DNA of 64,000 nt from Dongia mobilis (GTDB lineage Bacteria > Pseudomonadota > Alphaproteobacteria > Dongiales > Dongiaceae), in the NCBI RefSeq assembly GCF_004363235.1, contig NZ_SNYW01000009.1:248001-312000 (forward strand), in the 5' to 3' direction. The position numbers and the translations under genes are program-made. Below the pieces are notes generated by a model. That model was not told the DNA's origin, searched no databases, and saw only the letters and a program-made list of their open reading frames with translations. Position 1 is the first letter of the stretch; every line of letters starts with the position of its first letter. Of this stretch, positions 1-64,000 are shown in pieces.

Positions 1-75
1 GGCCTTTCCTTCGACGATCTGGCGCGGCGCACGAGCGAGAATTTCGACCGCCTGTTCCAGAAGGCCGCCGCATGA
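1..75 (+). CDS. TatD-family metal-dependent hydrolase, C-terminal end (partial)
   Basis: Only the last 24 codons are present; the gene begins before the window. The translated tail contains SENFDRLF followed by a short basic/alanine end. This resembles the usual C-terminus of TatD-family DNases, where a T-x-N-F-x-R-L-F pattern closes the protein. Its TGA overlaps the ATG of the next gene (ATGA), so the two are translationally coupled. In many proteobacteria tatD is followed by a PhnP-like metallo-beta-lactamase gene, as here. The family call rests on a very short stretch plus this context. Confidence 0.6.
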   Translation, partial: GLSFDDLARRTSENFDRLFQKAAA

Positions 76-878
76 AGGTAACGATCCTGGGGTGCGGCGG
101 CTCGGGCGGCGTGCCGCTGATCGGGCCGGGCTGGGGCGCCTGCAATCCCGACAACCCGAAGAACCGGCGCAGCCGCGTCTCCATCCTGGTGCAGCAGGGC
201 GAGACCAATATCCTCTGCGACACCAGCCCCGACTTCCGCGCCCAGGCTCTCTCGGCCGGCATCAATCACCTCGATGCCGTGCTCTACACCCACGACCATG
301 CCGACCATACCCAGGGCATCGACGATCTGCGCTTCGTCAAGAGTCGCGACAAGGCGCGGCACCACCGCATCCCGGTCTATGGATCGAAGGAAACCCTCGG
401 CACCATCACGGGCCGGTTCGCCTATGCCTTTACCCAGAACACGCAGGGCTCCGGCCACCTCTACAAGCCGTTCCTCGATGTCGTCGAAATCGACAACAAT
501 ACGCTGCATCACGTCGCTGGCCTGCCGGTGACGCCCTATCTGCAGGATCACGGTTTCGGCACGGTATCGACGGGCTACCGCATCGGCAATGTCGCCTATT
601 CGACCGATTGCGTGGCGCTGCCGGGCGAGAGCCTCGCCCATCTCCACGGCCTTGAGCTATTCGTGGTCGACTGCCTGCGCTTCGAGCCGCACAATACCCA
701 TGCCCATTTCGACCAGGCCCTGGCCTGGGTCGAGATGCTGCGGCCGAAGCACACGATCCTCACCCACATGAACCATCTGGTCGATTACGACGTCATCAAG
801 GCGCGTTGCCCGGCCGGCGTGGAGCCCGCCTATGACGGTCTTGTCGTCGAGGTGGCGGACGTCTCGGCCGCGACCTGA
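72..878 (+). CDS. MBL-fold metallo-hydrolase, PhnP-like (phosphodiesterase type)
   Basis: A 268-residue metallo-beta-lactamase-fold hydrolase, probably cytoplasmic (no signal peptide). The N-terminus has the G-C-G-x-S-x-G-x-P strand-turn typical of the PhnP/RNase Z-like branch. The metal site THDHADH lies at residues 73-79 (H74, H76, D78, H79), and further metal-ligand candidates are an STDC segment near 180 and LTHMNH near 235. PhnP hydrolyses cyclic phosphodiesters in phosphonate breakdown, but most alphaproteobacterial relatives sit after tatD in housekeeping loci with unproven substrates. The ATG overlaps the tatD stop by four bases. Family certain, substrate unknown. Confidence 0.85.
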   Translation: MKVTILGCGGSGGVPLIGPGWGACNPDNPKNRRSRVSILVQQGETNILCDTSPDFRAQALSAGINHLDAVLYTHDHADHTQGIDDLRFVKSRDKARHHRIPVYGSKETLGTITGRFAYAFTQNTQGSGHLYKPFLDVVEIDNNTLHHVAGLPVTPYLQDHGFGTVSTGYRIGNVAYSTDCVALPGESLAHLHGLELFVVDCLRFEPHNTHAHFDQALAWVEMLRPKHTILTHMNHLVDYDVIKARCPAGVEPAYDGLVVEVADVSAAT

Positions 879-895
879 ATGACCCAAGTCGGGCC

Positions 896-2758
896 TCAGG
901 CAAAGTCCTCCGGGCCAGCCATGACGACGCGGTTGCGGCCTTCGCCCTTGGCGCGATAGAGCGCGCGGTCCGCCGCCGCCATTAGCCGCTCCAGCGACGT
1001 TTCCGTCAGTTCGGCGCCGGTTGCAACCGCCACGCCGAAACTTGCCGTCACACGCAGCGACGAGCCATCCGGCAGGTGCATGTCATGCGTCGCAATGACG
1101 TGGCGGAGGCGTTCCGCCAGGTCCGGGACCTGCGCCGGGTCGCCATCCGCCAGCAGGACGCCGAACTCCTCGCCGCCCAGACGGGCCGAAATATCCACAT
1201 CGCGCAGGCTGCCGCGCACCAGCCCGGCCACCTCGCGCAGCACCGCGTCGCCGGCCGGATGCCCATGGGTGTCGTTAACCCGCTTGAAATAGTCTATGTC
1301 GATCATCAGCAGGGTCATTGCGCCACCGCGCCGCTGCATGCGGCGCAACTCGCGCTGGGCCAGTTCCACGAAGGCGCGCCGATTGCTCAGCCCGGTAAGG
1401 GAATCCGTCTCCGCCAGCGAACGCAGCTCGGCGATCAGGCGCTCGCGCTCGCGTTCGAGATCGGCACGCAGGGCGATCTCGCGCTGCAATTCGCCATTGG
1501 CAGTGGTGAGGCTTTCGGTGCGCTCGGCGACCCGCATCTCCAGCGACCGGTTGAGGGTGACCAGCGCGCGCTCGCGTTGCCGCAGCTGGTCGAGCAGGTG
1601 GTGCAGGGAATGCTGCAGGACGATGACCTCCCGGCTTCCCTTCACGTCGGGAAGTGATTCAATCAACTCCTTGGCGGGACGGGCGGCATCGGCGCCACCG
1701 GCAAGTCGGTCGGCTGCGCCGGCGATGGCAAGGATGGGGCGGGTAACGTGGCGCGCCAGGAGCCAGCCGCCGAGGGCCAGCAACAGCGTCACGAAGATGC
1801 CCCCGACAATCAGGTTCCGCTCGACCTCGTTTGCCGATGCAAACGCGATCTTGACGGGCTGCCGCACCAGGACGATCCAGCCGAGGCCTGGATAAAGGCG
1901 ATAGCCCGTACTGGCGGTATAGCCGACAAGGTATTGGGCACCATCCGGCCATCTCTCCACATCGTGGCCGGTAGCGCCGTCGCGGGCGGCGGCGATGCTG
2001 GCAAGGTCCGGTTTGTTGCCCAGTTCCGCCTCGGGCCCCAGCAGCACCGTGCCGTCCTTCGCCAGGACCAGGATCTCGATCGCGTCATCGGCCGACATGG
2101 TCTGCAGCAGGGAATCCCTGAGCTCGGTCGCCCAGTGCCAGCTGAGATGGGCACCGAGCACGCCCACCCGTCCGGCGGCATTGTGCAGCGGGGTGGCCAC
2201 GTCGACAAAGCGCAGCGGCTGTCCGTCCGGCGCCGCCGGCAGCAGTTTCGCCAGCAGGACGGCGTCATGCACATCCTTCACCGTCGGGCCCCAGCGGCCG
2301 TCGATGAACCAGGGGCGCTGGCTGACATCGGCCCCTTCCAGGATGCCGCCCGTGCTCACCGTCACCTTGCCGCCATCATCTGCGATGCCGATCCAGGCGA
2401 AATCCGGAAAGGTTTCCTGCAACTGGTCGAGCAGGCGCCGTTTCTCGGCCGACGGCGTCGCCGGGTCGCTCATCAGCGAGAGGCTGCCGAGAACCTGGAT
2501 GTCGCCGAACCGCTCGGCCATGTCCCGGCTCAGCAGGGCCGCCATCTTCTGGGCGAGCGCCCGCGCCGCATTGCCGGCATCGCCCCGCATGCGATCCAGG
2601 GTGACGGCACCGATCACCAGGGACAGGGTGAGGGTGGCCAGCACTGAGAGGATCGCCGCGCCGACGGCTAGTTGCGTCCGCAGGCTCCAGTGGCCGCGCT
2701 GTGACCTCGGCTTGGGGCGGCTTCTGCTTCCGTCGGCGTCGGTGTTGGCAATATCCAT
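896..2758 (-). CDS. Membrane diguanylate cyclase with periplasmic Cache-type sensor, HAMP and GGDEF domains
   Basis: About 620 residues. A first membrane segment lies at roughly residues 30-50, followed by a ~260-residue periplasmic region of Cache (dCache) character, a second membrane helix near 320-340, a HAMP linker (ARHVTRPI), a coiled-coil stretch rich in Arg/Glu, and a C-terminal GGDEF domain with RLGGEEF as the active-site loop. The intact GGEEF suggests active synthesis of cyclic di-GMP from two GTP. I chose ATG at 2758 because AAGG lies about 8 bases upstream; the longer reading would need a TTG seven codons earlier. The stop lies close to the end of the convergent PhnP-like gene. 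The ligand sensed cannot be told from sequence. Confidence 0.88.
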   Translation of the reverse strand: MDIANTDADGSRSRPKPRSQRGHWSLRTQLAVGAAILSVLATLTLSLVIGAVTLDRMRGDAGNAARALAQKMAALLSRDMAERFGDIQVLGSLSLMSDPATPSAEKRRLLDQLQETFPDFAWIGIADDGGKVTVSTGGILEGADVSQRPWFIDGRWGPTVKDVHDAVLLAKLLPAAPDGQPLRFVDVATPLHNAAGRVGVLGAHLSWHWATELRDSLLQTMSADDAIEILVLAKDGTVLLGPEAELGNKPDLASIAAARDGATGHDVERWPDGAQYLVGYTASTGYRLYPGLGWIVLVRQPVKIAFASANEVERNLIVGGIFVTLLLALGGWLLARHVTRPILAIAGAADRLAGGADAARPAKELIESLPDVKGSREVIVLQHSLHHLLDQLRQRERALVTLNRSLEMRVAERTESLTTANGELQREIALRADLERERERLIAELRSLAETDSLTGLSNRRAFVELAQRELRRMQRRGGAMTLLMIDIDYFKRVNDTHGHPAGDAVLREVAGLVRGSLRDVDISARLGGEEFGVLLADGDPAQVPDLAERLRHVIATHDMHLPDGSSLRVTASFGVAVATGAELTETSLERLMAAADRALYRAKGEGRNRVVMAGPEDFA

Positions 2759-2792
2759 TCCTGCCACCTTGCCCAGCAAGTCAGATCGGCAA

Positions 2793-2825
2793 ATTGTCGT
2801 TCACGAATGAACGCATGTCGACAAT
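2793..2825. promoter_or_regulatory. Nested inverted repeat between divergent cyclase and PAS genes
   Basis: Outer arms ATTGTCG (2793-2799) and CGACAAT (2819-2825) are inverted repeats, and inside them CGTTCA (2798-2803) and TGAACG (2808-2813) form a second dyad around CGAA. The element lies upstream of the GGDEF gene (minus strand) and of the PAS gene (plus strand), where an operator would be expected. The bound factor is unknown. Confidence 0.4.
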
Positions 2826-3013
2826 ATCACACCGAGAACTGCTCTATTGTGGGAAATCGACTTCCGGTCGGCGCCTGGATCATGGTGTGCGCTACAATCA
2901 TGGATTGATATTCGCGGGCGAAGTGAGCTTTTTCGCGGGCGGACCGCATGTTACCGTCGCGGCATCCTTGGGATGCAGCCCGGCCGACTGGGGCCGGGTA
3001 TCGAGGTGGACGG

Positions 3014-3580
3014 ATGGCACTCCTGGCGATAGGCGAATTGGATTCGCCGAAGGTGCACGACCTCAATCGTTGGTGGCACGGCCAACGTCGCGCTGGCGAC
3101 CTGCCGGATCGGGACGATTTCGATCCAGCCCAGTGGAAGGCGTATCTGCCTTTCCTGCTGATCTCGGATTGCAGCCGCGATCCTTTCCGGATTCGCTATC
3201 GCCTCGTCGGCACGGCGGTGGTCTATGTGGTGGGGTTCGATTTCACCTGGCGCCACCTCGATGCGATGCTGGGCGGGATCCCGGGCGAGGATTGGATGGC
3301 GAATTACCGCCGCGCCTTCGACCACCGGCAACCTGTATACGGCACCGCCATGGTCAGCACGCTGGGCGGTGATCCGTTCCGGTACGATTTTGGGATCTTC
3401 CCGCTCAGCCATTTCGCCGCCGGCAAGGACGGCAGCGGCCAGGTTCCTGAAGTGCGGCAGTTCCTCGCCATCGAGGATTACGGCGCCTTCCAGCCGCGCG
3501 TGCAGTCAACCCTGCTGGATCTCACCATTCGATCGCATCGCCGCGCTGCGCCGGCACCGGCCAGAGAATCCGCTTGCTGA
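3014..3580 (+). CDS. PAS-domain protein of the alphaproteobacterial PAS_5 type, copy 1
   Basis: A 188-residue soluble protein that consists mostly of one PAS-like domain. The pattern W-x(n)-LP-F-L-x-I-x-D, then PFRIRYRLVGTAV, and a late LAIEDYGAF segment matches the family Pfam calls PAS_5 as I remember it. No output domain is attached. Start ATG 3014 was chosen because AGGTGG sits a few bases upstream; the longer open frame would begin at 2948 without a ribosome binding site. A related gene follows about 58 bases downstream, so these look like a tandem duplication. Function unknown; such proteins are presumed small sensors or adaptors. Confidence 0.75.
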   Translation: MALLAIGELDSPKVHDLNRWWHGQRRAGDLPDRDDFDPAQWKAYLPFLLISDCSRDPFRIRYRLVGTAVVYVVGFDFTWRHLDAMLGGIPGEDWMANYRRAFDHRQPVYGTAMVSTLGGDPFRYDFGIFPLSHFAAGKDGSGQVPEVRQFLAIEDYGAFQPRVQSTLLDLTIRSHRRAAPAPARESAC

Positions 3581-3638
3581 CAGGCGCATTCCACTGCACC
3601 CTGAATTTCCTCCCAAGTGCGTCCTCAGGCTGTTCCAG

Positions 3639-4157
3639 GTGACAAGCGAAACGCCCGATCTTCCCGAAACCCCGCCCTCACTCATCGAGCAATTGCACGC
3701 GTATTGGCTCGGCCTCGCAGGCGGTGCCACGCCGGAACGCGCGCAATTCGATCCCGGCGCGGTCAAGCCGCTCTTGCCATATATTTGTATCGTTGATTTC
3801 GAGGACCAGCCTTTCCGCGTGCGCTACCGGCTGTCGGGCTCCAAGGTCGACGAGATGAACGGCTTCAACCTGACCGGACGCTATCTCGACGACATCGTCC
3901 GGGCTGATCCCACCGGCGGCGGGCAGCATATCCTCGACCACTATCGAAAGTGCTGGGAGACCGGCCAGCCCAGTTTCAGCTCCTATCTTTGGCCGACCAA
4001 GGCGGGCGACCAGCTCGGTGTCCGTTTCGCCATGTTCCCGCTCAAGCTCAATGGCCGCGTGCGCCAGTGCATCGGCATCGAGGATTGGGAGGAAACCTTC
4101 GATCCCATCGTCGAGACCATCGTGCCGTTCTCTGAAAAGGGCGGGGAAGGGCAATAA
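3639..4157 (+). CDS. PAS-domain protein of the PAS_5 type, copy 2
   Basis: About 172 residues, paralogous to the gene before it: LLPYICIVDFEDQPFRVRYRLSGSKV parallels the LPFLLISD...PFRIRYRLVGTAV block of copy 1, and the last third has CIGIEDWEETF against LAIEDYGAF. The start is uncertain. GTG at 3639 begins the first stretch that looks protein-like, with only a weak AGG upstream; no in-frame ATG is close. The stop is immediately followed by the ATG of the next gene, so all three genes at 3.0-5.0 kb may form one operon. No output domain and no known ligand. Confidence 0.7.
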   Translation: MTSETPDLPETPPSLIEQLHAYWLGLAGGATPERAQFDPGAVKPLLPYICIVDFEDQPFRVRYRLSGSKVDEMNGFNLTGRYLDDIVRADPTGGGQHILDHYRKCWETGQPSFSSYLWPTKAGDQLGVRFAMFPLKLNGRVRQCIGIEDWEETFDPIVETIVPFSEKGGEGQ

Positions 4158-5024
4158 ATGGCGCTTTGCCACTGGTCCCTTCTTTTCGGTCTGCTATCGA
4201 TCGGTCAATTGACTGCCATAGCTGCCCCAGCGCAAGCGGAAGAGAATGCGTTGGCGGATGCGCTGCTACGGCACTTTTCCGATGTGGTCGTAACCCTGCC
4301 GTCACCGGAAAACGACGCGGTAGGGGCGCCCAGTTACTACTTGCGTTGGAGCAAGACCAATCTGCAGGCGGTTTACCTCAGTCCAACTGACGATCCAGAC
4401 ATTCTCATGGCGGAGTCAGCCGGCGGCCTGCTGCGCGGTGCGATCGAGGACACCATTGAGATCAAAACGATCCAGATCAAGTCGCACCAGATCGCCGAGG
4501 GGAACCATGTTGACGACGCAGATATTGTTTTCCTCTTGAGCGCGAACACTGCTGCTCACGCACACGCACTATCTTCGCAGGTCGCAAAGCTCAGGACGGC
4601 AGATCTGACCTGGATTGAAGGCGCTGATGCGTTTGGGCCGGGTTGCGGTGCCACAGTTGGCTACGATCCGACGATCGGCAGAATTGTCAAGGCCGTTCTG
4701 ACGATAGACAAGGAGCAGGTGTTTGCGCCTTTCGGAACGAGCGGTAACAGGCTCAACCATCACGGCCTCATGTTCCGCTGCGTCAATCGTCAATTGATGG
4801 CGGCCCTCGGCTTGATGAAGGATTGGGGCAAGTCACGATCTGCTGATAAAGATAGCGTTTTCGGTCCCCGCACCGACAGGCCGCCTTTCAACGACATGCA
4901 TGCGCTGGCGCTGCTCTACCTTCCTTCCTTTGCCTCGCCTCAGCCAACTGAAACAGCCGAGGAAATCATAAGCGCCAATGCCTTATGCCTGATCGAGAAC
5001 GGTCGCGTCTGCAGCGTTGATTGA
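4158..5024 (+). CDS. Secreted protein of unknown function, DUF2927-like
   Basis: 288 residues. The first ~28 residues form a signal peptide with a hydrophobic core and a cleavage site after AQA. The mature part is soluble. A C-terminal segment (CVNRQLMAALGL, then PPFNDMHALALLYLP) resembles DUF2927, in which a Cys/Glu helix and an FND-aliphatic block are conserved; this is a tentative match from memory. The ATG directly abuts the stop of the second PAS gene (TAAATG), pointing to coupling. By eye its base composition is less GC-rich than its neighbours, so it may have been acquired separately. No function can be assigned. Confidence 0.65.
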   Translation: MALCHWSLLFGLLSIGQLTAIAAPAQAEENALADALLRHFSDVVVTLPSPENDAVGAPSYYLRWSKTNLQAVYLSPTDDPDILMAESAGGLLRGAIEDTIEIKTIQIKSHQIAEGNHVDDADIVFLLSANTAAHAHALSSQVAKLRTADLTWIEGADAFGPGCGATVGYDPTIGRIVKAVLTIDKEQVFAPFGTSGNRLNHHGLMFRCVNRQLMAALGLMKDWGKSRSADKDSVFGPRTDRPPFNDMHALALLYLPSFASPQPTETAEEIISANALCLIENGRVCSVD

Positions 5025-5065
5025 ATTGCCCGGGAAGGGTTGAGGTTGAGGCTGCGACTTGCGCC

Positions 5066-5962
5066 TCAGTCCAGCCTTGCGCGCAGCGAGAAGCTCAGCG
5101 GCAAAGACGGCGCCCCCGCGGGCAGACGGAACATGCGGTCCTCGCCTTCAACCAGCAGCGGCCACATAGCCCAGGCGCAGGCATCGTGTTCGCGGAACAT
5201 GGTGAGGGTGAGGCCGGCCTCGAGAAGCGCGCCCAGGATATCGCCGATGCCGTGGACGAATTCATGGGTGCGGGTATGGACCAGCTTCGGCCCGTCGCCG
5301 GTATAGGTTTGCTCCATCTCGAAGACGAGTGGGCGGCCGGTTTCGCGGAAATAGGGGAAGGCCGGGCGCAGGGCAGCCGCCGGATCCGACTGGCCGATGG
5401 CGCCGTCGGCCGCGATCGTCTCGCTGCCCAACTGGTCGAGGGTGAGGGCGAAGGGATGCCCCTCCAGCAGGTAAAGCTCGCCACCCGGTTTCAGCATGGC
5501 CGCCACCACGCGCGCCCATCCCCTGATGTCCGGCAGCCAGTTGATGGCACCCCAGCTGACATAGGCGACGTCAAAGCGCTCGGTGACGAGGGCAGGGGCG
5601 TCATAGACATTGCCTTCGACAAAACGGGCGTCGATCCCGGCCTCGCGCGCGAGGTCGCGCGCGGCGGCGATGGCCTTCGTCGAGAAGTCGAGACCGGTTA
5701 CATTTGCGCCGCGCCGCGCCAGCGCCAGGGTATCGAGGCCGAAATGGCATTGCAGGTGGATGAGTGACTTGCCGCCGAGATCGCCGATCTCGCGCCTTTC
5801 AATCGGCAGCAGGATGTCCGCGCCGGCCAGGAATTCCTTCACGCGATAGAAGGGCGAGGCGACATGGATCGCCACCACCTCGTCCCAGCGGGCACGGTTG
5901 AGGGCAAAACTCTCGCCATGGATCTGTTTCGGCTCGGTATTCGCTTCGGTCACGACACTCAT
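5066..5962 (-). CDS. Class I SAM-dependent methyltransferase
   Basis: 298 residues with a Rossmann methyltransferase core. Motif I is degenerate (LIHLQCHFGLDTLALARRG in place of the usual D-x-G-x-G). It is followed by the acidic VTGLDFS motif II, a GNVYD motif and MLKPGGELYLLEGHP. The H-L-Q-C-H-F-G-x-D-T pattern is typical of a bacterial subgroup annotated simply as class I methyltransferase; the substrate is unknown. ATG 5962 overlaps the stop of the upstream GNAT gene by four bases (ATGA), so the pair is co-translated. Confidence 0.82.
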   Translation of the reverse strand: MSVVTEANTEPKQIHGESFALNRARWDEVVAIHVASPFYRVKEFLAGADILLPIERREIGDLGGKSLIHLQCHFGLDTLALARRGANVTGLDFSTKAIAAARDLAREAGIDARFVEGNVYDAPALVTERFDVAYVSWGAINWLPDIRGWARVVAAMLKPGGELYLLEGHPFALTLDQLGSETIAADGAIGQSDPAAALRPAFPYFRETGRPLVFEMEQTYTGDGPKLVHTRTHEFVHGIGDILGALLEAGLTLTMFREHDACAWAMWPLLVEGEDRMFRLPAGAPSLPLSFSLRARLD

Positions 5963-6465
5963 CCCAGCTTGCGCTCGTACATGATCTCATAGGGCACGAA
6001 GCCCGCTTTTTCATAGGCGGCGCGGGCGATCGCGTTCGCCGCCAGAACATTGATCCGGAGGCGCGTCAGGGTCGGGTCAGCGGCATGGAGATGTGCTGCG
6101 ATCGCATCGAGGAGTTGGCCGGCGAGGCCGCTGCCGCGTGCTTCCGGCATGATGTAGATGTCGCTGACATAGCCATAGCGGGTGCAGTCCGGCGTCTCGG
6201 TGGGGAAGGGCTCGTCGACCACATGGCCCGCCACGAGGCCGAGGCGGCGGCCGCCTTCGTCGCAGCCGATCAGCATCGCCCCGTGGTTTTCGGCCAGCAT
6301 CGGCCACAACATGTCCAGATAGGCGGCGGTGGAGGATTCGGGCGGCAGTAGGGTCAGCGCGAGGCGCTTGTCGAAGATCGCGATCTCATGCGCCTGCAAG
6401 GCGGCCTCGGCGGCCAGCACCCAGTCCGCATCCCCCGGCTCGAATGGTCGGATATAAAACCGCAT
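5959..6465 (-). CDS. GNAT-family N-acetyltransferase
   Basis: 168 residues. The acetyl-CoA site is visible as VSDIYIMPEARGSGLAGQLLDAIAAH, i.e. the R/Q-x-x-G-x-G/A loop, and a late N-x-x-A-x-x-A-Y-E-K-A-G-F block closes the fold. I chose ATG 6465 with GGGG six bases upstream; the longer frame would start at TTG 6477. The gene overlaps the methyltransferase that follows it. Substrate unknown: GNAT proteins of this size acetylate amines of small molecules or protein N-termini. Confidence 0.82.
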   Translation of the reverse strand: MRFYIRPFEPGDADWVLAAEAALQAHEIAIFDKRLALTLLPPESSTAAYLDMLWPMLAENHGAMLIGCDEGGRRLGLVAGHVVDEPFPTETPDCTRYGYVSDIYIMPEARGSGLAGQLLDAIAAHLHAADPTLTRLRINVLAANAIARAAYEKAGFVPYEIMYERKLG

Positions 6466-6532
6466 TTGTCGCCCCAACTCCCCCGTTTGCGCGGCGGATC
6501 ATCGCCGCCGGCCGGGCATAAGTCAAAAGGCG

Positions 6533-7738
6533 CTATTCGGCCAGAAGGTGTTCATAGCGGCGATCGGTCAGCGTGCGCAGGAAGGCAACCAGGGCATTGA
6601 TGCGCTGGTCGTCGAGGGCGGGGCCGGTCTCGAGTTCCTTCAGCGACAAATTCTCCGGCACTTCCGGCGCGTCCCAGGGCCGGCCGGTCTCCGGGTTCAC
6701 CTGACGGCGCGGCGCCGAATTGTTGTACTTGTCATAGAACAGGATCACCGTGCGCAAATCCTTGAAGACGCCGTTATGCATGTAGGGGCCGGTCACGGCG
6801 ACATTGCGCAGGCTCGGCACCTTGAACTGGCCGGCAACCTTGTCCCGGTCCGCCGGATCGACCATGGGGTTCTCGGCGAGGCCGCGATCGACCGTCACCT
6901 TGCGGCCGGATCCCGCGAAAGCGGGATTGGCCGGAACGCCAATATTGTGGAACTCGAAATTCGAAAACGGCTCAAGTTCGGCACCACCCAGCATGCGCAA
7001 CTGGTGGCAGAGATGGCAGTTGGTGAACTGGTTGGAGAAGAAGAGGAGGCGGCCCAGTTCCTCCTCGTCGGTCAACTGGACCTCGCCGCGCAGGAAGCGG
7101 TCATATCTGGAATCGAATGGCCGGAAATCCTCGGTCCGTTCGAAGGCGGCGATGCTTTCGGTCATGGCGCGGAAGGCGTCCCGGTCGCTGTCCAGCACTT
7201 CGGGGCCGAACAGGCGGGTGAAGGCTTGCACATAGGCCGGGTTCTCCCTCAGCCGCGTTGTCACTTCGGCTTCGCTGGCCATGCCCATCTCGAGCGGGTT
7301 CAAGGGCGGCCCGGCCGCCTGGGCGGCGAGATCGGCGGCCCGGCCGTCGAGGAACAATCCGCCGTGATAGCGACCCTTGGCATTGCGGCCGAAGGCGGGC
7401 GCCATGGCGGCATAGGCGGCCGAGGGGCCATTCCGGGTCCCCAGCGACATGCCGTCATCGCCCAGCGAAACATCGCGGCCCAGTTCCGTTTCGCGCGGGT
7501 CGGTGAAGGCAAATTCGGGGCTGTGGCAGGTGGCGCAGGCCTGGGTCCGGTTGCGCGACAGGTTGACGTCGGCGAACAGGGCGGCACCCAGTTCCTCGCG
7601 GCTCTGATAGACCGGCAAATCCTCGGCCAAGGTGGCGCGCATCGTCGCCAGGCCCAGGAGCATGACCGGGCCAATGGCCAGAGCGAGGATCAGGGAAATG
7701 ATTGGATGGCGGCGCGCGGTCATGCGAATGCGGATCAT
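6533..7738 (-). CDS. Di-haem cytochrome c peroxidase (CcpA/MauG family)
   Basis: About 401 residues. An N-terminal hydrophobic segment (about residues 14-34) directs export or membrane anchoring. Two c-type haem motifs are present: CATCH at residues 68-72 and CHLCH near residue 241, in the order expected for the peroxidase family (high-potential and peroxidatic haems). Family landmarks include LGxxLFxDxxLSRNRTQACATCH, DGRA, and GPYMHNGVFKDL near the C-terminus. It reduces hydrogen peroxide to water in the periplasm using cytochrome c. ATG 7723 is a possible alternative start; neither has a clear ribosome site. A perfect 16-base palindrome lies about 80 bases upstream. Confidence 0.9.
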   Translation of the reverse strand: MIRIRMTARRHPIISLILALAIGPVMLLGLATMRATLAEDLPVYQSREELGAALFADVNLSRNRTQACATCHSPEFAFTDPRETELGRDVSLGDDGMSLGTRNGPSAAYAAMAPAFGRNAKGRYHGGLFLDGRAADLAAQAAGPPLNPLEMGMASEAEVTTRLRENPAYVQAFTRLFGPEVLDSDRDAFRAMTESIAAFERTEDFRPFDSRYDRFLRGEVQLTDEEELGRLLFFSNQFTNCHLCHQLRMLGGAELEPFSNFEFHNIGVPANPAFAGSGRKVTVDRGLAENPMVDPADRDKVAGQFKVPSLRNVAVTGPYMHNGVFKDLRTVILFYDKYNNSAPRRQVNPETGRPWDAPEVPENLSLKELETGPALDDQRINALVAFLRTLTDRRYEHLLAE

Positions 7739-7820
7739 TGCTTGGGCGCAATACTGCTATCATTTCCGGACGAATGCCACTGCGGCACAATCGCCCGGCT
7801 ACCGCTGATAGTATATTTTC

Positions 7821-7836
7821 CATAATATATATTATG
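7821..7836. promoter_or_regulatory. Perfect AT-rich palindrome upstream of cytochrome c peroxidase
   Basis: CATAATATATATTATG is a perfect 16-base palindrome in an AT-rich island (about 7805-7850) within GC-rich DNA. It lies in the 190-base gap upstream of the peroxidase gene, so a peroxide- or metal-responsive repressor site is a reasonable guess. It does not match an FNR box. The factor is not identifiable from the window. Confidence 0.4.
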
Positions 7837-7928
7837 CGACTTACTTATATGGGAATGTGCCCATGTGTTGGGTTTTTCCCGCCTATCCGCGGTTCAGCGC
7901 GGCGCCAGAAAGCCGGCCGGCTCTGCTT

Positions 7929-8723
7929 TCATTCGCGACAGCCGACCCGGTAAGAATCCAGCTTCCGGTTCTTGAGGATCGCGCTGAAACCCATTTCGGC
8001 GGCTTTCCGACACACGTCCTGCCAGTCCAGCCCGGCATCGGTGTACTCGACCTGGAAAACCGCGAGACCAGCCGCCCGCGCCTGTTTCATCACGCCGCAC
8101 CAGCCCTGCGCGGCGCAATCCTCGATCAGCACCCAGTCCACCGCATCGGCCAGATCCGGCCACAGATCGGCGCCGTTCTTCAGGCCGATGCCGAGCCCCC
8201 GCCCCCGTGCTGCGCCGGAAAGCCAGCGCATGAAGGCAACCGTGTCGGCGCTGCTGAGTGGAAAGCCGGTCGCCGTCTCGTAGCCGTCGAGATTGTCGGG
8301 ATCGATCCCGTCGCAGCGCTTGGCCTTGGCAAGGTCAAGTCGCCCAGTCATGGCTGGCACCAGCCGGTCGATGGCGCGTAGGTCCAGCCAGCGTTCCCCC
8401 GGCCAGCCGGGATAGGCGTCACCCACCACGTCTGGCAGGAATGCCGCCACGTCCGGGCGCCAGTCCTCCAGGGTGCCGACGCTCAGATAGCAGATCACCC
8501 GGCGTCCCTGTGCGTGGAGAGCCGCGATGAGTTCCGGAGGTGTCTCGAAGAGATCGAGATTGTAAATGTCGGCGACCACCCCGGTTTCGATCGTGGCGCC
8601 GGTATATTGAATCTGGATTGTGGCCCCAGGCGGGGGCCGCCAGTTGTCAGCCGAGGCGGATTCGACACCGACCAGCGCAAGCCACGCAGAAAACCGCAGA
8701 ATTCTGTTAGCCAATCGATTCAT
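7929..8723 (-). CDS. Endo-alpha-1,4-polygalactosaminidase-like glycoside hydrolase (GH114 type)
   Basis: 264 residues. Residues 1-25 form a signal peptide (cleavage after SASA), so the protein is exported. The mature part is a TIM-barrel-like domain with features I associate with GH114: W-x-P-P-x-G-x-x-x-x-x-Q-Y, VICYLSVGTLEDWRPD, WLDLR, KRCDGIDPDNLDGYE and IEDCAAQGWC, giving acidic candidates for catalysis. The family cleaves galactosamine-containing polymers such as biofilm Pel. Start ATG 8723 overlaps the stop of the upstream oxygenase gene as ATGA, which decides it against upstream ATGs. The true substrate is inferred from family only. Confidence 0.8.
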   Translation of the reverse strand: MNRLANRILRFSAWLALVGVESASADNWRPPPGATIQIQYTGATIETGVVADIYNLDLFETPPELIAALHAQGRRVICYLSVGTLEDWRPDVAAFLPDVVGDAYPGWPGERWLDLRAIDRLVPAMTGRLDLAKAKRCDGIDPDNLDGYETATGFPLSSADTVAFMRWLSGAARGRGLGIGLKNGADLWPDLADAVDWVLIEDCAAQGWCGVMKQARAAGLAVFQVEYTDAGLDWQDVCRKAAEMGFSAILKNRKLDSYRVGCRE

Positions 8724-9751
8724 TCTGGCCAGCCTGCCGCTTTCCATCGGGGTTGCCGCAGATGATCGAGACCTTGGAATTCGACGAATTTGCACATCGC
8801 CGCCCAGAGATGGTCACCATAACGGAACGGTGCAAATGCCTCCCCCATCCCGGGAACTGGCGTGATCTCGGCATCCACCCGGGGCTCATAGAAGTACGGG
8901 ATCGAATGGCGGCTGCGCCCTCTATGGGCAATCACCCGGTGCCGCGTGGCCCGGATGCGGCCGCCGGTCCAGCGCTCCAGCAGCTTGCCGAAATTGACCG
9001 CCAGGGTGCCGCCGACCGGCGGCACGTCGATCCATGAGCCGTCGCGTGCCTGCGCCTGCAATCCCGGCACGCCATCCTGGGCCAGCAGGGTCACGAAGCC
9101 GGAATCGACATGGGCGGCACCGGCCAGGTCAACCAGTCGCCCCAGATGTTCGACCCTGATATCGCCGGCTTTCGCACCATCAAAGCTTTCAGGCGGCCTG
9201 ACGGGATAATGCAGCAGCCGGAGGGTCGAGATGCCGCCGGCAAAGGCTTCGGCAAAGACGGCTTCCGGCAGGCCGAGGCTACGCGCCAGCGACCGCAGCA
9301 GAGCCTCGCCGACCTGCTCCATGGCCAGATAATAGCGGGCCATATCGGCGCGCCAGCCGGGCAGGAGTTCCTCCGGCGGCAGCGGCGTGGCTTCGCAAAG
9401 TGGGTCGCCGGGATCAATCCGCGACGGTCCGTGCGCGATATCCGGCCCCAGATCCATGCCCTCCTTGTAGGTTGGCAGGCCGTTCTGCAGCGGAAACCAG
9501 CCCCGATACTGGTTGGGCTGGCCCGGCCGGAACTTGGCGCGCCACAGCTTGGCGCGTTCGGTCGGAGCCAACTCGAACAGCCGCAGCAGGGCCACATTGG
9601 CCGGGACCGGCGGAAATCCCCGGATCAGCATGAACCCGATATCCCTGGCGGCGGCGCAGATGGCGGAATCCACCTGGTCGCGCCCGGCCCCACCGGCCCC
9701 GAACAGGGGCGCGATGTCGATTTCGGGAACCTGCCTGTCCATGGGCGTCAT
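8720..9751 (-). CDS. Isopenicillin-N-synthase-like 2-oxoglutarate/Fe(II) oxygenase
   Basis: 343 residues. An N-terminal DIOX_N-like block starts at PEIDIAPLF and includes ARDIGFMLIRGFP. The iron ligands are visible as AAHVDSGFVTLL (H-x-D) and TRHRVIAHRGRSRHSIPYF (distal His plus the R-x-S oxoglutarate-binding motif). This places it in the plant-type/IPNS-like branch of non-haem iron oxygenases. The specific substrate is unknown. It overlaps the GH114-type gene by four bases, so the two are probably co-expressed. Confidence 0.87.
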   Translation of the reverse strand: MTPMDRQVPEIDIAPLFGAGGAGRDQVDSAICAAARDIGFMLIRGFPPVPANVALLRLFELAPTERAKLWRAKFRPGQPNQYRGWFPLQNGLPTYKEGMDLGPDIAHGPSRIDPGDPLCEATPLPPEELLPGWRADMARYYLAMEQVGEALLRSLARSLGLPEAVFAEAFAGGISTLRLLHYPVRPPESFDGAKAGDIRVEHLGRLVDLAGAAHVDSGFVTLLAQDGVPGLQAQARDGSWIDVPPVGGTLAVNFGKLLERWTGGRIRATRHRVIAHRGRSRHSIPYFYEPRVDAEITPVPGMGEAFAPFRYGDHLWAAMCKFVEFQGLDHLRQPRWKAAGWPE

Positions 9752-9854
9752 GGCTTGAGGCTAAGCCACGGGGCCGCCGCCACAAATGCCATTTGTCGAT
9801 AGGTCGATCCGTTTTGGCTATAGTGCCCCGCCTTGCCCCGAAGAGAACCCGACC

Positions 9855-10691
9855 ATGCCAGAGACGACCCCCGCCATTTCCGACTCCGCCCGCGAACTCG
9901 ACCGCCTGTTGGCGATCATGGCACGGCTGCGCGATCCGAAATCCGGCTGTCCCTGGGATCTCGAGCAGGATTTCCGTTCCATCGTCCAGCACACGATCGA
10001 GGAAGCCTATGAGGTCGCCGATGCCATCGAAAAGGATGACATGGCAGCGCTGGTCGGCGAGCTGGGGGATTTCATGTTCCAGGTCGTATTCTATGCCCAG
10101 ATGGCGCGCGAGGCCGGTCATTTTTCGATGGTGGATGTTCTTAAATCCATCAATATCAAGATGATAGAGCGGCATCCTCATGTGTTTTCCAGCGTCGAGA
10201 TCAATACTGCTTCGGCCCAGACCCTGGCCTGGGAAAACCACAAGGCGGCCGAACGGGCGAAACAGGCCGCAGCCGAGGGTCGCCCGCCCTCGGCCCTTGA
10301 CGGCGTGATCGGCGGCCTGCCCGCCCTGACCCGCGCCGACAAACTTCAGAAACGCGCCGCCCGTATCGGCTTCGACTGGCGCCATGCCGGTGAAGTGGTC
10401 GCCAAGATCGAGGAGGAATTGGCGGAAGTCCGTGCCGAACTCGGCAGCGGCGACCGGGGCAAGCTGGATGAGGAATTGGGCGATCTGCTCTTCGCCGTCA
10501 CCAATCTGGCGCGCCATCTGGAGATCGATGCGGAGGGCGCCCTGCGCCGCGCCAATGCCAAATTCGAGCGCCGTTTTCGCCAAGTCGAAGAGCGCCTGCG
10601 CGCCGAAAACCTGGACCCGGCAAACGCCGGCCTCGACCGCATGGAAGAAGCCTGGAATGCCGTCAAACGCGCCGAAGCAAGGGAGAGCTGA
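9855..10691 (+). CDS. mazG: Nucleoside triphosphate pyrophosphohydrolase MazG
   Basis: 278 residues with two MazG domains. The first has EEAYEVADAIEKDD and GELGDFMFQVVFYAQMA; the second has EEELAEVRAEL and DEELGDLLFAVTNLARHL. These E-x-x-E/E-x-x-D helices bind Mg2+. MazG hydrolyses NTPs to NMP and pyrophosphate, clearing damaged nucleotides. Start ATG 9855 has AGAG upstream and begins at the usual position for the family; an upstream in-frame ATG at 9786 would add an unlikely leader. A hairpin follows the stop. Confidence 0.95.
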   Translation: MPETTPAISDSARELDRLLAIMARLRDPKSGCPWDLEQDFRSIVQHTIEEAYEVADAIEKDDMAALVGELGDFMFQVVFYAQMAREAGHFSMVDVLKSINIKMIERHPHVFSSVEINTASAQTLAWENHKAAERAKQAAAEGRPPSALDGVIGGLPALTRADKLQKRAARIGFDWRHAGEVVAKIEEELAEVRAELGSGDRGKLDEELGDLLFAVTNLARHLEIDAEGALRRANAKFERRFRQVEERLRAENLDPANAGLDRMEEAWNAVKRAEARES

Positions 10692-10717
10692 ACCCGGTTT
10701 CATGCAAACCGGCTCTC
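10683..10717. terminator. Hairpin between convergent mazG and marR-type genes
   Basis: CCGGTTT (10694-10700) pairs with AAACCGG (10706-10712) around a five-base loop, extended imperfectly outward by GAGAGC/GCTCTC-type bases. There is no clear T tract on either side, so it may be a weak or Rho-assisted terminator for the two converging genes. Confidence 0.35.
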
Positions 10718-11243
10718 ATGCAACCACACCGCAACCCGGCGTCAGCGGGCAACGATCCTGCGGGCAGGCCCGCTCGTCGCACAGGCGGCAGGCGCTGTCG
10801 GTGGAGACTTCGTCCCTTTCCCGCGCCGCTGCGCGCAGCATCTTATCGAGAAGCTCCGACAGGGTCGCTCGTTCTTCGGCGTCGAGGGCGCTTAGAGCCC
10901 CTGCCAGGACCCGCTCGCGGCCCAGCAACATGGCGCGCACCATGCGTTCGCCGGCGGCGGTCAATTGCAGGGGGCGGGCGCGCCGGTCATTACCCAGCTT
11001 GCGCTCGACCCAGCCTTCCTCAGCCAGGCGATCCACCAAGCGCACGGCGCCGGGCTGGGACAAATGGACGATGCGGGCCAGGCGATCCACCGTGATGCCC
11101 GGTGATTGGCCGAGCACGATAAGGGCCGCCCAGTCGCTTTCCCCGATCGCGGTCAGATCGCCGAGCTCCGAGCGGATGCCGTCCATGGTGACGAGGGCGA
11201 ATGCACCCAGAAGATTGGCGGTGCGGTTATCCGCCCTGGTCAT
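10716..11243 (-). CDS. MarR-family transcriptional regulator with cysteine-rich C-terminal tail
   Basis: 175 residues. The winged helix-turn-helix is visible as IGESDWAALIVLGQSPGITVDRLARIVHLSQPGAVRLVDRLAEEGWVER followed by the wing DRRARPLQLTAAGE. The last ~25 residues hold five cysteines (pattern C-x2-C-x4-C-x4-C-x5-C), which could bind metal or sense redox state. Start ATG 11243 is preceded by AAGGAG and overlaps the stop of the arginase-family gene by four bases, making a two-gene operon. A 21-base inverted repeat in the operon promoter region is the likely autoregulatory operator. Confidence 0.87.
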   Translation of the reverse strand: MTRADNRTANLLGAFALVTMDGIRSELGDLTAIGESDWAALIVLGQSPGITVDRLARIVHLSQPGAVRLVDRLAEEGWVERKLGNDRRARPLQLTAAGERMVRAMLLGRERVLAGALSALDAEERATLSELLDKMLRAAARERDEVSTDSACRLCDERACPQDRCPLTPGCGVVA

Positions 11244-12157
11244 GTGGCAGCTCCTTGCAGGGCATCCACCAGCAGGGTAGCCAGGCGCCGCCCCGCCGCG
11301 TGGTCGTGGTCCTTTTCCGGATTGTAGCAGGCGACCGACAGGCCGATCAGGCCGGGAGAAGCGGCAAGTCCCTTCACCAGCATCGTGAAATCGGCCCAGG
11401 ACAAGCCGCCCTGCTGCAGGTAGTCGGTTGCAGAAAATGTTGCAGGGTCAAGTACATCGACATCGATCGCGAGCCAAAACGGGATCCCCTGCCCGGCGAA
11501 TTTGCTGCAGGCTTGCTGCGCAACATGAGCGGCGCCCTGACGGACCACGTCATCCACCTGCCAGAAGGCCAGCGCCGGCGAAAAATCCCTCGGGAGCAGC
11601 GAGCCGATGCCGGCGGCATCCTCAAGGTCCCGCGGCCCGATCAGGGCGACATCCGCCGGCTGCACACTGGCACCGCCGGCAGCCGCCATCCAGACCTCCG
11701 GACCCCTGCCCAACAGGGTGGCAAGCGGCATGTCCGCGGCTTCACCTTTGGGCGAGGTCACGCCGTCATATAGGTCGAGATGCCCGTCGAGATAGGCAAT
11801 GCCTGCTTGGCCGAAGGCATCGCGCACCCCGGCCATGGCACCCACCACCTGGGTGCAGCAGCCGCCGAGCAGGATCGGTCGCCGGCCGTCATGCAGGATG
11901 GCGGCAACGGACCGGCGCAGTTCGATGGTCACTTCGGCGACGTCGCGGCTGCCGATAAGGCCGCTGGCCTGGTCACGCTCCCGATTGCGGATCTGCTGCC
12001 CGATATCGCCGCGATCGGTTTCGGCCACATGGCCCCAGTCAGCCGCCATCCGCAGCACGCCGGGGCTGAATTCCGTCCCGCCAGCCCCGCCCACGGAATC
12101 GATGGGTGCGCCGAGCAGGTTGAATGGCAAATGCTGCAGGAACAGGTCCGAAGTCAT
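11240..12157 (-). CDS. Arginase/agmatinase-superfamily protein with altered first metal motif
   Basis: 305 residues from ATG 12157. It has the ureohydrolase fold signatures FNLLGAPID, YLDGHLDLYDG (second motif D-x-H-x-D) and AIDVDVLDPATF (third motif D-x-D-x-x-D). The first motif, normally GGDHS, reads LGGCCTQ, so the usual metal-binding His is replaced by Cys. It is co-transcribed with a MarR regulator (four-base overlap). Upstream ATGs lie inside the operator-like repeat, so they are unlikely starts. It may hydrolyse a guanidino or amide substrate, or be catalytically altered. Confidence 0.75.
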   Translation of the reverse strand: MTSDLFLQHLPFNLLGAPIDSVGGAGGTEFSPGVLRMAADWGHVAETDRGDIGQQIRNRERDQASGLIGSRDVAEVTIELRRSVAAILHDGRRPILLGGCCTQVVGAMAGVRDAFGQAGIAYLDGHLDLYDGVTSPKGEAADMPLATLLGRGPEVWMAAAGGASVQPADVALIGPRDLEDAAGIGSLLPRDFSPALAFWQVDDVVRQGAAHVAQQACSKFAGQGIPFWLAIDVDVLDPATFSATDYLQQGGLSWADFTMLVKGLAASPGLIGLSVACYNPEKDHDHAAGRRLATLLVDALQGAAT

Positions 12158-12191
12158 GGGAGTCCAATCGAAATGAGGCCGAGTGGCAAAT

Positions 12192-12212
12192 ATATGCATA
12201 ACGCATGCATAT
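12192..12212. promoter_or_regulatory. Perfect inverted repeat, probable MarR operator
   Basis: ATATGCAT (12192-12199) and ATGCATAT (12205-12212) are perfect inverted arms with a five-base spacer AACGC. The repeat lies about 35 bases upstream of the arginase-family start in an AT-rich stretch that holds the operon promoter. MarR dimers bind dyads of about this size, and the marR-type gene is the second gene of this operon, so autoregulation is likely. Confidence 0.6.
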
Positions 12213-12306
12213 GTCAATTTTTGCGATATTTAGTTATATCAATTATTTATATTCAGATGATTACGTCGATTTCTTAAAGTAAACTCCAAGAAAGCGAATA
12301 CCGCGC

Positions 12307-13542
12307 TTACTTGAATTTCGGCGCCTTGGCCTTTTCATATTCCGGCTCAGGGCCTATGAAAGGGTGGGTTTCATCGCGTCCCTTCCCTGCCCGGCCGGGG
12401 CGCTTCAACGACATGGAGAGGATGATCAGGCCGAGTACCGCGGCCGCAATCGAGCCGCCATAGACCCCGACCCGCACCGGGGCCGCCAGCGCCGGGTCGC
12501 TGAAGGCCAGCGCGCCGATGAACAGGCTCATGGTAAAGCCGATACCGGCGATGAGGCCGAGGCCCACCAGTTGCATGACATTGCCCGGCGGCCGGGTCCG
12601 CAGCAGCATCGCCGCAAGCATGGTGGCCAGCGTGATGCCGACCGGCTTGCCGAGGGCAAGGCCGAGGCCGGCGCCAAGAGCAACCGGATGAACCAGGACG
12701 TCGACGATTCCGGCAGCAAAAGAAACCCCCGCTGCCGAGACCGCGAAAACCGGCATCACGCCATAGAGCACCCAGGGGCGCAGCAAGTGCTCGGCATCAT
12801 GCAGGGGCGACCCGCCCTCCTTGTCACGCAGGGGAATGACCGCGGCCGCGAGAACACCGGCGATGGTCGGGTTTACACCCGAATTCTGCATCGAGACCCA
12901 GAGCGGAACCGCCAGCAGCGCATAGGCGCCGAGGCTCCGCACCTTGAATCGGTTGAGCACCACCAGCAGGGCCAGCCAGCCTGCCGCCCAGCCGAGCCAT
13001 TCGACCTGGAGGCCGCTGGTGTAGACAAAGGCAACGATCAGGATGGCGCCGAGGTCATCGACCACGGCCACGGCCAGCAGGAAGGCCTTGAGCGGCGCCG
13101 GCACCCGGCTGCCCAGCAGCGACAGGACGCCGAGGGCAAAGGCGATGTCGGTAGCCGAGGGAATGGCCCAGCCGGCGACGAATTCGCCGGTGCCGGCGAT
13201 GCCAAGATAGATGGCGGCGGGAACCGCCATGCCGCCGAGCGCTCCGGCGATGGGCAATGCCGCCGCACGCAAATCGGCCAGTTGGCCTTCGAGCAGTTCG
13301 CGCTTCAATTCCATGCCGGCAAAGAAGAAGAAGATCGCCATCAGCGCGTTCTTGATCCAATAGGCCAACGGCATCTCGATGCTGCCGGCACCGAATGCGA
13401 CGACGCCCTTGGTCTTCAGCAGATATTCATAGCTTGGCCCCAGCGGCGAATTGGCGATGACCAGCGCAACGATGGCGCAACCGACCAGGACCACGCCCGG
13501 AATGGCGTCCTTGGGCAGGGATTTCAGCAGAGACAAAGTCAT
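12307..13542 (-). CDS. nhaA: Na+/H+ antiporter NhaA
   Basis: 411 residues and strongly hydrophobic, with about 11-12 membrane helices. Family signatures include IKNALMAIFFFFAGMELKRELLEG, WAIPSATDIAFALGVLSLLG (containing the Asp pair region essential for Na+/H+ exchange) and AVVDDLGAILIVAFVY. It exports Na+ in exchange for protons across the inner membrane, supporting pH and salt homeostasis. I chose ATG 13542 with GAGGA upstream; the frame is open further upstream but that part is not NhaA-like. The 204-base gap to the next gene shows no clear feature. Confidence 0.95.
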   Translation of the reverse strand: MTLSLLKSLPKDAIPGVVLVGCAIVALVIANSPLGPSYEYLLKTKGVVAFGAGSIEMPLAYWIKNALMAIFFFFAGMELKRELLEGQLADLRAAALPIAGALGGMAVPAAIYLGIAGTGEFVAGWAIPSATDIAFALGVLSLLGSRVPAPLKAFLLAVAVVDDLGAILIVAFVYTSGLQVEWLGWAAGWLALLVVLNRFKVRSLGAYALLAVPLWVSMQNSGVNPTIAGVLAAAVIPLRDKEGGSPLHDAEHLLRPWVLYGVMPVFAVSAAGVSFAAGIVDVLVHPVALGAGLGLALGKPVGITLATMLAAMLLRTRPPGNVMQLVGLGLIAGIGFTMSLFIGALAFSDPALAAPVRVGVYGGSIAAAVLGLIILSMSLKRPGRAGKGRDETHPFIGPEPEYEKAKAPKFK

Positions 13543-13746
13543 CGTCGGCGTATTCCTCGGATCGGATCGTTCACAAAATAGCGCATCCAGCGGATTCCGC
13601 CCCGAGGCGCCCGCCACATACGGCACTTTGGGAGATTTCCCCTATAGCCAGCACCCGCCGCAGCGGGACCTACAGCATATAGGGGGCACTTTGCCGGGGT
13701 TCAAACAAAACCGGCGGCAGGCGGGAAAAAACGCAATCGAAGCCGC

Positions 13747-14613
13747 TCAGGGTTCGGATAGCGGCTGCATGAGCGAGGACGTGTCCCAGCGCCCTCCGCC
13801 ACGCCTCTGGATGCGGGCATAGAATTGGTCGACCAGGGCCGTCACCGGCAATTGCGCGCCGTTGCGCTTGGCTTCCGCGAGGCAGATGCCAAGATCCTTG
13901 CGCATCCAGTCGACGGCAAAGCCGAAATCGAACTTGCCCTCGAGCATGGTGAGACCGCGATTCTCCATCTGCCAGGACTGCGCCGCCCCCTTGGAGATGA
14001 CCTCGAGGAGCCGGGCACCGTCGAGCCCGGCTTTCTGGGCGAAATGCATGCCCTCGGCCAGCGCCTGCACCAGCCCGGCGATGCAGATCTGGTTGACCAT
14101 CTTGGCCAGCTGCCCGGATCCGGCTGGCCCCATAAGAACGCAAGCCCGGGCATAACAATCGATCACCGGCTTGGCGCGTTCGAATACCGCCGGTTCGCCG
14201 CCCACCATCACTGTCAGCTTGCCGTTCTCGGCCCCTGCCTGGCCGCCGGACACCGGCGCATCGAGAAAGCCCACCCCAGCCTGTCGCGCGCCAGCCTCGA
14301 TTTCCCGCGCCACCTCGGCCGAGGCGGTGGTGTGGTCGACCAGGATCGCCCCGCCGGACATGCCGGCCAAGGCACCCGCATCGCCATAGACGACCGAACG
14401 CAGGTCATCGTCATTGCCGACGCAGGCAAAGACGATCTCGGCCCCTGCCGCCGCCGCCCTCGGCGTCGGGGCTGCGGCACCGCCATGGGTCGCCACCCAT
14501 TTTTCCGCCTTTGCTGCCGACCGGTTGAACACCGTGACGTCATGCCCGGCGCGCTTGAGGTGCCCGGCCATGGGATATCCCATCACGCCCAGGCCCAGGA
14601 ATGCGACCTTCAT
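13747..14613 (-). CDS. NAD(P)-dependent beta-hydroxyacid dehydrogenase (3-hydroxyisobutyrate dehydrogenase family)
   Basis: 288 residues. The dinucleotide-binding motif GLGVMGYPMAGHLKRAGH lies at the N-terminus, VDHTTASAEVAREI and APVSGGQAGAENGKLTVMVGG follow, and the catalytic lysine is in GSGQLAKMVNQI near residue 170. The family oxidises 3-hydroxyisobutyrate or reduces tartronate semialdehyde (GlxR); the sequence alone does not decide which. The start has a strong GAGGAG ribosome site. It lies just downstream, on the same strand, of the inositol-monophosphatase-like gene. Confidence 0.88.
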   Translation of the reverse strand: MKVAFLGLGVMGYPMAGHLKRAGHDVTVFNRSAAKAEKWVATHGGAAAPTPRAAAAGAEIVFACVGNDDDLRSVVYGDAGALAGMSGGAILVDHTTASAEVAREIEAGARQAGVGFLDAPVSGGQAGAENGKLTVMVGGEPAVFERAKPVIDCYARACVLMGPAGSGQLAKMVNQICIAGLVQALAEGMHFAQKAGLDGARLLEVISKGAAQSWQMENRGLTMLEGKFDFGFAVDWMRKDLGICLAEAKRNGAQLPVTALVDQFYARIQRRGGGRWDTSSLMQPLSEP

Positions 14614-14656
14614 CCGTCAGTCTCCTCTATTGCCCTTCTCTGACCTCGCCGACCAC

Positions 14657-15481
14657 TCATTCGTCACGAAACAGGCGCCGGTGAATATCGCGCCAGGTGT
14701 CGTGGCTGGCGGCAGACAGGATGCCAGCCGCCTGCAGTGCCTCGCTAGGACGGTAGCTCTCGTCATGGCGGATATAGCCGATATGACCGCCCAGTTCGCG
14801 CACGATTAGGGCACCCGGCGCATGGTCCCATGGCATGATGCCGCTGAAAAAGGTGAAGTCGATTTCGCCCTTGGCCATGCGCACATAGTCGATCCCGGCA
14901 GCCCGGCTGCTCTTCACCTGGTTTACCTGGTCGCGGCGGCGATCGACCATCTGCGCGATGCCCGGTGCGCCGCGCTGGCCATAGGCCAGGATGCCTTTGG
15001 GTTCTGCCGGCTGCCGAAAGCGCACCGCCGCGCGGCCGTCAATGGCGACACCCTGCCCCTTCAATGCGATCGCCATCTCGCCGCTAACTGGATGGTGGAT
15101 CCAACTGGCCAGAATGTCGTCGGCCAGGATCAGGGCCAGCATGGAAACGAAACCTTCGCGTCCGGCGGCGAAATTGCCGGTCCCGTCGATCGGATCGACC
15201 ACCCAGACCGGCGCCGTGCCTGCCAGCGCCTTGATGATCTCGGGATTCTTGGCAGTTGCCTCTTCGCCCACCACGACCGAGCCCGGCAGCATCGCCTCCA
15301 GGCGCGGCGTCAGGGCAAGTTCGGCCGATTCATCGGCGATGGTCACGAAATCGCCCGGCGATTTCTGCCGCGTTTCGCCCTCCTTGAGGTTGCGGAAACG
15401 CGGCAGGATCTCGCTCGTCGCCACTTCCCGCAGCAACAGGGCGACGCTCTCGGGGTCAATGCCGAGCAATCCGTTGCTCAC
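14657..15481 (-). CDS. Inositol monophosphatase-family phosphatase
   Basis: 274 residues. Metal-site motifs are visible: VVGEEAT (GEE), WVVDPIDGTGNFAAG (DPIDGT) and MPWDHAPGALIVRELGG (W-D-x-A-x-G). Members dephosphorylate inositol phosphates, histidinol phosphate, NADP or 3'-phosphoadenosine 5'-phosphate; substrate unknown here. The start is GTG 15481, overlapping the stop of the small upstream gene as GTGA, which explains why no ATG is found near the expected N-terminus. The two genes are probably translationally coupled. Confidence 0.85.
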   Translation of the reverse strand: MSNGLLGIDPESVALLLREVATSEILPRFRNLKEGETRQKSPGDFVTIADESAELALTPRLEAMLPGSVVVGEEATAKNPEIIKALAGTAPVWVVDPIDGTGNFAAGREGFVSMLALILADDILASWIHHPVSGEMAIALKGQGVAIDGRAAVRFRQPAEPKGILAYGQRGAPGIAQMVDRRRDQVNQVKSSRAAGIDYVRMAKGEIDFTFFSGIMPWDHAPGALIVRELGGHIGYIRHDESYRPSEALQAAGILSAASHDTWRDIHRRLFRDE

Positions 15482-15735
15482 TTGCGGCCTTCGATCCAGT
15501 CGCGGATATCGTTGTCGCTGTGCAGATAGGCCTCGCCGGATTTCACATCCAGCGATGCCGCGAGGCGCAGCAGGTGCCACATCTCCGGATCGACCGCCTC
15601 CGGGTCCTCGCTCTCGATGTTTTCCTGCACTTCGGCCGCCCACTCCGCCGCGGCCAGCCGGCTGCTGTTTCCCTCCAGCACTGCCTGGAGCAGATCGACT
15701 ATCTCCTGGCGCGTCGGCACCGGCACGTCACTCAT
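15478..15735 (-). CDS. Small acidic protein of unknown function
   Basis: 85 residues, rich in Asp/Glu and predicted soluble and helical. I do not recognise a domain. ATG 15735 begins MSDVPVPTRQEIVDLL. It sits between hflX and the inositol-monophosphatase-like gene and overlaps the latter by four bases. That it is a real gene is supported by the coupling and by protein-like residue use. Conserved patches that might be searched are EWAAEVQENIES and HSDNDIRDWIEG. Confidence 0.65.
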   Translation of the reverse strand: MSDVPVPTRQEIVDLLQAVLEGNSSRLAAAEWAAEVQENIESEDPEAVDPEMWHLLRLAASLDVKSGEAYLHSDNDIRDWIEGRK

Positions 15736-15763
15736 GATCCGTCCCTCTTCCTGAATCCCCGGC

Positions 15764-17140
15764 TCACGTATCCCTGGCCGCCCGTTGCCGCGCAAAACGC
15801 TGCACGTCCTCCGGCGAGAGCCGGACGGTCAGTTCGGCAAAGTCGTCGGTGTCGCGTCGCTCCAGCACCTCGCCATGGGCATGCAGCCAGGCCATCGCCG
15901 CGCCATCGGCGTGATCCAGGCGATAGGTTTCGACGACGCGCTGCGCCGAGAGGCGCCGGTCGATCGCCGCCAGCAGGTCGTCCAACCCCTCGCCGGTCAC
16001 GGCGGAGATCGGCTTCTGGCGCGGGTCGCGGGCCGCCTGCGCCAGCAGCGCCGCGCGCATCTCCGGGGCCAGGAGGTCGACCTTGTTCAGCACTTCAAAC
16101 ATGTTGTCGGTGACTTCGTGGCCGAGGCCCAGGCCCTGAAGGACGCCTTCGACATCCGCCTTCTGCCCATCCGTCTCGGGGTGGGAAACGTCGCGCACAT
16201 GCAACAGGACGTCCGCCTCCAGCACCTCCTCCAGCGTGGCGCGGAACGCCGCAACCAATTCCGTCGGCAGGTCGGAGATGAAGCCGACCGTATCCGACAG
16301 GATCACCTCGCGCCCCGAGGGCAGCTTCACCCGCCGCATGGTCGGATCGAGGGTCGCGAACAGCAGGTCGGCCGCCATCACCGTGGCGCGGGTCAGGCGA
16401 TTGAAGAGGGTCGACTTGCCGGCATTGGTATAACCGACCAGCGCCACCACCGGATAAGGCACGCGCCGGCGGGCCTGCCGGTGCAGCGCGCGGGTGCGCT
16501 TTACGTCCTCGAGGTCCTTCTTGATGCGCACGATGCGCTCGTCGATCAGGCGGCGGTCCATTTCGATCTGGCTTTCGCCCGGACCGCCGATGAAGCCGAA
16601 GCCGCCACGCTGACGCTCGAGATGGGTCCAGGAGCGGACCAGTCGGCTGCGCTGGTAGGAGAGTGCCGCTAGTTCGACCTGCATCTGGCCTTCCCGGGTG
16701 CGGGCGCGCTCGCCGAAGATCTCGAGGATCAGGCCGGTCCGGTCGATGACCTTGACCTTCCACTCCTTCTCCAGGTTGCGCTGCTGAACCGGCGTCAGTG
16801 CCGCGTCGAACACGACCAGGCCGACCTGCTTCTCGGCGATCATCTGGGTCAGCCGCTCGACATTGCCCATGCCGATGAGCGTCGAGGGGCGCGGCTCGCC
16901 CACGCGCACGATCTCGCCGGCGACGACGTTAAGGTCGATCGCCCGGGCCAGCCCGCAGGCCTCCTCGAGGCGCGTCTCCGGCGTACGCCCGCCGCCATAC
17001 TGCGCGCGCGGCCCGCTCTTGAAGGCGGGATGCAGCACCAGGGCGCGGTCGCCATGACGGATGCCGTCGATGTCGAGATGGGCGCCATCGGCGGATGCGC
17101 CGGAAACCTGATTGATGTCGGCCTGATCGATCGTCGTCAA
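15764..17140 (-). CDS. hflX: GTPase HflX
   Basis: 458 residues. The N-terminal HflX domain is followed by a coiled-coil/linker with the family stretch [15 protein letters not shown], then the GTPase domain: G1 [13 protein letters not shown]3 [10 protein letters not shown] and G4 LNKVDLL. HflX binds the 50S subunit and splits stalled ribosomes under stress. Start TTG 17140 is chosen because GAAGG lies eight bases upstream and no ATG is available near the N-terminus. It follows hfq, the arrangement common to many proteobacteria. Confidence 0.95.
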
Positions 17141-17169
17141 AATGTGACCTTCAGGGCAGGTAGGGCAGT

Positions 17170-17421
17170 TCAGCCCTCTTCGCCCTCTTTCTGTGGCTCG
17201 AACAACTGGATGGGCGTTCCCGGCATGATGGTCGAGATGGCGTGCTTATAAACCAGCTGGACGTGGGAATCGCGGCGCAGCAGCACCGAGAAGTTGTCGA
17301 ACCAAGTCACGATCCCCTGCAGTTTCACACCGTTGACCAGGAAGATGGTGACCGGAATCTTGTTCTTGCGGATGTTGTTGAGGAAGACGTCCTGGACGCT
17401 TTGTGATTTTTCGTTCGCCAT
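17170..17421 (-). CDS. hfq: RNA chaperone Hfq
   Basis: 83 residues with both Sm motifs: Sm1 spans [20 protein letters not shown] and the [14 protein letters not shown] strand, Sm2 is [13 protein letters not shown]. Hfq forms a hexamer that pairs small RNAs with mRNAs. The acidic C-terminal tail is short, as in other alphaproteobacteria. ATG 17421 has AAAGGAT upstream; the longer frame upstream is not Hfq-like. Located between the HAD phosphatase and hflX. Confidence 0.97.
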
Positions 17422-17633
17422 CGTCCGATCCTTTTCTCGTTGGGCCCATGCCTTTGGGGCCGATTTTTTGTTGTCGGGCGGTGCCGCCCAAGCAGGCAAG
17501 CATGCGCCCGCCCGCGGCGCCGCGCAACTCTCCTGCCCGCCTTTCGTTAACACAGATCGCGACGGAAGGAAATCGCCCCGCCGGCCGGCCCGGAAGGGCC
17601 ATCTTCAAAGGCCCGGGTGGCCTTCTTCCCGCT

Positions 17634-18299
17634 TCAGAGCCGCGCCGCCAGCGCCGCGCGCAGGTCTTCGAGATTGGGAAAATAATGGTCCGGCGCAGCC
17701 TCCGGGAACTCTCCCACCGCCGGCGCCTCGCCCCGCACCAGTACGCCGACGCAGCCCGCATTGCGGGCACAGACCAGGTCGATGTCGGTATCGCCGACGA
17801 ACCAGACATGGCGCCCGAGGGTGACGGTGCCGGGAACCAGGGCCGCCTCGACATGCTCGATCGCCGGCTTGTCTCGCGCCGCATCGCCTGCCCCCGCCAG
17901 CCGGCCGAAATAGCGCTCCCAGCCGAGGGCCTTGGCCTCGGCCCGCAGATAGGCGCCACGCTTGTTGCTGACAACCCCCAGATAAAGGCCGTTGCCGGCT
18001 GCCCAGGCGAGCAGGTCCTCGGCCCCGGCGCAGGCCCGCAATGCCTTGATGTGCTGGCTTTCATAGGTGTCGTAGAACACCTTCTCGGCTTCCGGCCAGC
18101 GTGGGCCGAATAGCCGGGGAAAGCTGTCACGCATCGAGGCCCGGATGCGCTGCTCGGCTTCTTCCCGCGACCATTCCGCGTGGCCCATGGCGCGGAGCGT
18201 CACGTTCATGGTGGCGTGCAAGACGCCCCATGAATCCACCAGGGTATTGTCCCAGTCGAACAGCAGCGCCGTCGGTTGCTCGCTTGTACCGGGCTTCAC
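17634..18299 (-). CDS. HAD-family hydrolase, phosphoglycolate phosphatase-like
   Basis: 221 residues. HAD motif I is LLFDWDNTLVDSW (D-x-D-N-T), motif II LGVVSNKRG, motif III a Lys near DKPAIEH, and motif IV WFVGDTDIDLVCARNAG. The cap between motifs I and II is helical, as in the Gph/beta-phosphoglucomutase group. It probably dephosphorylates a small sugar or 2-phosphoglycolate. The start is GTG 18299, overlapping the dat stop by four bases, so it belongs to the ntr-hfq gene string. The 212 bases between it and hfq show no clear element beyond the hfq ribosome site. Confidence 0.85.
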   Translation of the reverse strand: MKPGTSEQPTALLFDWDNTLVDSWGVLHATMNVTLRAMGHAEWSREEAEQRIRASMRDSFPRLFGPRWPEAEKVFYDTYESQHIKALRACAGAEDLLAWAAGNGLYLGVVSNKRGAYLRAEAKALGWERYFGRLAGAGDAARDKPAIEHVEAALVPGTVTLGRHVWFVGDTDIDLVCARNAGCVGVLVRGEAPAVGEFPEAAPDHYFPNLEDLRAALAARL

Positions 18300-19162
18300 G
18301 GCGCCGCCCCGATCTGTGCCGCGACATTGGCCAGATAGATCTCGCGCAGGCGCCGCGTCACCGGACCCGGACGGCCGTCTCCGACCGGCTGGCCGTCGAT
18401 CCGCGTCACCGGCAGGACGAAGGCCGAGGACGAGGTCAGGAAGGCCTCCGCCGCCGCCTGCGCCTCGACCAGCGTGAAGCCGCGTTCGACCAGCGCGAGG
18501 CCGCTGGCCTCGGCCAGCTGGACCAGGGAACGGCGCGTGACACCGCCCAGGATTCCGCGGCCCGTCGGGTGGGTAACGATTTCCCCAGAGCGCGTGACGA
18601 TCCAGGCATTGGTCGAAGAGCCCTCGGTCACGACGCCATTGGCATCGACCAGCCAGGCTTCGAAGGCACCGGATTCATGCGCTGCCTGCTTGGCAAGAAT
18701 GTTGGGCAGCAAGGACAGCGACTTGATATCGCAGCGCTGCCAGCGGATATCGGGTTGCGAGGCGACGGCGACACCGTTCTCCAGCAATGCCGGCGCCGGC
18801 GGGGCAAGGCGCTTCGTGGTGACGACCAAGCTGCTCTTGGTCCGGGCGGGAAATTTGTGGTCGCGCGGCGCCACCCCCCTGGTCACCTGGAAGTAGATGA
18901 TGCCGCGCCCGAGGTGGTTGCGCGCCAGCATCTCGCGCAGGATCAGGCGGAGGACCGGTCGCGCCACGGGCCAGGCGATCCGCAACTCGCCCAGCGAATA
19001 GCCGAGGCGGTCGAGATGCAACTCCTCGTCGATCAGTACGCCGTCGATGACCGGCACCACTTCATAGACGCCGTCGGCGAACTGGTAGCCGCGATCCTCG
19101 ATGTGGACATTGGCCTGGCCGTGCGGCACATACCGGCCGTTGACATAGGCGACGCGGCCCAT
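18296..19162 (-). CDS. dat: D-amino-acid aminotransferase (class IV PLP enzyme)
   Basis: 288 residues of the branched-chain/D-alanine aminotransferase fold. The N-terminus VNGRYVPHGQANVHIEDRGYQFADGVYEVV and the active-site lysine in LLPNILAKQAAHESGAFEAW are characteristic, as is EGSSTNAWIV. It transfers amino groups between D-amino acids and 2-oxoacids, feeding D-Ala/D-Glu pools. AAGGAAG precedes ATG 19162. A dat gene between ntrX and hfq is a recurrent alphaproteobacterial arrangement. Confidence 0.9.
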   Translation of the reverse strand: MGRVAYVNGRYVPHGQANVHIEDRGYQFADGVYEVVPVIDGVLIDEELHLDRLGYSLGELRIAWPVARPVLRLILREMLARNHLGRGIIYFQVTRGVAPRDHKFPARTKSSLVVTTKRLAPPAPALLENGVAVASQPDIRWQRCDIKSLSLLPNILAKQAAHESGAFEAWLVDANGVVTEGSSTNAWIVTRSGEIVTHPTGRGILGGVTRRSLVQLAEASGLALVERGFTLVEAQAAAEAFLTSSSAFVLPVTRIDGQPVGDGRPGPVTRRLREIYLANVAAQIGAAP

Positions 19163-19198
19163 GGGGGTGTCTTCCTTCTGAAGGTGGTTGTCGCTGGT

Positions 19199-20602
19199 TC
19201 AGGTGCCGTCCGGCTTGCCGTTTTCCTGGCGCTCGTTGGTATTGATCCCGAGCGAACGCAGCTTCCGGTGCAGCGCCGATCGCTCCATGCCGATGAAGCT
19301 GGCGGTGCGCGAGATGTTGCCGCCGAAGCGCGATACCTGGCTCTCGAGATAGCGGCGTTCGAAGATTTCCCGCGCCTCGCGCAGCGGCAGCGACATGACC
19401 TCGGTCCCATCGGCCAGCGCCGACGGGGTGATCGAGACGGCGCCGATATCGGGCGGCAGCATGTCGGCGCGGATCACCTCGTCGACGCCACCCGGCGTCA
19501 TGATCAGCAGCCAGTCGATGACGTTGCGCAGCTGGCGCACATTGCCGGGCCAGTCATAGGCCTGCAGCACGGCCAGGGCGTCGTCGGCCAGGCGCCGCGC
19601 CGGCAGGCCGGTCTGCTCCGACGCCCGTGCCATGAAGAAATCCAGCAGGGCCAGGATATCGTCGCGACGCTCCTTGAGGGGCGGCAGACGCATCGGCACC
19701 ACATTCAGGCGGTAGAACAGGTCCTGGCGGAAGCGACCCGCATTCATCTCGGCCTGCAGGTCGCGGGCCGTGGCCGCGATCACCCGCACATCGACTTCGA
19801 CCCGGGTCTTGCCGCCGACCCGCTCGAAGGTCTGCTCCTGCAGCACCCGCAGGATCTTGCCCTGGGTCTCGAGCGGCATGTCGGCCACTTCATCAAGCAG
19901 CAGGGTGCCGCCATGGGCCTGTTCCAGGAACCCGGTCTTGACGCCCTCGCCGTCCCGCTCCTGGCCGAACAGTTCCGGCTCCAGCCGGTCCGGATGCATG
20001 GTCGCACAGTTGAGCACGATGAAGGGCCCGCCGGCACGCTTCGAGCGCCGGTGCAGAAGCCGTGCCGCAACTTCCTTGCCGCTGCCGGGCGGCCCGGAAA
20101 ACAGCACCCGGCTGCCGGTCGGCGCCACACGCTCGATGGCGAGGCGCAGCTGGGTGATTGCCTGCGACATGCCGATCAATTCGCCCTCGGCGCCGGCGCG
20201 CAGCTTGAGGTCCTCGACCTCGCGCCGCAGGCGCGCGGCCTCGAGCGCACGCTCGATAGTCAGCAGCAGCCGGTCGGCCTTGAACGGCTTCTCAATGAAA
20301 TCATAGGCCCCGTTCTTGATCGCCGTGACGGCGGTCTCGATATTGCCGTGGCCGCTGATCATGATGACGGGCACATCCGGAAATTCGACCTTGAGGACCT
20401 CCAGCAATCCCATCCCGTCGAGGGTCGAATTGTTCAGCCAGATGTCGAGGATGATGAGGTTGGCGCGGCGCTGGCGCAATTGCGCCAGCGCGGAATCGCT
20501 GTCGCCGGCTTCGCGCGTCTGAAAACCCTCGTCGCCGAGAATTCCGGCGATCAGCAGGCGGATATCCGCTTCGTCGTCGACGATCAGGATGTCGCGGGCC
20601 AT
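19199..20602 (-). CDS. ntrX: Nitrogen regulation response regulator NtrX
   Basis: 467 residues: receiver domain with phosphoacceptor Asp in LIILDIWLNN and Lys in FIEKPFKADRL, then an AAA+ sigma54-interaction domain with Walker A GPPGSGKEVAARLL and Walker B GGTLLLDEVADMP, then a Fis-type DNA-binding helix (GGNISRTASFIGMERSALHRKL). The canonical GAFTGA sigma54-contact loop is absent; the place reads EGVKTGFLE. This is typical of NtrX and suggests it can act without sigma54. Partner of NtrY encoded immediately upstream; the pair controls nitrogen, redox and envelope genes in alphaproteobacteria. Confidence 0.95.
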   Translation of the reverse strand: MARDILIVDDEADIRLLIAGILGDEGFQTREAGDSDSALAQLRQRRANLIILDIWLNNSTLDGMGLLEVLKVEFPDVPVIMISGHGNIETAVTAIKNGAYDFIEKPFKADRLLLTIERALEAARLRREVEDLKLRAGAEGELIGMSQAITQLRLAIERVAPTGSRVLFSGPPGSGKEVAARLLHRRSKRAGGPFIVLNCATMHPDRLEPELFGQERDGEGVKTGFLEQAHGGTLLLDEVADMPLETQGKILRVLQEQTFERVGGKTRVEVDVRVIAATARDLQAEMNAGRFRQDLFYRLNVVPMRLPPLKERRDDILALLDFFMARASEQTGLPARRLADDALAVLQAYDWPGNVRQLRNVIDWLLIMTPGGVDEVIRADMLPPDIGAVSITPSALADGTEVMSLPLREAREIFERRYLESQVSRFGGNISRTASFIGMERSALHRKLRSLGINTNERQENGKPDGT

Positions 20603-20619
20603 TCTGGTCAGGACCCCAT

Positions 20620-22986
20620 CTACCGACTGGCAATCTGCAGGCCGGGCGCCGGTGCGTCCTTTACCCCGGCGACGGGGTTGCCACCTGTCGCCCTGTCGAG
20701 CGGAAAGGCCAGCGTGATCACGGCGCCGCCACCGGGTCGATCCGTCAGCGAAAGGGTGCCGCCGTGATCCTCCATGATCTTCTTGACGATGGCGAGGCCG
20801 AGGCCGGTGCCCTTGGCTCGGGTTGTCACATATGGTTCTGTCAAGCGCTCGCGCCCTTCTTTCGGCAGGCCCTTGCCGTTATCCGCGACGCTCAGCATCA
20901 GGGCGTCGCCTTCTTGCCTAATCCATAATTGGATATGTCCCGGCGTCAAGGGGGCTTGCGGATCGCGCACCCTTTCCTCCTCCATCCGCCCCTCGATCGC
21001 GTCTGCGGCATTCTGCAGCAGGTTGGTGACGGCGCGATTGAACTGGCTGGAATCGCATAGCAGCGTCATGCCCGTCTCGGGCATCTGGACTTCATAGTTT
21101 ATCGCCGGATGCGCGCTCTGCTGCAGGAACAGCGATTCGCGCGCGAGGCGGGCCGGATCCTCCGGCTTCAGTACCGGGGCCGGCATGCGGGCAAAGGCGG
21201 AAAACTCGTCGACCATGCGGCCGATGTCGCCGACATGACGAATGATCGTGTCGGTGCAGACGGTGAAGGTTTCCGGGTCGTCGCCGATCTGTTTCAGGTA
21301 TTTGCGCTTCAGCCTTTCGGCCGAAAGCTGGATCGGCGTCAACGGGTTTTTGATTTCATGGGCAATGCGGCGCGCGATATCGGACCACGCTGCCTTGCGC
21401 TGCGCGGAGAGCAACTCGGTCACGTCGTCGAAGGTGACCACCAGGCGCATATGTCCATCCGCATCCGCCTCGGAGACCACGCGCAGGTGGAAAGTGCGCG
21501 TGGAGCCCTGGCGATTGAGGCTGATCTGCCCGTCGGCCGAGCCTGATTTCCGCTGTTGCGCCAGGGCGACGATCTCGACCATTTCCGGTGCAAACTCGGC
21601 CAGCGGCCGGCCGATCCAGCCATCCACCTCGCCGCCCAGCAGTTCCGCCGCCGACCGGTTGGCGAAATCAACCACCCCATGTTCGGTAAGGCCGATGACG
21701 CCGGCCGACACGCCCGAGAGGATGAGCCCGGTCAGGCGGCTGCGGTCGTTGAGGTCGCGATTGGCGGTCAGGAGTGCGGCCTGCTGGCTTTGCAGCTGCG
21801 AGACCATGACGTTGAAGGTGCGGCCGAGCGCCGACAGCTCGTCCTCGCGCGCGCCGATCTTGACCCGCGCCGTCAGGTCGCCGCCGCCCACTCGCTGCGC
21901 CGCACCGGCGAGCCGGGACAGCGGCTTCACCAGCTGCGTGGCTGAATGGATCGCATACCAGATGGCGCCGAGCAGCAGCAGCAAAGCGAGGCCGGCGAAC
22001 ACCACGGCAAAGGTCAGTTGCAGCGACGAGCGGTCGCGCTCGAGATGCTGGTAGAGCCGGACCGCATCCTGTGTCCCGCGCACCGAAGCCAGGACCCGGT
22101 CATCTATCAGTCGACCGGCATAGAGGTACAGCCCGCCCAGGGGGTCGAGCAGCAGGAAGGCGCGAACGCGATCGCCGGTCACGGATGGCAGAACGACCAC
22201 TTCGCCGCGATCGGCATCGGTGAACGCGTCCTCCGGAATATCCAGGCTGAACTCCATCAGCAGGCTGAACCCGCCCCGCGCCACAATGCGGCGCTGCTGG
22301 TCGACAATGACCGCTTCCGACAGGCCCTGGCGGACGAGTTCCTGGTCGAAGCTGTTCTGGAACCGCTCCGAATTGCCGATGTTGATCAGGCCATCCAGCC
22401 GCAGTTCGTTGGCCAGGGCGACGGTATCCTCGCGGATGCGCTCCTGCGACTCGTTGAGATAGGACTGGGCCACATTGAGCGAACTCTCGACCGCATTCTT
22501 GATGCGTTCCGAAAACCACGCGTCGAGACCATAATTGAGAAAGGCGACCGAAAAGACCGAAACCACGATGGTCGGCACCACGGCGATCATCCCGAACATC
22601 AGCACCATGCGCGCATGCAACCGCGCCCCGGCCAGCCCCTTGCGCCGCCCGATCCACAACAGCACCACACGCCGAGCAATGATCATCGCCAGGAGCAGCG
22701 AGACGACGAGATCGCCGGTCAGCAGCCAGGTCACGGTCCGGACCTGCTCCTCCGGGTTCCAGATGTCGCTCACCGCCAGATAGGTGAGCAGGCCCAGGAT
22801 CGATCCGAGCACCAGCAGCGAAATCGCGAATTTGCGCTCGAATCCGACCGTCCGGCCCCACGCGATCACCGACTTGATCAGCGACTTCTGTCTGGGCCGA
22901 TCGCCTGATTGCGGTTCCCCCGCACCCCGCGGCGCTTCGCTCGCGCGCACTTCGGAATTCCGGCTGCCGGCGCCTTCCACACTCAC
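20620..22986 (-). CDS. ntrY: Nitrogen regulation sensor histidine kinase NtrY
   Basis: About 788 residues. Several N-terminal membrane helices (within roughly the first 130 residues) precede a periplasmic region, another helix near residue 340, a HAMP domain, a PAS domain, the HisKA box DIARRIAHEIKNPLTPIQLSAERLKRKY with the phospho-His, and a catalytic domain with NLLQNAADAIEG, VADNGKGLPK and GTGLGLAIVKKI. It phosphorylates NtrX. I chose GTG 22986 because GAAGGGAG lies about ten bases upstream; GTG 23013, which overlaps the ntrC stop, is also possible. It sits between ntrC and ntrX in one transcription unit. Confidence 0.94.
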   Translation of the reverse strand: MSVEGAGSRNSEVRASEAPRGAGEPQSGDRPRQKSLIKSVIAWGRTVGFERKFAISLLVLGSILGLLTYLAVSDIWNPEEQVRTVTWLLTGDLVVSLLLAMIIARRVVLLWIGRRKGLAGARLHARMVLMFGMIAVVPTIVVSVFSVAFLNYGLDAWFSERIKNAVESSLNVAQSYLNESQERIREDTVALANELRLDGLINIGNSERFQNSFDQELVRQGLSEAVIVDQQRRIVARGGFSLLMEFSLDIPEDAFTDADRGEVVVLPSVTGDRVRAFLLLDPLGGLYLYAGRLIDDRVLASVRGTQDAVRLYQHLERDRSSLQLTFAVVFAGLALLLLLGAIWYAIHSATQLVKPLSRLAGAAQRVGGGDLTARVKIGAREDELSALGRTFNVMVSQLQSQQAALLTANRDLNDRSRLTGLILSGVSAGVIGLTEHGVVDFANRSAAELLGGEVDGWIGRPLAEFAPEMVEIVALAQQRKSGSADGQISLNRQGSTRTFHLRVVSEADADGHMRLVVTFDDVTELLSAQRKAAWSDIARRIAHEIKNPLTPIQLSAERLKRKYLKQIGDDPETFTVCTDTIIRHVGDIGRMVDEFSAFARMPAPVLKPEDPARLARESLFLQQSAHPAINYEVQMPETGMTLLCDSSQFNRAVTNLLQNAADAIEGRMEEERVRDPQAPLTPGHIQLWIRQEGDALMLSVADNGKGLPKEGRERLTEPYVTTRAKGTGLGLAIVKKIMEDHGGTLSLTDRPGGGAVITLAFPLDRATGGNPVAGVKDAPAPGLQIASR

Positions 22987-23002
22987 GACTTGCCCACTCC
23001 CT

Positions 23003-24448
23003 TCAGCGCGCACCGCGGGTCGGCTGCAGTTCCAGCTCCCTCAGCTTCTTGCGCAGGGTATTGCGGTTGAGGCCGAGCAGGTCCGCCGCCCTGATCTGGT
23101 TGCCGCGGGTCGCTTCCATCGAAATGGCCAGCAGCGGTCGTTCGATCTCGTGCAGGATCCGATCATAAAGCCCGCGCGCGGGCAAGGCGCCTTCATGTGC
23201 CTCGAAATAGGCCCTGAGATGCCGTTCGACCGACTGGCCGAGTGTCTCGTCAGTGGCGCGCGCGCCGGCACTGGTCGCCTGTTCCTGGGCCCGCAACTGC
23301 TCGCCGACAATGCGGGCATCGATATTGGGCTCGCTGTAGAGTACCGAGATCCGGCGCATCAGGTTCTCGAGCTCGCGCACATTTCCCGGCCAGCGATGCT
23401 TCTTCAGCAGTGCCTGCGCCTCCGGGTCGAGGGTCTTCGCCGGCAATCCCTCGGTTGCGATCTGCTCGAGGAAATGTCGGGCAAGGTCGGGAATGTCCTC
23501 CGCCCGGTCGCGCAGCGGCGGCAGGGTGATCGGCACGACATTGAGCCGGTAATAAAGGTCCTCGCGGAAGCGGCCCTGCTGGATCAGCTGCCGCAGGTCG
23601 CGATGCGTCGCGGCGACGATGCGGACGTCGGCGCGGATCGGCGTGCGGCCGCCCACCGGGGTGAACTCGCCGGATTGCAGCACCCGCAACAGGCGCGTCT
23701 GCGCTTCCAGCGGCATGTCGCCGATCTCGTCCAGAAACAGGGTGCCGCCGGCTGCCGCCTCGAACTTGCCGATGCCGCGCTGCACGGCGCCGGTGAAGGC
23801 CCCCTTCTCATGGCCGAACAGCTCGCTTTCGATCAACTCGCGCGGGATCGCCGCCATGTTGACGGCGACAAAGGGCCGCTCGCGCCGGCGCCCGAAATCG
23901 TGCAGCGCGCGCGCCACCAGTTCCTTGCCGGTACCGGATTCGCCGTGGATCAGCGCGGTCATGTCGGTGCCGACCAATCTGGCCACGACACGGTAGATTT
24001 CCTGCATCGCCGCCGAGCGGCCGATGATCGGCAGCTTGTCCTGCGCCGTCGCCTCGCCCGGCGGCGGCGCGGTGACGCTGTCGCGCGGCCGGGTCAGCGC
24101 CCGCTCGACCGCCGCCGTCAGGGCACCGAGGTCGAAGGGTTTCGGCAGATATTCGAAGGCGCCCCGTTCGGTGGCCTTGATCGCGGTCAGGATCGTGTTC
24201 TGCGCGCTCATGACGATGATCGGAATGTCCGGCCGTTCGGCCTTGATGCGCGGCACCAGATCCAGCCCGTCGCCATCCGGCATCATCACGTCGGTGACAA
24301 TGACGTCACCCTCGCCGTTCTTGACCCATTGCCACAGCGTGGCCGCATTGGCGGCCGCCTTCACCTGGTGCCCGCGTTCGGCCAGGGCCTGGCTCAGCAC
24401 CATGCGGATGGCGCGGTCGTCATCGGCGACGAGGACTGTCTTGTTCAT
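23003..24448 (-). CDS. ntrC: Nitrogen regulation response regulator NtrC
   Basis: 481 residues: receiver ([21 protein letters not shown]), AAA+ domain with Walker [16 protein letters not shown], intact sigma54-contact loop [13 protein letters not shown] and Walker [14 protein letters not shown], and a Fis-type HTH ending [23 protein letters not shown]. Phosphorylated NtrC drives sigma54 transcription of nitrogen-assimilation genes when nitrogen is limiting. Four bases separate it from ntrB. Contrast with NtrX in the same operon, which lacks the GAFTGA loop. Confidence 0.97.
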
Positions 24449-24452
24449 CTGG

Positions 24453-25652
24453 TCATGATCCTTCGCTGCGCGGATCGGCGATCGGCAGGATTACCGAGAA
24501 GACGGTGCGGCCGGGCTGGCTGTCGCATTCAATGAGCCCGCCGTGATCGTTCACCACCTTCGCAACCAGGGCGAGACCCAGCCCCTTGCCGCCCGCCTTG
24601 CCGCTGACGAACGGCTCGAACAGCTGTGCCTTGAGGGCATCCGGCACGCCGGCGCCGTTGTCCTGGATGGTGACGACGAGACCGAGGCGCCGCCTGGCGC
24701 CGGCACCGGGTTCGCTCACCTTGAGGCCGGGCCGGTAGCGCGTGCCGATCTGGATGATGCCGCCATGCAGCGGCAAGGCCTCGACCGCGTTCTTGACGAG
24801 GTTGAGAAACACCTGGATGAGCTGGTCGCGATTGCCATGGACCGGCGGCAGCGAGGGGTCGTATTCCTCGCGGAACTGGGCGTCGCGGCCGATGCCGGCC
24901 TCGGTCAGGCGCCGCACATGGCCCAGCACCTCGTGGATGTTGACGGCAGCCATCGGCGTCGGCCGCGAATCCGTGAAGACCTCCAGCCCATTGACCAGAC
25001 CGACAATGCGGTCTGTTTCCTCGCAGATCAGCTGTGTCAGCTGGCGATCGCTGGGCGACACCTTCGATTCCAGCAACTGGGCGGCGCCGCGGATGCCGGA
25101 GAGCGGGTTCTTCACCTCATGAGCCAGCATTGCGGCAATCGCCTTGGCCGAGCGCACGGCGTCGCGGCTAACCGCCTGCTGCGCCAGCCGCCATTCCAGG
25201 TCGCGATCCTGCAACATCACGGCAACCTGCCCGGTTTGCGCATTCACCATGGCGACGTCGATGGCCGCATGCTCGATGGAGAGGCGCGGCCCCGACAGGG
25301 CCATGTCCGATTCGCCAACCGCGATCGACCCGGCACGCGTCGCCTCGACCAGCTGAAAGAGAGGCGAATCCGCGGCGATGTGATCCGAAAGGGGCTTGCC
25401 GACAAGCTGGGCCCGGCTGATGCCGAGAAGGGCCTCGGCGGCGCCATTGAGGCTGACCACGTTGTTGTTCGCGTCGAGCGAGAAAATGGCGATCGGCAGC
25501 GCCTCGAGCAGGGCCAGGCTGTCCGGCAGCTGGCCCGGCAACAGCTTCGGCCTCCCCAAATCAGAGCTACCCGTAACTTGGCCGCCCGTTTCCTGGCCGC
25601 CCGGCTCGCGTGCCAGCGTGGGTAGGGCTTCCGCTGGCATCCGGCTCGTCAT
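24453..25652 (-). CDS. ntrB: Nitrogen regulation sensor histidine kinase NtrB
   Basis: 399 residues, cytoplasmic. An N-terminal proline/glycine-rich leader precedes a PAS domain ([27 protein letters not shown]). HisKA follows ([24 protein letters not shown], phospho-His in HEVKNP), then an ATPase domain ([50 protein letters not shown]). In the family, PII (GlnB) switches it between kinase and phosphatase toward NtrC. ATG 25652 overlaps the dusB stop by four bases (ATGA). Confidence 0.95.
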
Positions 25653-26635
25653 GCCGCCTGCCGCTCCAATTGCGGTTCATAGAAGGCACGAATGGCGGCC
25701 TTGGCACCTTCGGGCGTGTCCTCGCCATTGATCCGCACGCGGAATTCCGCCGAGCCCGGCAGGCCCTTCGAATACCAGGCGACATGCTTGCGCGCGATCT
25801 TCAGCCCGGTACCGACGCCGTAATGCGCCAGCATTGCCTCGTAATGCGCCATCAGGATCTGGTATTGCCGCCAGAGCGGCGGATCAGGCAACCGCTCGCC
25901 ATCCCTGAGGAAGCGGATCACCTGGTTCGGGAACCAGGGCCTGCCATAGGCGCCGCGGCCGATCATGACGCCATCGGCGCCGGAGAGATCGAGCGCTTCC
26001 CTCGCCTTTTCCACCGTGGTGATGTCGCCATTGACGATGACCGGCACCGAGACCGCTTCCTTGACCCGGCGCACAAAGCCCCAATCGGCCTCGCCGGTGT
26101 ACAGCTGGGCGCGCGTGCGGCCGTGGATCGTGATCATCTGGATGCCGGCATTCTCGGCGATCTTTGCCAGGCTCGGCGCATTAAGATTGGTGGAATCCCA
26201 GCCCATGCGCATCTTGAGCGTGACCGGCAGTCGCACCGCCTGCACCGTCGCTTCCAGGATCCTTCCGGCATGAACTTCGTCGCGCATCAGCGCCGACCCG
26301 GCATGCCCGTTGACGACTTTCTTCACCGGGCAGCCGAAATTGATGTCGATGATGGCGGCACCACGGTCCTCGTTGAGCTTCGCCGCCTCGGCCATGACAT
26401 GCGGTTCGCAGCCGGCCAGCTGCACCGACATCGGCGCTTCCTCGGCGCAATTGGTGATCATCTTAATGGTCTGGCGCGTCTGCCGGATCATGGCTTCCGA
26501 GGCGATCATTTCAGACACGACGAGCCCGGCACCTTCCTGTTTCACCAGGCGGCGGAACGGCATGTCGGTGACGCCCGACATGGGCGCCAGGATCACCGGA
26601 TCCTCAATCTTGATAGGGCCGATCTGAAGGCTCAT
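25649..26635 (-). CDS. dusB: tRNA dihydrouridine synthase DusB (NifR3)
   Basis: 328 residues, FMN-dependent TIM barrel. Recognisable blocks: [50 protein letters not shown] with the catalytic cysteine, [25 protein letters not shown] and [16 protein letters not shown]. It reduces uridine to dihydrouridine in tRNA. Start ATG 26635 matches the family N-terminus; the longer frame begins without support. It heads the ntrBC-ntrYX operon, as nifR3 does in Rhodobacter and Azospirillum. Confidence 0.95.
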
Positions 26636-26755
26636 GAAGTATATCTGCTCATTTTTAAGGCAAGGGAATATAATGCCTAAATTCTGGGCGATTTCTATCG
26701 CGATCTGTCGGAAATGCAACAAAAATCCGGCGTCGGCGCCGGCAAAGGGCAAAAT

Positions 26756-27562
26756 TCACCCGATCAGCACATCCTTGACGAACTTCACGCCCGGATAGCC
26801 CAGGGTCAATAGCAGATAGCCGGCAAGGACCCAGCGCGCGGCCCGCCGTCCACGCAGGCCGGTGACGCGGTGCACAATCAGAAGGGCCAGCAGGACGGCG
26901 AAAGCCAGGACCGACAGCAGAACCTTGTGGCTGAGCTGCAGCCAAGTACCGTTGCCCATCAATGAGTTGGCAAATCCGCTGGCAAGCGCCGCCGCCATGA
27001 AGGCTGCCGCCCAGGTAAGCAGGCGGATCTGCAGGTTCTCCGCTACCAGCAGGGGCGGCAGGGCGCGTTCGGACCAGCCACTTTGACGCTGCTTGAGAGC
27101 CCTCTCCTGCAGCAGCACGGCAAGGCCGGCAATCGCACCCACGGTCAGGATGCCATAGCTCGCCAGCGCCAGCAGTACATGGGCCTGGAACCAGGCGGCG
27201 GAGCCGATCTCGGGCGCCGCCTCGGCATAGGCGCTGAACAGCAGCGCCAGCAGCGCCAGGGCGGCGAGATAGGGCAAAAGAAGCGCACTCAGACGGTAGG
27301 CCTCGCGGTTCGCCAGCGACACGCCGATGAAGACCACCAGCGAGACGGCCATGCTGGCCCAGAGCGCGGCGCTGAACCCCGCTTGCCAGCCATCCGATAT
27401 GCTGCGGCCGAATACACTGAGGCAGACCAGCGCGCAGCCGAGCAGCAGCGCCCAGAAAAAGATGTCCCGCCGCAGCCGCGCGGTGAGCGCCAGGACACAG
27501 AGCGGCAGGAGCGAGACAAGACCGACGATTTGCAGGGAAATATGGCTTGGCATGGCGCGCAT
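26756..27562 (-). CDS. CcsA/YpjD-like cytochrome c assembly membrane protein
   Basis: About 268 residues with roughly eight hydrophobic helices, matching the CcsA/CcmC-type cytochrome c assembly domain. Landmarks are AAWFQAHVLLALASYGILTVGAIAGLAVLLQE and WLQLSHKVLLSVLAF, with histidines placed where the family binds haem. It resembles E. coli YpjD, whose role is not established, so haem handling is inferred. Two ATGs (27562 and 27553) are possible starts. It is divergent from ispDF with only ~55 bases between them. Confidence 0.82.
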   Translation of the reverse strand: MRAMPSHISLQIVGLVSLLPLCVLALTARLRRDIFFWALLLGCALVCLSVFGRSISDGWQAGFSAALWASMAVSLVVFIGVSLANREAYRLSALLLPYLAALALLALLFSAYAEAAPEIGSAAWFQAHVLLALASYGILTVGAIAGLAVLLQERALKQRQSGWSERALPPLLVAENLQIRLLTWAAAFMAAALASGFANSLMGNGTWLQLSHKVLLSVLAFAVLLALLIVHRVTGLRGRRAARWVLAGYLLLTLGYPGVKFVKDVLIG

Positions 27563-27617
27563 TATGGTGAGGCGCCGCCCCCTTGGCAAACCACATCGGA
27601 TGGCCTAGAGAGCGGTC

Positions 27618-28805
27618 ATGTCTTCACCCCCCACTCCCCGCACCATCGCCCTGGTCGTTGCCGCCGGTAGCGGCAGCCGCATGGGCCAGGACCTGCCGAA
27701 ACAGTACCTGACCCTGGGTGGCAAGGCGGTCTTGCGGCACTGCCTGGACACGTTCCACCGGCATCCCCGCATCGCCGGGGTGCGCGTCGTCATCAACCCC
27801 GCCTGCCGTGATCTTTATGACGCGGCCGCGGCCGGGCTGGACATCATGACGCCGGTGGCCGGCGGCCGATCGCGGCAGGAATCGGTCCGCCTCGGCCTCG
27901 GGAGCCTCGTCGAGGCAGCGCCGGACTACGTCCTGATCCACGACGCGGCCCGGCCGTTCATTGATGCCGATACCATCGACCGCACCATCGACACGCTTTC
28001 GCACCATGCCGGTGCGCTGGTCGTGGTACCGGTGGTGGACACACTGAAACGAGGAACCGAGAGACAGGGTGCACTCTTCAGCGGCGCCACCATCGACCGA
28101 GCCGGTCTGTTTCGCGCCCAGACACCGCAGGGCTTCCGTTTCGGCGCCATACTGGCGGCACACAAGGCCGCGTCGACGGGCCTCGAAATGACCGATGATG
28201 CGGCGGTGGCGGAAGCGGCCGGCCTCGACGTGGCGCTGGTCACCGGCCATGAAGACAATTTCAAGATCACCAATCCCGCCGATCTCGCGCGGGCGGAGCG
28301 ACTGATGAGCGAACAAATGGAATTCCGCACCGGGAACGGCTTCGATGTGCATCGCCTCATTCCCGGCGATGGCGTCATCATGTGCGGGGTCACCATTCCC
28401 TGGCATCAGAAACTCGAGGGTCATTCCGACGCCGATGTCGGCATGCATGCGCTGACCGATGCCATTCTGGGGGCCATCGGCGCGGGCGATATCGGCCAGC
28501 ATTTCCCGCCATCCGACCCGCAATGGCGCGGCGCGCCGTCGTGGAAATTCCTCGCCCATGCGCAGAAGCTGGTCGGCGACAAGGGCGGCCGCATCGTCCA
28601 CTGCGACATCACCATAATCTGCGAGAAGCCCAAGGTCGGGCCGCACCGTGCCGCCATGGCGGCGAAGCTGGCCGAGATTCTCGGCCTCGCCGTCGATCGC
28701 ATCAGTGTCAAGGCGACGACCACGGAACAGCTGGGTTTCACTGGACGCGGCGAAGGCATCGCCGCCCAGGCGACTGCGACCGTGGCCCTGCCGGCGACGA
28801 ACTGA
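27618..28805 (+). CDS. ispDF: Bifunctional MEP-pathway enzyme IspDF
   Basis: 395 residues. The N-terminal IspD domain (to about residue 230) has AAGSGSRMGQDLPKQYL, HDAARPF and TDDAAVAEAAG; it forms CDP-methylerythritol from MEP and CTP. The C-terminal IspF domain has GNGFDVHRL, LEGHSDADVGMHALTDAILGA and TTTEQLGFTGRGEGIAAQA; it makes the 2,4-cyclodiphosphate with metal bound by D-x-H. The natural fusion skips the IspE step in order and is common in Alphaproteobacteria. GAGAG lies upstream of ATG 27618. cinA follows by eleven bases. Confidence 0.96.
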   Translation: MSSPPTPRTIALVVAAGSGSRMGQDLPKQYLTLGGKAVLRHCLDTFHRHPRIAGVRVVINPACRDLYDAAAAGLDIMTPVAGGRSRQESVRLGLGSLVEAAPDYVLIHDAARPFIDADTIDRTIDTLSHHAGALVVVPVVDTLKRGTERQGALFSGATIDRAGLFRAQTPQGFRFGAILAAHKAASTGLEMTDDAAVAEAAGLDVALVTGHEDNFKITNPADLARAERLMSEQMEFRTGNGFDVHRLIPGDGVIMCGVTIPWHQKLEGHSDADVGMHALTDAILGAIGAGDIGQHFPPSDPQWRGAPSWKFLAHAQKLVGDKGGRIVHCDITIICEKPKVGPHRAAMAAKLAEILGLAVDRISVKATTTEQLGFTGRGEGIAAQATATVALPATN

Positions 28806-28815
28806 CGAGGACGCG

Positions 28816-29283
28816 ATGGACCTTGCCGGATTGCTGGAACTCTATCGGCAACGCGGCCTCAGGATCGCGACGGCGGAAAGCTGCACCGGCGGCCTGGTTG
28901 CCGCCACCCTCACAGCCATCGCCGGCTCGTCGGATGTGTTCGAACGCGGCTGGGTGACCTATTCCAACCAGGCCAAATCGGAAAGCCTCGGAGTGCCGTC
29001 CGATCTCATTGCCGCAAAGGGTGCCGTCAGCACGGAGGTGGCGGAGGCCATGGCAAAGGGCGCGCTACGCCGGGCGCAGGCCGATGTTGCGGTCTCGGTC
29101 ACCGGCATTGCCGGCCCAGGTGGCGGCTCGGCGGAAAAGCCCGTCGGCCTGGTCTTCATCGGCCTCGCCCGCAAAGACGGCTGGTCCCAGGTCGAGCGCT
29201 GCCAGTTCGACGGCGACCGCGATGCCGTGCGGCGCCAGACGGTCGCCCGCGCCCTCGCACATCTCGCCACCGCGCTAGACTGA
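28816..29283 (+). CDS. CinA-family nicotinamide-nucleotide amidohydrolase (stand-alone C-terminal domain)
   Basis: 155 residues. The CinA C-terminal domain signature is clear: RIATAESCTGGLVAATLTAIAGSSDVFERGWVTYSNQAKSESLGV, then VSVTGIAGPGGGSAEKPVGLVFIGLA. In the family it deamidates NMN to nicotinate mononucleotide (PncC). The N-terminal competence-like domain is absent, as in other short homologues. ATG 28816 has ACGAGG upstream and follows ispDF closely, so co-transcription is likely. Confidence 0.93.
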   Translation: MDLAGLLELYRQRGLRIATAESCTGGLVAATLTAIAGSSDVFERGWVTYSNQAKSESLGVPSDLIAAKGAVSTEVAEAMAKGALRRAQADVAVSVTGIAGPGGGSAEKPVGLVFIGLARKDGWSQVERCQFDGDRDAVRRQTVARALAHLATALD

Positions 29284-29293
29284 CGCGCATGCA

Positions 29294-30103
29294 ATGACTC
29301 GCATTCTGGGCATCGATTTCAGCGGTGCCAGCGACGCGGGCGCCAGGATCTGGATCGCCGCCGGTCGGCGCGAGGATGGCCCGCTGTCAGTCACGGATTG
29401 CCGGCCGGCCATGCAGCTGCCCGGTGGCGCCAGGGCACCCGGCATCGCCCTTTCCGCCCTCCGCACCCATGTGCTGACCGATGCCGACACGATCGCCGGC
29501 TGCGACTTCCCTTTCAGCCTGCCGGCCGATCTGGTGGCGGCAAAAGATTGGCGCCGCTTCGCCCTGGATTTTATCAATCGCTACCCCACGCCGCGGGACT
29601 TTCATGATCTCTGCCATGTGGCGACCGGCGGGGTCGAAACCAAGCGGCGCACTGATCGCGAGGACAGGACTCCTTTCAATTCCTTCAACCTGCGCCTTTA
29701 TCGCCAGACCTGGTGGGGTATCGGCCATCTGCTGGCGCCATTGGTCGCGGCGGGACAGGCGGCCGTCTGGCCGCAGATGCCGAAACGCGCCGGGCGGCCG
29801 CTGCTGATCGAGGTCTGCGCCGCCTGCTCGCTGATCCGCCTTGACCACTATCCCAGCTATAAGGGGACGACACCTGCGCACCGCAAGGCACGGGCCGGCA
29901 TCCTCGATCTCCTGGTGGCATCACATTGGCTGGCAGGGCCGAAACGATCGCTGCGGGCGAGCCTGCTCGACAATACCGGCGGCGATGCGCTCGACGCGGT
30001 GATCGGTGCCGTTGCCGTCAACCGCGCCCTAGCGCTCGGCCATCTCGATCGCAAGCCGGACAAGATCGACCGCATCGAGGGGCGCGTCTTCTACACGTTG
30101 TGA
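29294..30103 (+). CDS. DUF429-family protein, predicted RNase H-like nuclease fold
   Basis: 269 residues. Begins ILGIDFSGASDAGARIWIA, the first strand of an RNase H-like fold with its acidic residue, and has GCDFPFSLP and GDALDAVIGAVAVNRAL near the end, where another acidic pair sits. This pattern fits DUF429, a predicted nuclease-like family with no fixed role. It starts ten bases after the cinA stop with a weak ribosome site, so it may depend on read-through from ispDF-cinA. Its stop lies ten bases from the end of the convergent riboswitch-controlled gene. Confidence 0.75.
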   Translation: MTRILGIDFSGASDAGARIWIAAGRREDGPLSVTDCRPAMQLPGGARAPGIALSALRTHVLTDADTIAGCDFPFSLPADLVAAKDWRRFALDFINRYPTPRDFHDLCHVATGGVETKRRTDREDRTPFNSFNLRLYRQTWWGIGHLLAPLVAAGQAAVWPQMPKRAGRPLLIEVCAACSLIRLDHYPSYKGTTPAHRKARAGILDLLVASHWLAGPKRSLRASLLDNTGGDALDAVIGAVAVNRALALGHLDRKPDKIDRIEGRVFYTL

Positions 30104-30113
30104 CATGCAGCCT

Positions 30114-30416
30114 TCAATTCAATGCGGCGCGCCGCCGGCCGGTCACCATCTGTGCCAGACGCGCGCGCGGATATGCAGCCACGGTCTCGACCAGTTTCAT
30201 GAGCGGAGCCGAGATGCCGGCCTGCTGCTGGCCAAGCACCAGGCGGGCAGCGTCGGCGGGGTCGATGCCGGCGGGCAAGCCCATCACCCAGGCCAGCAGT
30301 TTCATTTGCACGGGTTCATGGGCAACGGCATCAAGTTGCCGCAGCGCGTCGCAATACTGCTCGGCCCGCAGCGCGGCGAAATCAGTGGTCGTGGAATCAG
30401 TCCGGGAAGCAATCAT
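30114..30416 (-). CDS. Unrecognised ~100-residue protein controlled by a cobalamin riboswitch
   Basis: I do not recognise a family. ATG 30416 is preceded by a perfect GGAGG at 30425-30429 with eight-base spacing; an upstream ATG at 30461 touches the riboswitch 3' end and is less likely. The protein is predicted soluble and helical, with one cysteine, no membrane segment and no metal-binding cluster, so it is not CbtB-like. Conserved-looking patches are EQYCDALRQLDAVAHEPVQMKLLAWVMGLP and PADAARLVLGQQQAGISAP. It is the only gene on this strand after the riboswitch before convergent genes, so it appears to be a single-gene B12-responsive unit. Confidence 0.65.
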   Translation of the reverse strand: MIASRTDSTTTDFAALRAEQYCDALRQLDAVAHEPVQMKLLAWVMGLPAGIDPADAARLVLGQQQAGISAPLMKLVETVAAYPRARLAQMVTGRRRAALN

Positions 30417-30463
30417 CGTCGCAACCTCCACCAGGCCCACCGCCCGGTCGTTTGGGTTCATCG

Positions 30464-30655
30464 GATGATGGCAGGTCTCCTGGCTCGCGGGTCAAAGCGC
30501 TCCATCGGCCTTCCCGGGGCTGGTTTGCTCCAGTGGCTCGAATGATGGCGCGCTCACCGCTTACAGTTGCGGGGGCAGCCGCGGTTTCGCACCGCGTTCC
30601 CTATTAATCCCGGTCGGCAACGGCCACGCCGCCCCGAATCCGAGAACCATCGTTT
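30464..30655 (-). ncRNA. Cobalamin (adenosylcobalamin-class) riboswitch
   Basis: Read on the minus strand, the element shows the conserved blocks in order: AATAGGGAAC with flanking GGTGCGAAACC, the GCTGCCCCCGCAACTGTAAGCG core, GAGCCACTGG (B12 box region), CCCCGGGAAGGC, and the closing CGCGAGCCAGGAGACCTGCC. Outer bases GATGGT near 30651-30646 can pair with GCCATC near 30472-30467 as P1. The control target on the same strand is the small gene starting at 30416, whose GGAGG lies about 35 bases beyond the element; translational control is therefore plausible. B12 binding usually lowers expression. Confidence 0.93.
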
Positions 30656-30753
30656 CGGAAACTACGCCGCCACGCAGCGAAAGGCAAAGCGCGAAGGATC
30701 GCGTGCCGATTGCCCCCGAAATCCTTCTCAAAGCGACCATTTCTGTTCCCTGC

Positions 30754-30787
30754 TTGACATTCCGCCTTCCCTTGCGGCATACGGATC
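30754..30787 (+). promoter_or_regulatory. Candidate sigma70-type promoter of serC-serA
   Basis: TTGACA at 30754-30759 is a perfect -35 box. A weak -10 (CATACG) follows after about 18 bases, placing the transcription start near 30790, just before the hairpins of the serC leader. The divergent riboswitch promoter must lie between this and 30655, but I see no clear match for it. Confidence 0.45.
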
Positions 30788-30835
30788 GCGGGCCACGCTC
30801 CCCCAACGGAGCGCTTCGATCTGGAAGGATCGCAC
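30781..30835 (+). promoter_or_regulatory. Structured serC leader (candidate alphaproteobacterial serC RNA motif)
   Basis: Two consecutive hairpins occupy the short 5' leader. CGCTCC (30796-30801) pairs with GGAGCG (30808-30813). CGATC (30817-30821) pairs with GATCG (30828-30832), whose loop holds the Shine-Dalgarno GGAAGG. The position directly before serC and the arrangement fit the serC leader motif described for Alphaproteobacteria, recalled from memory. The second hairpin could hide the ribosome site, suggesting translational control of serine synthesis; the ligand is not known. Confidence 0.5.
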
Positions 30836-32011
30836 ATGTTGAAACCGCTGCAGCGGCCGTCGCGGCCGCTTTTCTCGTCGGGTCCCTGCGCCAAGCGCCC
30901 CGGCTGGACCCCGCAAAATCTAGATATCTCGGTTCTCGGTCGCTCGCACCGCTCGAAGCCCGGCAAGGACAAGCTGGCCGAGGTGATCGAACGCTCGAAG
31001 CGCCTGCTTGGCATCCCGGCTGCCTATCGACTTGGCATCGTGCCCGCCTCGGACACCGGTGCCGTCGAAATGGCCCTCTGGTCCCTGCTTGGACCCAATC
31101 CCATCACGGTCCTCGCCTTCGAAAGCTTCAGCGACGGCTGGGCCAGCGACATCGTCAACGAACTGCATTTGCCGACCAAGATCCGCCGCGCCGGCTACGG
31201 CGGCCTGCCCGATCTCGGCGGGATCGACAAGGCGGATGACATCGTGTTCGCCTGGAACGGAACCACTTCGGGCGTGCGGGTGCCCCATGGCGACTGGATC
31301 GCCGACGACCGCACCGGCCTCACCATCTGCGATGCCACCTCGGCCGTCTTTGCGACGGACCTGCCCTGGCACAAGCTCGATGTCGTCACCTGGTCCTGGC
31401 AGAAGGTGCTGGGCGGCGAAGGCGGCCATGGCATGATTGCCCTCTCGCCCCGCGCCGTGGACAGGCTGACCACTTACCAGCCGGCCTGGCCGCTGCCGAA
31501 AATCTTCCGCCTCGCCAAGGGCGGCAAGCTGATCGAAGGTATCTTCAAGGGCGAGACCATCAACACGCCCTCGATGCTCTGCGTCGAAGACCAGATCGAT
31601 GCCCTGTGCTGGGCGGAATCCGTGGGTGGACTGGGCGGTCTCATTGCCCGCTCCGAGGCCAATCTCCGCCTCGTCGCTGATTGGGTGGCGGCCTCCGACT
31701 GGGCGGATTTCCTGGCCGAAGATCCAACCACGCGCTCCAACACTTCGGTTTGCCTCAAGATCACCGATTCCTGGTTCCTGGCACAGGACCAGGAAGGGCA
31801 GGAACGGGTCGCGAAGGAGATCACCGTTCTGCTCGACAAGGAAGCCGCCGGGCTGGATGTCGGCGCCTATCGCGATGCGCCGCCGGGCCTGCGCATCTGG
31901 TGCGGCGCCACGGTCGAACATGGCGATATCGAAACCCTGCTGCCCTGGCTCGACTGGGCTTATGCCACCGTCAAGCACGCGCATGCGACACCGGTCCTGA
32001 GCGGGAACTGA
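30836..32011 (+). CDS. serC: Phosphoserine aminotransferase SerC
   Basis: 391 residues, class V PLP aminotransferase of the alphaproteobacterial SerC type. It starts near-canonically with [17 protein letters not shown], contains [15 protein letters not shown], and the PLP lysine is in [19 protein letters not shown]. It converts 3-phosphohydroxypyruvate and glutamate to phosphoserine. ATG 30836 lies just after GGAAGG in the leader hairpin. Three bases separate it from serA, so the two steps of serine synthesis form one operon. Confidence 0.96.
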
Positions 32012-32014
32012 ATC

Positions 32015-33595
32015 ATGGTAAAAGTCCTCATCTCCGACGAACTCTCACCCGCCGCCGTGAAAATCTTCCAGGAGCGCGGCATCGACGTCACCGAAAAGAT
32101 CGGCCTGAAGCCGAAGGAACTGGCCGCCATCATCGGTGATTTCGACGGCCTCGCCGTGCGTTCCGCCAGCAAGGTGACGGCCGATGTGCTGGCCGCCGCT
32201 GCGAAGCTGAAGGTGGTGGGTCGCGCCGGCATCGGCGTCGACAATATCGACGTGAAGGCCGCGACCGCGCGCGGCATCTGCGTCATGAACACGCCCTTCG
32301 GCAACAACATCACCACGGCCGAGCACTCCGTCGCGATGATGATGGCGCTGGCGCGCCACATCCCCGAGGCGAACAGCTCGACCCATCAGGGCAAATGGGA
32401 AAAATCCCGTTTTGTCGGCGTCGAGCTTTACGCCAAGACCCTGGGGCTGGTCGGCTGCGGCAATATCGGCTCGATCGTCGCCGACCGCGCACAGGGCCTC
32501 AAGATGAAGGTGATCGCCTATGACCCCTTCCTCTCGCCCGAGCGCGCGCTCGACCTCGGCGTCGAGAAGGTCGACCTGGACGCGCTGCTGGCGCGGGCCG
32601 ATTTCATCTCGCTGCACACGCCATTGACCGACCAGACGCGCAACCTGATCGACGCAGCGGCGCTCGCCAAATGCAGGGACGGCGTGCGCATCATCAATTG
32701 CGCCCGCGGCGGCCTCGTCGTCGAGGCCGATCTGAAGGCGGCCCTCGACAGCGGCAAGGTGGCCGGTGCCGCCCTCGACGTCTTTCCGGTGGAACCGGCG
32801 ACCGAAAACATCCTGTTCGGCCACCCGAACGTCGTCTGCACCCCGCATCTCGGTGCCTCCTCGACCGAGGCGCAGCTCAACGTCGCCATCCAGGTGGCCG
32901 AGCAGATGTCGGACTTCCTGCTGCACGGCGCCGTCACCAACGCCCTCAACATGGCCTCTGTCACGGTCGAGGAGGCGCCGAAACTGCGCCCCTATATGCG
33001 GCTCGCCGACCAGCTGGGCGCCTTTGCCGGCCAGGCCACCGAGACGGGCATCCGCAAGGTGACGGTCGAATACGAAGGTCATGTGGCATCGCTCAACACG
33101 CGGCCGCTGACCGCCCTCATCCTGCAGGGGCTGCTGAAGCCTCTGCTGGCCGACAGCGTCAACATGGTCAATGCACCGCTCGTCGCCAAGGAGCGCAACA
33201 TCGACCTGACCGAGGCGAAGCACGAGCGCGAGGGCGACTATCATACCCTCATCCGCCTCACCGTCGAGACCGAACGCTGGTCGCGCTCGATCGCCGGCAC
33301 CCTCTTCGCCGACCAGCGCCCCCGTGTGGTCGACATCAAGGGTATCAAGATCGACGCCGAACTGGGCCCGCACATGCTCTATGTGACCAACGACGACAAG
33401 CCGGGTTTCATCGGCCGGCTGGGCACGCTGCTGGGTGACAATGGGATCAACATCGCCACTTTTGCGCTAGGCCGCGCCGCCCAGGGTGGCGACGCCATCG
33501 CCCTGGTCGAGATCGATGGCCCGCTGCCGCCGGAAATTCTGCGGGCAGTCCAGGCCCTGCCCCAGGTGCAGCAGGCCAAGGCGCTGGTTTTCTGA
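32015..33595 (+). CDS. serA: D-3-phosphoglycerate dehydrogenase SerA
   Basis: 526 residues, the long form. The substrate/NAD domains show VGRAGIGVDNIDVKAAT, GLVGCGNIGSIVADRAQGL, ISLHTPLTDQTRNLID, and NCARGGLVVEADL. An intervening ASB domain follows, and a C-terminal ACT domain (MLYVTNDDKPGFIGRLGTLLGDNGINIATFALGR) gives serine feedback in relatives. It oxidises 3-phosphoglycerate to 3-phosphohydroxypyruvate. Encoded directly after serC; a weak terminator-like hairpin follows. Confidence 0.97.
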   Translation: MVKVLISDELSPAAVKIFQERGIDVTEKIGLKPKELAAIIGDFDGLAVRSASKVTADVLAAAAKLKVVGRAGIGVDNIDVKAATARGICVMNTPFGNNITTAEHSVAMMMALARHIPEANSSTHQGKWEKSRFVGVELYAKTLGLVGCGNIGSIVADRAQGLKMKVIAYDPFLSPERALDLGVEKVDLDALLARADFISLHTPLTDQTRNLIDAAALAKCRDGVRIINCARGGLVVEADLKAALDSGKVAGAALDVFPVEPATENILFGHPNVVCTPHLGASSTEAQLNVAIQVAEQMSDFLLHGAVTNALNMASVTVEEAPKLRPYMRLADQLGAFAGQATETGIRKVTVEYEGHVASLNTRPLTALILQGLLKPLLADSVNMVNAPLVAKERNIDLTEAKHEREGDYHTLIRLTVETERWSRSIAGTLFADQRPRVVDIKGIKIDAELGPHMLYVTNDDKPGFIGRLGTLLGDNGINIATFALGRAAQGGDAIALVEIDGPLPPEILRAVQALPQVQQAKALVF

Positions 33596-33615
33596 GGAAA
33601 TACCGAATCAGTCTG

Positions 33616-33643
33616 GATCGGCGGCGGATTGTCGCCGATCTTT
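33616..33643 (+). terminator. Candidate terminator after serA
   Basis: GATCGGCG (33616-33623) pairs with CGCCGATC (33633-33640) around a nine-base loop and is followed by TTT. The T run is short, so termination may be partial. It lies about 20 bases after the serA stop; the rest of the 219-base gap before the lipoprotein gene shows no other clear element. Confidence 0.5.
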
Positions 33644-33814
33644 CATACTGCGCCAGCTATCTTGCGGTTAACCTATTATTATGATTTGATCCTTGCCGAC
33701 GCTTCCGGCCGGAATCGGGGGCCGATGTCGCGCAGGTCATGGCCGGCGATAGCGGTTGGGATCCGGTGTCCAGCGACACCCATTAGGGGCATCACTCAAA
33801 AGGGGTAGACTCAT

Positions 33815-34156
33815 ATGAAAACGTTTCTGTTGCCCGTCCTCGGCGCCTTGGCTCTTGCTGCCTGTGCCGTGCAGCCGCAATACGACCTTGACCGCCAGGT
33901 TTCCGGCGAATGCGCCTCGGGCGACGCCAATATCGCCCTGCTGCAGGGCGAAGAGGCCACTGTGGCCCAGGAAATCTACAAGAACGCGCCCGCCATCGCC
34001 GTGAATGGCGACGTGGCCAACCTGCTCGGCGGCGACTATGTCGATATCGCCGAGGCCGGTGGTTCGGCGCCCTCCTTCGACTATCACCGCCATATCGAGC
34101 TGCGCACGGCCGATTACCAGGCAGCCTGCATCGGCGCCCGGCATCCGAATCCCTGA
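33815..34156 (+). CDS. Small putative lipoprotein of unknown function
   Basis: 113 residues. Begins MKTFLLPVLGALALAAC, a signal peptide ending in a lipobox, so Cys17 would be lipidated. The mature part has one Cys pair candidate (ECASGD and QAACIGA) and no recognised domain. AAAAGGGG upstream is a strong ribosome site. Followed by an excellent intrinsic terminator, so it is a stand-alone transcription unit. Confidence 0.75.
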   Translation: MKTFLLPVLGALALAACAVQPQYDLDRQVSGECASGDANIALLQGEEATVAQEIYKNAPAIAVNGDVANLLGGDYVDIAEAGGSAPSFDYHRHIELRTADYQAACIGARHPNP

Positions 34157-34184
34157 TTTCGGCGACATTGCCGTATCAAAAGCA

Positions 34185-34213
34185 CCGCCGCCGGCCCTGC
34201 CGGCGGCGGTTTT
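34185..34213 (+). terminator. Strong rho-independent terminator
   Basis: CCGCCGCCGG (34185-34194) pairs perfectly with CCGGCGGCGG (34200-34209) around a five-base loop, followed by TTTT and further pyrimidines. It ends the lipoprotein transcript. The following bases up to 34359 are AT-rich and probably carry the promoter of the RmlD-like gene. Confidence 0.85.
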
Positions 34214-34359
34214 CTTTGCCCCGGCATTTGTCTCGCATTTTATGATTATCGTATTGATTTACCTGTAATATTTCTGTGCGTGGCTGGATCGGGCTGCGAC
34301 CGAGTGGTATAGTTGCGCATGTTTTCGTGTGAGGACTCGTGCCCTCGGGAGTGTGACCC

Positions 34360-35358
34360 ATGCGCCGCGCCAAGCAGATATTGATCATCGGTCGCAACCC
34401 GGCTCTCGGTGCCGATTTGACGGCATTGCGCTGGCCGGCCGGTACCGAGATCCACAGTTTCGACGGTCCGGATGTCGGCCTGCTCGACATCGAGCGCCTA
34501 CGCCGCAATGTCGAGGCGCTGGCGCCCGACCTCATCGTCAGCATCGTCGGCTCCGCCGCCAATGAGCGTGCCGAACGCGACCGGACGCTCACCCAGGCGC
34601 GCAGTCATTGGGCGGTCGGCGACCTCGCGGAAGTGGCCGGCGCGCGCAACATCCCCCTGCTCCACCTGTCGTCGGACCAGGTCTTCAGCGGCGACCGGAC
34701 CACCCCCTATCTCGAATCAGATGCGCCGGACGCAATCAGCGTGTTCGGCCAGGCCCAGGCAGCGGCCGAGGCCGAGATACGCGCCCATTGCCGGCACCAC
34801 GTCATCCTCAGGAGCGGCTGGCTGTTCGGCATCCATGGCCACAACATGCTGCGCACCATGCTGTCGCTGGGCAAGCGGGGCGGCCGGGTCCACATTCCCC
34901 ATGACCATGTCAGCGGCCCGACCCCGGCCCGCGAACTCTGCTCGGCATTGCGCCAGGTAGCGACGGTCGTGCTGGATACCGCGGCGTCCGACGGTGCGGG
35001 CCATACCGTCCATTTCAGCGCCACGCCACCGGCCACCCTTTTTGAATTCGGCCGCGTCGCCCTCGGCCACGCCGCCGCCTACCGCGTCGCCGCGGAACTG
35101 GTGCCGATCTCGCCCAGCCGGTTCGGCGCCATCGGCGCCCCGGCGCGCCGGACCGAGCTTGATTGTGCGATCGCCCGCGAACGCTTTGGCCTGGTACAAC
35201 CCGATTGGCACGAGGCGCTTGCCGCCTGTGTCGACGAAATCTGCCGCACGGATACGATCGTCTCGGAACAGGATCTGTCGGCGGCACTGGTTCCCATGAT
35301 GCCGAGGCGCGGTGCGCTGCCGGCCCTTCTCCAGCGCGACCGCCGCCGCGCCGTCTGA
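34360..35358 (+). CDS. RmlD-like sugar-nucleotide reductase fold, catalytic residues lost
   Basis: 332 residues. The overall layout follows dTDP-4-dehydrorhamnose reductase: an N-terminal Rossmann strand, PDLIVSIVGSAANERAERD, IPLLHLSSDQVFSGDRTTPYLESD, and LRSGWLFGIHG. However the nucleotide-binding loop is not the standard G-x-x-G-x-x-G, and the catalytic Y-x-x-x-K site reads VFGQAQ, so both Tyr and Lys are replaced. It may bind a nucleotide sugar without acting as a normal reductase. GGGAG precedes ATG 34360. It is followed by an arginase-family gene. Confidence 0.75.
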   Translation: MRRAKQILIIGRNPALGADLTALRWPAGTEIHSFDGPDVGLLDIERLRRNVEALAPDLIVSIVGSAANERAERDRTLTQARSHWAVGDLAEVAGARNIPLLHLSSDQVFSGDRTTPYLESDAPDAISVFGQAQAAAEAEIRAHCRHHVILRSGWLFGIHGHNMLRTMLSLGKRGGRVHIPHDHVSGPTPARELCSALRQVATVVLDTAASDGAGHTVHFSATPPATLFEFGRVALGHAAAYRVAAELVPISPSRFGAIGAPARRTELDCAIARERFGLVQPDWHEALAACVDEICRTDTIVSEQDLSAALVPMMPRRGALPALLQRDRRRAV

Positions 35359-35411
35359 TTCCGCCATCGTCGCCGATTGACGATGGGTGCGGACGCATCG
35401 TAGCGTCCGCC

Positions 35412-36338
35412 ATGCTGTCCCGACCAAATCGCGGATTCCTTGACTGGCCGATCGTCACCGACCCCGGCGCCAGGCGGGCTGATGTCGCGATCGTCGGCAT
35501 TCCCTTGAGCGAACCCTATCCGCGCGATCCCTGGCCGAACGACCAGGCGAATGCCCCGCAATGGGTGCGGCGCCAGTCGATCCAGTTCTGCGATGGGCGC
35601 GACCACTGGGATTTTGACAATGGCGCGCCGCTGGCCGAGTTCCTGCCGCCGCACTGCCACGATCTCGGCGATCTGGTCTGGGACGGCGGGGATTACGGCT
35701 CCTTCCTGGCCAGGGCGGGCGAACTGTTCGCCGGCCTGTGGCGCACGAGCACGCAGGTCTTCGGCATCGGCGGCGATCATGGCGCCACCATCCCGCTGCT
35801 GCACGGCCTTGCCGGCCTGGGCGAGAAAATCCATATCGTCCACATTGACGCGCATCTCGACTGGCGCGACGAGGTGCAGGGAATCCGCAACGGCTATAGC
35901 AGCCCGCTGCGGCGGGCGAGCGAACTGCCCTGGATCGGCGGCATGACCCAGATCGGCCTGCGCGGCACCGGCAGCGCGCGCCGCCCGGAGGTGGAAGCGG
36001 CGCTGGCTTGGGGATCGCGGCTCATCCCGGCCCATGAAGTGCACGCGCATGGCATCGACTGGGTGATCGACCAGATTCCCGGCGATCAACCGGTCTTTAT
36101 TACCATCGATGCCGACGGCGTCGATCCCAGCATCATGCCGGCGGTGCTGGCCCCCTCGCCCGGCGGTCTCACCGCGCCGCAAATGTTCCGGCTGATCCGC
36201 GCCATTGCCTCGCGCCAGCGCCTGGTCGGCATGGATGTGGTGGAAATCGCCCCGGCCTGGGAACCGGCCAACGGGCTCACCGCCATCATGGCGGGCCGCA
36301 TGTTCCTCCAGGCGCTGGGGGCAAGCTGGAAGCGCTGA
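35412..36338 (+). CDS. Arginase/agmatinase-superfamily hydrolase
   Basis: 308 residues from ATG 35412. All metal motifs are intact: FGIGGDHGATIPLL (GGDH), VHIDAHLDWRDE (D-A-H-x-D) and ITIDADGVDPSIMPA (D-x-D-x-x-D). It should bind two Mn2+ and hydrolyse a guanidino or related amide substrate. The N-terminal third (FLDWPIVTDPGARRADVAIVGIPLSEPYP) differs from classical SpeB, so the substrate is open. It lies 53 bases after the RmlD-like gene on the same strand. Confidence 0.85.
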   Translation: MLSRPNRGFLDWPIVTDPGARRADVAIVGIPLSEPYPRDPWPNDQANAPQWVRRQSIQFCDGRDHWDFDNGAPLAEFLPPHCHDLGDLVWDGGDYGSFLARAGELFAGLWRTSTQVFGIGGDHGATIPLLHGLAGLGEKIHIVHIDAHLDWRDEVQGIRNGYSSPLRRASELPWIGGMTQIGLRGTGSARRPEVEAALAWGSRLIPAHEVHAHGIDWVIDQIPGDQPVFITIDADGVDPSIMPAVLAPSPGGLTAPQMFRLIRAIASRQRLVGMDVVEIAPAWEPANGLTAIMAGRMFLQALGASWKR

Positions 36339-36359
36339 GCGCCTCCAGCCGCAGGTTCA

Positions 36360-37061
36360 TCAGGCGAGATCGAACAGCAGGAACTCGGCATCGGCCACGG
36401 CCTCGATGGTGACCTCTGCAGCGTTGTCGATGGCCGCGCCGTCGCCTTGGCGCAGGACTTCGCCATTCACCGCGACCTCGCCCGCCACCACCTGCACCCA
36501 GGTGCCACGTCCCGGCGCCGGCTTGTGAACGACATTGGCACCGGCTTCCAGCAGGCTGGCATAAAGCCTCGCATCCTGGTTGATGCGCAGCGTGCCCGCG
36601 GCACCATCGCCCGAAACCAGCAGCTTCAACCGGTTGCGCTTTTCTTCATCCGGCACATGGGCCTGCGCATAGGCGGTCGGCAGACCGGCCGCCTGCGGCA
36701 GGATCCAGATCTGCAGGAAATGCACCTCCTCGGCATCCGAGCCGTTGAACTCGCTGTGCTCGATGCCAGTACCGGCCGACATCGCCTGCACGTCACCGCG
36801 CTTGAGTTCGCCCCGGCTGCCCAGCGTATCGGCATGGGCGAGCGTACCGCTCACCACATAGGAGATGATCTCCATGTCGCGATGGCCATGCCGGCCGAAG
36901 CCCTCATTGGGCCGCACGCGGTCCTCGTTGATGACGCGCAGGCTGCGATAGCCCATCTGCTTGGGGTCGTAGTAATGGCCGAACGAGAAACTGTGCTTAC
37001 TGTTCAGCCAGCCGATGTTGACATGCCCGCGATCGGCCGCGGGACGGCGGATGACGCTCAT
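36360..37061 (-). CDS. Pirin-family bicupin protein
   Basis: 233 residues with pirin/YhhW hallmarks: NIGWLNSKHSFSFGHYYDP, RVRPNEGFGRHGHRDMEIISYVVSG with metal-binding histidines, and MSAGTGIEHSEFN. Bacterial homologues act as quercetin dioxygenases or redox-linked regulators; which applies is unknown. ATG 37061 has AGGAGTGAGG upstream. Converges with the arginase-family gene. Confidence 0.92.
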   Translation of the reverse strand: MSVIRRPAADRGHVNIGWLNSKHSFSFGHYYDPKQMGYRSLRVINEDRVRPNEGFGRHGHRDMEIISYVVSGTLAHADTLGSRGELKRGDVQAMSAGTGIEHSEFNGSDAEEVHFLQIWILPQAAGLPTAYAQAHVPDEEKRNRLKLLVSGDGAAGTLRINQDARLYASLLEAGANVVHKPAPGRGTWVQVVAGEVAVNGEVLRQGDGAAIDNAAEVTIEAVADAEFLLFDLA

Positions 37062-37177
37062 GGCCTCACTCCTGATTCTTGATGGACGTGTTGGAAAGAA
37101 GATGATGTTGCGGCTGCGGCGAAACAATGATCCCGTCCTGCACAATACCGTCCACGGATCGGCAACAATCGGACAAC

Positions 37178-37207
37178 AAAAAAAGCCGGCCAGATGGCCG
37201 GCTTTTT
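37178..37207. terminator. Bidirectional rho-independent terminator after fhs
   Basis: GCCGGCC (37185-37191) pairs with GGCCGGC (37196-37202) around AGAT, flanked by an A7 run on the left and a T5 run on the right. On the minus strand it ends the formate-tetrahydrofolate ligase transcript, whose stop is at 37231. Confidence 0.9.
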
Positions 37208-37230
37208 CTTTTACGTGGAAAGGGTTGGCC

Positions 37231-38913
37231 CTAGAACAAGCCTTCCACTTCCAGCTTGTCGTTGAGGCGGATGTGGTTGGCCGAGGGCACGCGCGGGAGG
37301 CCCGGCATGGTCATGATCTCGCCGCAGACCACCACGATGAACTCGGCACCGGCCGAAAGGCGGATCTCGCGGATCGGCACGACGTGGTTCGAGGGTGCGC
37401 CTTTGAGGTTGGGGTCGGTCGAGAAGCTGTACTGGGTCTTCGCCATGCAGACCGGGTAATGGCCGAAGCCCATCTTTTCGAACTCGGCGAAGCGGTCGCG
37501 CACCGCCTTGTCGGCGATGATGCCCTGGGCGCCATAGAGGTTCTGGGCGATGGTGCGGACCTTGTCCCAGAGTGGCATCTCGTCCGGATAGAGCGGCTTG
37601 AAATTGCTGCTGCCGCCATCGGCGAGCTTCACCACGGCATGGGCCAGCTTCTCGGTGCCTTCGGAGCCGAGAGCCCAGTGGTTGCACTCGATCGCCTCGG
37701 AACCCAGTTCGGCGCAAAGCTGGCGCACGGCGTCGAGCTCGGCATCGGTGTCGGCCGAGAAGCGGTTGATCGCCACCACGGCCGGCACGCCGAACTTCTT
37801 CACGTTCTCGATATGGCGGGCGAGGTTCTCGCCGCCTTTCTTCACCGCGGCCACGTTCTCCTTGCCGAGGTCTTCCTTGGCGACGCCGCCATGCATCTTG
37901 AGCGCCCGGATGGTGGCGACGATGACCGCCGCCGCCGGCTTCAGGCCCGCCTTGCGGCACTTGATGTCGAAGAACTTCTCGGCGCCCAGGTCGGCGCCGA
38001 AGCCGGCTTCGGTCACCACGTAATCGGCGAGTTTCAGCGCGGTCGTGGTGGCGATCACCGAGTTGCAGCCATGGGCGATATTGGCGAACGGACCGCCATG
38101 GATGAAGGCCGGGTTGTTTTCCAGCGTCTGCACCAGGTTGGGCGCGATCGCGTCCTTCAGCAGCACGGTCATGGCGCCGTCGGCCTTCAGGTCGCGGGCA
38201 TAGATCGGCTTCTTGTCGCGGGTATAGCCGACGATGATGTTGCCGAGGCGCTTGGTCAGATCGGCAAGGTCGGTCGACAGGCAGAAGATCGCCATCACTT
38301 CGGAGGCGACGGTGATGTCGAAGCCGTCCTCGCGCGGGAAGCCGTTGGAGACGCCGCCCAGCGAATTGGTGATCTGCCTGAGCGCGCGGTCATTCATGTC
38401 GATGACGCGGCGCCAGGAGACGCGGCGGGTGTCGAAGCCAAGCTCGTTGCCCCAGTAAATGTGGTTGTCGATCAGGGCCGAGAGCAGGTTGTGCGCGGCA
38501 CCGATGGCGTGGAAGTCGCCGGTGAAATGCAGGTTGATGTCTTCCATCGGCACGACCTGGGCATAGCCGCCGCCGGCCGCACCACCCTTTACGCCGAAGC
38601 AGGGGCCGAGGCTGGGCTCGCGCAGGCAGATGATCGCCTTTTTGCCGATGCGGTTGAGGCCGTCGCCGAGGCCGACCGTGGTCGTGGTCTTGCCCTCACC
38701 CGCCGGGGTCGGGTTGATCGCCGTCACCAGGATCAGCTTGCCGTCCTTCTGGTTCTTCAGCGACTTCACATAATCCATCGAGATCTTGGCCTTGGTATGG
38801 CCGAAGGGCAGCAGATGCTCTTCCTTGATGCCAAGCTTGGCCGCGACCTCGCGGATCGGCTTCATTTTGGCTTCGCGCGCGATCTCGATATCGCTGCCGA
38901 CCTTCTTCGACAT
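37231..38913 (-). CDS. fhs: Formate-tetrahydrofolate ligase
   Basis: 560 residues. The ATP site [25 protein letters not shown] (P-loop), the [36 protein letters not shown] block and the C-terminal [18 protein letters not shown] are diagnostic. It forms 10-formyl-THF from formate, ATP and THF, feeding one-carbon metabolism; in methylotrophic or demethylating bacteria it also recovers methyl-derived formate. ATG 38913 has GGGGAAG upstream. A strong terminator follows. The 198 bases upstream show no clear regulatory element. Confidence 0.97.
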
Positions 38914-39111
38914 GGAACTTCCCCTATGGATCAAGAACTTTGCCGCGGGCCCGGAGGACCCGGCTGGTTGCAGAGACTAGGTCCGAATCCGCCCGGCCAT
39001 CTGCCTGCCGGCGACCGGTTTTTGTCGATTTTGCGCCGTCGCAGATGTCGCAATGACGTCATTTTCTCATCTATCCGGCCGGAATTCTCATGAATCCCGG
39101 CCCCTTGCCTA

Positions 39112-39987
39112 TCAGACGCGCTCCAGCGGCCGGGTCAGGCAGGTGGGTCCCCCCTCGCCCGGCACCGAGATGGCGTCGGCCTCGATCACATGGACCTTGC
39201 AGCCGGCCTCCTCCATCCGCGCTTTCGTCACCGGATTACCCTTCACCATCACCACTTCTCGAGGCGCGATGGCCAGCACGTTGCAGCCCATGGTCGGGAA
39301 TTCGGCGTCCGGCACCTCGACCAGCTTCTGCCCGCGCTTGAGCAGCCATTCCCGGAAAGGGATCGGCATCAACGGCGAATAGACTAGCTGCAGGTCATGG
39401 TCCAGGGGCGAGATCACCGACATCAGGTGGAAGACGTCGCCCTCGCCCTTGTAGTGCGGCATCACCGCCACCTCGACATGCACATCCGGCCCGACCAGGT
39501 TCCTGAACTGGCGGATACCCTCGTCATTGGTGCGATAGGTCCGGCCAATGGCGACGGTCTTTTCATCCAGCCAGATGAGGTCCCCGCCTTCCAGCTTGCC
39601 GGCACCGGTGATGGCACCGATAACCGGGATCTGCGTCTCGGCAAAGAACTTGCCGTGGATGGCCGGCTCGCCCTCGCGCTGCTTCTTGCCCATATTGGCG
39701 AGGATGACGCCCCTGGGGCTGACCGTCGCCGCATCGCGCACATAGAGGCTGTCCATGGTGAGGGAATCCGCCGGCGGCAGATAGAGAATGTCGGCGCCGA
39801 TACCCCGGATGATCTCGGCAAAGCGGTCGTGCTCGGCTTGCGCCTTCGCCAGATCGGGACGGTAATGGTAGTTGAGGTTCTGCCATTCGCGATCGATCCG
39901 CGCATCATTAACAAAGGCCTCGGCCGGGCGGCGCATGGCAAGCCGCTTCAGGCGGCCGAATTCGTTCAATCCGGAAAGCATGGTCAT
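39112..39987 (-). CDS. DDAH/arginine-deiminase-fold amidinohydrolase, first copy
   Basis: 291 residues with the amidinotransferase (GME) fold. Catalytic features: an Asp-Arg pair in LYVRDAAT, LEGGDLIWL, a His in GEGDVFHLMSVISP, and the nucleophilic Cys in GEGGPTCLTRPL near the C-terminus. This set is that of dimethylarginine dimethylaminohydrolase and arginine-deiminase relatives, which cleave guanidino groups to give citrulline-type products. The exact substrate is not settled. Lies upstream of the DMSP-lyase-like gene on the same strand orientation, with about 55 bases between. Confidence 0.85.
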   Translation of the reverse strand: MTMLSGLNEFGRLKRLAMRRPAEAFVNDARIDREWQNLNYHYRPDLAKAQAEHDRFAEIIRGIGADILYLPPADSLTMDSLYVRDAATVSPRGVILANMGKKQREGEPAIHGKFFAETQIPVIGAITGAGKLEGGDLIWLDEKTVAIGRTYRTNDEGIRQFRNLVGPDVHVEVAVMPHYKGEGDVFHLMSVISPLDHDLQLVYSPLMPIPFREWLLKRGQKLVEVPDAEFPTMGCNVLAIAPREVVMVKGNPVTKARMEEAGCKVHVIEADAISVPGEGGPTCLTRPLERV

Positions 39988-40042
39988 TTGTTCCTTGCGG
40001 TATCAATTTCCGGCCGCATAGGACGCAAACCGCCTGCTTCGG

Positions 40043-40669
40043 TCAAGGGGGCGCGGTCCGGGGCCAGACCTGGGACTTGCCGGTCCAGAGGCACCAGATC
40101 GCCAGCAGCGGCTCCGGCCCCGCGCGCATGGCATGGGGCGTATCGGCGACATTGTAGATTAGGCCGCCGATACCCGGCGTGAACCAGTCGCTGCCGCCAT
40201 GGCGCCACGCACCGGGCGAGAGGGCGATATAGATTTCCGCCGGCGGGTGGTGATGCTCAGGATAAGTGACATGGGGCGCCATCAGACTGACCCCGATCCA
40301 GACGTCGTCCCGCCGCTCGATCCCCTGCGGACCCACGATGGTGGCATTGGCGTGGCCATCATAGAAACCGCCATCGCCGGGCGTCGCCGTCGGGCGGCGC
40401 TCCCAGGAAAGCACCGGGTCGACGCTCTTGAGGGCCAGGCCGAGTTCAGCCAGCGAACCGCCCTGGCTGCACACCCGATCGAGCGCCCTGTCGAATTGGT
40501 CACAGACCGGCAGCCGCTGGGGCATGGAATCGCCCGCCGTTGCCGGTCGCCGGAGCGCCGCGAAAACAACACTGGCAAGGTCGCGGGCCGGGCCGGTTTC
40601 CAGGCGCGCGTCCAACGCCACCTCGAGCCGGTCGGTTAAATGCTGCAATTCCGGGGGGCGCATCGTCAT
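40043..40669 (-). CDS. Cupin of the dimethylsulfoniopropionate lyase (DddQ/DddL-like) family
   Basis: About 208 residues. A cupin core near the C-terminus has YPEHHHPPAEIYIALSPGAWRHG and TPHAMRAGPEPLLAIWCLWTG, giving the His/His/Glu/His metal site and the trailing W-x-x-W segment I remember for the DMSP lyase family. Those enzymes cleave DMSP to dimethyl sulfide and acrylate; non-DMSP members also exist. Several starts are possible (TTG 40705 overlapping the upstream stop, ATG 40693, ATG 40669); none has a strong ribosome site. It is coupled to the alpha/beta hydrolase before it. Confidence 0.72.
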   Translation of the reverse strand: MTMRPPELQHLTDRLEVALDARLETGPARDLASVVFAALRRPATAGDSMPQRLPVCDQFDRALDRVCSQGGSLAELGLALKSVDPVLSWERRPTATPGDGGFYDGHANATIVGPQGIERRDDVWIGVSLMAPHVTYPEHHHPPAEIYIALSPGAWRHGGSDWFTPGIGGLIYNVADTPHAMRAGPEPLLAIWCLWTGKSQVWPRTAPP

Positions 40670-40701
40670 GACCAAGTGAGAGCAGACCGGCATCGCCGCG
40701 G

Positions 40702-41580
40702 TCAAGCGACCTGCTGGAAGAAATCGCGCAGGGCGGCGGCCGTGGCCACCGGTTCCTCCTCGGCCAGGAAATGGCCGCAGGGCAGGCTCTGGTCGCGGAT
40801 ATCATCCGCCCAGGGGCGCCAGGCCTCAGCCACCGAAACCCCCTCGGCGAGATAATGGCCCCAGAGGACAAGGACCGGACACTGGATGCGCTGGCCCGCA
40901 TCGCGGCTGGCGCGGTCATCGGCCACATCGGTGCTGGCACCGGCGCGGTAATCGGCGCAGGCGGCGGCGATGACCTCGGGCTTCCTGAACGCAGCGCGAT
41001 AGGCGGAGCGCGCTTCCGGTGCCAGCTTCGCCGCGTCACCCGCCCAGCGTTCGATCAGGTGATCGATGTAGAAATCCGGATCATGGCCGATCATGCGTTC
41101 TGGGACCGGTGCCGGCACGGCAAGGAATTGCCAGTGATAGGTGGCGAGCGCCTCGCGCCAGCCCATGTTCTCCCAGACGGCGAGGGTAGGCACGATATCG
41201 AGGGCGGCAAAGGCCCGGATTCGATCCGGAAAGTCGAGCGCCAGGCGGAAGCCGACCCGCCCGCCGCGATCATGCCCCGCCAGCAGGAAACGCGCGTGGC
41301 CGAGTTCGCGCATCAGCCCGGCCATGATCCGCGCCGTGTGGCACTTGGCATAATGGCGGTGTGCGGCATCCGGCACCGGCCCGTTGCTGTCGCCATAGCC
41401 TGGAAGATCGGGCATCACCAGGGTGAAGTCCCTGGCAAGCATCGGTGCGACCTGGTGCCAGATCACGTGGGTCTGTGGGAAACCGTGCAGCAGCAGCAGG
41501 GCCGGACCGGTCCCACCCGTGACCACCGCCAGCGAGGCACCGTCCACCTCGACCCGATGCCGATGAAACCCCTCGAACAT
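40702..41580 (-). CDS. Alpha/beta hydrolase, haloacetate dehalogenase/epoxide hydrolase-like
   Basis: 292 residues. Oxyanion segment LLLHGFPQTHVIWHQVAP, aspartate nucleophile in LAGHDRGGRVGFRLAL, and a C-terminal His in LPCGHFLAEEEP. A nucleophilic Asp in G-H-D-R-G rather than Ser, with WHQV, is the pattern of fluoroacetate dehalogenases and related epoxide hydrolases. The gene reads away from a CGNR-type regulator across a 73-base gap with a clear dyad and is followed by the DMSP-lyase-like cupin. Confidence 0.85.
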   Translation of the reverse strand: MFEGFHRHRVEVDGASLAVVTGGTGPALLLLHGFPQTHVIWHQVAPMLARDFTLVMPDLPGYGDSNGPVPDAAHRHYAKCHTARIMAGLMRELGHARFLLAGHDRGGRVGFRLALDFPDRIRAFAALDIVPTLAVWENMGWREALATYHWQFLAVPAPVPERMIGHDPDFYIDHLIERWAGDAAKLAPEARSAYRAAFRKPEVIAAACADYRAGASTDVADDRASRDAGQRIQCPVLVLWGHYLAEGVSVAEAWRPWADDIRDQSLPCGHFLAEEEPVATAAALRDFFQQVA

Positions 41581-41617
41581 GCCCGCCTCCCACCTATAGA
41601 ACCAGTTTAATAGGTTC

Positions 41618-41649
41618 CTTGTATAACAATCAGGAACCGGTTATACAAG
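41618..41649. promoter_or_regulatory. Perfect inverted repeat between hydrolase and CGNR regulator
   Basis: CTTGTATAAC (41618-41627) and GTTATACAAG (41640-41649) are perfect ten-base inverted arms with a twelve-base centre; GGTTCC (41613-41618) and GGAACC (41633-41638) add a second dyad. The element ends five bases before the regulator ATG, so binding there would control both divergent genes. Best candidate ligand is the adjacent CGNR protein. Confidence 0.6.
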
Positions 41650-41653
41650 TTCC

Positions 41654-42244
41654 ATGACAGGTCCCGTCGCCCTTCCCGCCCGCGATCCTGCCGATCTCGC
41701 CTTTCATTTCGAGACTGGCCGGCTCTGCCTCAACTTCACCGCGACGCTGGCCGAGCGTCACGGCACCAGCTTCGACCGCTGGCACGCGCCCGGCGACCTC
41801 GCCCGCTGGTGCGCCGAAGCCGGCTTGCTGGCCCCGGCCAGAATAACCGACAAGGATCTGGCCAAGGCCCGGGAACTCAGGGAAGCGATCTACCGGCTGG
41901 TGCAGGCACGGGCGGGCGGGAAGTTGACCAGGCCCGTCGATGTCGCGCTCGTCAACAATTGGGCGGCCCAGCCGGTGGCGGCCCCCATGCTCGACGGCAA
42001 GGGCACCAGCATAACTCATGCCGCTCGTGATCCCCTCGCCGCCAATCTATCCGCCATCGCCCGCGATGCCATCGACCTCGTCGCTGGGCCGGATTTAGCG
42101 CGCCTGCGCGAATGTGCCGAGCATTCCTGCTCGGTCCTCTTCGTCGACCTCTCGCGTCCGGGCAAGCGGCGCTGGTGCTCGATGAACCGCTGCGGCAACA
42201 AAATGAAGAAGGCGGCTTTCAGGCAGCGACAGGCGGCGAGCTGA
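41654..42244 (+). CDS. ABATE-domain protein with CGNR zinc finger (putative regulator)
   Basis: 196 residues. The N-terminal ABATE region has LAFHFETGRLCLNFTATLAER and a helix AKARELREAIYRLVQA. The C-terminal zinc finger is C-S-V-L-F-V-D-x-S-R-P-G-K-R-R-W-C-S-M-N-R-C-G-N-K, where the name-giving CGNR reads CGNK. Such proteins are thought to be DNA-binding stress regulators. No Shine-Dalgarno precedes ATG 41654 and the operator-like dyad ends five bases before it, so the mRNA may be leaderless. Confidence 0.88.
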   Translation: MTGPVALPARDPADLAFHFETGRLCLNFTATLAERHGTSFDRWHAPGDLARWCAEAGLLAPARITDKDLAKARELREAIYRLVQARAGGKLTRPVDVALVNNWAAQPVAAPMLDGKGTSITHAARDPLAANLSAIARDAIDLVAGPDLARLRECAEHSCSVLFVDLSRPGKRRWCSMNRCGNKMKKAAFRQRQAAS

Positions 42245-42247
42245 GGC

Positions 42248-43300
42248 TCAGGCCTTCAGGACTACAACATCGTCGCGCGCGGCATGCAACGTCACCGTGG
42301 CGCCGGTTTTGAGGCCGGCAGAAACCGGCGCGCGCAGGACCAGGTCCTGGCCGGACATGTGACAATGGCAGCGGCAATGGGTTCCCTGAAAGGACAATTC
42401 CTCGACCCGCGCCTGACCCAGGGCAAAGCCGTTGGCCGGTGGCGTCAGCTGCAATTGTTCGGGCCGGAGCACCAGATGCACGTCCGACGCCAACAGGGCC
42501 GAACCCGGGACCACGAGGGCGCCAAGCGGCGTTTCCACCTGGATCTCGCCCGAGGATACGGCGGCAACACGGCCCGCAAGCACGTTGCTTTCGCCCATGA
42601 AGGTCGCGGCAAACAACGTGGCGGGCTTCAGATAGACCCGGTCCGGCGGCCCCATATCCTCGATGCGACCCTTGTTGACCACGACGATGCGGTCGGCGAT
42701 CGACATCGCCTCTTCCTGATCATGAGTCACATGGACGAAAGTGGCACCGGAGCGTTTCTGCAGGCGCACCAGTTCTTCCTGCATCTGGCGCCTGAGGGCC
42801 AAATCGAGCGCGCCCAAGGGCTCGTCGAGCAGCAGCACCTTGGGCTCGACCGCCATCGCCCTGGCCAGAGCCACGCGCTGGCGCTGGCCGCCGGAAAGCT
42901 GGTGCACACCGCGCTTGCCGAAGCCTTTGAGCCCGACCAGTTCCAGCATCGCTTCGGCTTTCGCCAGACGCGCGGGTTTCGCCATGCCCTGCATGCGTAG
43001 GCCAAAGGCCACGTTGGCGGCGAGGCTCATATGCGGGAAAAGCGCGTAGTCCTGGAAAACGGTGGCAGTCGGACGCCTGGCCGGCGGCAGGTCAGTGAAA
43101 TCCTGCCCATCGATCAGCACACGGCCGGAGCTCGGGCTGGCAAAGCCGCCGATCATGTTGAGAAGTGTGGTCTTGCCACTGCCAGAGGGCCCCAGCAGGA
43201 CGACGAATTCGCCGGCGGCAATGGAGAGGTCAAGCGGCGCCACGACGACATTGCCGTCATATTCCTTGGTTACGCTGCGGAATTCAACGCGGTCGGTCAT
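42248..43300 (-). CDS. ABC transporter ATP-binding protein (PotA-like)
   Basis: 350 residues. Walker A GPSGSGKTTLLN, signature LSGGQRQRVALARAMA, Walker B VLLLDEPLGALD, H-loop VTHDQEEA, and a C-terminal TOBE domain. Sequence style and partner genes place it with spermidine/putrescine (PotABCD) importers. The TOBE part carries an unusual Cys/His cluster (HCRCHCHMSG). ATG 43300 follows the upstream permease stop by a few bases with GAGAG as ribosome site. Energises uptake through the two permeases encoded before it. Confidence 0.93.
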   Translation of the reverse strand: MTDRVEFRSVTKEYDGNVVVAPLDLSIAAGEFVVLLGPSGSGKTTLLNMIGGFASPSSGRVLIDGQDFTDLPPARRPTATVFQDYALFPHMSLAANVAFGLRMQGMAKPARLAKAEAMLELVGLKGFGKRGVHQLSGGQRQRVALARAMAVEPKVLLLDEPLGALDLALRRQMQEELVRLQKRSGATFVHVTHDQEEAMSIADRIVVVNKGRIEDMGPPDRVYLKPATLFAATFMGESNVLAGRVAAVSSGEIQVETPLGALVVPGSALLASDVHLVLRPEQLQLTPPANGFALGQARVEELSFQGTHCRCHCHMSGQDLVLRAPVSAGLKTGATVTLHAARDDVVVLKA

Positions 43301-43307
43301 CTTGCTC

Positions 43308-44090
43308 TCAAGCTCTGTTGCGCCGCGCCCGCCAGAGCAACAGCTCGACCAGCGCCACGGCAAGGATGGATATGCCGAAGACCAGCGTCCCGGCGGCATT
43401 GAGTTCGGGCGACAGGCCGGAGCGCAGCATGCTCCAGATCACCACCGGCAGCGTCACGTCGAAGCGCGACAGCAGGAAGGCAATGACGAATTCGTCCCAG
43501 GACAATGTCGCCGCAATGAAGAACGCGGCGAGCAGGCTCGGCCACAGCATCGGCACGGTGATCTCCAGGACCACGCGGGCATCGCTGGCGCCGAGATCAT
43601 AGGCCGCGCGCTCGATATTGGCCTGATGCTCGCCCAGCTGCGAATAGAGGATGGCGAAGGTGAGCGGCAGATTGATCACGACATGACCGATGCCGATCAC
43701 CCAGAGCGACTTGCCGATGCCCAGATGGTTGAAAAAGATCTGCAGGCCCATGCCGATGATGAGGTAGGAGACCGTGATCGGCGCCATCAGCAGGAACTGG
43801 TAGAGGCCGGAAAGACGCCGCCTTTTCCGCGCCATGGCATAGGCGGCGAGGAAGCCCAGCACCGTCGCCATAAACGCCGAACCCAGGCCGACCAGCAGCG
43901 AGTTCCAGAGCCCGTCGGTGATCTTGCGGTTGGCCATCACCTTGGCCCACCACCTCAGGCTGGGCCCGTCGAAGGGCGGCACCGGCGCCATACCGCCCTG
44001 GAACGAGAACTGGATGAGGACCAGCACCGGCAGGAAGATGAAGAGGAGCGCGATGCCGAGATAGGCCCAGCTGGCGAAACGGCCGACCAT
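43308..44090 (-). CDS. ABC transporter permease (PotC-like)
   Basis: 260 residues with about six membrane helices and the EAA-loop motif near ERAAYDLGASDARVVLEITVPMLWPSLLAAFF, typical of PotC/PotI permeases. It pairs with the next permease to form the transmembrane channel for a polyamine- or amino-acid-like substrate. The ATG at 44090 shares its first base with the last base of the upstream stop (TGATG); GTG 44093 is an alternative. Confidence 0.92.
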   Translation of the reverse strand: MVGRFASWAYLGIALLFIFLPVLVLIQFSFQGGMAPVPPFDGPSLRWWAKVMANRKITDGLWNSLLVGLGSAFMATVLGFLAAYAMARKRRRLSGLYQFLLMAPITVSYLIIGMGLQIFFNHLGIGKSLWVIGIGHVVINLPLTFAILYSQLGEHQANIERAAYDLGASDARVVLEITVPMLWPSLLAAFFIAATLSWDEFVIAFLLSRFDVTLPVVIWSMLRSGLSPELNAAGTLVFGISILAVALVELLLWRARRNRA

Positions 44091-44938
44091 CACACGCGCC
44101 CCATCTTCAGATGCCGGGCGGACAGCAGGAAAGCCGCCGTGACCACCAGCATCAGCACCATGGAGAGCGCCGAGGCGAGCGGGAAATCCGCCTGGCGCCC
44201 CAATTGCAGCATGACCGCCTGGGGCAGCAGCAACTCCTTGGACCCGCCCAGGATCTGCGGCGTGATGTAGTCGCCGATGGCGAGTACGAAGGTAAGGAAG
44301 GCGCCGACCGCGACGCCCGGCAGGCTCAATGGCAGGGTCACGTGCCAGAAGGTCTGCAAGGAATTGGCGCCAAGATCGGCCGCCGCCTTGCGATAGCTCT
44401 CCTTGATCTGCACCAGATTGGCATAGATGGTGAGGGTCAGCAGCATGGCGAAGAAATGCACGAAACCTAGCACTGTCGCGAAGCGAGAGTTGCCCATGCC
44501 GACCGGCTCGGACAGCAAGCCAAGTTCCAGCAGCGATTGGTTGATGATGCCGTTCTCGGAGAGGACCAGCAGCCAGCTATAGGAGCGGATCACATAAGAG
44601 GTCCAGAAGGGCAGCACAGTAAGGACCAGCACCAGCCGCTGCCATTGTCTCGGGATGCGATAGGCCAGGATATAGGCCAGCGGATAGGCCACCAGCACCG
44701 AAAGGACGGTGGTGAGGAGCGTGACCTCGACCGAGTTGATGAGGGCGCCCACAAAGGTGCCCTCGGCCTTGGTCAGGAAGGCCTGGTAATTGGCGAAGGT
44801 CCAGGTCAGCGTGATCCGGCCCTCGATCCGCTCCGAGAGGCTCATCAGCAGCATGGCGATGAGCGGCAGAACGAAGAAGGCCGCCGTCCAGGCCAGCGCC
44901 GGCAGATGGCCCCAGGATTTGAGGCTGAGAGTCTTCAA
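44090..44938 (-). CDS. ABC transporter permease (PotB-like)
   Basis: 282 residues with six membrane helices. The EAA loop is in ESYRKAAADLGANSLQTFWHVTLPLSLPGVAVGAFLTF. The family is PotB/PotH of spermidine/putrescine importers. The only usable start near the N-terminus is TTG 44938, without an obvious ribosome site, so the true start is uncertain. It is followed by overlapping potC-like and potA-like genes and preceded by the binding-protein gene. Confidence 0.92.
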   Translation of the reverse strand: MKTLSLKSWGHLPALAWTAAFFVLPLIAMLLMSLSERIEGRITLTWTFANYQAFLTKAEGTFVGALINSVEVTLLTTVLSVLVAYPLAYILAYRIPRQWQRLVLVLTVLPFWTSYVIRSYSWLLVLSENGIINQSLLELGLLSEPVGMGNSRFATVLGFVHFFAMLLTLTIYANLVQIKESYRKAAADLGANSLQTFWHVTLPLSLPGVAVGAFLTFVLAIGDYITPQILGGSKELLLPQAVMLQLGRQADFPLASALSMVLMLVVTAAFLLSARHLKMGRV

Positions 44939-44980
44939 AGGAAAGGCCAGTTCACGCCATCAACAGCCGGATGCCGCGCC

Positions 44981-46066
44981 TCACGCCCCCAGCACTTCGG
45001 TCCAGACGTCCAGCATGGCGGCATCGAGATCGGCGTCGGGAATGAAATAGGGGTGCGAATTGGCGATGAAGCCCGGCTGCTGGTCCCAGCGCAGCTGCTT
45101 CTTCTGGCTGTCGTCGAGTTCCGCCTTGGCATTGGCCGGCATCGCCCAATAACAATCGGCCGTGGCGAGCGCCCCCTGCCCCTGCGGCGAGAGGATGTAT
45201 TTGACGAATTCGGTGGCGAGGTCCTTCTTGGCGGAATCCGCGAAGACGCCGATCGCCTGGCCCCAGCGGATGCCGCCTTCCTTGGGCAGCGTCCAGTCGA
45301 GTTCCGGCTTTTCCACCATCATGCCGGCAACGGTATACTCGCCGCCCGCGACCAGGATGTCGGCAGCACCGGTGAGGAGCGCGTTCTGCGTCGTCACCAC
45401 GTCACCCACCACCGAGGCCAGCTTCTTCATCTCGAGCAGCTTCTCGCGAATGGCCGGCAGGCTCATCTGCGTGATCGTGTCCGGGCGAATGCCGAGGCCC
45501 AGCGCCACCATCTCCATGGTCGGGATATAGTAATTGTAGATGGCGATCCGGCCGGAATATTTCGGGTTCCACATCACCGCCGCCGTGGCCACGTCCTCGG
45601 CCGCGACCCTGGTATTGTTGAAGGCGATGGAGTTGTAGCCGAACTTCTCCGGCATCGCGTAGAGCTTGCCGTCCTTGAAGTGCAGCTGCGGCTGCCGAAG
45701 CTCCGGGAAGATGTCGTCCCAGGGCATCTCGGCCTCGGGCAGTTCCGCCAGCAGCCCCTTCTCGACCGCCCCGGGCACGTCGACGGAATCGATCACGAAG
45801 ACGTCCCAATCACCCGGCTGCGATTGTTCTACCAGGCTGTAGGCGGTACCGGTGCCCTCGTACTCCTTCACGTTGATGGTGACACCGTGCTTCTCGGCGA
45901 ACGGGTCCAGCAGGCGCGCATGGGTGTGATCGCACCAGACCAGGCAGTTGAGCTCATCCGCCGCCTTGGCGAATTTCGGCGTGATCGTCATGGTGGCGAG
46001 ACCGGCGGCACCCAATTGCAGCGCGCGGCGGCGGCTGATGAGATTGCGCGTGAAGGAACTGATCAT
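44981..46066 (-). CDS. Periplasmic substrate-binding protein (PotD-like), Tat-exported
   Basis: 361 residues. A twin-arginine signal (SRRRALQLGAAG) followed by a hydrophobic stretch and AKA-like cleavage site indicates Tat export. The mature part is a type II binding protein related to PotD: LNCLVWCDHTHARLLDPF, INVKEYEGTGTAYSLVE, WDVFVIDS and VLLAGEYT-like segments. It captures a polyamine-, guanidino- or amino-acid-like ligand for the adjacent permeases. ATG 46066 has GGGAGTGGG upstream. Divergent from a TetR regulator with a dyad between. Confidence 0.9.
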   Translation of the reverse strand: MISSFTRNLISRRRALQLGAAGLATMTITPKFAKAADELNCLVWCDHTHARLLDPFAEKHGVTINVKEYEGTGTAYSLVEQSQPGDWDVFVIDSVDVPGAVEKGLLAELPEAEMPWDDIFPELRQPQLHFKDGKLYAMPEKFGYNSIAFNNTRVAAEDVATAAVMWNPKYSGRIAIYNYYIPTMEMVALGLGIRPDTITQMSLPAIREKLLEMKKLASVVGDVVTTQNALLTGAADILVAGGEYTVAGMMVEKPELDWTLPKEGGIRWGQAIGVFADSAKKDLATEFVKYILSPQGQGALATADCYWAMPANAKAELDDSQKKQLRWDQQPGFIANSHPYFIPDADLDAAMLDVWTEVLGA

Positions 46067-46108
46067 GGCCCACTCCCGAACTGATTGTTGTTTCTTGTTG
46101 CCAAAAAA

Positions 46109-46139
46109 GTGAATGAACTCCAAAATAAAGTCAATTCAC
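46109..46139. promoter_or_regulatory. Imperfect inverted repeat between PotD-like and TetR genes
   Basis: GTGAATGAACT (46109-46119) and AGTCAATTCAC (46129-46139) form inverted arms matching at 9 of 11 positions with a nine-base AT-rich spacer. It lies 17 bases before the TetR start and about 43 before the PotD-like start, a classic site for a TetR repressor controlling both directions. Confidence 0.55.
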
Positions 46140-46155
46140 ATTTCAGGCAGAAAAC

Positions 46156-46797
46156 ATGACCGGCCTCCGAGAACGCCAGAAAGCCGGCCGCCGGCGCGAC
46201 ATCCTCGCCGCCGCCAGCCAGCTCTTTGCCAGGAACGGCTTTGCCGACACCTCGGTAGAGGCTATCGCCGCTCTGGCCGAAGTCGGCACCGGCACGGTCT
46301 ACAACTACTTCTCCTCGAAGGGCGATCTGCTGATGGCGCTGGTGGCGCTTGACGGCGAACAGGTGCGCGCCAGAGGCAAGCGCTTCATCGCCGGCCGGCA
46401 TGCCGATCCGGCGACGGCGCTCTACGGCCTGCTCGCCATCTATATCGACCACTCGCTGGTTCATCTCACCAAGGAATTGTGGCGCAACGCCATGGCGACC
46501 GCCCTGACCCAGGCTGACTCCCCCTTCGGCATCGGCTACTTCGAGAACGACCGGCTACTGGCCGAGCAGGTGGGCGAACTGGTTGCAGTGCTCCAGGCCG
46601 ACGGTAGCCTGAAGTCCGATATCGATGCAGCCCAGGCCGGTTCCGCGCTCTTCATCATCGTCAACGGCCTCTTCATGCAGTTTGTGGCGCAGGAGAAGAT
46701 GCCGAAGACGCAGCTTCATGCCCGCCTCAGGGCGCAGGTGGCGCTTTTTGTCGCCGGCCTTTCCGCCGAAACCGTGCTGCAACGCAAGAGAGCCTGA
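46156..46797 (+). CDS. TetR/AcrR-family transcriptional regulator
   Basis: 213 residues. The N-terminal HTH reads RRRDILAAASQLFARNGFADTSVEAIAALAEVGTGTVYNYFSSKGDLLMALV, a textbook TetR motif. The C-terminal ligand domain is helical and not assignable. It is divergent from the Pot-like operon and overlaps its control region, and the metallo-hydrolase gene starts one base after its stop, so it probably represses both until a transported compound arrives. Confidence 0.92.
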   Translation: MTGLRERQKAGRRRDILAAASQLFARNGFADTSVEAIAALAEVGTGTVYNYFSSKGDLLMALVALDGEQVRARGKRFIAGRHADPATALYGLLAIYIDHSLVHLTKELWRNAMATALTQADSPFGIGYFENDRLLAEQVGELVAVLQADGSLKSDIDAAQAGSALFIIVNGLFMQFVAQEKMPKTQLHARLRAQVALFVAGLSAETVLQRKRA

Positions 46798-46798
46798 A

Positions 46799-47533
46799 AT
46801 GCGGATCGCAACGCCAGAGACCTGGTACGAGACCAAGCCGGTCGGCGACGGCATAACCTGGATCTTCGAGCCCTTCATCAAGGAATACTACCGCTGCAAC
46901 ATCTGGCATGTACGCGGCCGAGCGCGCGACCTGCTGATCGATTCCGGCATGGGCGTCGTCTCCTTGCGCGATCGGGTCCGGATCCTCGCCGAGCGGCCCC
47001 TGCTCGCCGTCGCCTCGCACACCCATTTCGACCATATCGGGACGCATCACGAATTTGCCGAGCGCGCCGTGCATCCGGCCGAGGCAGAGGTGCTGGCGCA
47101 CCCCAGCCGCGCCAATACAGTTGCCGACCGCTATGTAACGGACGATTCGATATTCACCGCCCTGCCGCCGGGCGACTGGGATGCGCTGCGATACGACGTG
47201 CGCCCGGCGCCGGCCCAGACCCTGCTGGATGAAGGCGACGTGGTCGACACCGGCGACCGCTCGTTCGAGGTGCTTCACCTGCCCGGCCATTCGCCGGGCT
47301 CCATCGCGCTCTACGAGAAGGCGAGCGGGATCTTGTTCTCGGGCGACGTCATCTATGACGGCGAGCTTGCCTATAGCGCCGATCAGGCCGTGGAAATGCG
47401 GCAATATGTGGCCAGCATGAAGCGCGTCCTCGCGCTCCCGGTGCGCATCGTCCATGGCGGCCACTATCCGAGTTTCGGCCAGGAAAGGCTGCGGGCGATC
47501 GCGCGCGCATTCCTCGCCGAATTCGATCGCTGA
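46799..47533 (+). CDS. MBL-fold metallo-hydrolase
   Basis: 244 residues. Metal motifs: SHTHFDHIG (H-x-H-x-D-H), LPGHSPGSIALYE with the third His, SGDVIYDG with the bridging Asp, and VHGGHYPSF with the last His. This is the glyoxalase II/lactonase-like group; substrate unknown. The ATG begins one base after the TetR stop. Given the neighbours it may hydrolyse an ester or amide formed in guanidino-compound breakdown, which is inference only. Confidence 0.87.
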   Translation: MRIATPETWYETKPVGDGITWIFEPFIKEYYRCNIWHVRGRARDLLIDSGMGVVSLRDRVRILAERPLLAVASHTHFDHIGTHHEFAERAVHPAEAEVLAHPSRANTVADRYVTDDSIFTALPPGDWDALRYDVRPAPAQTLLDEGDVVDTGDRSFEVLHLPGHSPGSIALYEKASGILFSGDVIYDGELAYSADQAVEMRQYVASMKRVLALPVRIVHGGHYPSFGQERLRAIARAFLAEFDR

Positions 47534-48715
47534 TCAGGCGGCCTTGCCGAGGCTCCGGGTGAAATCGGCGATGCGCCGGCAGGCCTCGGCCAGCGATGCC
47601 TCGTCGATGGCGAAGGAGATGCGCAGGTGACCCGCGGCCGCCTTGCCGAACGCCGTGGCATCCAGCACCGCGACGCCGGTCTCGCGAAAGAGCCGCCAGG
47701 CATAGTCGCGTGCGGTAAGGCCGGTGCCGCGCACATCGGCCAGCATGAACATGCCGGCCGCCGGCTGGCGGCAGATGATTCCGGGCAGGTGCCCGAGGGC
47801 GGCCAATGCCAGGTCGCGGCGACGGCGATAGGCCTCGCGCATCTCGGCCACTTCCGGCACATGGCTTTCGAGCGCCAGGGCGAGCGCGTTCTGGATGAAG
47901 GGTGGCAGGCCATAGAGGTTGGTGAGGCCAAGATTACCGACGTGATGGATCAGTTCGCTCGGCCCCACGATCCAGCCAGCGCGCCAGCCGGTCATGGCGT
48001 GGGATTTGGAGAGGCTGTTGATGGTGACGGTCCGCTCTGCCATGCCGGGAAGGCTGCAGATGCTGACATGCTCGCCCTCGAAGATGATGGTGGAATAGAC
48101 CTCGTCGGAAACGACCCAGAGATCGTGCCGGCGCGCCAGTGCCGCAATGCCCTCGAGCTCGACACGGTTCAGCACGGCGCCGGTCGGGTTGTTGGGGGTG
48201 GCAAAGAAGATGGCACGGGTCCTCGGCGTGATCGCCTGTTCCAGGGCAGCGAGGTCGAGGCGGAACCCGGTTTCGGCCGCCAGCGGCACGCGGACCAGAT
48301 GCGCGCCGCCTGCCTGTACCGTCGCCTCATAGGTGACATACATCGGCTCCAGCACGATCACCTCGTCGCCGGGCCCCAGGATGCACATCGCCGCGGCAAA
48401 CAGGCCGCCCTGGGCGCCGGCGACGATGGCGACATTCTCCGGCCCGACCGGTTGTCGGGTCAGGCGAGCGTGCTGCGCCGCCACCGCCTTGCGCGCCCGC
48501 GGCAAGCCCAGCACGTCGGCATAATGCGTGTCGCCGGAACGCAGGCCGGCCACCGCGGATTCGACGATCGCTGGCGGCGAGTGGAATTCCGGGTCGCCGA
48601 TGGAGAGGACGATCACGTCCTTGCCGGCACGCTTCTGGTTGACGGCCTCGACATGGAGATCCCAGGCGGCGGCACCTTCGCCGGCCAGTCGCTGGGTGAA
48701 ATCGGCATATCGCAT
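47534..48715 (-). CDS. aruH: Arginine:pyruvate transaminase (AruH-like) class I aminotransferase
   Basis: 393 residues, the same length as Pseudomonas AruH as I recall it. The N-terminus MRYADFTQRLAGEGAAAWDLH, THYADVLG, EVIVLEPMYVTYEA, ATPNNPTGA, HDLWVVSDEVYS and the PLP lysine block LNSLSKSHAMTGWRAGW-like sequence (here INSLSKSHAMTGW) match that enzyme closely. It converts arginine and pyruvate to 2-ketoarginine and alanine. I chose ATG 48715 with AGGG upstream; ATG 48730 is possible. The guanidinobutyrase gene is divergent nearby, supporting an arginine transaminase pathway. Confidence 0.82.
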   Translation of the reverse strand: MRYADFTQRLAGEGAAAWDLHVEAVNQKRAGKDVIVLSIGDPEFHSPPAIVESAVAGLRSGDTHYADVLGLPRARKAVAAQHARLTRQPVGPENVAIVAGAQGGLFAAAMCILGPGDEVIVLEPMYVTYEATVQAGGAHLVRVPLAAETGFRLDLAALEQAITPRTRAIFFATPNNPTGAVLNRVELEGIAALARRHDLWVVSDEVYSTIIFEGEHVSICSLPGMAERTVTINSLSKSHAMTGWRAGWIVGPSELIHHVGNLGLTNLYGLPPFIQNALALALESHVPEVAEMREAYRRRRDLALAALGHLPGIICRQPAAGMFMLADVRGTGLTARDYAWRLFRETGVAVLDATAFGKAAAGHLRISFAIDEASLAEACRRIADFTRSLGKAA

Positions 48716-48883
48716 CACGGACCCTGACATTTCTTTGCTGTTTCGAAGAGAGGTAAAGTCCGCTAGAGATCGGGTCAAGGTCGCCCGGGCGAATGACGGC
48801 CAATCGCCTGCGGACCCGGCTCAACATCCGGCGCTTCGCCGTTTTTCCGACGTTTCGCCGCATCCACCCAGACGAGGCAGATC

Positions 48884-49852
48884 ATGAACAAGGCACCGCA
48901 GGAAAAAGTCCATTACCAGCCGCTGGGCGGCAACCAGATGCCCCGCTTCGGCGGTCACGCCACCATGATGCGCCTGCCGGCGCGCGAGAATGCGGCCGGC
49001 CTCGACGCCGCCTTTGTCGGCGTGCCCTTCGACATCGGCACCTCGAACCGCGCGGGGGCGCGTTTCGGCCCGCGCCAGATCCGCGCTGAATCCTGCCTGA
49101 TCCGCCCCTACAACATGGCGACGCGGGCAGCGCCCTTCGACTCGTTGAGCGTGGCGGATATCGGCGACGTTGCCATCAACACCTTCAACCTGCAGAAGAG
49201 CATCGGCATCATCGAAGCCGCCTATGACGAGATCCTCTCTCACGGCTGCATCCCGCTCACCATGGGCGGTGACCATACAATTGCCCTGCCCATCCTGCGT
49301 GCCTTGAAAAAGAAGTATGGTCCGGTCGGCATGGTCCATGTCGACGCCCATGCCGACATCAACGACACCATGTTCGGCGAGAAGATCGCCCATGGCACAC
49401 CGTTCCGCCGAGCGGTCGAGGAAGGCCTGCTGGACGGCAAGCGTGTGGCGCAGATCGGCCTGCGTGCCACCGGCTATGCCGCCGAGGATTTCGACTGGCC
49501 ACGCGCCCAGGGCTTCCGCGTCGTCCAGGCCGAGGAATGCTGGTACAAATCGCTGACGCCGCTGATGGTCGAGATTCGGCAGCAGCTCGGCGACGGTCCG
49601 GTCTATCTCAGCTTCGACATCGACGGTCTCGACCCCTCTTCTGCGCCCGGTACCGGTACGCCGGAAATCGGCGGCCTGACCACCATCCAGGGGATCGAGA
49701 TCATCCGCGGCTGCCGCGGACTCAATCTGGTGGGTTGCGACCTGGTCGAGGTTTCGCCACCCTATGACCCGACCGGCAACACGGCGCTGCTGGCCGCCAA
49801 TCTGCTCTACGAGATGCTCTGCGTGCTGCCGGGCGTGAAATACCGGACGTAA
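48884..49852 (+). CDS. gbuA: Guanidinobutyrase (GbuA-like ureohydrolase)
   Basis: 322 residues with intact motifs TMGGDHTIALPI, VHVDAHADINDTMFGEKIAHGTPFRRA and LSFDIDGLDPSSAPGTGTPEIGG. Long blocks such as GGNQMPRFGG, PYNMATRAAPFDSLSVADIGDVAINTFNL and GCDLVEVSPPYDPTGNTALLAANLLYEMLC correspond to Pseudomonas GbuA/GpuA as remembered. It should hydrolyse 4-guanidinobutyrate (or guanidinopropionate) to GABA (or beta-alanine) and urea with Mn2+. GAGG precedes ATG 48884. Confidence 0.86.
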   Translation: MNKAPQEKVHYQPLGGNQMPRFGGHATMMRLPARENAAGLDAAFVGVPFDIGTSNRAGARFGPRQIRAESCLIRPYNMATRAAPFDSLSVADIGDVAINTFNLQKSIGIIEAAYDEILSHGCIPLTMGGDHTIALPILRALKKKYGPVGMVHVDAHADINDTMFGEKIAHGTPFRRAVEEGLLDGKRVAQIGLRATGYAAEDFDWPRAQGFRVVQAEECWYKSLTPLMVEIRQQLGDGPVYLSFDIDGLDPSSAPGTGTPEIGGLTTIQGIEIIRGCRGLNLVGCDLVEVSPPYDPTGNTALLAANLLYEMLCVLPGVKYRT

Positions 49853-49891
49853 CGGAACAAGCGCAGAATTCAGAATCCTGGATATTGTCTT

Positions 49892-49970
49892 CCCCGGGCT
49901 TGACCCGGGGATCAGTCCGCAACGAATTGATCTTGGTCAGTCGGCGCAGATGCCCGGGTCAAGCCCGGGC
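49892..49970. repeat. Interspersed palindromic repeat, copy pair A
   Basis: Two dyads, CCCCGGGCTTGACCCGGGG (49892-49910) and GCCCGGGTCAAGCCCGGGC (49952-49970), face each other as inverted copies, the second followed by ATGACGAC. They fill most of the gap between convergent gbuA and the cytochrome gene. The unit resembles REP-like elements common in alphaproteobacterial intergenic DNA and recurs near 53.35 kb. Confidence 0.75.
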
Positions 49971-49996
49971 ATGACGACAACATCGCGCCGGCCATC

Positions 49997-50512
49997 TCAC
50001 TCCGGCATCTTCACCGTCATATAGGGAGCCGGCGCCTTTTCGCCGGGCCCGACCGGGCCGGGCACCTGGTGCTCCACCGGCTCCAGGCTCTTGAGATAGA
50101 CGGCAAGTGCGCGCGCATCGTCCGGCGTGATGTGACCGTAGGATATCCACGGCATGGCCGGCGCCAGAATGCGGCCGTCCGGGCGTTCTCCCTTGGTGAA
50201 GGCAGCAATGATCTCGTCCTCGCTCCAGGAGCCGAGCCCGGACTTTTCGTCCGGCGTCAGATTGGGCGGATAGAAGATCCCCATGCCGGGAATCTCGAAA
50301 CCGATCATCGAGCCGGAAAGCGGCGTCTTGAGATTGGGTTCCGGGGTGAACGCACCGGTATTGTGGCAGCCGCCGCAATCCATGATGTTGGCAAGGTAGC
50401 GCCCGCGCTCCACCTGGTCGTCGGCATTGGCCTTTGCCATTGCGGCGAAGCCGAGGGCGATCGCCCCCAGGGTGGCGGCGATCCGTATCTGCTGGTTGTA
50501 CATGGTCTTCAT
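49997..50512 (-). CDS. Exported c-type cytochrome (class I, dehydrogenase-subunit style)
   Basis: 171 residues. An N-terminal signal peptide ends near AKANA. One haem motif CGGCH lies in GRYLANIMDCGGCHNTG; the sixth ligand is probably Met in APAMPWISYGHITPDDARALAVYLKSL. The NLTPDEKSGLGSWSEDEIIAAFTKGERPDGR block is characteristic of cytochrome subunits of membrane alcohol/gluconate-type dehydrogenases. No partner dehydrogenase is adjacent. GGAG precedes ATG 50512. Confidence 0.87.
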   Translation of the reverse strand: MKTMYNQQIRIAATLGAIALGFAAMAKANADDQVERGRYLANIMDCGGCHNTGAFTPEPNLKTPLSGSMIGFEIPGMGIFYPPNLTPDEKSGLGSWSEDEIIAAFTKGERPDGRILAPAMPWISYGHITPDDARALAVYLKSLEPVEHQVPGPVGPGEKAPAPYMTVKMPE

Positions 50513-50624
50513 GGCTCCGAATTATCGTGGCTCTAAATCGCGGCTGTCTCTACATTGCCGGCCGGCCTGAGCGAAACGTAAGAATTTGCTAATTCACCCG
50601 GCGCAGATCTCATGTTGCCCATGC

Positions 50625-50652
50625 AAAAAGGGCCGCGACATGGTCGCGGCCC
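50625..50652 (-). terminator. Rho-independent terminator of the DUF992 gene
   Basis: On the minus strand GGGCCGCGAC pairs with GTCGCGGCCC (arms at 50652-50643 and 50639-50630) around a three-base loop and runs into TTTTT (50629-50625). It lies 50 bases after the DUF992 stop. Confidence 0.88.
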
Positions 50653-50701
50653 CGCGCTTTCGGAATAGATTCCGCCAGCCCTGAATTGCGGCCGACCCGG
50701 A

Positions 50702-51169
50702 TCAGATGCCCGGACGCAACGAAATCTGGGCGACACCGGCGGCCACGTTGAGGCCGACATTGCCGGTGACGCTGACCGGCTGCAGTGCGATCTGCTGGTT
50801 GCTGCCGCCGACCAGGACATTGGCACCAAGGCCGAGGCCCGCCGCCACATCGGCGGTGGCGCCGCCGTAATTGCCGGCAAGGGCGCCCGGCGCGATGTTG
50901 CCCGGCGCGAAAACGGCCCAGATCATGTGCGATTCCGAGGTGAAGCCGATATCGACACCATACTTGTCGATATCGCCGTTATAGACCTCTGCCGTGCCGT
51001 CGACGCGGCTGAAGACGCAGTTCATCGACTTCGACGAGCCGAAGATGAAACCGACGCCGCCGGAAACCTTGCAGCTCAGCGACCCCACATTGACGCCCGA
51101 CGCGGCACCCGCCGGGGCAGCACAAATCATCAGCGCCGCGGCAGCGGCGATCAGGCTACGCGCAATCAT
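50702..51169 (-). CDS. DUF992-family exported protein
   Basis: 155 residues. Signal peptide to about residue 22 (AGA-A). The mature part is Gly/Ala/Val-rich and follows DUF992: VGSLSCKVSGGVGFIFGSSKSMNCVF with a Cys pair, VDIGFTSESHMIWAVFAPG, YGGATADVAAGLGLGANVLVGGS and a final valine-rich strand. The family is small, periplasmic and of unknown function in Alphaproteobacteria. GGGAGT precedes ATG 51169 and a clear terminator follows. Confidence 0.85.
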   Translation of the reverse strand: MIARSLIAAAAALMICAAPAGAASGVNVGSLSCKVSGGVGFIFGSSKSMNCVFSRVDGTAEVYNGDIDKYGVDIGFTSESHMIWAVFAPGNIAPGALAGNYGGATADVAAGLGLGANVLVGGSNQQIALQPVSVTGNVGLNVAAGVAQISLRPGI

Positions 51170-51376
51170 GATAGACTCCCATCTGGAATGAATATGAAAG
51201 CCCGGCGCCCGTCCGCGTCGGTCGAAGGGGAATTTAGCACTACACCCCGGCCTCGCACAGGCATTCTACACGGGAATCCTGTGACCTGCCTCACAAAGGG
51301 CATGATTGCAGACGCAATTCTGGACAGAATTCCGATTTCCCCCCACCATCGGGCCAGGCCGGACACGGACAGCACC

Positions 51377-52288
51377 TTGCAGAAACGCCATCTACCACCC
51401 CTCAACGCGCTCCGCACCTTCGAGGCCGCCGCCCGCCACCTGCATATGGGCCGCGCCGCGGACGAGCTCGGCGTCACCCATGGCGCCGTCTCGAAACAGA
51501 TCGGCCATCTGGAGGAGCAGCTGGGTGTCGCCCTGTTCCGGCGCAACGGAAACCGGCTCGCCCTGACCGACCAGGGCGCCCGCTTGCTGCGCGCCGCAAC
51601 CGATGCCTTCGACCAGTTGGGCTATGCCATCGCGCGGATCGAGGGCGATGCGATTGCCGGCGAGTTGCGCGTGGCCGTGCCATCGGCCCTCGCCGAAAAA
51701 TGGCTTATCCCACGCCTCGCCCGCTTCACCGAAGCGGCACCGGGTCTGCGCCTGTCCTTGCTTTCGGCAAATTCGGGCGACGACGTTCTGGGTGCCCACG
51801 GCGTCAATGGTGGCGTCGACCTCGCCATCCGTTTCGGCGAGCCAGTCTGGGCCGATGGCACGGCGCGGCTGCTTTCCCATGTCGGCTCGTTTCCGGTCTG
51901 CGCGCCGCCTCTTCTGGAACGGCTGCGCGACCCGGCCGATCTCCTGGCCGAGACACTGCTGCTCGACGACCCGGCGGGCGCCAATTGGCGCCGTTGGCTC
52001 GAACGCGCCGGCGTTGCCGGGTTCGAGCAGGCGCGCACCATCTATTTCCAGGATTTCAACCTGCTCCTCGCCGGCGCCCGGCAGGGAATGGGGCTGTGCC
52101 TTGCCGACCGCATCACCGCCGGGGCCGATCTCGCCCAGGGCCAGCTCGTCCGCCCCTTCCGGCAATCGATCGAGCATCTCGGCGCCTATTTCATCGTATT
52201 GCCGGACCTCGTTACCCCCGCCGCCCGCGCCTTCGCAGACTGGCTGGAGCGGGAAATGGGTGCCGAACAGGCGGCTTCGGTGACCTGA
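51377..52288 (+). CDS. LysR-family transcriptional regulator (GcvA-like)
   Basis: About 303 residues from TTG 51377 (RHLPPLNALRTFEAAARHLHMGRAADELGVTHGAVSKQIGHLEEQLGVALFRR), where the family N-terminus is expected; ATG 51302 would give 328 residues and has AAAGGG very close upstream. The HTH and following dimer helix are typical of the GcvA/AmpR group, and the effector domain runs from about residue 90. It lies 95 bases upstream of the DDAH-like gene in the same direction and may control it. Confidence 0.88.
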   Translation: MQKRHLPPLNALRTFEAAARHLHMGRAADELGVTHGAVSKQIGHLEEQLGVALFRRNGNRLALTDQGARLLRAATDAFDQLGYAIARIEGDAIAGELRVAVPSALAEKWLIPRLARFTEAAPGLRLSLLSANSGDDVLGAHGVNGGVDLAIRFGEPVWADGTARLLSHVGSFPVCAPPLLERLRDPADLLAETLLLDDPAGANWRRWLERAGVAGFEQARTIYFQDFNLLLAGARQGMGLCLADRITAGADLAQGQLVRPFRQSIEHLGAYFIVLPDLVTPAARAFADWLEREMGAEQAASVT

Positions 52289-52382
52289 AGTCACCGAAGC
52301 TTCGACCAATACTCCATGGGCCGAGGGCCAGCCGGCTGTTATCCTCCCGCCATCCATTCAACCAGTTCCGGGGAAGAGGCAG

Positions 52383-53315
52383 ATGAACAGCAACCAGACC
52401 GCGCTCCGCGGCCGCGTCGTCGGCGGCGGCACACCGGTGATGAAAAAGTGGAACCTCACCAACGATTTCGGCGTGCTGAAGGACGTGCTGCTCGGCCCGG
52501 CCGAGGGTTTCCGCTGGATGGGGCTGGAGAATGCCGCCTGGTCGGCGCTCGTCCGCGACACCCTCCGCAAGGGCTACAAGTTCGACAAGCAGGTCGCCAT
52601 GCGCCAGCACCGCGAGATGGTCTCGGCCTATGAGAGTGCTGGGGTCAACTGCCACTTCCTGCCGCTGGACGAGCACAACCCCTATCAGGTCTATGCCCGC
52701 GATTCATCGTTCATGACGCCCTATGGCGCCGTCATCTGCCAGATGGCCAATCCGCGCCGGCGCGGCGAATATGCCTCGTGCCTCCGCTTCTACCTCGACA
52801 ACGAGATCCCGATCTACGACATGGTGAGCTCGGGCAATTTCGAGGGCGGCGATTTCAACGTCATCGCCCACAACACTGCCCTCATCGGCTATACCGACCA
52901 TCGCTCGGAAGAAATCTCGGCCCGCCAGATCGCCGGCTGGATGAAGGATGAAGGCTGGGAGGTGAAGTTTGCACCGATCGACCAGTTCTACGTCCATATT
53001 GACCTCATGGTCTGCATGCTGAACGAGAAGGTGGCGGCCGTCTGCCTCGACACCACCGAGGACGACGTCATCGACTTCCTGAAGGCGAAGAAGATCGAAA
53101 TCATCCCCGCGACCTTCAAGGAGACGATGGCCCTGGGCTGCAACGTGGTGGCCCTGGGCAAGGACCGCATCCTCTCCACCTCAGGCGCCAAGGACCTGAA
53201 TGCCAAGCTCCGCGCCAACGGTTTCGAGGTCTACGACCCCGACATGACCATGTTCACCTGGGCCGGCGGCGGCGTCCACTGCATGTGCCAGCCGCTCAAC
53301 CGCGAGGCAGCGTAA
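52383..53315 (+). CDS. DDAH/amidinotransferase-fold hydrolase, second copy
   Basis: 310 residues. Catalytic features of the GME fold: YQVYARDSSFMT, GNFEGGDFNVI, His in QFYVHIDLMVCML, and the Cys in GGGVHCMCQPLNRE at the C-terminus. The start MNSNQTALRGRVVGGGTPVMKKWNL is longer than classical DDAH. Likely acts on a guanidino compound (arginine, methylarginine or a derivative), releasing ammonia or an amine. Strong GAAGAGG ribosome site. It is only distantly like the copy at 39.1 kb. Confidence 0.84.
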   Translation: MNSNQTALRGRVVGGGTPVMKKWNLTNDFGVLKDVLLGPAEGFRWMGLENAAWSALVRDTLRKGYKFDKQVAMRQHREMVSAYESAGVNCHFLPLDEHNPYQVYARDSSFMTPYGAVICQMANPRRRGEYASCLRFYLDNEIPIYDMVSSGNFEGGDFNVIAHNTALIGYTDHRSEEISARQIAGWMKDEGWEVKFAPIDQFYVHIDLMVCMLNEKVAAVCLDTTEDDVIDFLKAKKIEIIPATFKETMALGCNVVALGKDRILSTSGAKDLNAKLRANGFEVYDPDMTMFTWAGGGVHCMCQPLNREAA

Positions 53316-53341
53316 GCAGGCACTTGCGGCAGGCTGTGGAT

Positions 53342-53408
53342 TGCCGGGGCAAGCCCGGCAATGACGAACATATGAATGAGGTCGTCATGCCCGGGCTTGA
53401 CCCGGGTA
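53342..53408. repeat. Interspersed palindromic repeat, copy pair B
   Basis: TGCCGGGGCAAGCCCGGCA (53342-53360, followed by ATGACGA) and the unit GTCGTCATGCCCGGGCTTGA continuing to GGGT (to about 53408) reproduce the dyads seen at 49.9 kb, again as inverted neighbours. They sit between the convergent DDAH-like and acyl-CoA synthetase genes. Confidence 0.75.
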
Positions 53409-53426
53409 TCCGCATTTTCCCGCCGG

Positions 53427-55496
53427 CTACCTCTTCACAGCCAGCGCATCCACCGCGACGGCGCCGCTTTCGTTGACGATGAGCGGGTTGACATCCATCT
53501 CGCTCACCAACCCTTCGAGGTCGGCGACCATGACCGAGAAGGCAGCGAAGGCACGCGACAGCGCGTCGATATCCGCCGGCCTGGCGCCGCGTTTGCCGTC
53601 GAGCAGGGGTCGCAGCGAGAGTCTGTCGATCTGCCAGCGCGCCTCCTTGGGGCCGAAGGGTGGCAGGGAGAAGCGCCGGTCCTTCATCATCTCGATGAGA
53701 ACACCGCCGGCGCCGACCATGACGACGGGGCCGAATTGTTCGTCGCGAGTCATGCCGAAGGAAATCTCGATCCCCTTCCCTGCCATCGGCATGACAAGGA
53801 CCCGTGGCCCCAGGCGATTGGCAAGGTCGGCATAGGCGGCCCTTACCGCCGCCGCATCGGCGAGGCCAAGTTTCACGCCGCCCACGTCGGATTTGTGCAG
53901 GATGCCCGGCATCGCTGTCTTGAGGACGATTGGATAACCGGCCTTGTCGGCGGCAGCGATGGCTTCCGCTTCAGTTTCGGCAAAGAAATGTGCCACGACC
54001 GGCACGCCGTAATCGGCGAGGAGATCAAGCGCCTCGGCCTCCGAGAGATCGCCGGTTCCGAGGCGCTGCTGCCATTTCGCGCGCAGGCCTTGCGGCGCCG
54101 TCGCCGCCGGATCATCAACCAGCGCCGCCCGGTCGCGCTGCGCCATGGCGGCCTTCACTACCCGCAGCATCGAGGCAACGCCGGAGAGCACCGGCACACC
54201 GTCATGGGCAAGTCTGGTGGTGAGGTCCAGATTGGCGTTACTGCCGACATTGGTCGTGTAGAAGACGGGCTTGGTCGTGCGTTGCGCGACGCGCCGCAGC
54301 ACATCGGCATAACTGGCGCTGAGAAAATAGCCGTCGCGCGCCTCGACGCAGAAGCTGGCCAGGGCCGTGTCGGGGTCGTCGACCAGGGCCTGCAGGCAAT
54401 CCTCGAAGATCGCCTCCCAATCATTGCCGGTACCCCAGGCGTCGAGCGGATTGATCGGCTCCAGCCCATAATCCAGTCGTGACGCCAGCTTCGCTTCGGT
54501 CTCCCTTGCGATCTTCGCGAAGGGCACGCCGGTCTCTAGCCCCAGATCCAGCACAAGCTCGCGGAAGCCGCCGGAATCATGGATCGTGGCGATGCCGCCG
54601 GGGGCGAGTTTGCGCTCGCCGGAAAAGAGATGCAGCGCATTGACGAGGTCATCCATGTTGGCAACCTCGATCACGCCATAGCGCTCGAACAGGGCCTGAT
54701 AGGCGGCGTGATTGCCGGCGATTGCGCCGGAATGTGACACGGCAAGAGCTGCACTTTCCGCCGTGCGGCCGACCTTCAGCGCCACGACCGGGATACCCAT
54801 CCGCTGCGCTTTGGCCAGCGCCGCCTTGAAGCCTTGCGGGTCGCGCACAGTTTCGAGGAACAGCCCAACCACCTTGGTCGCCGGAATGTCGAGCGCGAAG
54901 TCGAGGTAGTCGGCGACATTGGTTGCGAGTTCCTGCCCGGCCGAGACGGCGAGGCTGAATCCGAAACGTCGATCAGTGTGGCAGAGCGCCGAAAAGGCGG
55001 AACCGGAATGCGTGAGGAAGGCGACATTGCCCTTCCTGATCCAGGCCGGCGGCGGAAAGCCGCAAACGCGCAGGCCAAAATCCATGTGGTAGAAGCCCAT
55101 GCAATTGCCGCCACAGATCGCGATCCCGTTCGCCTTGGCCTTCGCGGAAAGACGCGCGGTCAGCCTGGGCTCTGCATCGTTCTCGACATAGCCGCTGGCA
55201 AAGATAGTGGCGGCGCCGATGCCGCACTGGATCACCTCGTCGAGCGCCGCCTCGAGCCGCGCATTGGCGATCCCCAGCACGGCAAGGTCGACCACCTCCG
55301 GCAGGGCCCTGAGCGACTTGTAGCATTTCTGGCCGTCGATCTCGTCATATCCCGGATTGACGAAATAGACCCTCGACGGTGTCCCCGGCATCGCGGTCGA
55401 GGTGATCATGCCGCGCCCGACGCTGCCTTCCTTGGGGCTGGCTCCCACCAGGGCAACGCTCTTCGGCCGCAGCAGCCGGTCAAGTTTGTGGGCCAC
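53427..55496 (-). CDS. ADP-forming acetate/acyl-CoA synthetase (fused CoA-binding and ATP-grasp)
   Basis: About 689 residues. The N-terminal CoA-binding domain (LLRPKSVALVGASPKEGSVGRGM, AVLGIANARLEAALDEVIQCGI), a succinyl-CoA ligase-like middle with the His-bearing segment VSHSGAIAGN and ATIHDSGGFREL, and a C-terminal ATP-grasp (GYPIVLKTAMPGILHKSDVGGVKLGL, GVLIEMMKDRRFSLPPFG). The enzyme forms acyl-CoA from an acid, ATP and CoA or the reverse. Start GTG 55496 is well supported by GAAGGG seven bases upstream. It may activate the carboxylate product of the guanidino pathway; this is inference. Confidence 0.88.
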   Translation of the reverse strand: MAHKLDRLLRPKSVALVGASPKEGSVGRGMITSTAMPGTPSRVYFVNPGYDEIDGQKCYKSLRALPEVVDLAVLGIANARLEAALDEVIQCGIGAATIFASGYVENDAEPRLTARLSAKAKANGIAICGGNCMGFYHMDFGLRVCGFPPPAWIRKGNVAFLTHSGSAFSALCHTDRRFGFSLAVSAGQELATNVADYLDFALDIPATKVVGLFLETVRDPQGFKAALAKAQRMGIPVVALKVGRTAESAALAVSHSGAIAGNHAAYQALFERYGVIEVANMDDLVNALHLFSGERKLAPGGIATIHDSGGFRELVLDLGLETGVPFAKIARETEAKLASRLDYGLEPINPLDAWGTGNDWEAIFEDCLQALVDDPDTALASFCVEARDGYFLSASYADVLRRVAQRTTKPVFYTTNVGSNANLDLTTRLAHDGVPVLSGVASMLRVVKAAMAQRDRAALVDDPAATAPQGLRAKWQQRLGTGDLSEAEALDLLADYGVPVVAHFFAETEAEAIAAADKAGYPIVLKTAMPGILHKSDVGGVKLGLADAAAVRAAYADLANRLGPRVLVMPMAGKGIEISFGMTRDEQFGPVVMVGAGGVLIEMMKDRRFSLPPFGPKEARWQIDRLSLRPLLDGKRGARPADIDALSRAFAAFSVMVADLEGLVSEMDVNPLIVNESGAVAVDALAVKR

Positions 55497-55652
55497 CGGA
55501 ATTCCCTTCTCGCACGTCATCCTGCGCGCCGGAGAATTCCCGACTTGCTTTCGGCTTGTCCAGACGAAACGCGCGAGAAACCATCCTTTCAGCCCGCCAA
55601 TCTTGTTGGAGCGGCATGATCTGGATGAATGCCCCCGCTTTCCTTGCGAAAA

Positions 55653-56654
55653 CTACGCGTCCTTCTTGCCCGCGAGCGCCGCCAGGGCGGCACGCTCGCG
55701 GATGGCCTGTTCCTGGGCGCTTGCCAGCCGGGCTTCGAAATGGCGTTGCGCTTCCTCGTGCATGGGGCCGTAGATGTCGAACCAGAGCTGGGCGTCGGTG
55801 GCGACGATGAGGCGCCCCATCTGCCAGGAATTGGGTTCGGCGCGACCGTCGAGCCAGCTTTCCAGGATCTTCACCGAGACACCGGTACTGGCGGCCAGCA
55901 CCTCGCGGCGCAATTGGCCGACCGGTTCCAGCCGCTTGCGCAGGGCGGCGGCAATGCGTGCGCGATGTGCCTGGCGCCCCTGCGCCTCCTGATCGAGCGC
56001 CACGACAACGGCATTATCGTTGTCGCCCTTCGCCTTTCTGCTGCCGCCGGAGAAATGCGCCGGAAAGACCGAGGCGAGATAGAGCCGGCAGATGCGTTTG
56101 GCTTCCTGGCGGTTGAAGGTCTTCGGCTCCATCAGGCAGTCGAACCACATGCCATCGATCATGGCGTTGAGGCCGATGGCGACGTCGCGTGCATTCACAT
56201 CGCCATAGCCGCCTTCCTGGATGATGCGCTGGCACAGCGTCTCGGTTTGGGCGAGGTAATCCTGCTCCAGGTTGTTGACCACGTCGTGATAGCTGGCATT
56301 GCTGCGCGCCTCGGCCCAGAAGGCGTACCAGATCGAGACCTTCTCAACGTTGCAGACGGTGGGATGAAAGTCGGCCTCGATCATCGCCTCGAGGCCCGCC
56401 GCCGGCGAGACCTTGCCCTTGTTGATCGCCGCCTGCCAGAAGGCCGAATACTCCTCGGCGATCTGCTCCAGCGTGGCGATCAGCAGCTGTTCCTTCGACT
56501 TGAAGTAGAAATTGACGATACCGGGCGAGAGACCGGCCTCGGATGCCACATGGGTCAGCGTGGCACTCGCATAGCCGACGCGTCCGATGGCGCGGATGGT
56601 GGCATCGATCAACTGCTTGCGGCGAACTTCCTTGGCCGCTTCGGCCTTGGCCAT
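55653..56654 (-). CDS. BetI-like TetR regulator with an extra C-terminal domain
   Basis: 333 residues, much longer than the ~195 usual for BetI/TetR. The N-terminal HTH is RRKQLIDATIRAIGRVGYASATLTHVASEAGLSPGIVNFYFKSKEQLL and the next ~150 residues resemble the BetI ligand domain. From about residue 215 a Lys/Arg/Ala-rich extension includes GQLRREVLAASTGVSVKILESWLDGRAEP, which reads like a second, Xre-like HTH. ATG 56654 has GGGAGG upstream. It is divergent from the class III aminotransferase, whose promoter region holds paired GAATCGAT sites. Confidence 0.85.
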   Translation of the reverse strand: MAKAEAAKEVRRKQLIDATIRAIGRVGYASATLTHVASEAGLSPGIVNFYFKSKEQLLIATLEQIAEEYSAFWQAAINKGKVSPAAGLEAMIEADFHPTVCNVEKVSIWYAFWAEARSNASYHDVVNNLEQDYLAQTETLCQRIIQEGGYGDVNARDVAIGLNAMIDGMWFDCLMEPKTFNRQEAKRICRLYLASVFPAHFSGGSRKAKGDNDNAVVVALDQEAQGRQAHRARIAAALRKRLEPVGQLRREVLAASTGVSVKILESWLDGRAEPNSWQMGRLIVATDAQLWFDIYGPMHEEAQRHFEARLASAQEQAIRERAALAALAGKKDA

Positions 56655-56704
56655 CGGCAATGCCTCCCTTCAGGCGATCGGTAATTAAATTAGGCAAACC
56701 CCGT

Positions 56705-56728
56705 GAATCGATCCCACCCCGAATCGAT
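56705..56728. promoter_or_regulatory. Repeated GAATCGAT sites in the divergent promoter region
   Basis: GAATCGAT occurs at 56705-56712 and 56721-56728, 16 bases apart, so the copies lie on nearly the same DNA face. Each holds a self-complementary ATCGAT. The site lies 50-75 bases upstream of the BetI-like start; the rest of the 269-base gap to 56923 is AT-rich and likely carries the aminotransferase promoter and a leader. Confidence 0.45.
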
Positions 56729-56923
56729 TAAGTGCATGATATCTCTCAATTTGCTGCACCCGCAATATTAAATACTCATTCAGCGATCTTGAGCATTCCC
56801 CAACCTCATGATAGATTTTTTATACAAACATTCAATGACCGGACGGTGACGAGCTGGGAATCGGCATCCAACCGGAGCGCGGGAGAAGCCCGCAATTCAT
56901 TGTATTCATGGAGATTTTTCATC

Positions 56924-58297
56924 ATGTCGACGATCAAGACCGAGCGCCGGAATCTGGACAAGAGCCGGGCGCACTTCCAGGAAGCGGTCAAGCACATGCC
57001 CTTGGGCGTCAGCTCCAATTTCCGCTATTGGGGCGACGACAACACCATCTTCGTCAAGCGCGGCAAGGGTGCGCGCCTCTGGGACATCGATGGCAACGAA
57101 TACATCGACTATCGCCTCGGCTATGGCCCGGCGATCCTCGGTCACTGCCATGACACGGTCGATGCCGCCGCGCGCGAGGCGCAGCCGGTCGGCACGGTCT
57201 ATGCGCTCGGCACCGAGAAGGAAGTCACCGTCGCCAAGCTGATCAAGGAGATGATGCCGGCGGCCGATCTGGTGCGCTTCTCCAATTCCGGCACCGAGGC
57301 GGTGATGGCGGCGCTGCGCCTTGCCCGCGGCTATACCGGCAAGGACAATTACGTCACCTTCGAGGGCTCCTATCACGGCCTGTTCGACGCCACCATGTGG
57401 ACCGCGGACCCGGATGACATGAAGGACCAGTCCAAGGATCCGCGCGTCATCACCTATGGCCAGGGCATCCCGCAGCTGGTGCGCCAGCTGTTCTGGCAGG
57501 TGCCGTACAACGACGCGCAGCGCCTCGAGGACGTGCTGAAGAAGAACCACGACACCATCGCCGCCGTCCTCATCGAGCCGATCCTCGGCAATTGCTGCGG
57601 CATCCCCTCGAAGCCGGAATTCATCAAGGCGGTGCGCGAACTGTGCACCAAATACAATGTCCTGATGATCGTCGACGAAGTGAAGACCGGCTTCCGCGTC
57701 GCCAAGGGCGGCGCGCAGGAACTCTACGGTATCCAGGCCGACATCTTCACCGTCGCCAAGGCGATGGCCAATGGCTATCCGATCTCGGCGATCGGCGGCC
57801 GCGAGGAGATCATGCGCAAGTATGGCAAGGGTGTCGCTCATGGCGGCACCTACACCGCCCAGGCGATGAGCCTCGCCGCCGCCGAGGCGACGCTCACCAT
57901 CCTCAAGGATACCGACGCGCTGAAGAACATCGCCGCCTATGGCCAGGCCATGCAGGACGGCATGCGCAAGGTTCTCTCCAAGCGCGGTATTCCCCACAGC
58001 TTTACCGGCCATCAGTCGATGTCGGGCCTGTTCTTCTCGGCCGAGGCGCCGACCACCTATCGCAACTGGAAGCTCTCGGACTACACCTTCTACGACACCA
58101 TGGCCGGCTATCTCATCGACATGGGCGTCATGTGCGAACCCGACAGCCGCGAGCCTTGGTTCATCTCGGCCGGCCACGACAAGGCCTGCCTCGACGAGAC
58201 CCTCGCCAAGTTCGAAGAGGCGGTCGACCTCACCCTTGACGAACTGGCCAGGGGCCGCGCCGAGGAAGCCAAGCTGATGCCCGGCATCAGCGGGTAA
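56924..58297 (+). CDS. Class III PLP aminotransferase, glutamate-1-semialdehyde aminomutase-like
   Basis: 457 residues. Fold type I, class III: GARLWDIDGNEYIDYRLGYGPAILGH, VRFSNSGTEAVMAALRLARGYTGK, FEGSYHGLFDA, MIVDEVKTGFRVA, PLP lysine in IFTVAKAMANGYPISAIGG, and THGGTY-like HGGTYTAQAMSLAAAEATL. Nearest group is GSA-aminomutase-like, but the neighbourhood suggests an amino- or guanidino-acid substrate rather than haem synthesis. ATG 56924 has GGAG about ten bases upstream; the open frame extends upstream without protein-like content. Confidence 0.88.
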   Translation: MSTIKTERRNLDKSRAHFQEAVKHMPLGVSSNFRYWGDDNTIFVKRGKGARLWDIDGNEYIDYRLGYGPAILGHCHDTVDAAAREAQPVGTVYALGTEKEVTVAKLIKEMMPAADLVRFSNSGTEAVMAALRLARGYTGKDNYVTFEGSYHGLFDATMWTADPDDMKDQSKDPRVITYGQGIPQLVRQLFWQVPYNDAQRLEDVLKKNHDTIAAVLIEPILGNCCGIPSKPEFIKAVRELCTKYNVLMIVDEVKTGFRVAKGGAQELYGIQADIFTVAKAMANGYPISAIGGREEIMRKYGKGVAHGGTYTAQAMSLAAAEATLTILKDTDALKNIAAYGQAMQDGMRKVLSKRGIPHSFTGHQSMSGLFFSAEAPTTYRNWKLSDYTFYDTMAGYLIDMGVMCEPDSREPWFISAGHDKACLDETLAKFEEAVDLTLDELARGRAEEAKLMPGISG

Positions 58298-58320
58298 ACC
58301 GGACTACAGTACCGCGCTGA

Positions 58321-58358
58321 ACGGCGCCGTGCCCAACAGGGTGCGGCGCCGTTTCTCT
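58321..58358 (+). terminator. Rho-independent terminator after the class III aminotransferase
   Basis: ACGGCGCCG (58321-58329) pairs with CGGCGCCGT (58344-58352) across a 14-base loop and is followed by a T-rich run (TTCTCTT). It lies about 24 bases after the stop. Confidence 0.75.
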
Positions 58359-58402
58359 TGACCGTCTTGCCAAAGCCCGGCCAGCCCAGCAGGATCTGGC
58401 CC

Positions 58403-59602
58403 ATGTCCGACCATGCCCCGGCCCAACCGCTCGACGATCTCCCGCACTGGCTGGCGGAGGCCGGTCTTGCCGGCATGCCGGTCGAGGCGATCCTGGCCGG
58501 CTTCGTGCGGCAGCTCAATGCCCATGACTTCCATGTCGGCCGCGTCTATCTCGGTGTTCGGCTGCTCAATCCGCTGATCCGGGCAGAAGGATATATCTAC
58601 GAACGCCAGGCGGATCTGGTGACGCGGGAAACATACCAGCACGCCGCCATGCCGGCGGATTATCAGCGCTCGCCGATCCATTACATGATCACCCACAACG
58701 AGTACCAGCTGTTCAGGCCGCTTAGCGGACCTCAGGCGATGCTCGATTTCGACATCCTCCGCGACCTTGCGGCACGGGGCTACAGCGCCTGGAGCGCGCG
58801 CCTCATCCCCTTCGCGCTGCTCGAATCGGCACAGCACCCGGCGGAACCCCTCGGCTTCATCATCACCGCCTGCTGCGACCATGCGGCGGGCTGGACGCCG
58901 GCGCACAAGCAGGCTTTCGACCGGTTGCTGCCGCATCTTTCCGCCGCGATCCAGGGGCGCGTCTTCGCCACCCTCGCCCAGGACCTGCTCACCACCTATC
59001 TCGGCGGCGACGCGGCGCGGCGCGTACTGGGCGGCACGACGACGCGCGGCGACCTGCGCGCCATCCGTGCTGCCATCCTCTATGCCGATCTGCGCGGCTT
59101 TACCGCGCTTGCCGAAACGCTGCCGCCCGAGAACCTGCTCGCCTCGCTCGATCGCCATTTCGACCGGCTGGTCGCCCCGATCGAGGCGCATGGCGGCCAG
59201 GTGCTGAAATTCATGGGCGACGGGCTGCTCGCCGTTTTCCCGGTCGAGGGCAGTTCGGAAGCCTCCGCCTGCGCCGGCGCCCTGGCCGCCGCCCGGGATG
59301 CGCTGGCCGCCAATGTGCAGCTGCGGGAGACGGCGCCCGACGCCATGGCGCTCGATCTCGCCCTGCATCTCGGCGACGTGCATTACGGCAATGTCGGCGG
59401 TGTCGGCCGGCTCGATTTCACCGTCATCGGCCCGGCGGTGAATGCCGCCGCGCGCATGGAACAGAAATGCCAGGAGATCGGCACACCGCTGCTGCTCTCG
59501 GATGCCATCGCCGCACGCCTGGACGGATCGCAGCTGCGCTCCCTCGGCTGCCACGCCCTGCGCGGCATTGCCGGCACCCGCGAGTTGTTCACGCTTCGCT
59601 GA
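58403..59602 (+). CDS. Class III adenylate/guanylate cyclase
   Basis: 399 residues from ATG 58403. The first ~200 residues form an unassigned sensory region with VYLGVRLLNPLIRAEGYIY and HYMITHNEYQLFRPLSG. The cyclase domain follows: metal Asp residues in ILYADLRGFTALAE and VLKFMGDGLLAVFPVE, and GPAVNAAARMEQKC near the end. It makes cAMP or cGMP from the triphosphate; both metal sites are intact. No membrane segment is seen. Its 3' end overlaps the convergent MscS gene by 14 bases. Confidence 0.87.
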   Translation: MSDHAPAQPLDDLPHWLAEAGLAGMPVEAILAGFVRQLNAHDFHVGRVYLGVRLLNPLIRAEGYIYERQADLVTRETYQHAAMPADYQRSPIHYMITHNEYQLFRPLSGPQAMLDFDILRDLAARGYSAWSARLIPFALLESAQHPAEPLGFIITACCDHAAGWTPAHKQAFDRLLPHLSAAIQGRVFATLAQDLLTTYLGGDAARRVLGGTTTRGDLRAIRAAILYADLRGFTALAETLPPENLLASLDRHFDRLVAPIEAHGGQVLKFMGDGLLAVFPVEGSSEASACAGALAAARDALAANVQLRETAPDAMALDLALHLGDVHYGNVGGVGRLDFTVIGPAVNAAARMEQKCQEIGTPLLLSDAIAARLDGSQLRSLGCHALRGIAGTRELFTLR

Positions 59603-62024
59603 GCGGCGGTTCCGCCCCGGGGGACAGCGCATCCGACGGCGCGGCGTCGTCCCGCCCCTTCTTCGGCTGCACGATATGCATGGTCCGCTGCGGAAACGGA
59701 ATCTCGATGCCGGCGGCGTCGAACGCTTCCTTGAGGCGCCAGTTGAAGGTGCGCCCCACTTCCCATTGCCGGATCGGCTTGGTCTTGATGCGCGCCTTGA
59801 TGATGACGGCGGAATCGGCAAAGCGATCGACACCCAGGATCTCGATCGGCTCCAGAATGTCGCGCGACAGCCTGGGGTCCTTCCGGAGGTCGGCCGCGAC
59901 CGCCTGGATCACCTCCATCACCTGCCGGATGTCCTGGTCATAGGCGATCGAGATGTCGAACACGGCATAGGAGAAGTCGCGGGTCATGTTCATCACCTTG
60001 GTGATGGCGCTGAACGGCACGGTATGCACCGTGCCGGCCTGATCACGCAAGCGCACGGTACGAATGGTCATGCTCTCGACCACGCCGCTATTGCCTTCCA
60101 GATCGACCACATCGCCAACCGCAATGGTGTCCTCGACCAGGATGAAGATGCCGGTGATGATATCCTTGACCAGGGTCTGGGCGCCGAAGCCAACCGCCAG
60201 ACCGACGACGCCGGCGGCTGCCAGAAGGGGCCCGATCTCGATGCCGATCTCCCCCAGGATCAGCAGGGTGATGATGGTCCCCAGCGTCACGCGCACGACA
60301 TTCCTGAGCAGGGGCAGCAGGGTGCGCGCGCGCGACCGGCGTGAGAGATCCGAATAATCGGCGCTGCGCTTCTGCAAGTGGCTTTCCACCGCAATGCTGA
60401 ACAGCTCCGACAGCACGATTCCGCCAATCACGAACAGCCCGATCGTCATCACGCTGCCGACGATCCTCTGCCCGATCGGCGCGGTGAGCCAGGCCAGGAA
60501 ATCGACCCCCCAAATCTGCAGCAGGAGGATGGCGACAAGGACCGTCAGCAATGCGACCACGGCACGCCGAAGAATGTCCAGATAGATCTGCACCCGGTGC
60601 CAGGGTCCGCTATGCCACCAGCCCAGGCGGCCCTCATCGGCAAAATATCGCTTGAAGGCCCGCTTGATCAGGCGAACGACCACCCGCAGGAGAATGATAA
60701 GCAGGATACTGAGAATTGCCCCCCTGAGCGCAAAGAGAAGCAGTGCAACCGGCGCCATCATCCAGAGCAGGTAGAAACCAAGCACGCCCAGGGTGGCGAA
60801 GCTCGACCAGTTGCGCCGCAGCGAGTTCTCGGCCTTGGCCAGGGATCGTGTCGCCAGGGCGGCGGCTGCATTGTCGGCCCCGGCGGCAAGGGCCTCGATT
60901 TCCTGTGCCGCCTGCACCTGATCGTGCAGGGCCAGGATGCGGCGCAGCCGGTAAATCGTGTAGAGCGCGATCACGATCGTCACAAACCCGACGATATGCA
61001 CCAGCAGGCGAATGAGCGCCTCGTCGACGCCCATCGCCCCGGCCAGTTCGATCATCATCACGCCGTAACTCAGGGTGATGGCAAGATGGAGGACCGACGC
61101 GCGCAGGAAGTTCGCCGCCTCGTCGGTGAACCAGTCGGGCATGATGCGCCCGCGTGCAGCCGCGATATCGAGCCCGCCGACCGCCATGATCAGCAGCACC
61201 GCCGTCTGCGCATTGATCAGGGCCATAGCGACGATACTTGGCGTGGCGCCCAGATCGAAGGCAATCACCAATGCATAGCCGGTCAAGCCGAACAATACTG
61301 CCGGCAGCAGTTTCAGCACCACGCCAAGCGCGCTGCGCCAGACCAGGCGCGTGACCGTACGCGCATGACCCAGCAGGCGTTGCACCGGCCGCCGCAGCAG
61401 AAAATGGGCAAATGCCCCGACCAAGCTGGCGCCCACCAGGATGACCAGCAACTCCCAGGAAAGCGAGGCCCAGAAGGCACGGAATTTCGGACTATGGGCG
61501 ATCTGGTCGAGTTGCCCGATCTCGTCGGCAAGCCCCCCCACCCAACGCCATGATTCTTCGAGATTGGAGCGGATCTCGCCCACCATGCCGTCGAGCGCCA
61601 CCAATGTGCCGCTACCTGGCAGAGGGACGCTCTCGCCGGATGGCGCCACCGTCTGACCGGTCCAGCCGGAAAGTTTCTCGGCCAATGTCTCGTCAGCACT
61701 GGCCGGCTGTTCCTCCGGTGGCGCCGAATTGCCCGAACCGGATGCGCTCTGTTCCAGTTCCTGGGCGGCCTTCAACAACTCGAGCTGCCGCAGCAGAAGT
61801 TCTCGCTTCTCCGGATCCTTCAGCGAATCAATCAGCTGCTGGGTATCGGCGGCAGGGTCCTGCGCCGGCGCTTCCGCGGTCCCCGTGTCGACAGGCGTCA
61901 TTCCGGGAATGGTCTGGGCCGTCGCTGGCGCGGCTCCGAGCATGGGCATGCCCAGGCCGGAAAGCATCAGGAGGACGGCACTGATCAGGATGACGGCCGG
62001 TCGGCGCGGATTTGGGGCGTGCAT
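59589..62024 (-). CDS. Large MscS-type mechanosensitive ion channel
   Basis: 811 residues. A signal-like segment, a periplasmic Pro/Ala/Glu-rich part with a short coiled coil (LKDPEKRELLLRQLELLKAAQELE), and about ten membrane helices precede the MscS core. The pore helix is in GPLLAAAGVVGLAVGFGAQTLVKDIITGIFILVEDTI, followed by the beta domain GDVVDLEGNSGVVESMTIRTVRLRDQAGTVHTVPFSAI. It releases solutes on hypo-osmotic shock. Resembles YnaI/MscK-sized channels. The gene converges with, and overlaps, the cyclase. Confidence 0.93.
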   Translation of the reverse strand: MHAPNPRRPAVILISAVLLMLSGLGMPMLGAAPATAQTIPGMTPVDTGTAEAPAQDPAADTQQLIDSLKDPEKRELLLRQLELLKAAQELEQSASGSGNSAPPEEQPASADETLAEKLSGWTGQTVAPSGESVPLPGSGTLVALDGMVGEIRSNLEESWRWVGGLADEIGQLDQIAHSPKFRAFWASLSWELLVILVGASLVGAFAHFLLRRPVQRLLGHARTVTRLVWRSALGVVLKLLPAVLFGLTGYALVIAFDLGATPSIVAMALINAQTAVLLIMAVGGLDIAAARGRIMPDWFTDEAANFLRASVLHLAITLSYGVMMIELAGAMGVDEALIRLLVHIVGFVTIVIALYTIYRLRRILALHDQVQAAQEIEALAAGADNAAAALATRSLAKAENSLRRNWSSFATLGVLGFYLLWMMAPVALLLFALRGAILSILLIILLRVVVRLIKRAFKRYFADEGRLGWWHSGPWHRVQIYLDILRRAVVALLTVLVAILLLQIWGVDFLAWLTAPIGQRIVGSVMTIGLFVIGGIVLSELFSIAVESHLQKRSADYSDLSRRSRARTLLPLLRNVVRVTLGTIITLLILGEIGIEIGPLLAAAGVVGLAVGFGAQTLVKDIITGIFILVEDTIAVGDVVDLEGNSGVVESMTIRTVRLRDQAGTVHTVPFSAITKVMNMTRDFSYAVFDISIAYDQDIRQVMEVIQAVAADLRKDPRLSRDILEPIEILGVDRFADSAVIIKARIKTKPIRQWEVGRTFNWRLKEAFDAAGIEIPFPQRTMHIVQPKKGRDDAAPSDALSPGAEPPLSEA

Positions 62025-62164
62025 TCTGACAACGGCTCCGGAGATCTATTGCGACCCGTTGTTTTAGCCAATCTCGGCAGCAAATGTCGAATTCTGCGGT
62101 CCCGCCAGTAACCAGATTGCCCAACGCCAAATCTGGATGAGGGTTCCAGCCGGCAGCGCCGCGC

Positions 62165-62986
62165 CTACGCATCCGCCGCCGGTATCGTGCCCGGAAACAG
62201 TTTCCACGCCCCGGCGGCGTCGAGATAGGGCAAGGATGGATAATCCGTGATCGTCAGGCCGCCATCCACCACCAACACCGACCCGGTCACGAAGGACGCG
62301 TCATCGGACGCCAGGAAGATGACCGCCCGCGCGATTTCGTCGGGTGTTCCCATGCGGCCCAGCAGCGAGGCCCCCTTTTCCCACTCGGCCGGGGCACCGC
62401 TGCCACCCGTGGTCTCGGTCCTGATCCAACCCGGCGAAACGGCGTTGGCCCGGATGCCATGCGGCGCGCCTTCCGTCGCCTGGGCCCGTGTCAGGGATTC
62501 CAGTGCCGCCTTGGCCACACCATAGCTGCCCCAATTGCCGTGGAAGGTCGCGGTCGAGGAAATGTTGACGATGGCACCGCCACCGGCCGCACGCAGCGCC
62601 GGCATGGCATAGGCGGCGACGAAATAGGCCGAATGCAGGTTGGCCGCCAGGATCTTGTTGAGGCGTTCGCCGGGCCTGTCATCCTTCTCGACGCCGCAGC
62701 GCCGGGCGCCGGCGCCGGCATTGTTGACCACGACATCCAGACGCCCGAACCTGGCGACCACCTCTGCGACCAGCGCTTCTGCCTCGGTCTCGACACCGAC
62801 GTCGCGGCGCAGGAAGACGGCCTCGATGCCGTCGCCGCCGAGGTTTTGTGCGGCACTCCTGCCCTTCTCCGGATCGCGCCCGGCGATTGCAAGGCGGGCA
62901 CCTTCGCGCCCCGCGCGGTGCGCGATGCCAAAGCCGATTCCGGTCGTCCCGCCGGTGACCAGGACCACCTTATCCTTCAGCCTCAT
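62165..62986 (-). CDS. Short-chain dehydrogenase/reductase
   Basis: 273 residues. Classical SDR: VVLVTGGTTGIGFGIAHRAG (T-G-x3-G-x-G), NNAGAG, catalytic Ser in VNISSTATF, SYGVAKAALESLT (Y-x-x-x-K), and PGWIRTET. The N-terminus MRLKDKVVLVTGG starts at ATG 62986 with GGGAGGGCAGGG upstream, inside the 3' end of the TetR gene (17-base overlap), so the two are co-transcribed. Substrate unknown. Confidence 0.92.
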   Translation of the reverse strand: MRLKDKVVLVTGGTTGIGFGIAHRAGREGARLAIAGRDPEKGRSAAQNLGGDGIEAVFLRRDVGVETEAEALVAEVVARFGRLDVVVNNAGAGARRCGVEKDDRPGERLNKILAANLHSAYFVAAYAMPALRAAGGGAIVNISSTATFHGNWGSYGVAKAALESLTRAQATEGAPHGIRANAVSPGWIRTETTGGSGAPAEWEKGASLLGRMGTPDEIARAVIFLASDDASFVTGSVLVVDGGLTITDYPSLPYLDAAGAWKLFPGTIPAADA

Positions 62987-63683
62987 CCCTGCCCTCCCCC
63001 ACCATGGCGCCGATACCGACATCCTCTTCCACGAACGCACCCTCCCGCTCGCGCTGGAACGATTTCAGCTCGCGCTTGTACTGGTGATAGTAAAGGACCG
63101 TGCTGACGAACGAAATGCAGGTCGCGATGGCATCCTTGGCCTTGAACTTCTTCGGATAAAGCAGCGCCTGCAGCCAGAACCCGTCAATCATGGCCGAGAG
63201 GGCGGAGGTCACGTTGCGCGCCGCCCAATCGGGATGGGCGTGGAATTCCATCAGGTAATACATCTGGAACTCCAGCCGCTGCACATAGCGCCGCTCGACC
63301 GCCGTCGCCGCCTCGCGGAACTTGTCCCGCAATCCGGGGTCGGACCAGAAGGCGAACCAGACATTCAGCCGCTCGTTGTTGAAGACGTCGCGGTCGAAAT
63401 AGGTCGCGATCATGGTTTTCAGGAGCGGCCATGGGGCCTGTTCCGATTCCGCGATGCGGGCGTCCCAGACCTGCTGATACTCATCCTCCAGATGCCGGAA
63501 GACGGCCTCGAACAGCTTGTCCTTGCTTTCGAAGTGAAAATTCATCAGGCCGACCGAGACGCCGGCCGCCTTGGCGACCCGGCTGACCGTTGTACCGTGA
63601 TAGCCGTGCTGTGCGATCACCTTGATCGTCGCTTCGATCAGCTCCCGGCGGCGGTTGCTGCGGATCGGCGCGTTTCTCGCCAT
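62970..63683 (-). CDS. TetR-family regulator, BetI-like
   Basis: 237 residues. HTH: NRRRELIEATIKVIAQHGYHGTTVSRVAKAAGVSVGLMNFHFESKDKLFEAVF. The ligand domain segment RLNVWFAFWSDPGLRDKF and SALSAMIDGFWLQALLYP follows BetI. A related but longer regulator lies at 55.7 kb. It is upstream of and overlaps the SDR gene, and follows the GcvT-family gene, so it may regulate demethylation-linked functions (inference). Confidence 0.88.
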   Translation of the reverse strand: MARNAPIRSNRRRELIEATIKVIAQHGYHGTTVSRVAKAAGVSVGLMNFHFESKDKLFEAVFRHLEDEYQQVWDARIAESEQAPWPLLKTMIATYFDRDVFNNERLNVWFAFWSDPGLRDKFREAATAVERRYVQRLEFQMYYLMEFHAHPDWAARNVTSALSAMIDGFWLQALLYPKKFKAKDAIATCISFVSTVLYYHQYKRELKSFQREREGAFVEEDVGIGAMVGEGRDEAEG

Positions 63684-63760
63684 GGCGCGGCTGCACCTGC
63701 CCTAGACGCCATGACCCGCAAAAGCGGGCCATGGCTCGAGAACTGTGAAGACGACGTGGC

Positions 63761-64000
63761 TCACACGATCTCCTTTTTGCGCGGCGGGTCGAAGAACATC
63801 CGGTTCCGCGTCCAGCAGCGTACCATGCTGCGCTCGATCTTCTTTTCCTTCGGATACCAGATTTCGATCCACATTTCAGTGCCCGGCTTGGCATAGGCCG
63901 CCGGCAGCTGCGCAAAGGCCAGGTTCTTCTTCAGAAGCGGCGACCACATGGCCGAGGTGGTGAGGCCCAGTTCCTTCGTCCCCTTCTGATCGGCATAGAG
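63761..64000 (-). CDS. GcvT-family aminomethyltransferase-like protein, C-terminal end (partial)
   Basis: The last 79 residues only; the gene continues past the window end on this strand. The tail KELGLTTSAMWSPLLKKNLAFAQLP followed by GTEMWIEIW matches the C-terminal beta-barrel of the GcvT/dimethylglycine-dehydrogenase family, where T-S-x-x-W-S-P-x-L-K-K-N is conserved. These proteins move one-carbon units to tetrahydrofolate from glycine, methylated amines or methoxy/sulfonium compounds. Which substrate applies cannot be told from the fragment. Confidence 0.75.
   Translation of the reverse strand, partial: LYADQKGTKELGLTTSAMWSPLLKKNLAFAQLPAAYAKPGTEMWIEIWYPKEKKIERSMVRCWTRNRMFFDPPRKKEIV

Follow-up and report, generated by a model that had tools for sequence, protein, structure and literature searches.

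The window analysed in this work is a stretch of 64,000 nucleotides from a contig of Dongia mobilis. On its minus strand, a match to the cobalamin riboswitch aptamer (RF00174) at 30453-30666 precedes an open reading frame for a small protein of 100 amino acids (P0001), located at 30114-30416 with the stop codon included. The Rfam covariance model matched this region from 30666 to 30453 (-) with a score of 129 bits (cmscan, E 4.1e-32), against a curated cut-off of 31.5 bits, and the match covered positions 1-189 of the 189 positions of the model. A previous inspection of the same DNA, hereafter the sequence-only reading, had described a complete-looking B12 riboswitch on this strand and had named the Rfam Cobalamin model as a check; the full-length match agrees with this description and with the position proposed, the extent being slightly longer by Rfam.

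The aptamer sequence is strongly kept across six aligned Dongia loci, and the GCUGCCCCCGCAACUGUAA segment bearing the C-rich L5 loop (30561-30579, minus strand) is invariant among the Dongia loci and present in nearly all the riboswitch-linked loci described below. Beyond the aptamer, the sequence predicts a P13-like expression-platform hairpin (CCGGGC-GGUGG-GCCUGG, 30431-30447, minus strand), whose 3' arm lies one base from a Shine-Dalgarno (SD) sequence, GGAGG (30425-30429, minus strand), itself found 8 nt before the ATG. The hairpin is kept in Dongia, where C/T variation preserves the pairing, and (G/A)GAGG occurs at the equivalent position in the Dongia loci. Its loop is partly complementary to L5: the L13-like loop of Dongia reads GGYGG, which pairs with L5 but for a single mismatch. 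A CGGGCGGGGUGCCCGG-type hairpin precedes the SD in most other riboswitch-linked loci, and in most linked loci the hairpin loop is GGGG, complementary to CCCC in L5. The GGAGG sits 24-28 nt beyond the end of the Rfam match, so that the value of about 35 bases given in the sequence-only reading was approximate. The spacing of aptamer, hairpin, SD and start codon is constant over the six Dongia loci (offset 35-37 nt). From this layout, the riboswitch appears to lie in the 5' leader of the small gene, with a platform predicted to be able to hide the SD. A promoter scan revealed no sigma-70-type site upstream of the riboswitch-gene unit, and no terminator-like site was found by scanning just downstream of the small gene.

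The small gene runs from an ATG at 30416 to a stop codon at 30114 (-). Homologues of its translation product were detected by single-sequence search in 9 of the 17 genomes of the order-level group (one family). Pairwise dN/dS values among six Dongia orthologues ranged from 0.13 to 0.27 (pairs with finite dS); several dS values exceeded 1, hence the ratios are rough, and all of them indicate purifying selection. On sequence evidence the ORF at 30114-30416 (-) is a real gene, because of these homologues, of the dN/dS values and of the constant offset of SD and start codon in the six Dongia loci. A convergent ORF on the plus strand (29294-30103), for which no Pfam match was obtained, stops about 10 nt from the stop codon of the small gene. 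There is therefore no further minus-strand gene after the small gene, as the sequence-only reading had pointed out. This convergent ORF was absent beside the small gene in the other Dongia loci examined. Rfam matched only one further element of the window, a serC leader (RF00517, 30786-30837 (+)), followed by serC-like and serA-like genes (30836-33595 (+)) that diverge from the riboswitch unit; four more Dongia loci likewise have serC beside this unit.

Conservation of the riboswitch-gene pair

RF00174 was found directly upstream of the small gene in all nine carriers of the order-level group (9/9), and in the six class-level carriers tested outside the family (6/6). The covariance model confirmed 20 of 20 loci, plus 2 further loci from wider searches, while a profile search of contigs returned five loci, including Dongia mobilis, Dongia sp. 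MAGs and Rhodospirillaceae MAGs. After two further orders had been searched, the total reached 37 genomes from six family-level groups (f1, f105, f131, f155, f176 and f182) in which the gene lies directly 3' of the riboswitch, 34 of them established by covariance model and three by an nhmmer nucleotide profile built from the confirmed ones. The distance from aptamer to ATG is 34-61 nt in most linked loci, usually 35-50 nt, and most of them show both the SD and the hairpin. Since the linked genomes carry only 2-7 cobalamin riboswitches each, chance linkage is negligible. Homologues are thus also preceded by cobalamin riboswitches, the second check named in the sequence-only reading.

In the genera of the family that lack the gene, no trace of it was seen at the retrieved riboswitch loci (up to 30 loci examined), and a tblastn search of plasmids found no homologue. 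A seventh class-level match (L025), short, weak and without RF00174, was set aside as a likely false positive, as were two FliD-like matches (L103 and L104). Weak Rhodobacterales-like matches (L099-L102, L155 and L156, E about 1e-4) lie just after a glnE-like gene and end in RRGGWR-type tails; they may belong to a remote offshoot of the family.

The linkage expected from the sequence-only reading holds in the 37 genomes but not in a further group of 19 relatives, which lack a riboswitch at the small gene (18 checked by covariance model). RF00174 occurs elsewhere in 17 of these 19 genomes, indicating that B12 riboswitches were retained there, though not at the small gene. On the protein tree, 18 of the 19 unlinked relatives cluster together (SH-aLRT 92), and the presence or absence of the riboswitch requires a minimum of 2 state changes on this quick tree of short proteins, whose several long branches cannot tell gain from loss. 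A similar SAM-methyltransferase gene precedes the linked gene in one genus (g257 of f155) and the unlinked gene in f178 and f29, which suggests, as far as gene order can tell, that the two kinds of copy occupy the same ancestral locus, where the riboswitch would have been gained or lost. In L068, L074, L076 and L088, compared with L080, L082 and L098, the gene follows the SAM-methyltransferase gene with and without an intervening riboswitch, respectively. Given the 19 relatives without riboswitch, the biochemical activity of the protein need not be B12-specific. One congener (G004) has no riboswitch-linked copy and carries a divergent, riboswitch-free homologue (L150) at another locus.

Features of the small protein

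Neither the window protein nor distant members matched any family of Pfam, NCBIfam or PADLOC, in agreement with the sequence-only reading, which had placed the protein in no known cobalamin family. The search of PHROGs gave one sub-threshold match only (E 0.083), which was disregarded, and the profile compared with PDB sequences gave only a chance-level match (E 0.57). Particular identities could be rejected on these grounds. The protein is neither CbtA nor CbtB (no match to PF09490, PF09489 or any other Pfam family), nor a B12-independent isozyme such as MetE (no Pfam or NCBIfam match). A CobW/MeaB-type GTPase chaperone was likewise discarded: Pfam detects no P-loop GTPase domain, and the structural model of this 100 aa protein is all-helical.

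The family shares a conserved core, L-x-W-x-x-x-LP-x-x-x-DP-x-x-AA, and W43, L47, P53, A56 and A57 are invariant across 24 aligned sequences. The profile of the riboswitch-linked family (W-LP-DP-AA core) matches the window protein, as it must, since the sequence of this protein was among those used to build the profiles; the relatives, however, were found by single-sequence search. No Cys or His position is invariant in the 24-sequence alignment, which speaks against a metal carrier. The C-terminus is rich in K/R in most members (3-10 K/R among the last 22 residues), and over its full length the protein has a net charge close to zero. In the metE-linked member (L065), the C-terminus is acidic and not basic. 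The near-zero net charge, together with this acidic tail, weakens a nucleic-acid-binding reading. An AlphaFold2 model built from six sequences is all-helical, with five helices, and of moderate confidence (pLDDT 70, pTM 0.53). Comparison of this moderate-confidence model with known folds gave no Foldseek match below E 2.4 and a best VIA-align Z of 4.4. With such confidence and no clear fold match, the structure supports no particular activity. Visual inspection of the sequence revealed no obvious transmembrane stretch, and the protein, of about 100 aa, is best read as soluble and all-helical.

Genomic context and possible roles

In a survey of 197 genomes, the targets of cobalamin riboswitches were genes for B12 biosynthesis, transport of B12 or its precursors, cobalt transport and isozymes of B12-dependent enzymes (PMC3766115). 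In contrast with these surveyed targets, the first target gene in the window falls in none of the four functional groups. The riboswitch itself resembles other RF00174 elements in its full-length aptamer, its C-rich L5 and its SD-adjacent hairpin with a partly complementary loop, and in the host genome (G000) this element is also found ahead of known B12 genes: the four other cobalamin riboswitches are located before cbiM, a Peripla_BP_2 gene (B12-type binding protein), a cobG-like gene and cobU-cobW. No description of the family was found in the main texts of open-licence papers. The novelty lies in the target family, conserved and so far undescribed, whereas the riboswitch is of a known kind. 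The proposal of the sequence-only reading that the gene encodes a new B12-related small protein is well supported by the riboswitch linkage and by the lack of any known family; any of the roles it suggested (chaperone, trafficking or regulatory partner) may apply.

From the established behaviour of this riboswitch class we infer, for the riboswitch of the window, its ligand, its OFF direction and a kissing-loop step. When B12 is plentiful, the aptamer would bind it, and in this bound state the L5 loop would pair with that of the hairpin immediately 3' of the aptamer. This loop pairing would hold the hairpin shut and mask the adjacent GGAGG. When B12 is scarce, the hairpin would open and the small protein would be made. 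We consider it probable that the locus is a self-contained B12-controlled unit in which an adenosylcobalamin-type riboswitch represses a single conserved small protein at the level of translation.

The single target gene assumed in the sequence-only reading stands for the window, whereas in some relatives the small gene heads a unit shared with B12 genes (cbtBA, cobW or metE). No conserved gene lies downstream in Dongia and at many other linked loci, and the 3' neighbours differ among Dongia. In G397, and apparently also in G225, the next gene downstream has an MCP domain (chemotaxis-receptor-like). G491 has a Peripla_BP_2/FecCD/ABC operon, headed by a riboswitch, immediately upstream of the small gene. 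At two loci, a manganese riboswitch (RF00080; L056 1855-2014, L060 1836-1999) comes after the small gene and before a membrane protein gene.

Some of these contexts point to a role beside a known B12 function. CbtAB has been predicted to transport cobalt (PMC2667541), and three genomes from two genera (G001, G013 and G014) have a riboswitch-cbtB-cbtA unit with the small gene as its first gene, directly before cbtB. In addition, the cobalt system of the host, CbiM, is led by a cobalamin riboswitch and so is presumably also B12-repressed. The small protein could then be an accessory of cobalt acquisition, working with CbtAB or a successor and aiding cobalt import for B12 synthesis. We regard this as unlikely, as the small protein occurs in genomes without either transporter protein: G002, G006 and the host itself, in which neither CbtA nor CbtB was found anywhere in the genome, carry the gene, under purifying selection, and it is therefore independent of CbtAB. 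Conversely, four sampled genera with CbtAB lack the small gene, while in three congeners (G003, G005 and G007), which unlike the host do have CbtAB, the cbtAB genes lie far away, behind a separate riboswitch. The lack of conserved Cys or His also speaks against this role. Also quite unlikely is a role as partner or chaperone to a B12 enzyme or to a B12-independent substitute, for instance in methionine synthesis, through which the protein would aid the switch away from B12. Such a role would account for the position of the gene between riboswitch and metE in G428 (gap to metE of 16-20 nt, same orientation) and for the cobW gene that follows it in G247, but the metE link occurs in one genome only, where the small protein is the most divergent member, and Pfam reveals no GTPase or corrinoid-binding domain.

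Other explanations would deny the protein any role of its own. In Mycobacterium tuberculosis, uORFs adjoin B12 riboswitches (metE, ppe2) (PMC11260477), and a similar layout is found in four relatives (G001, G013, G014 and G428), where a short ORF of 25-29 aa starts at the SD-proximal ATG between the riboswitch and the small gene and either stops at the start of the latter or runs into it (L012, L013, L014 and L065), with cbtBA or metE following. Such an arrangement would be compatible with the small gene being a mere leader or spacer that couples the riboswitch to downstream genes, its peptide having no role. This is very improbable for a protein that, unlike the M. tuberculosis uORFs, has about 100 aa, is conserved across families with its amino acid sequence under purifying selection, and mostly lacks a downstream partner gene; most linked copies, that of the window included, have no conserved gene after them, and those of Dongia have differing 3' neighbours. 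Antisense-acting riboswitches have reportedly been observed, and the end of the convergent ORF about 10 nt from the stop codon of the small gene would allow the minus-strand transcript to control the convergent gene at 29294-30103, the small ORF being incidental. That the riboswitch-gene pair is kept in other Dongia without the convergent ORF beside it, and that the small ORF is under purifying selection, makes this extremely improbable.

We tentatively propose that the small protein is an adaptor or regulator that may bind another macromolecule in the low-B12 response, this being the most likely role when compared with a transporter, an enzyme or a metal carrier. As the unit is compact and predicted to be monocistronic in Dongia, its regulation and the phenotype of a deletion are directly testable. 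The linkage in six groups, often to a free-standing gene, is strong evidence for an unnamed further component of the low-B12 response. It is possible, if still doubtful, that the whole family is a dedicated B12-starvation effector in Alphaproteobacteria, silenced by B12 through the riboswitch, that would bind a macromolecule and reshape metabolism or expression. If true, a B12-starvation effector would represent a functional class beyond synthesis, transport and isozyme replacement.
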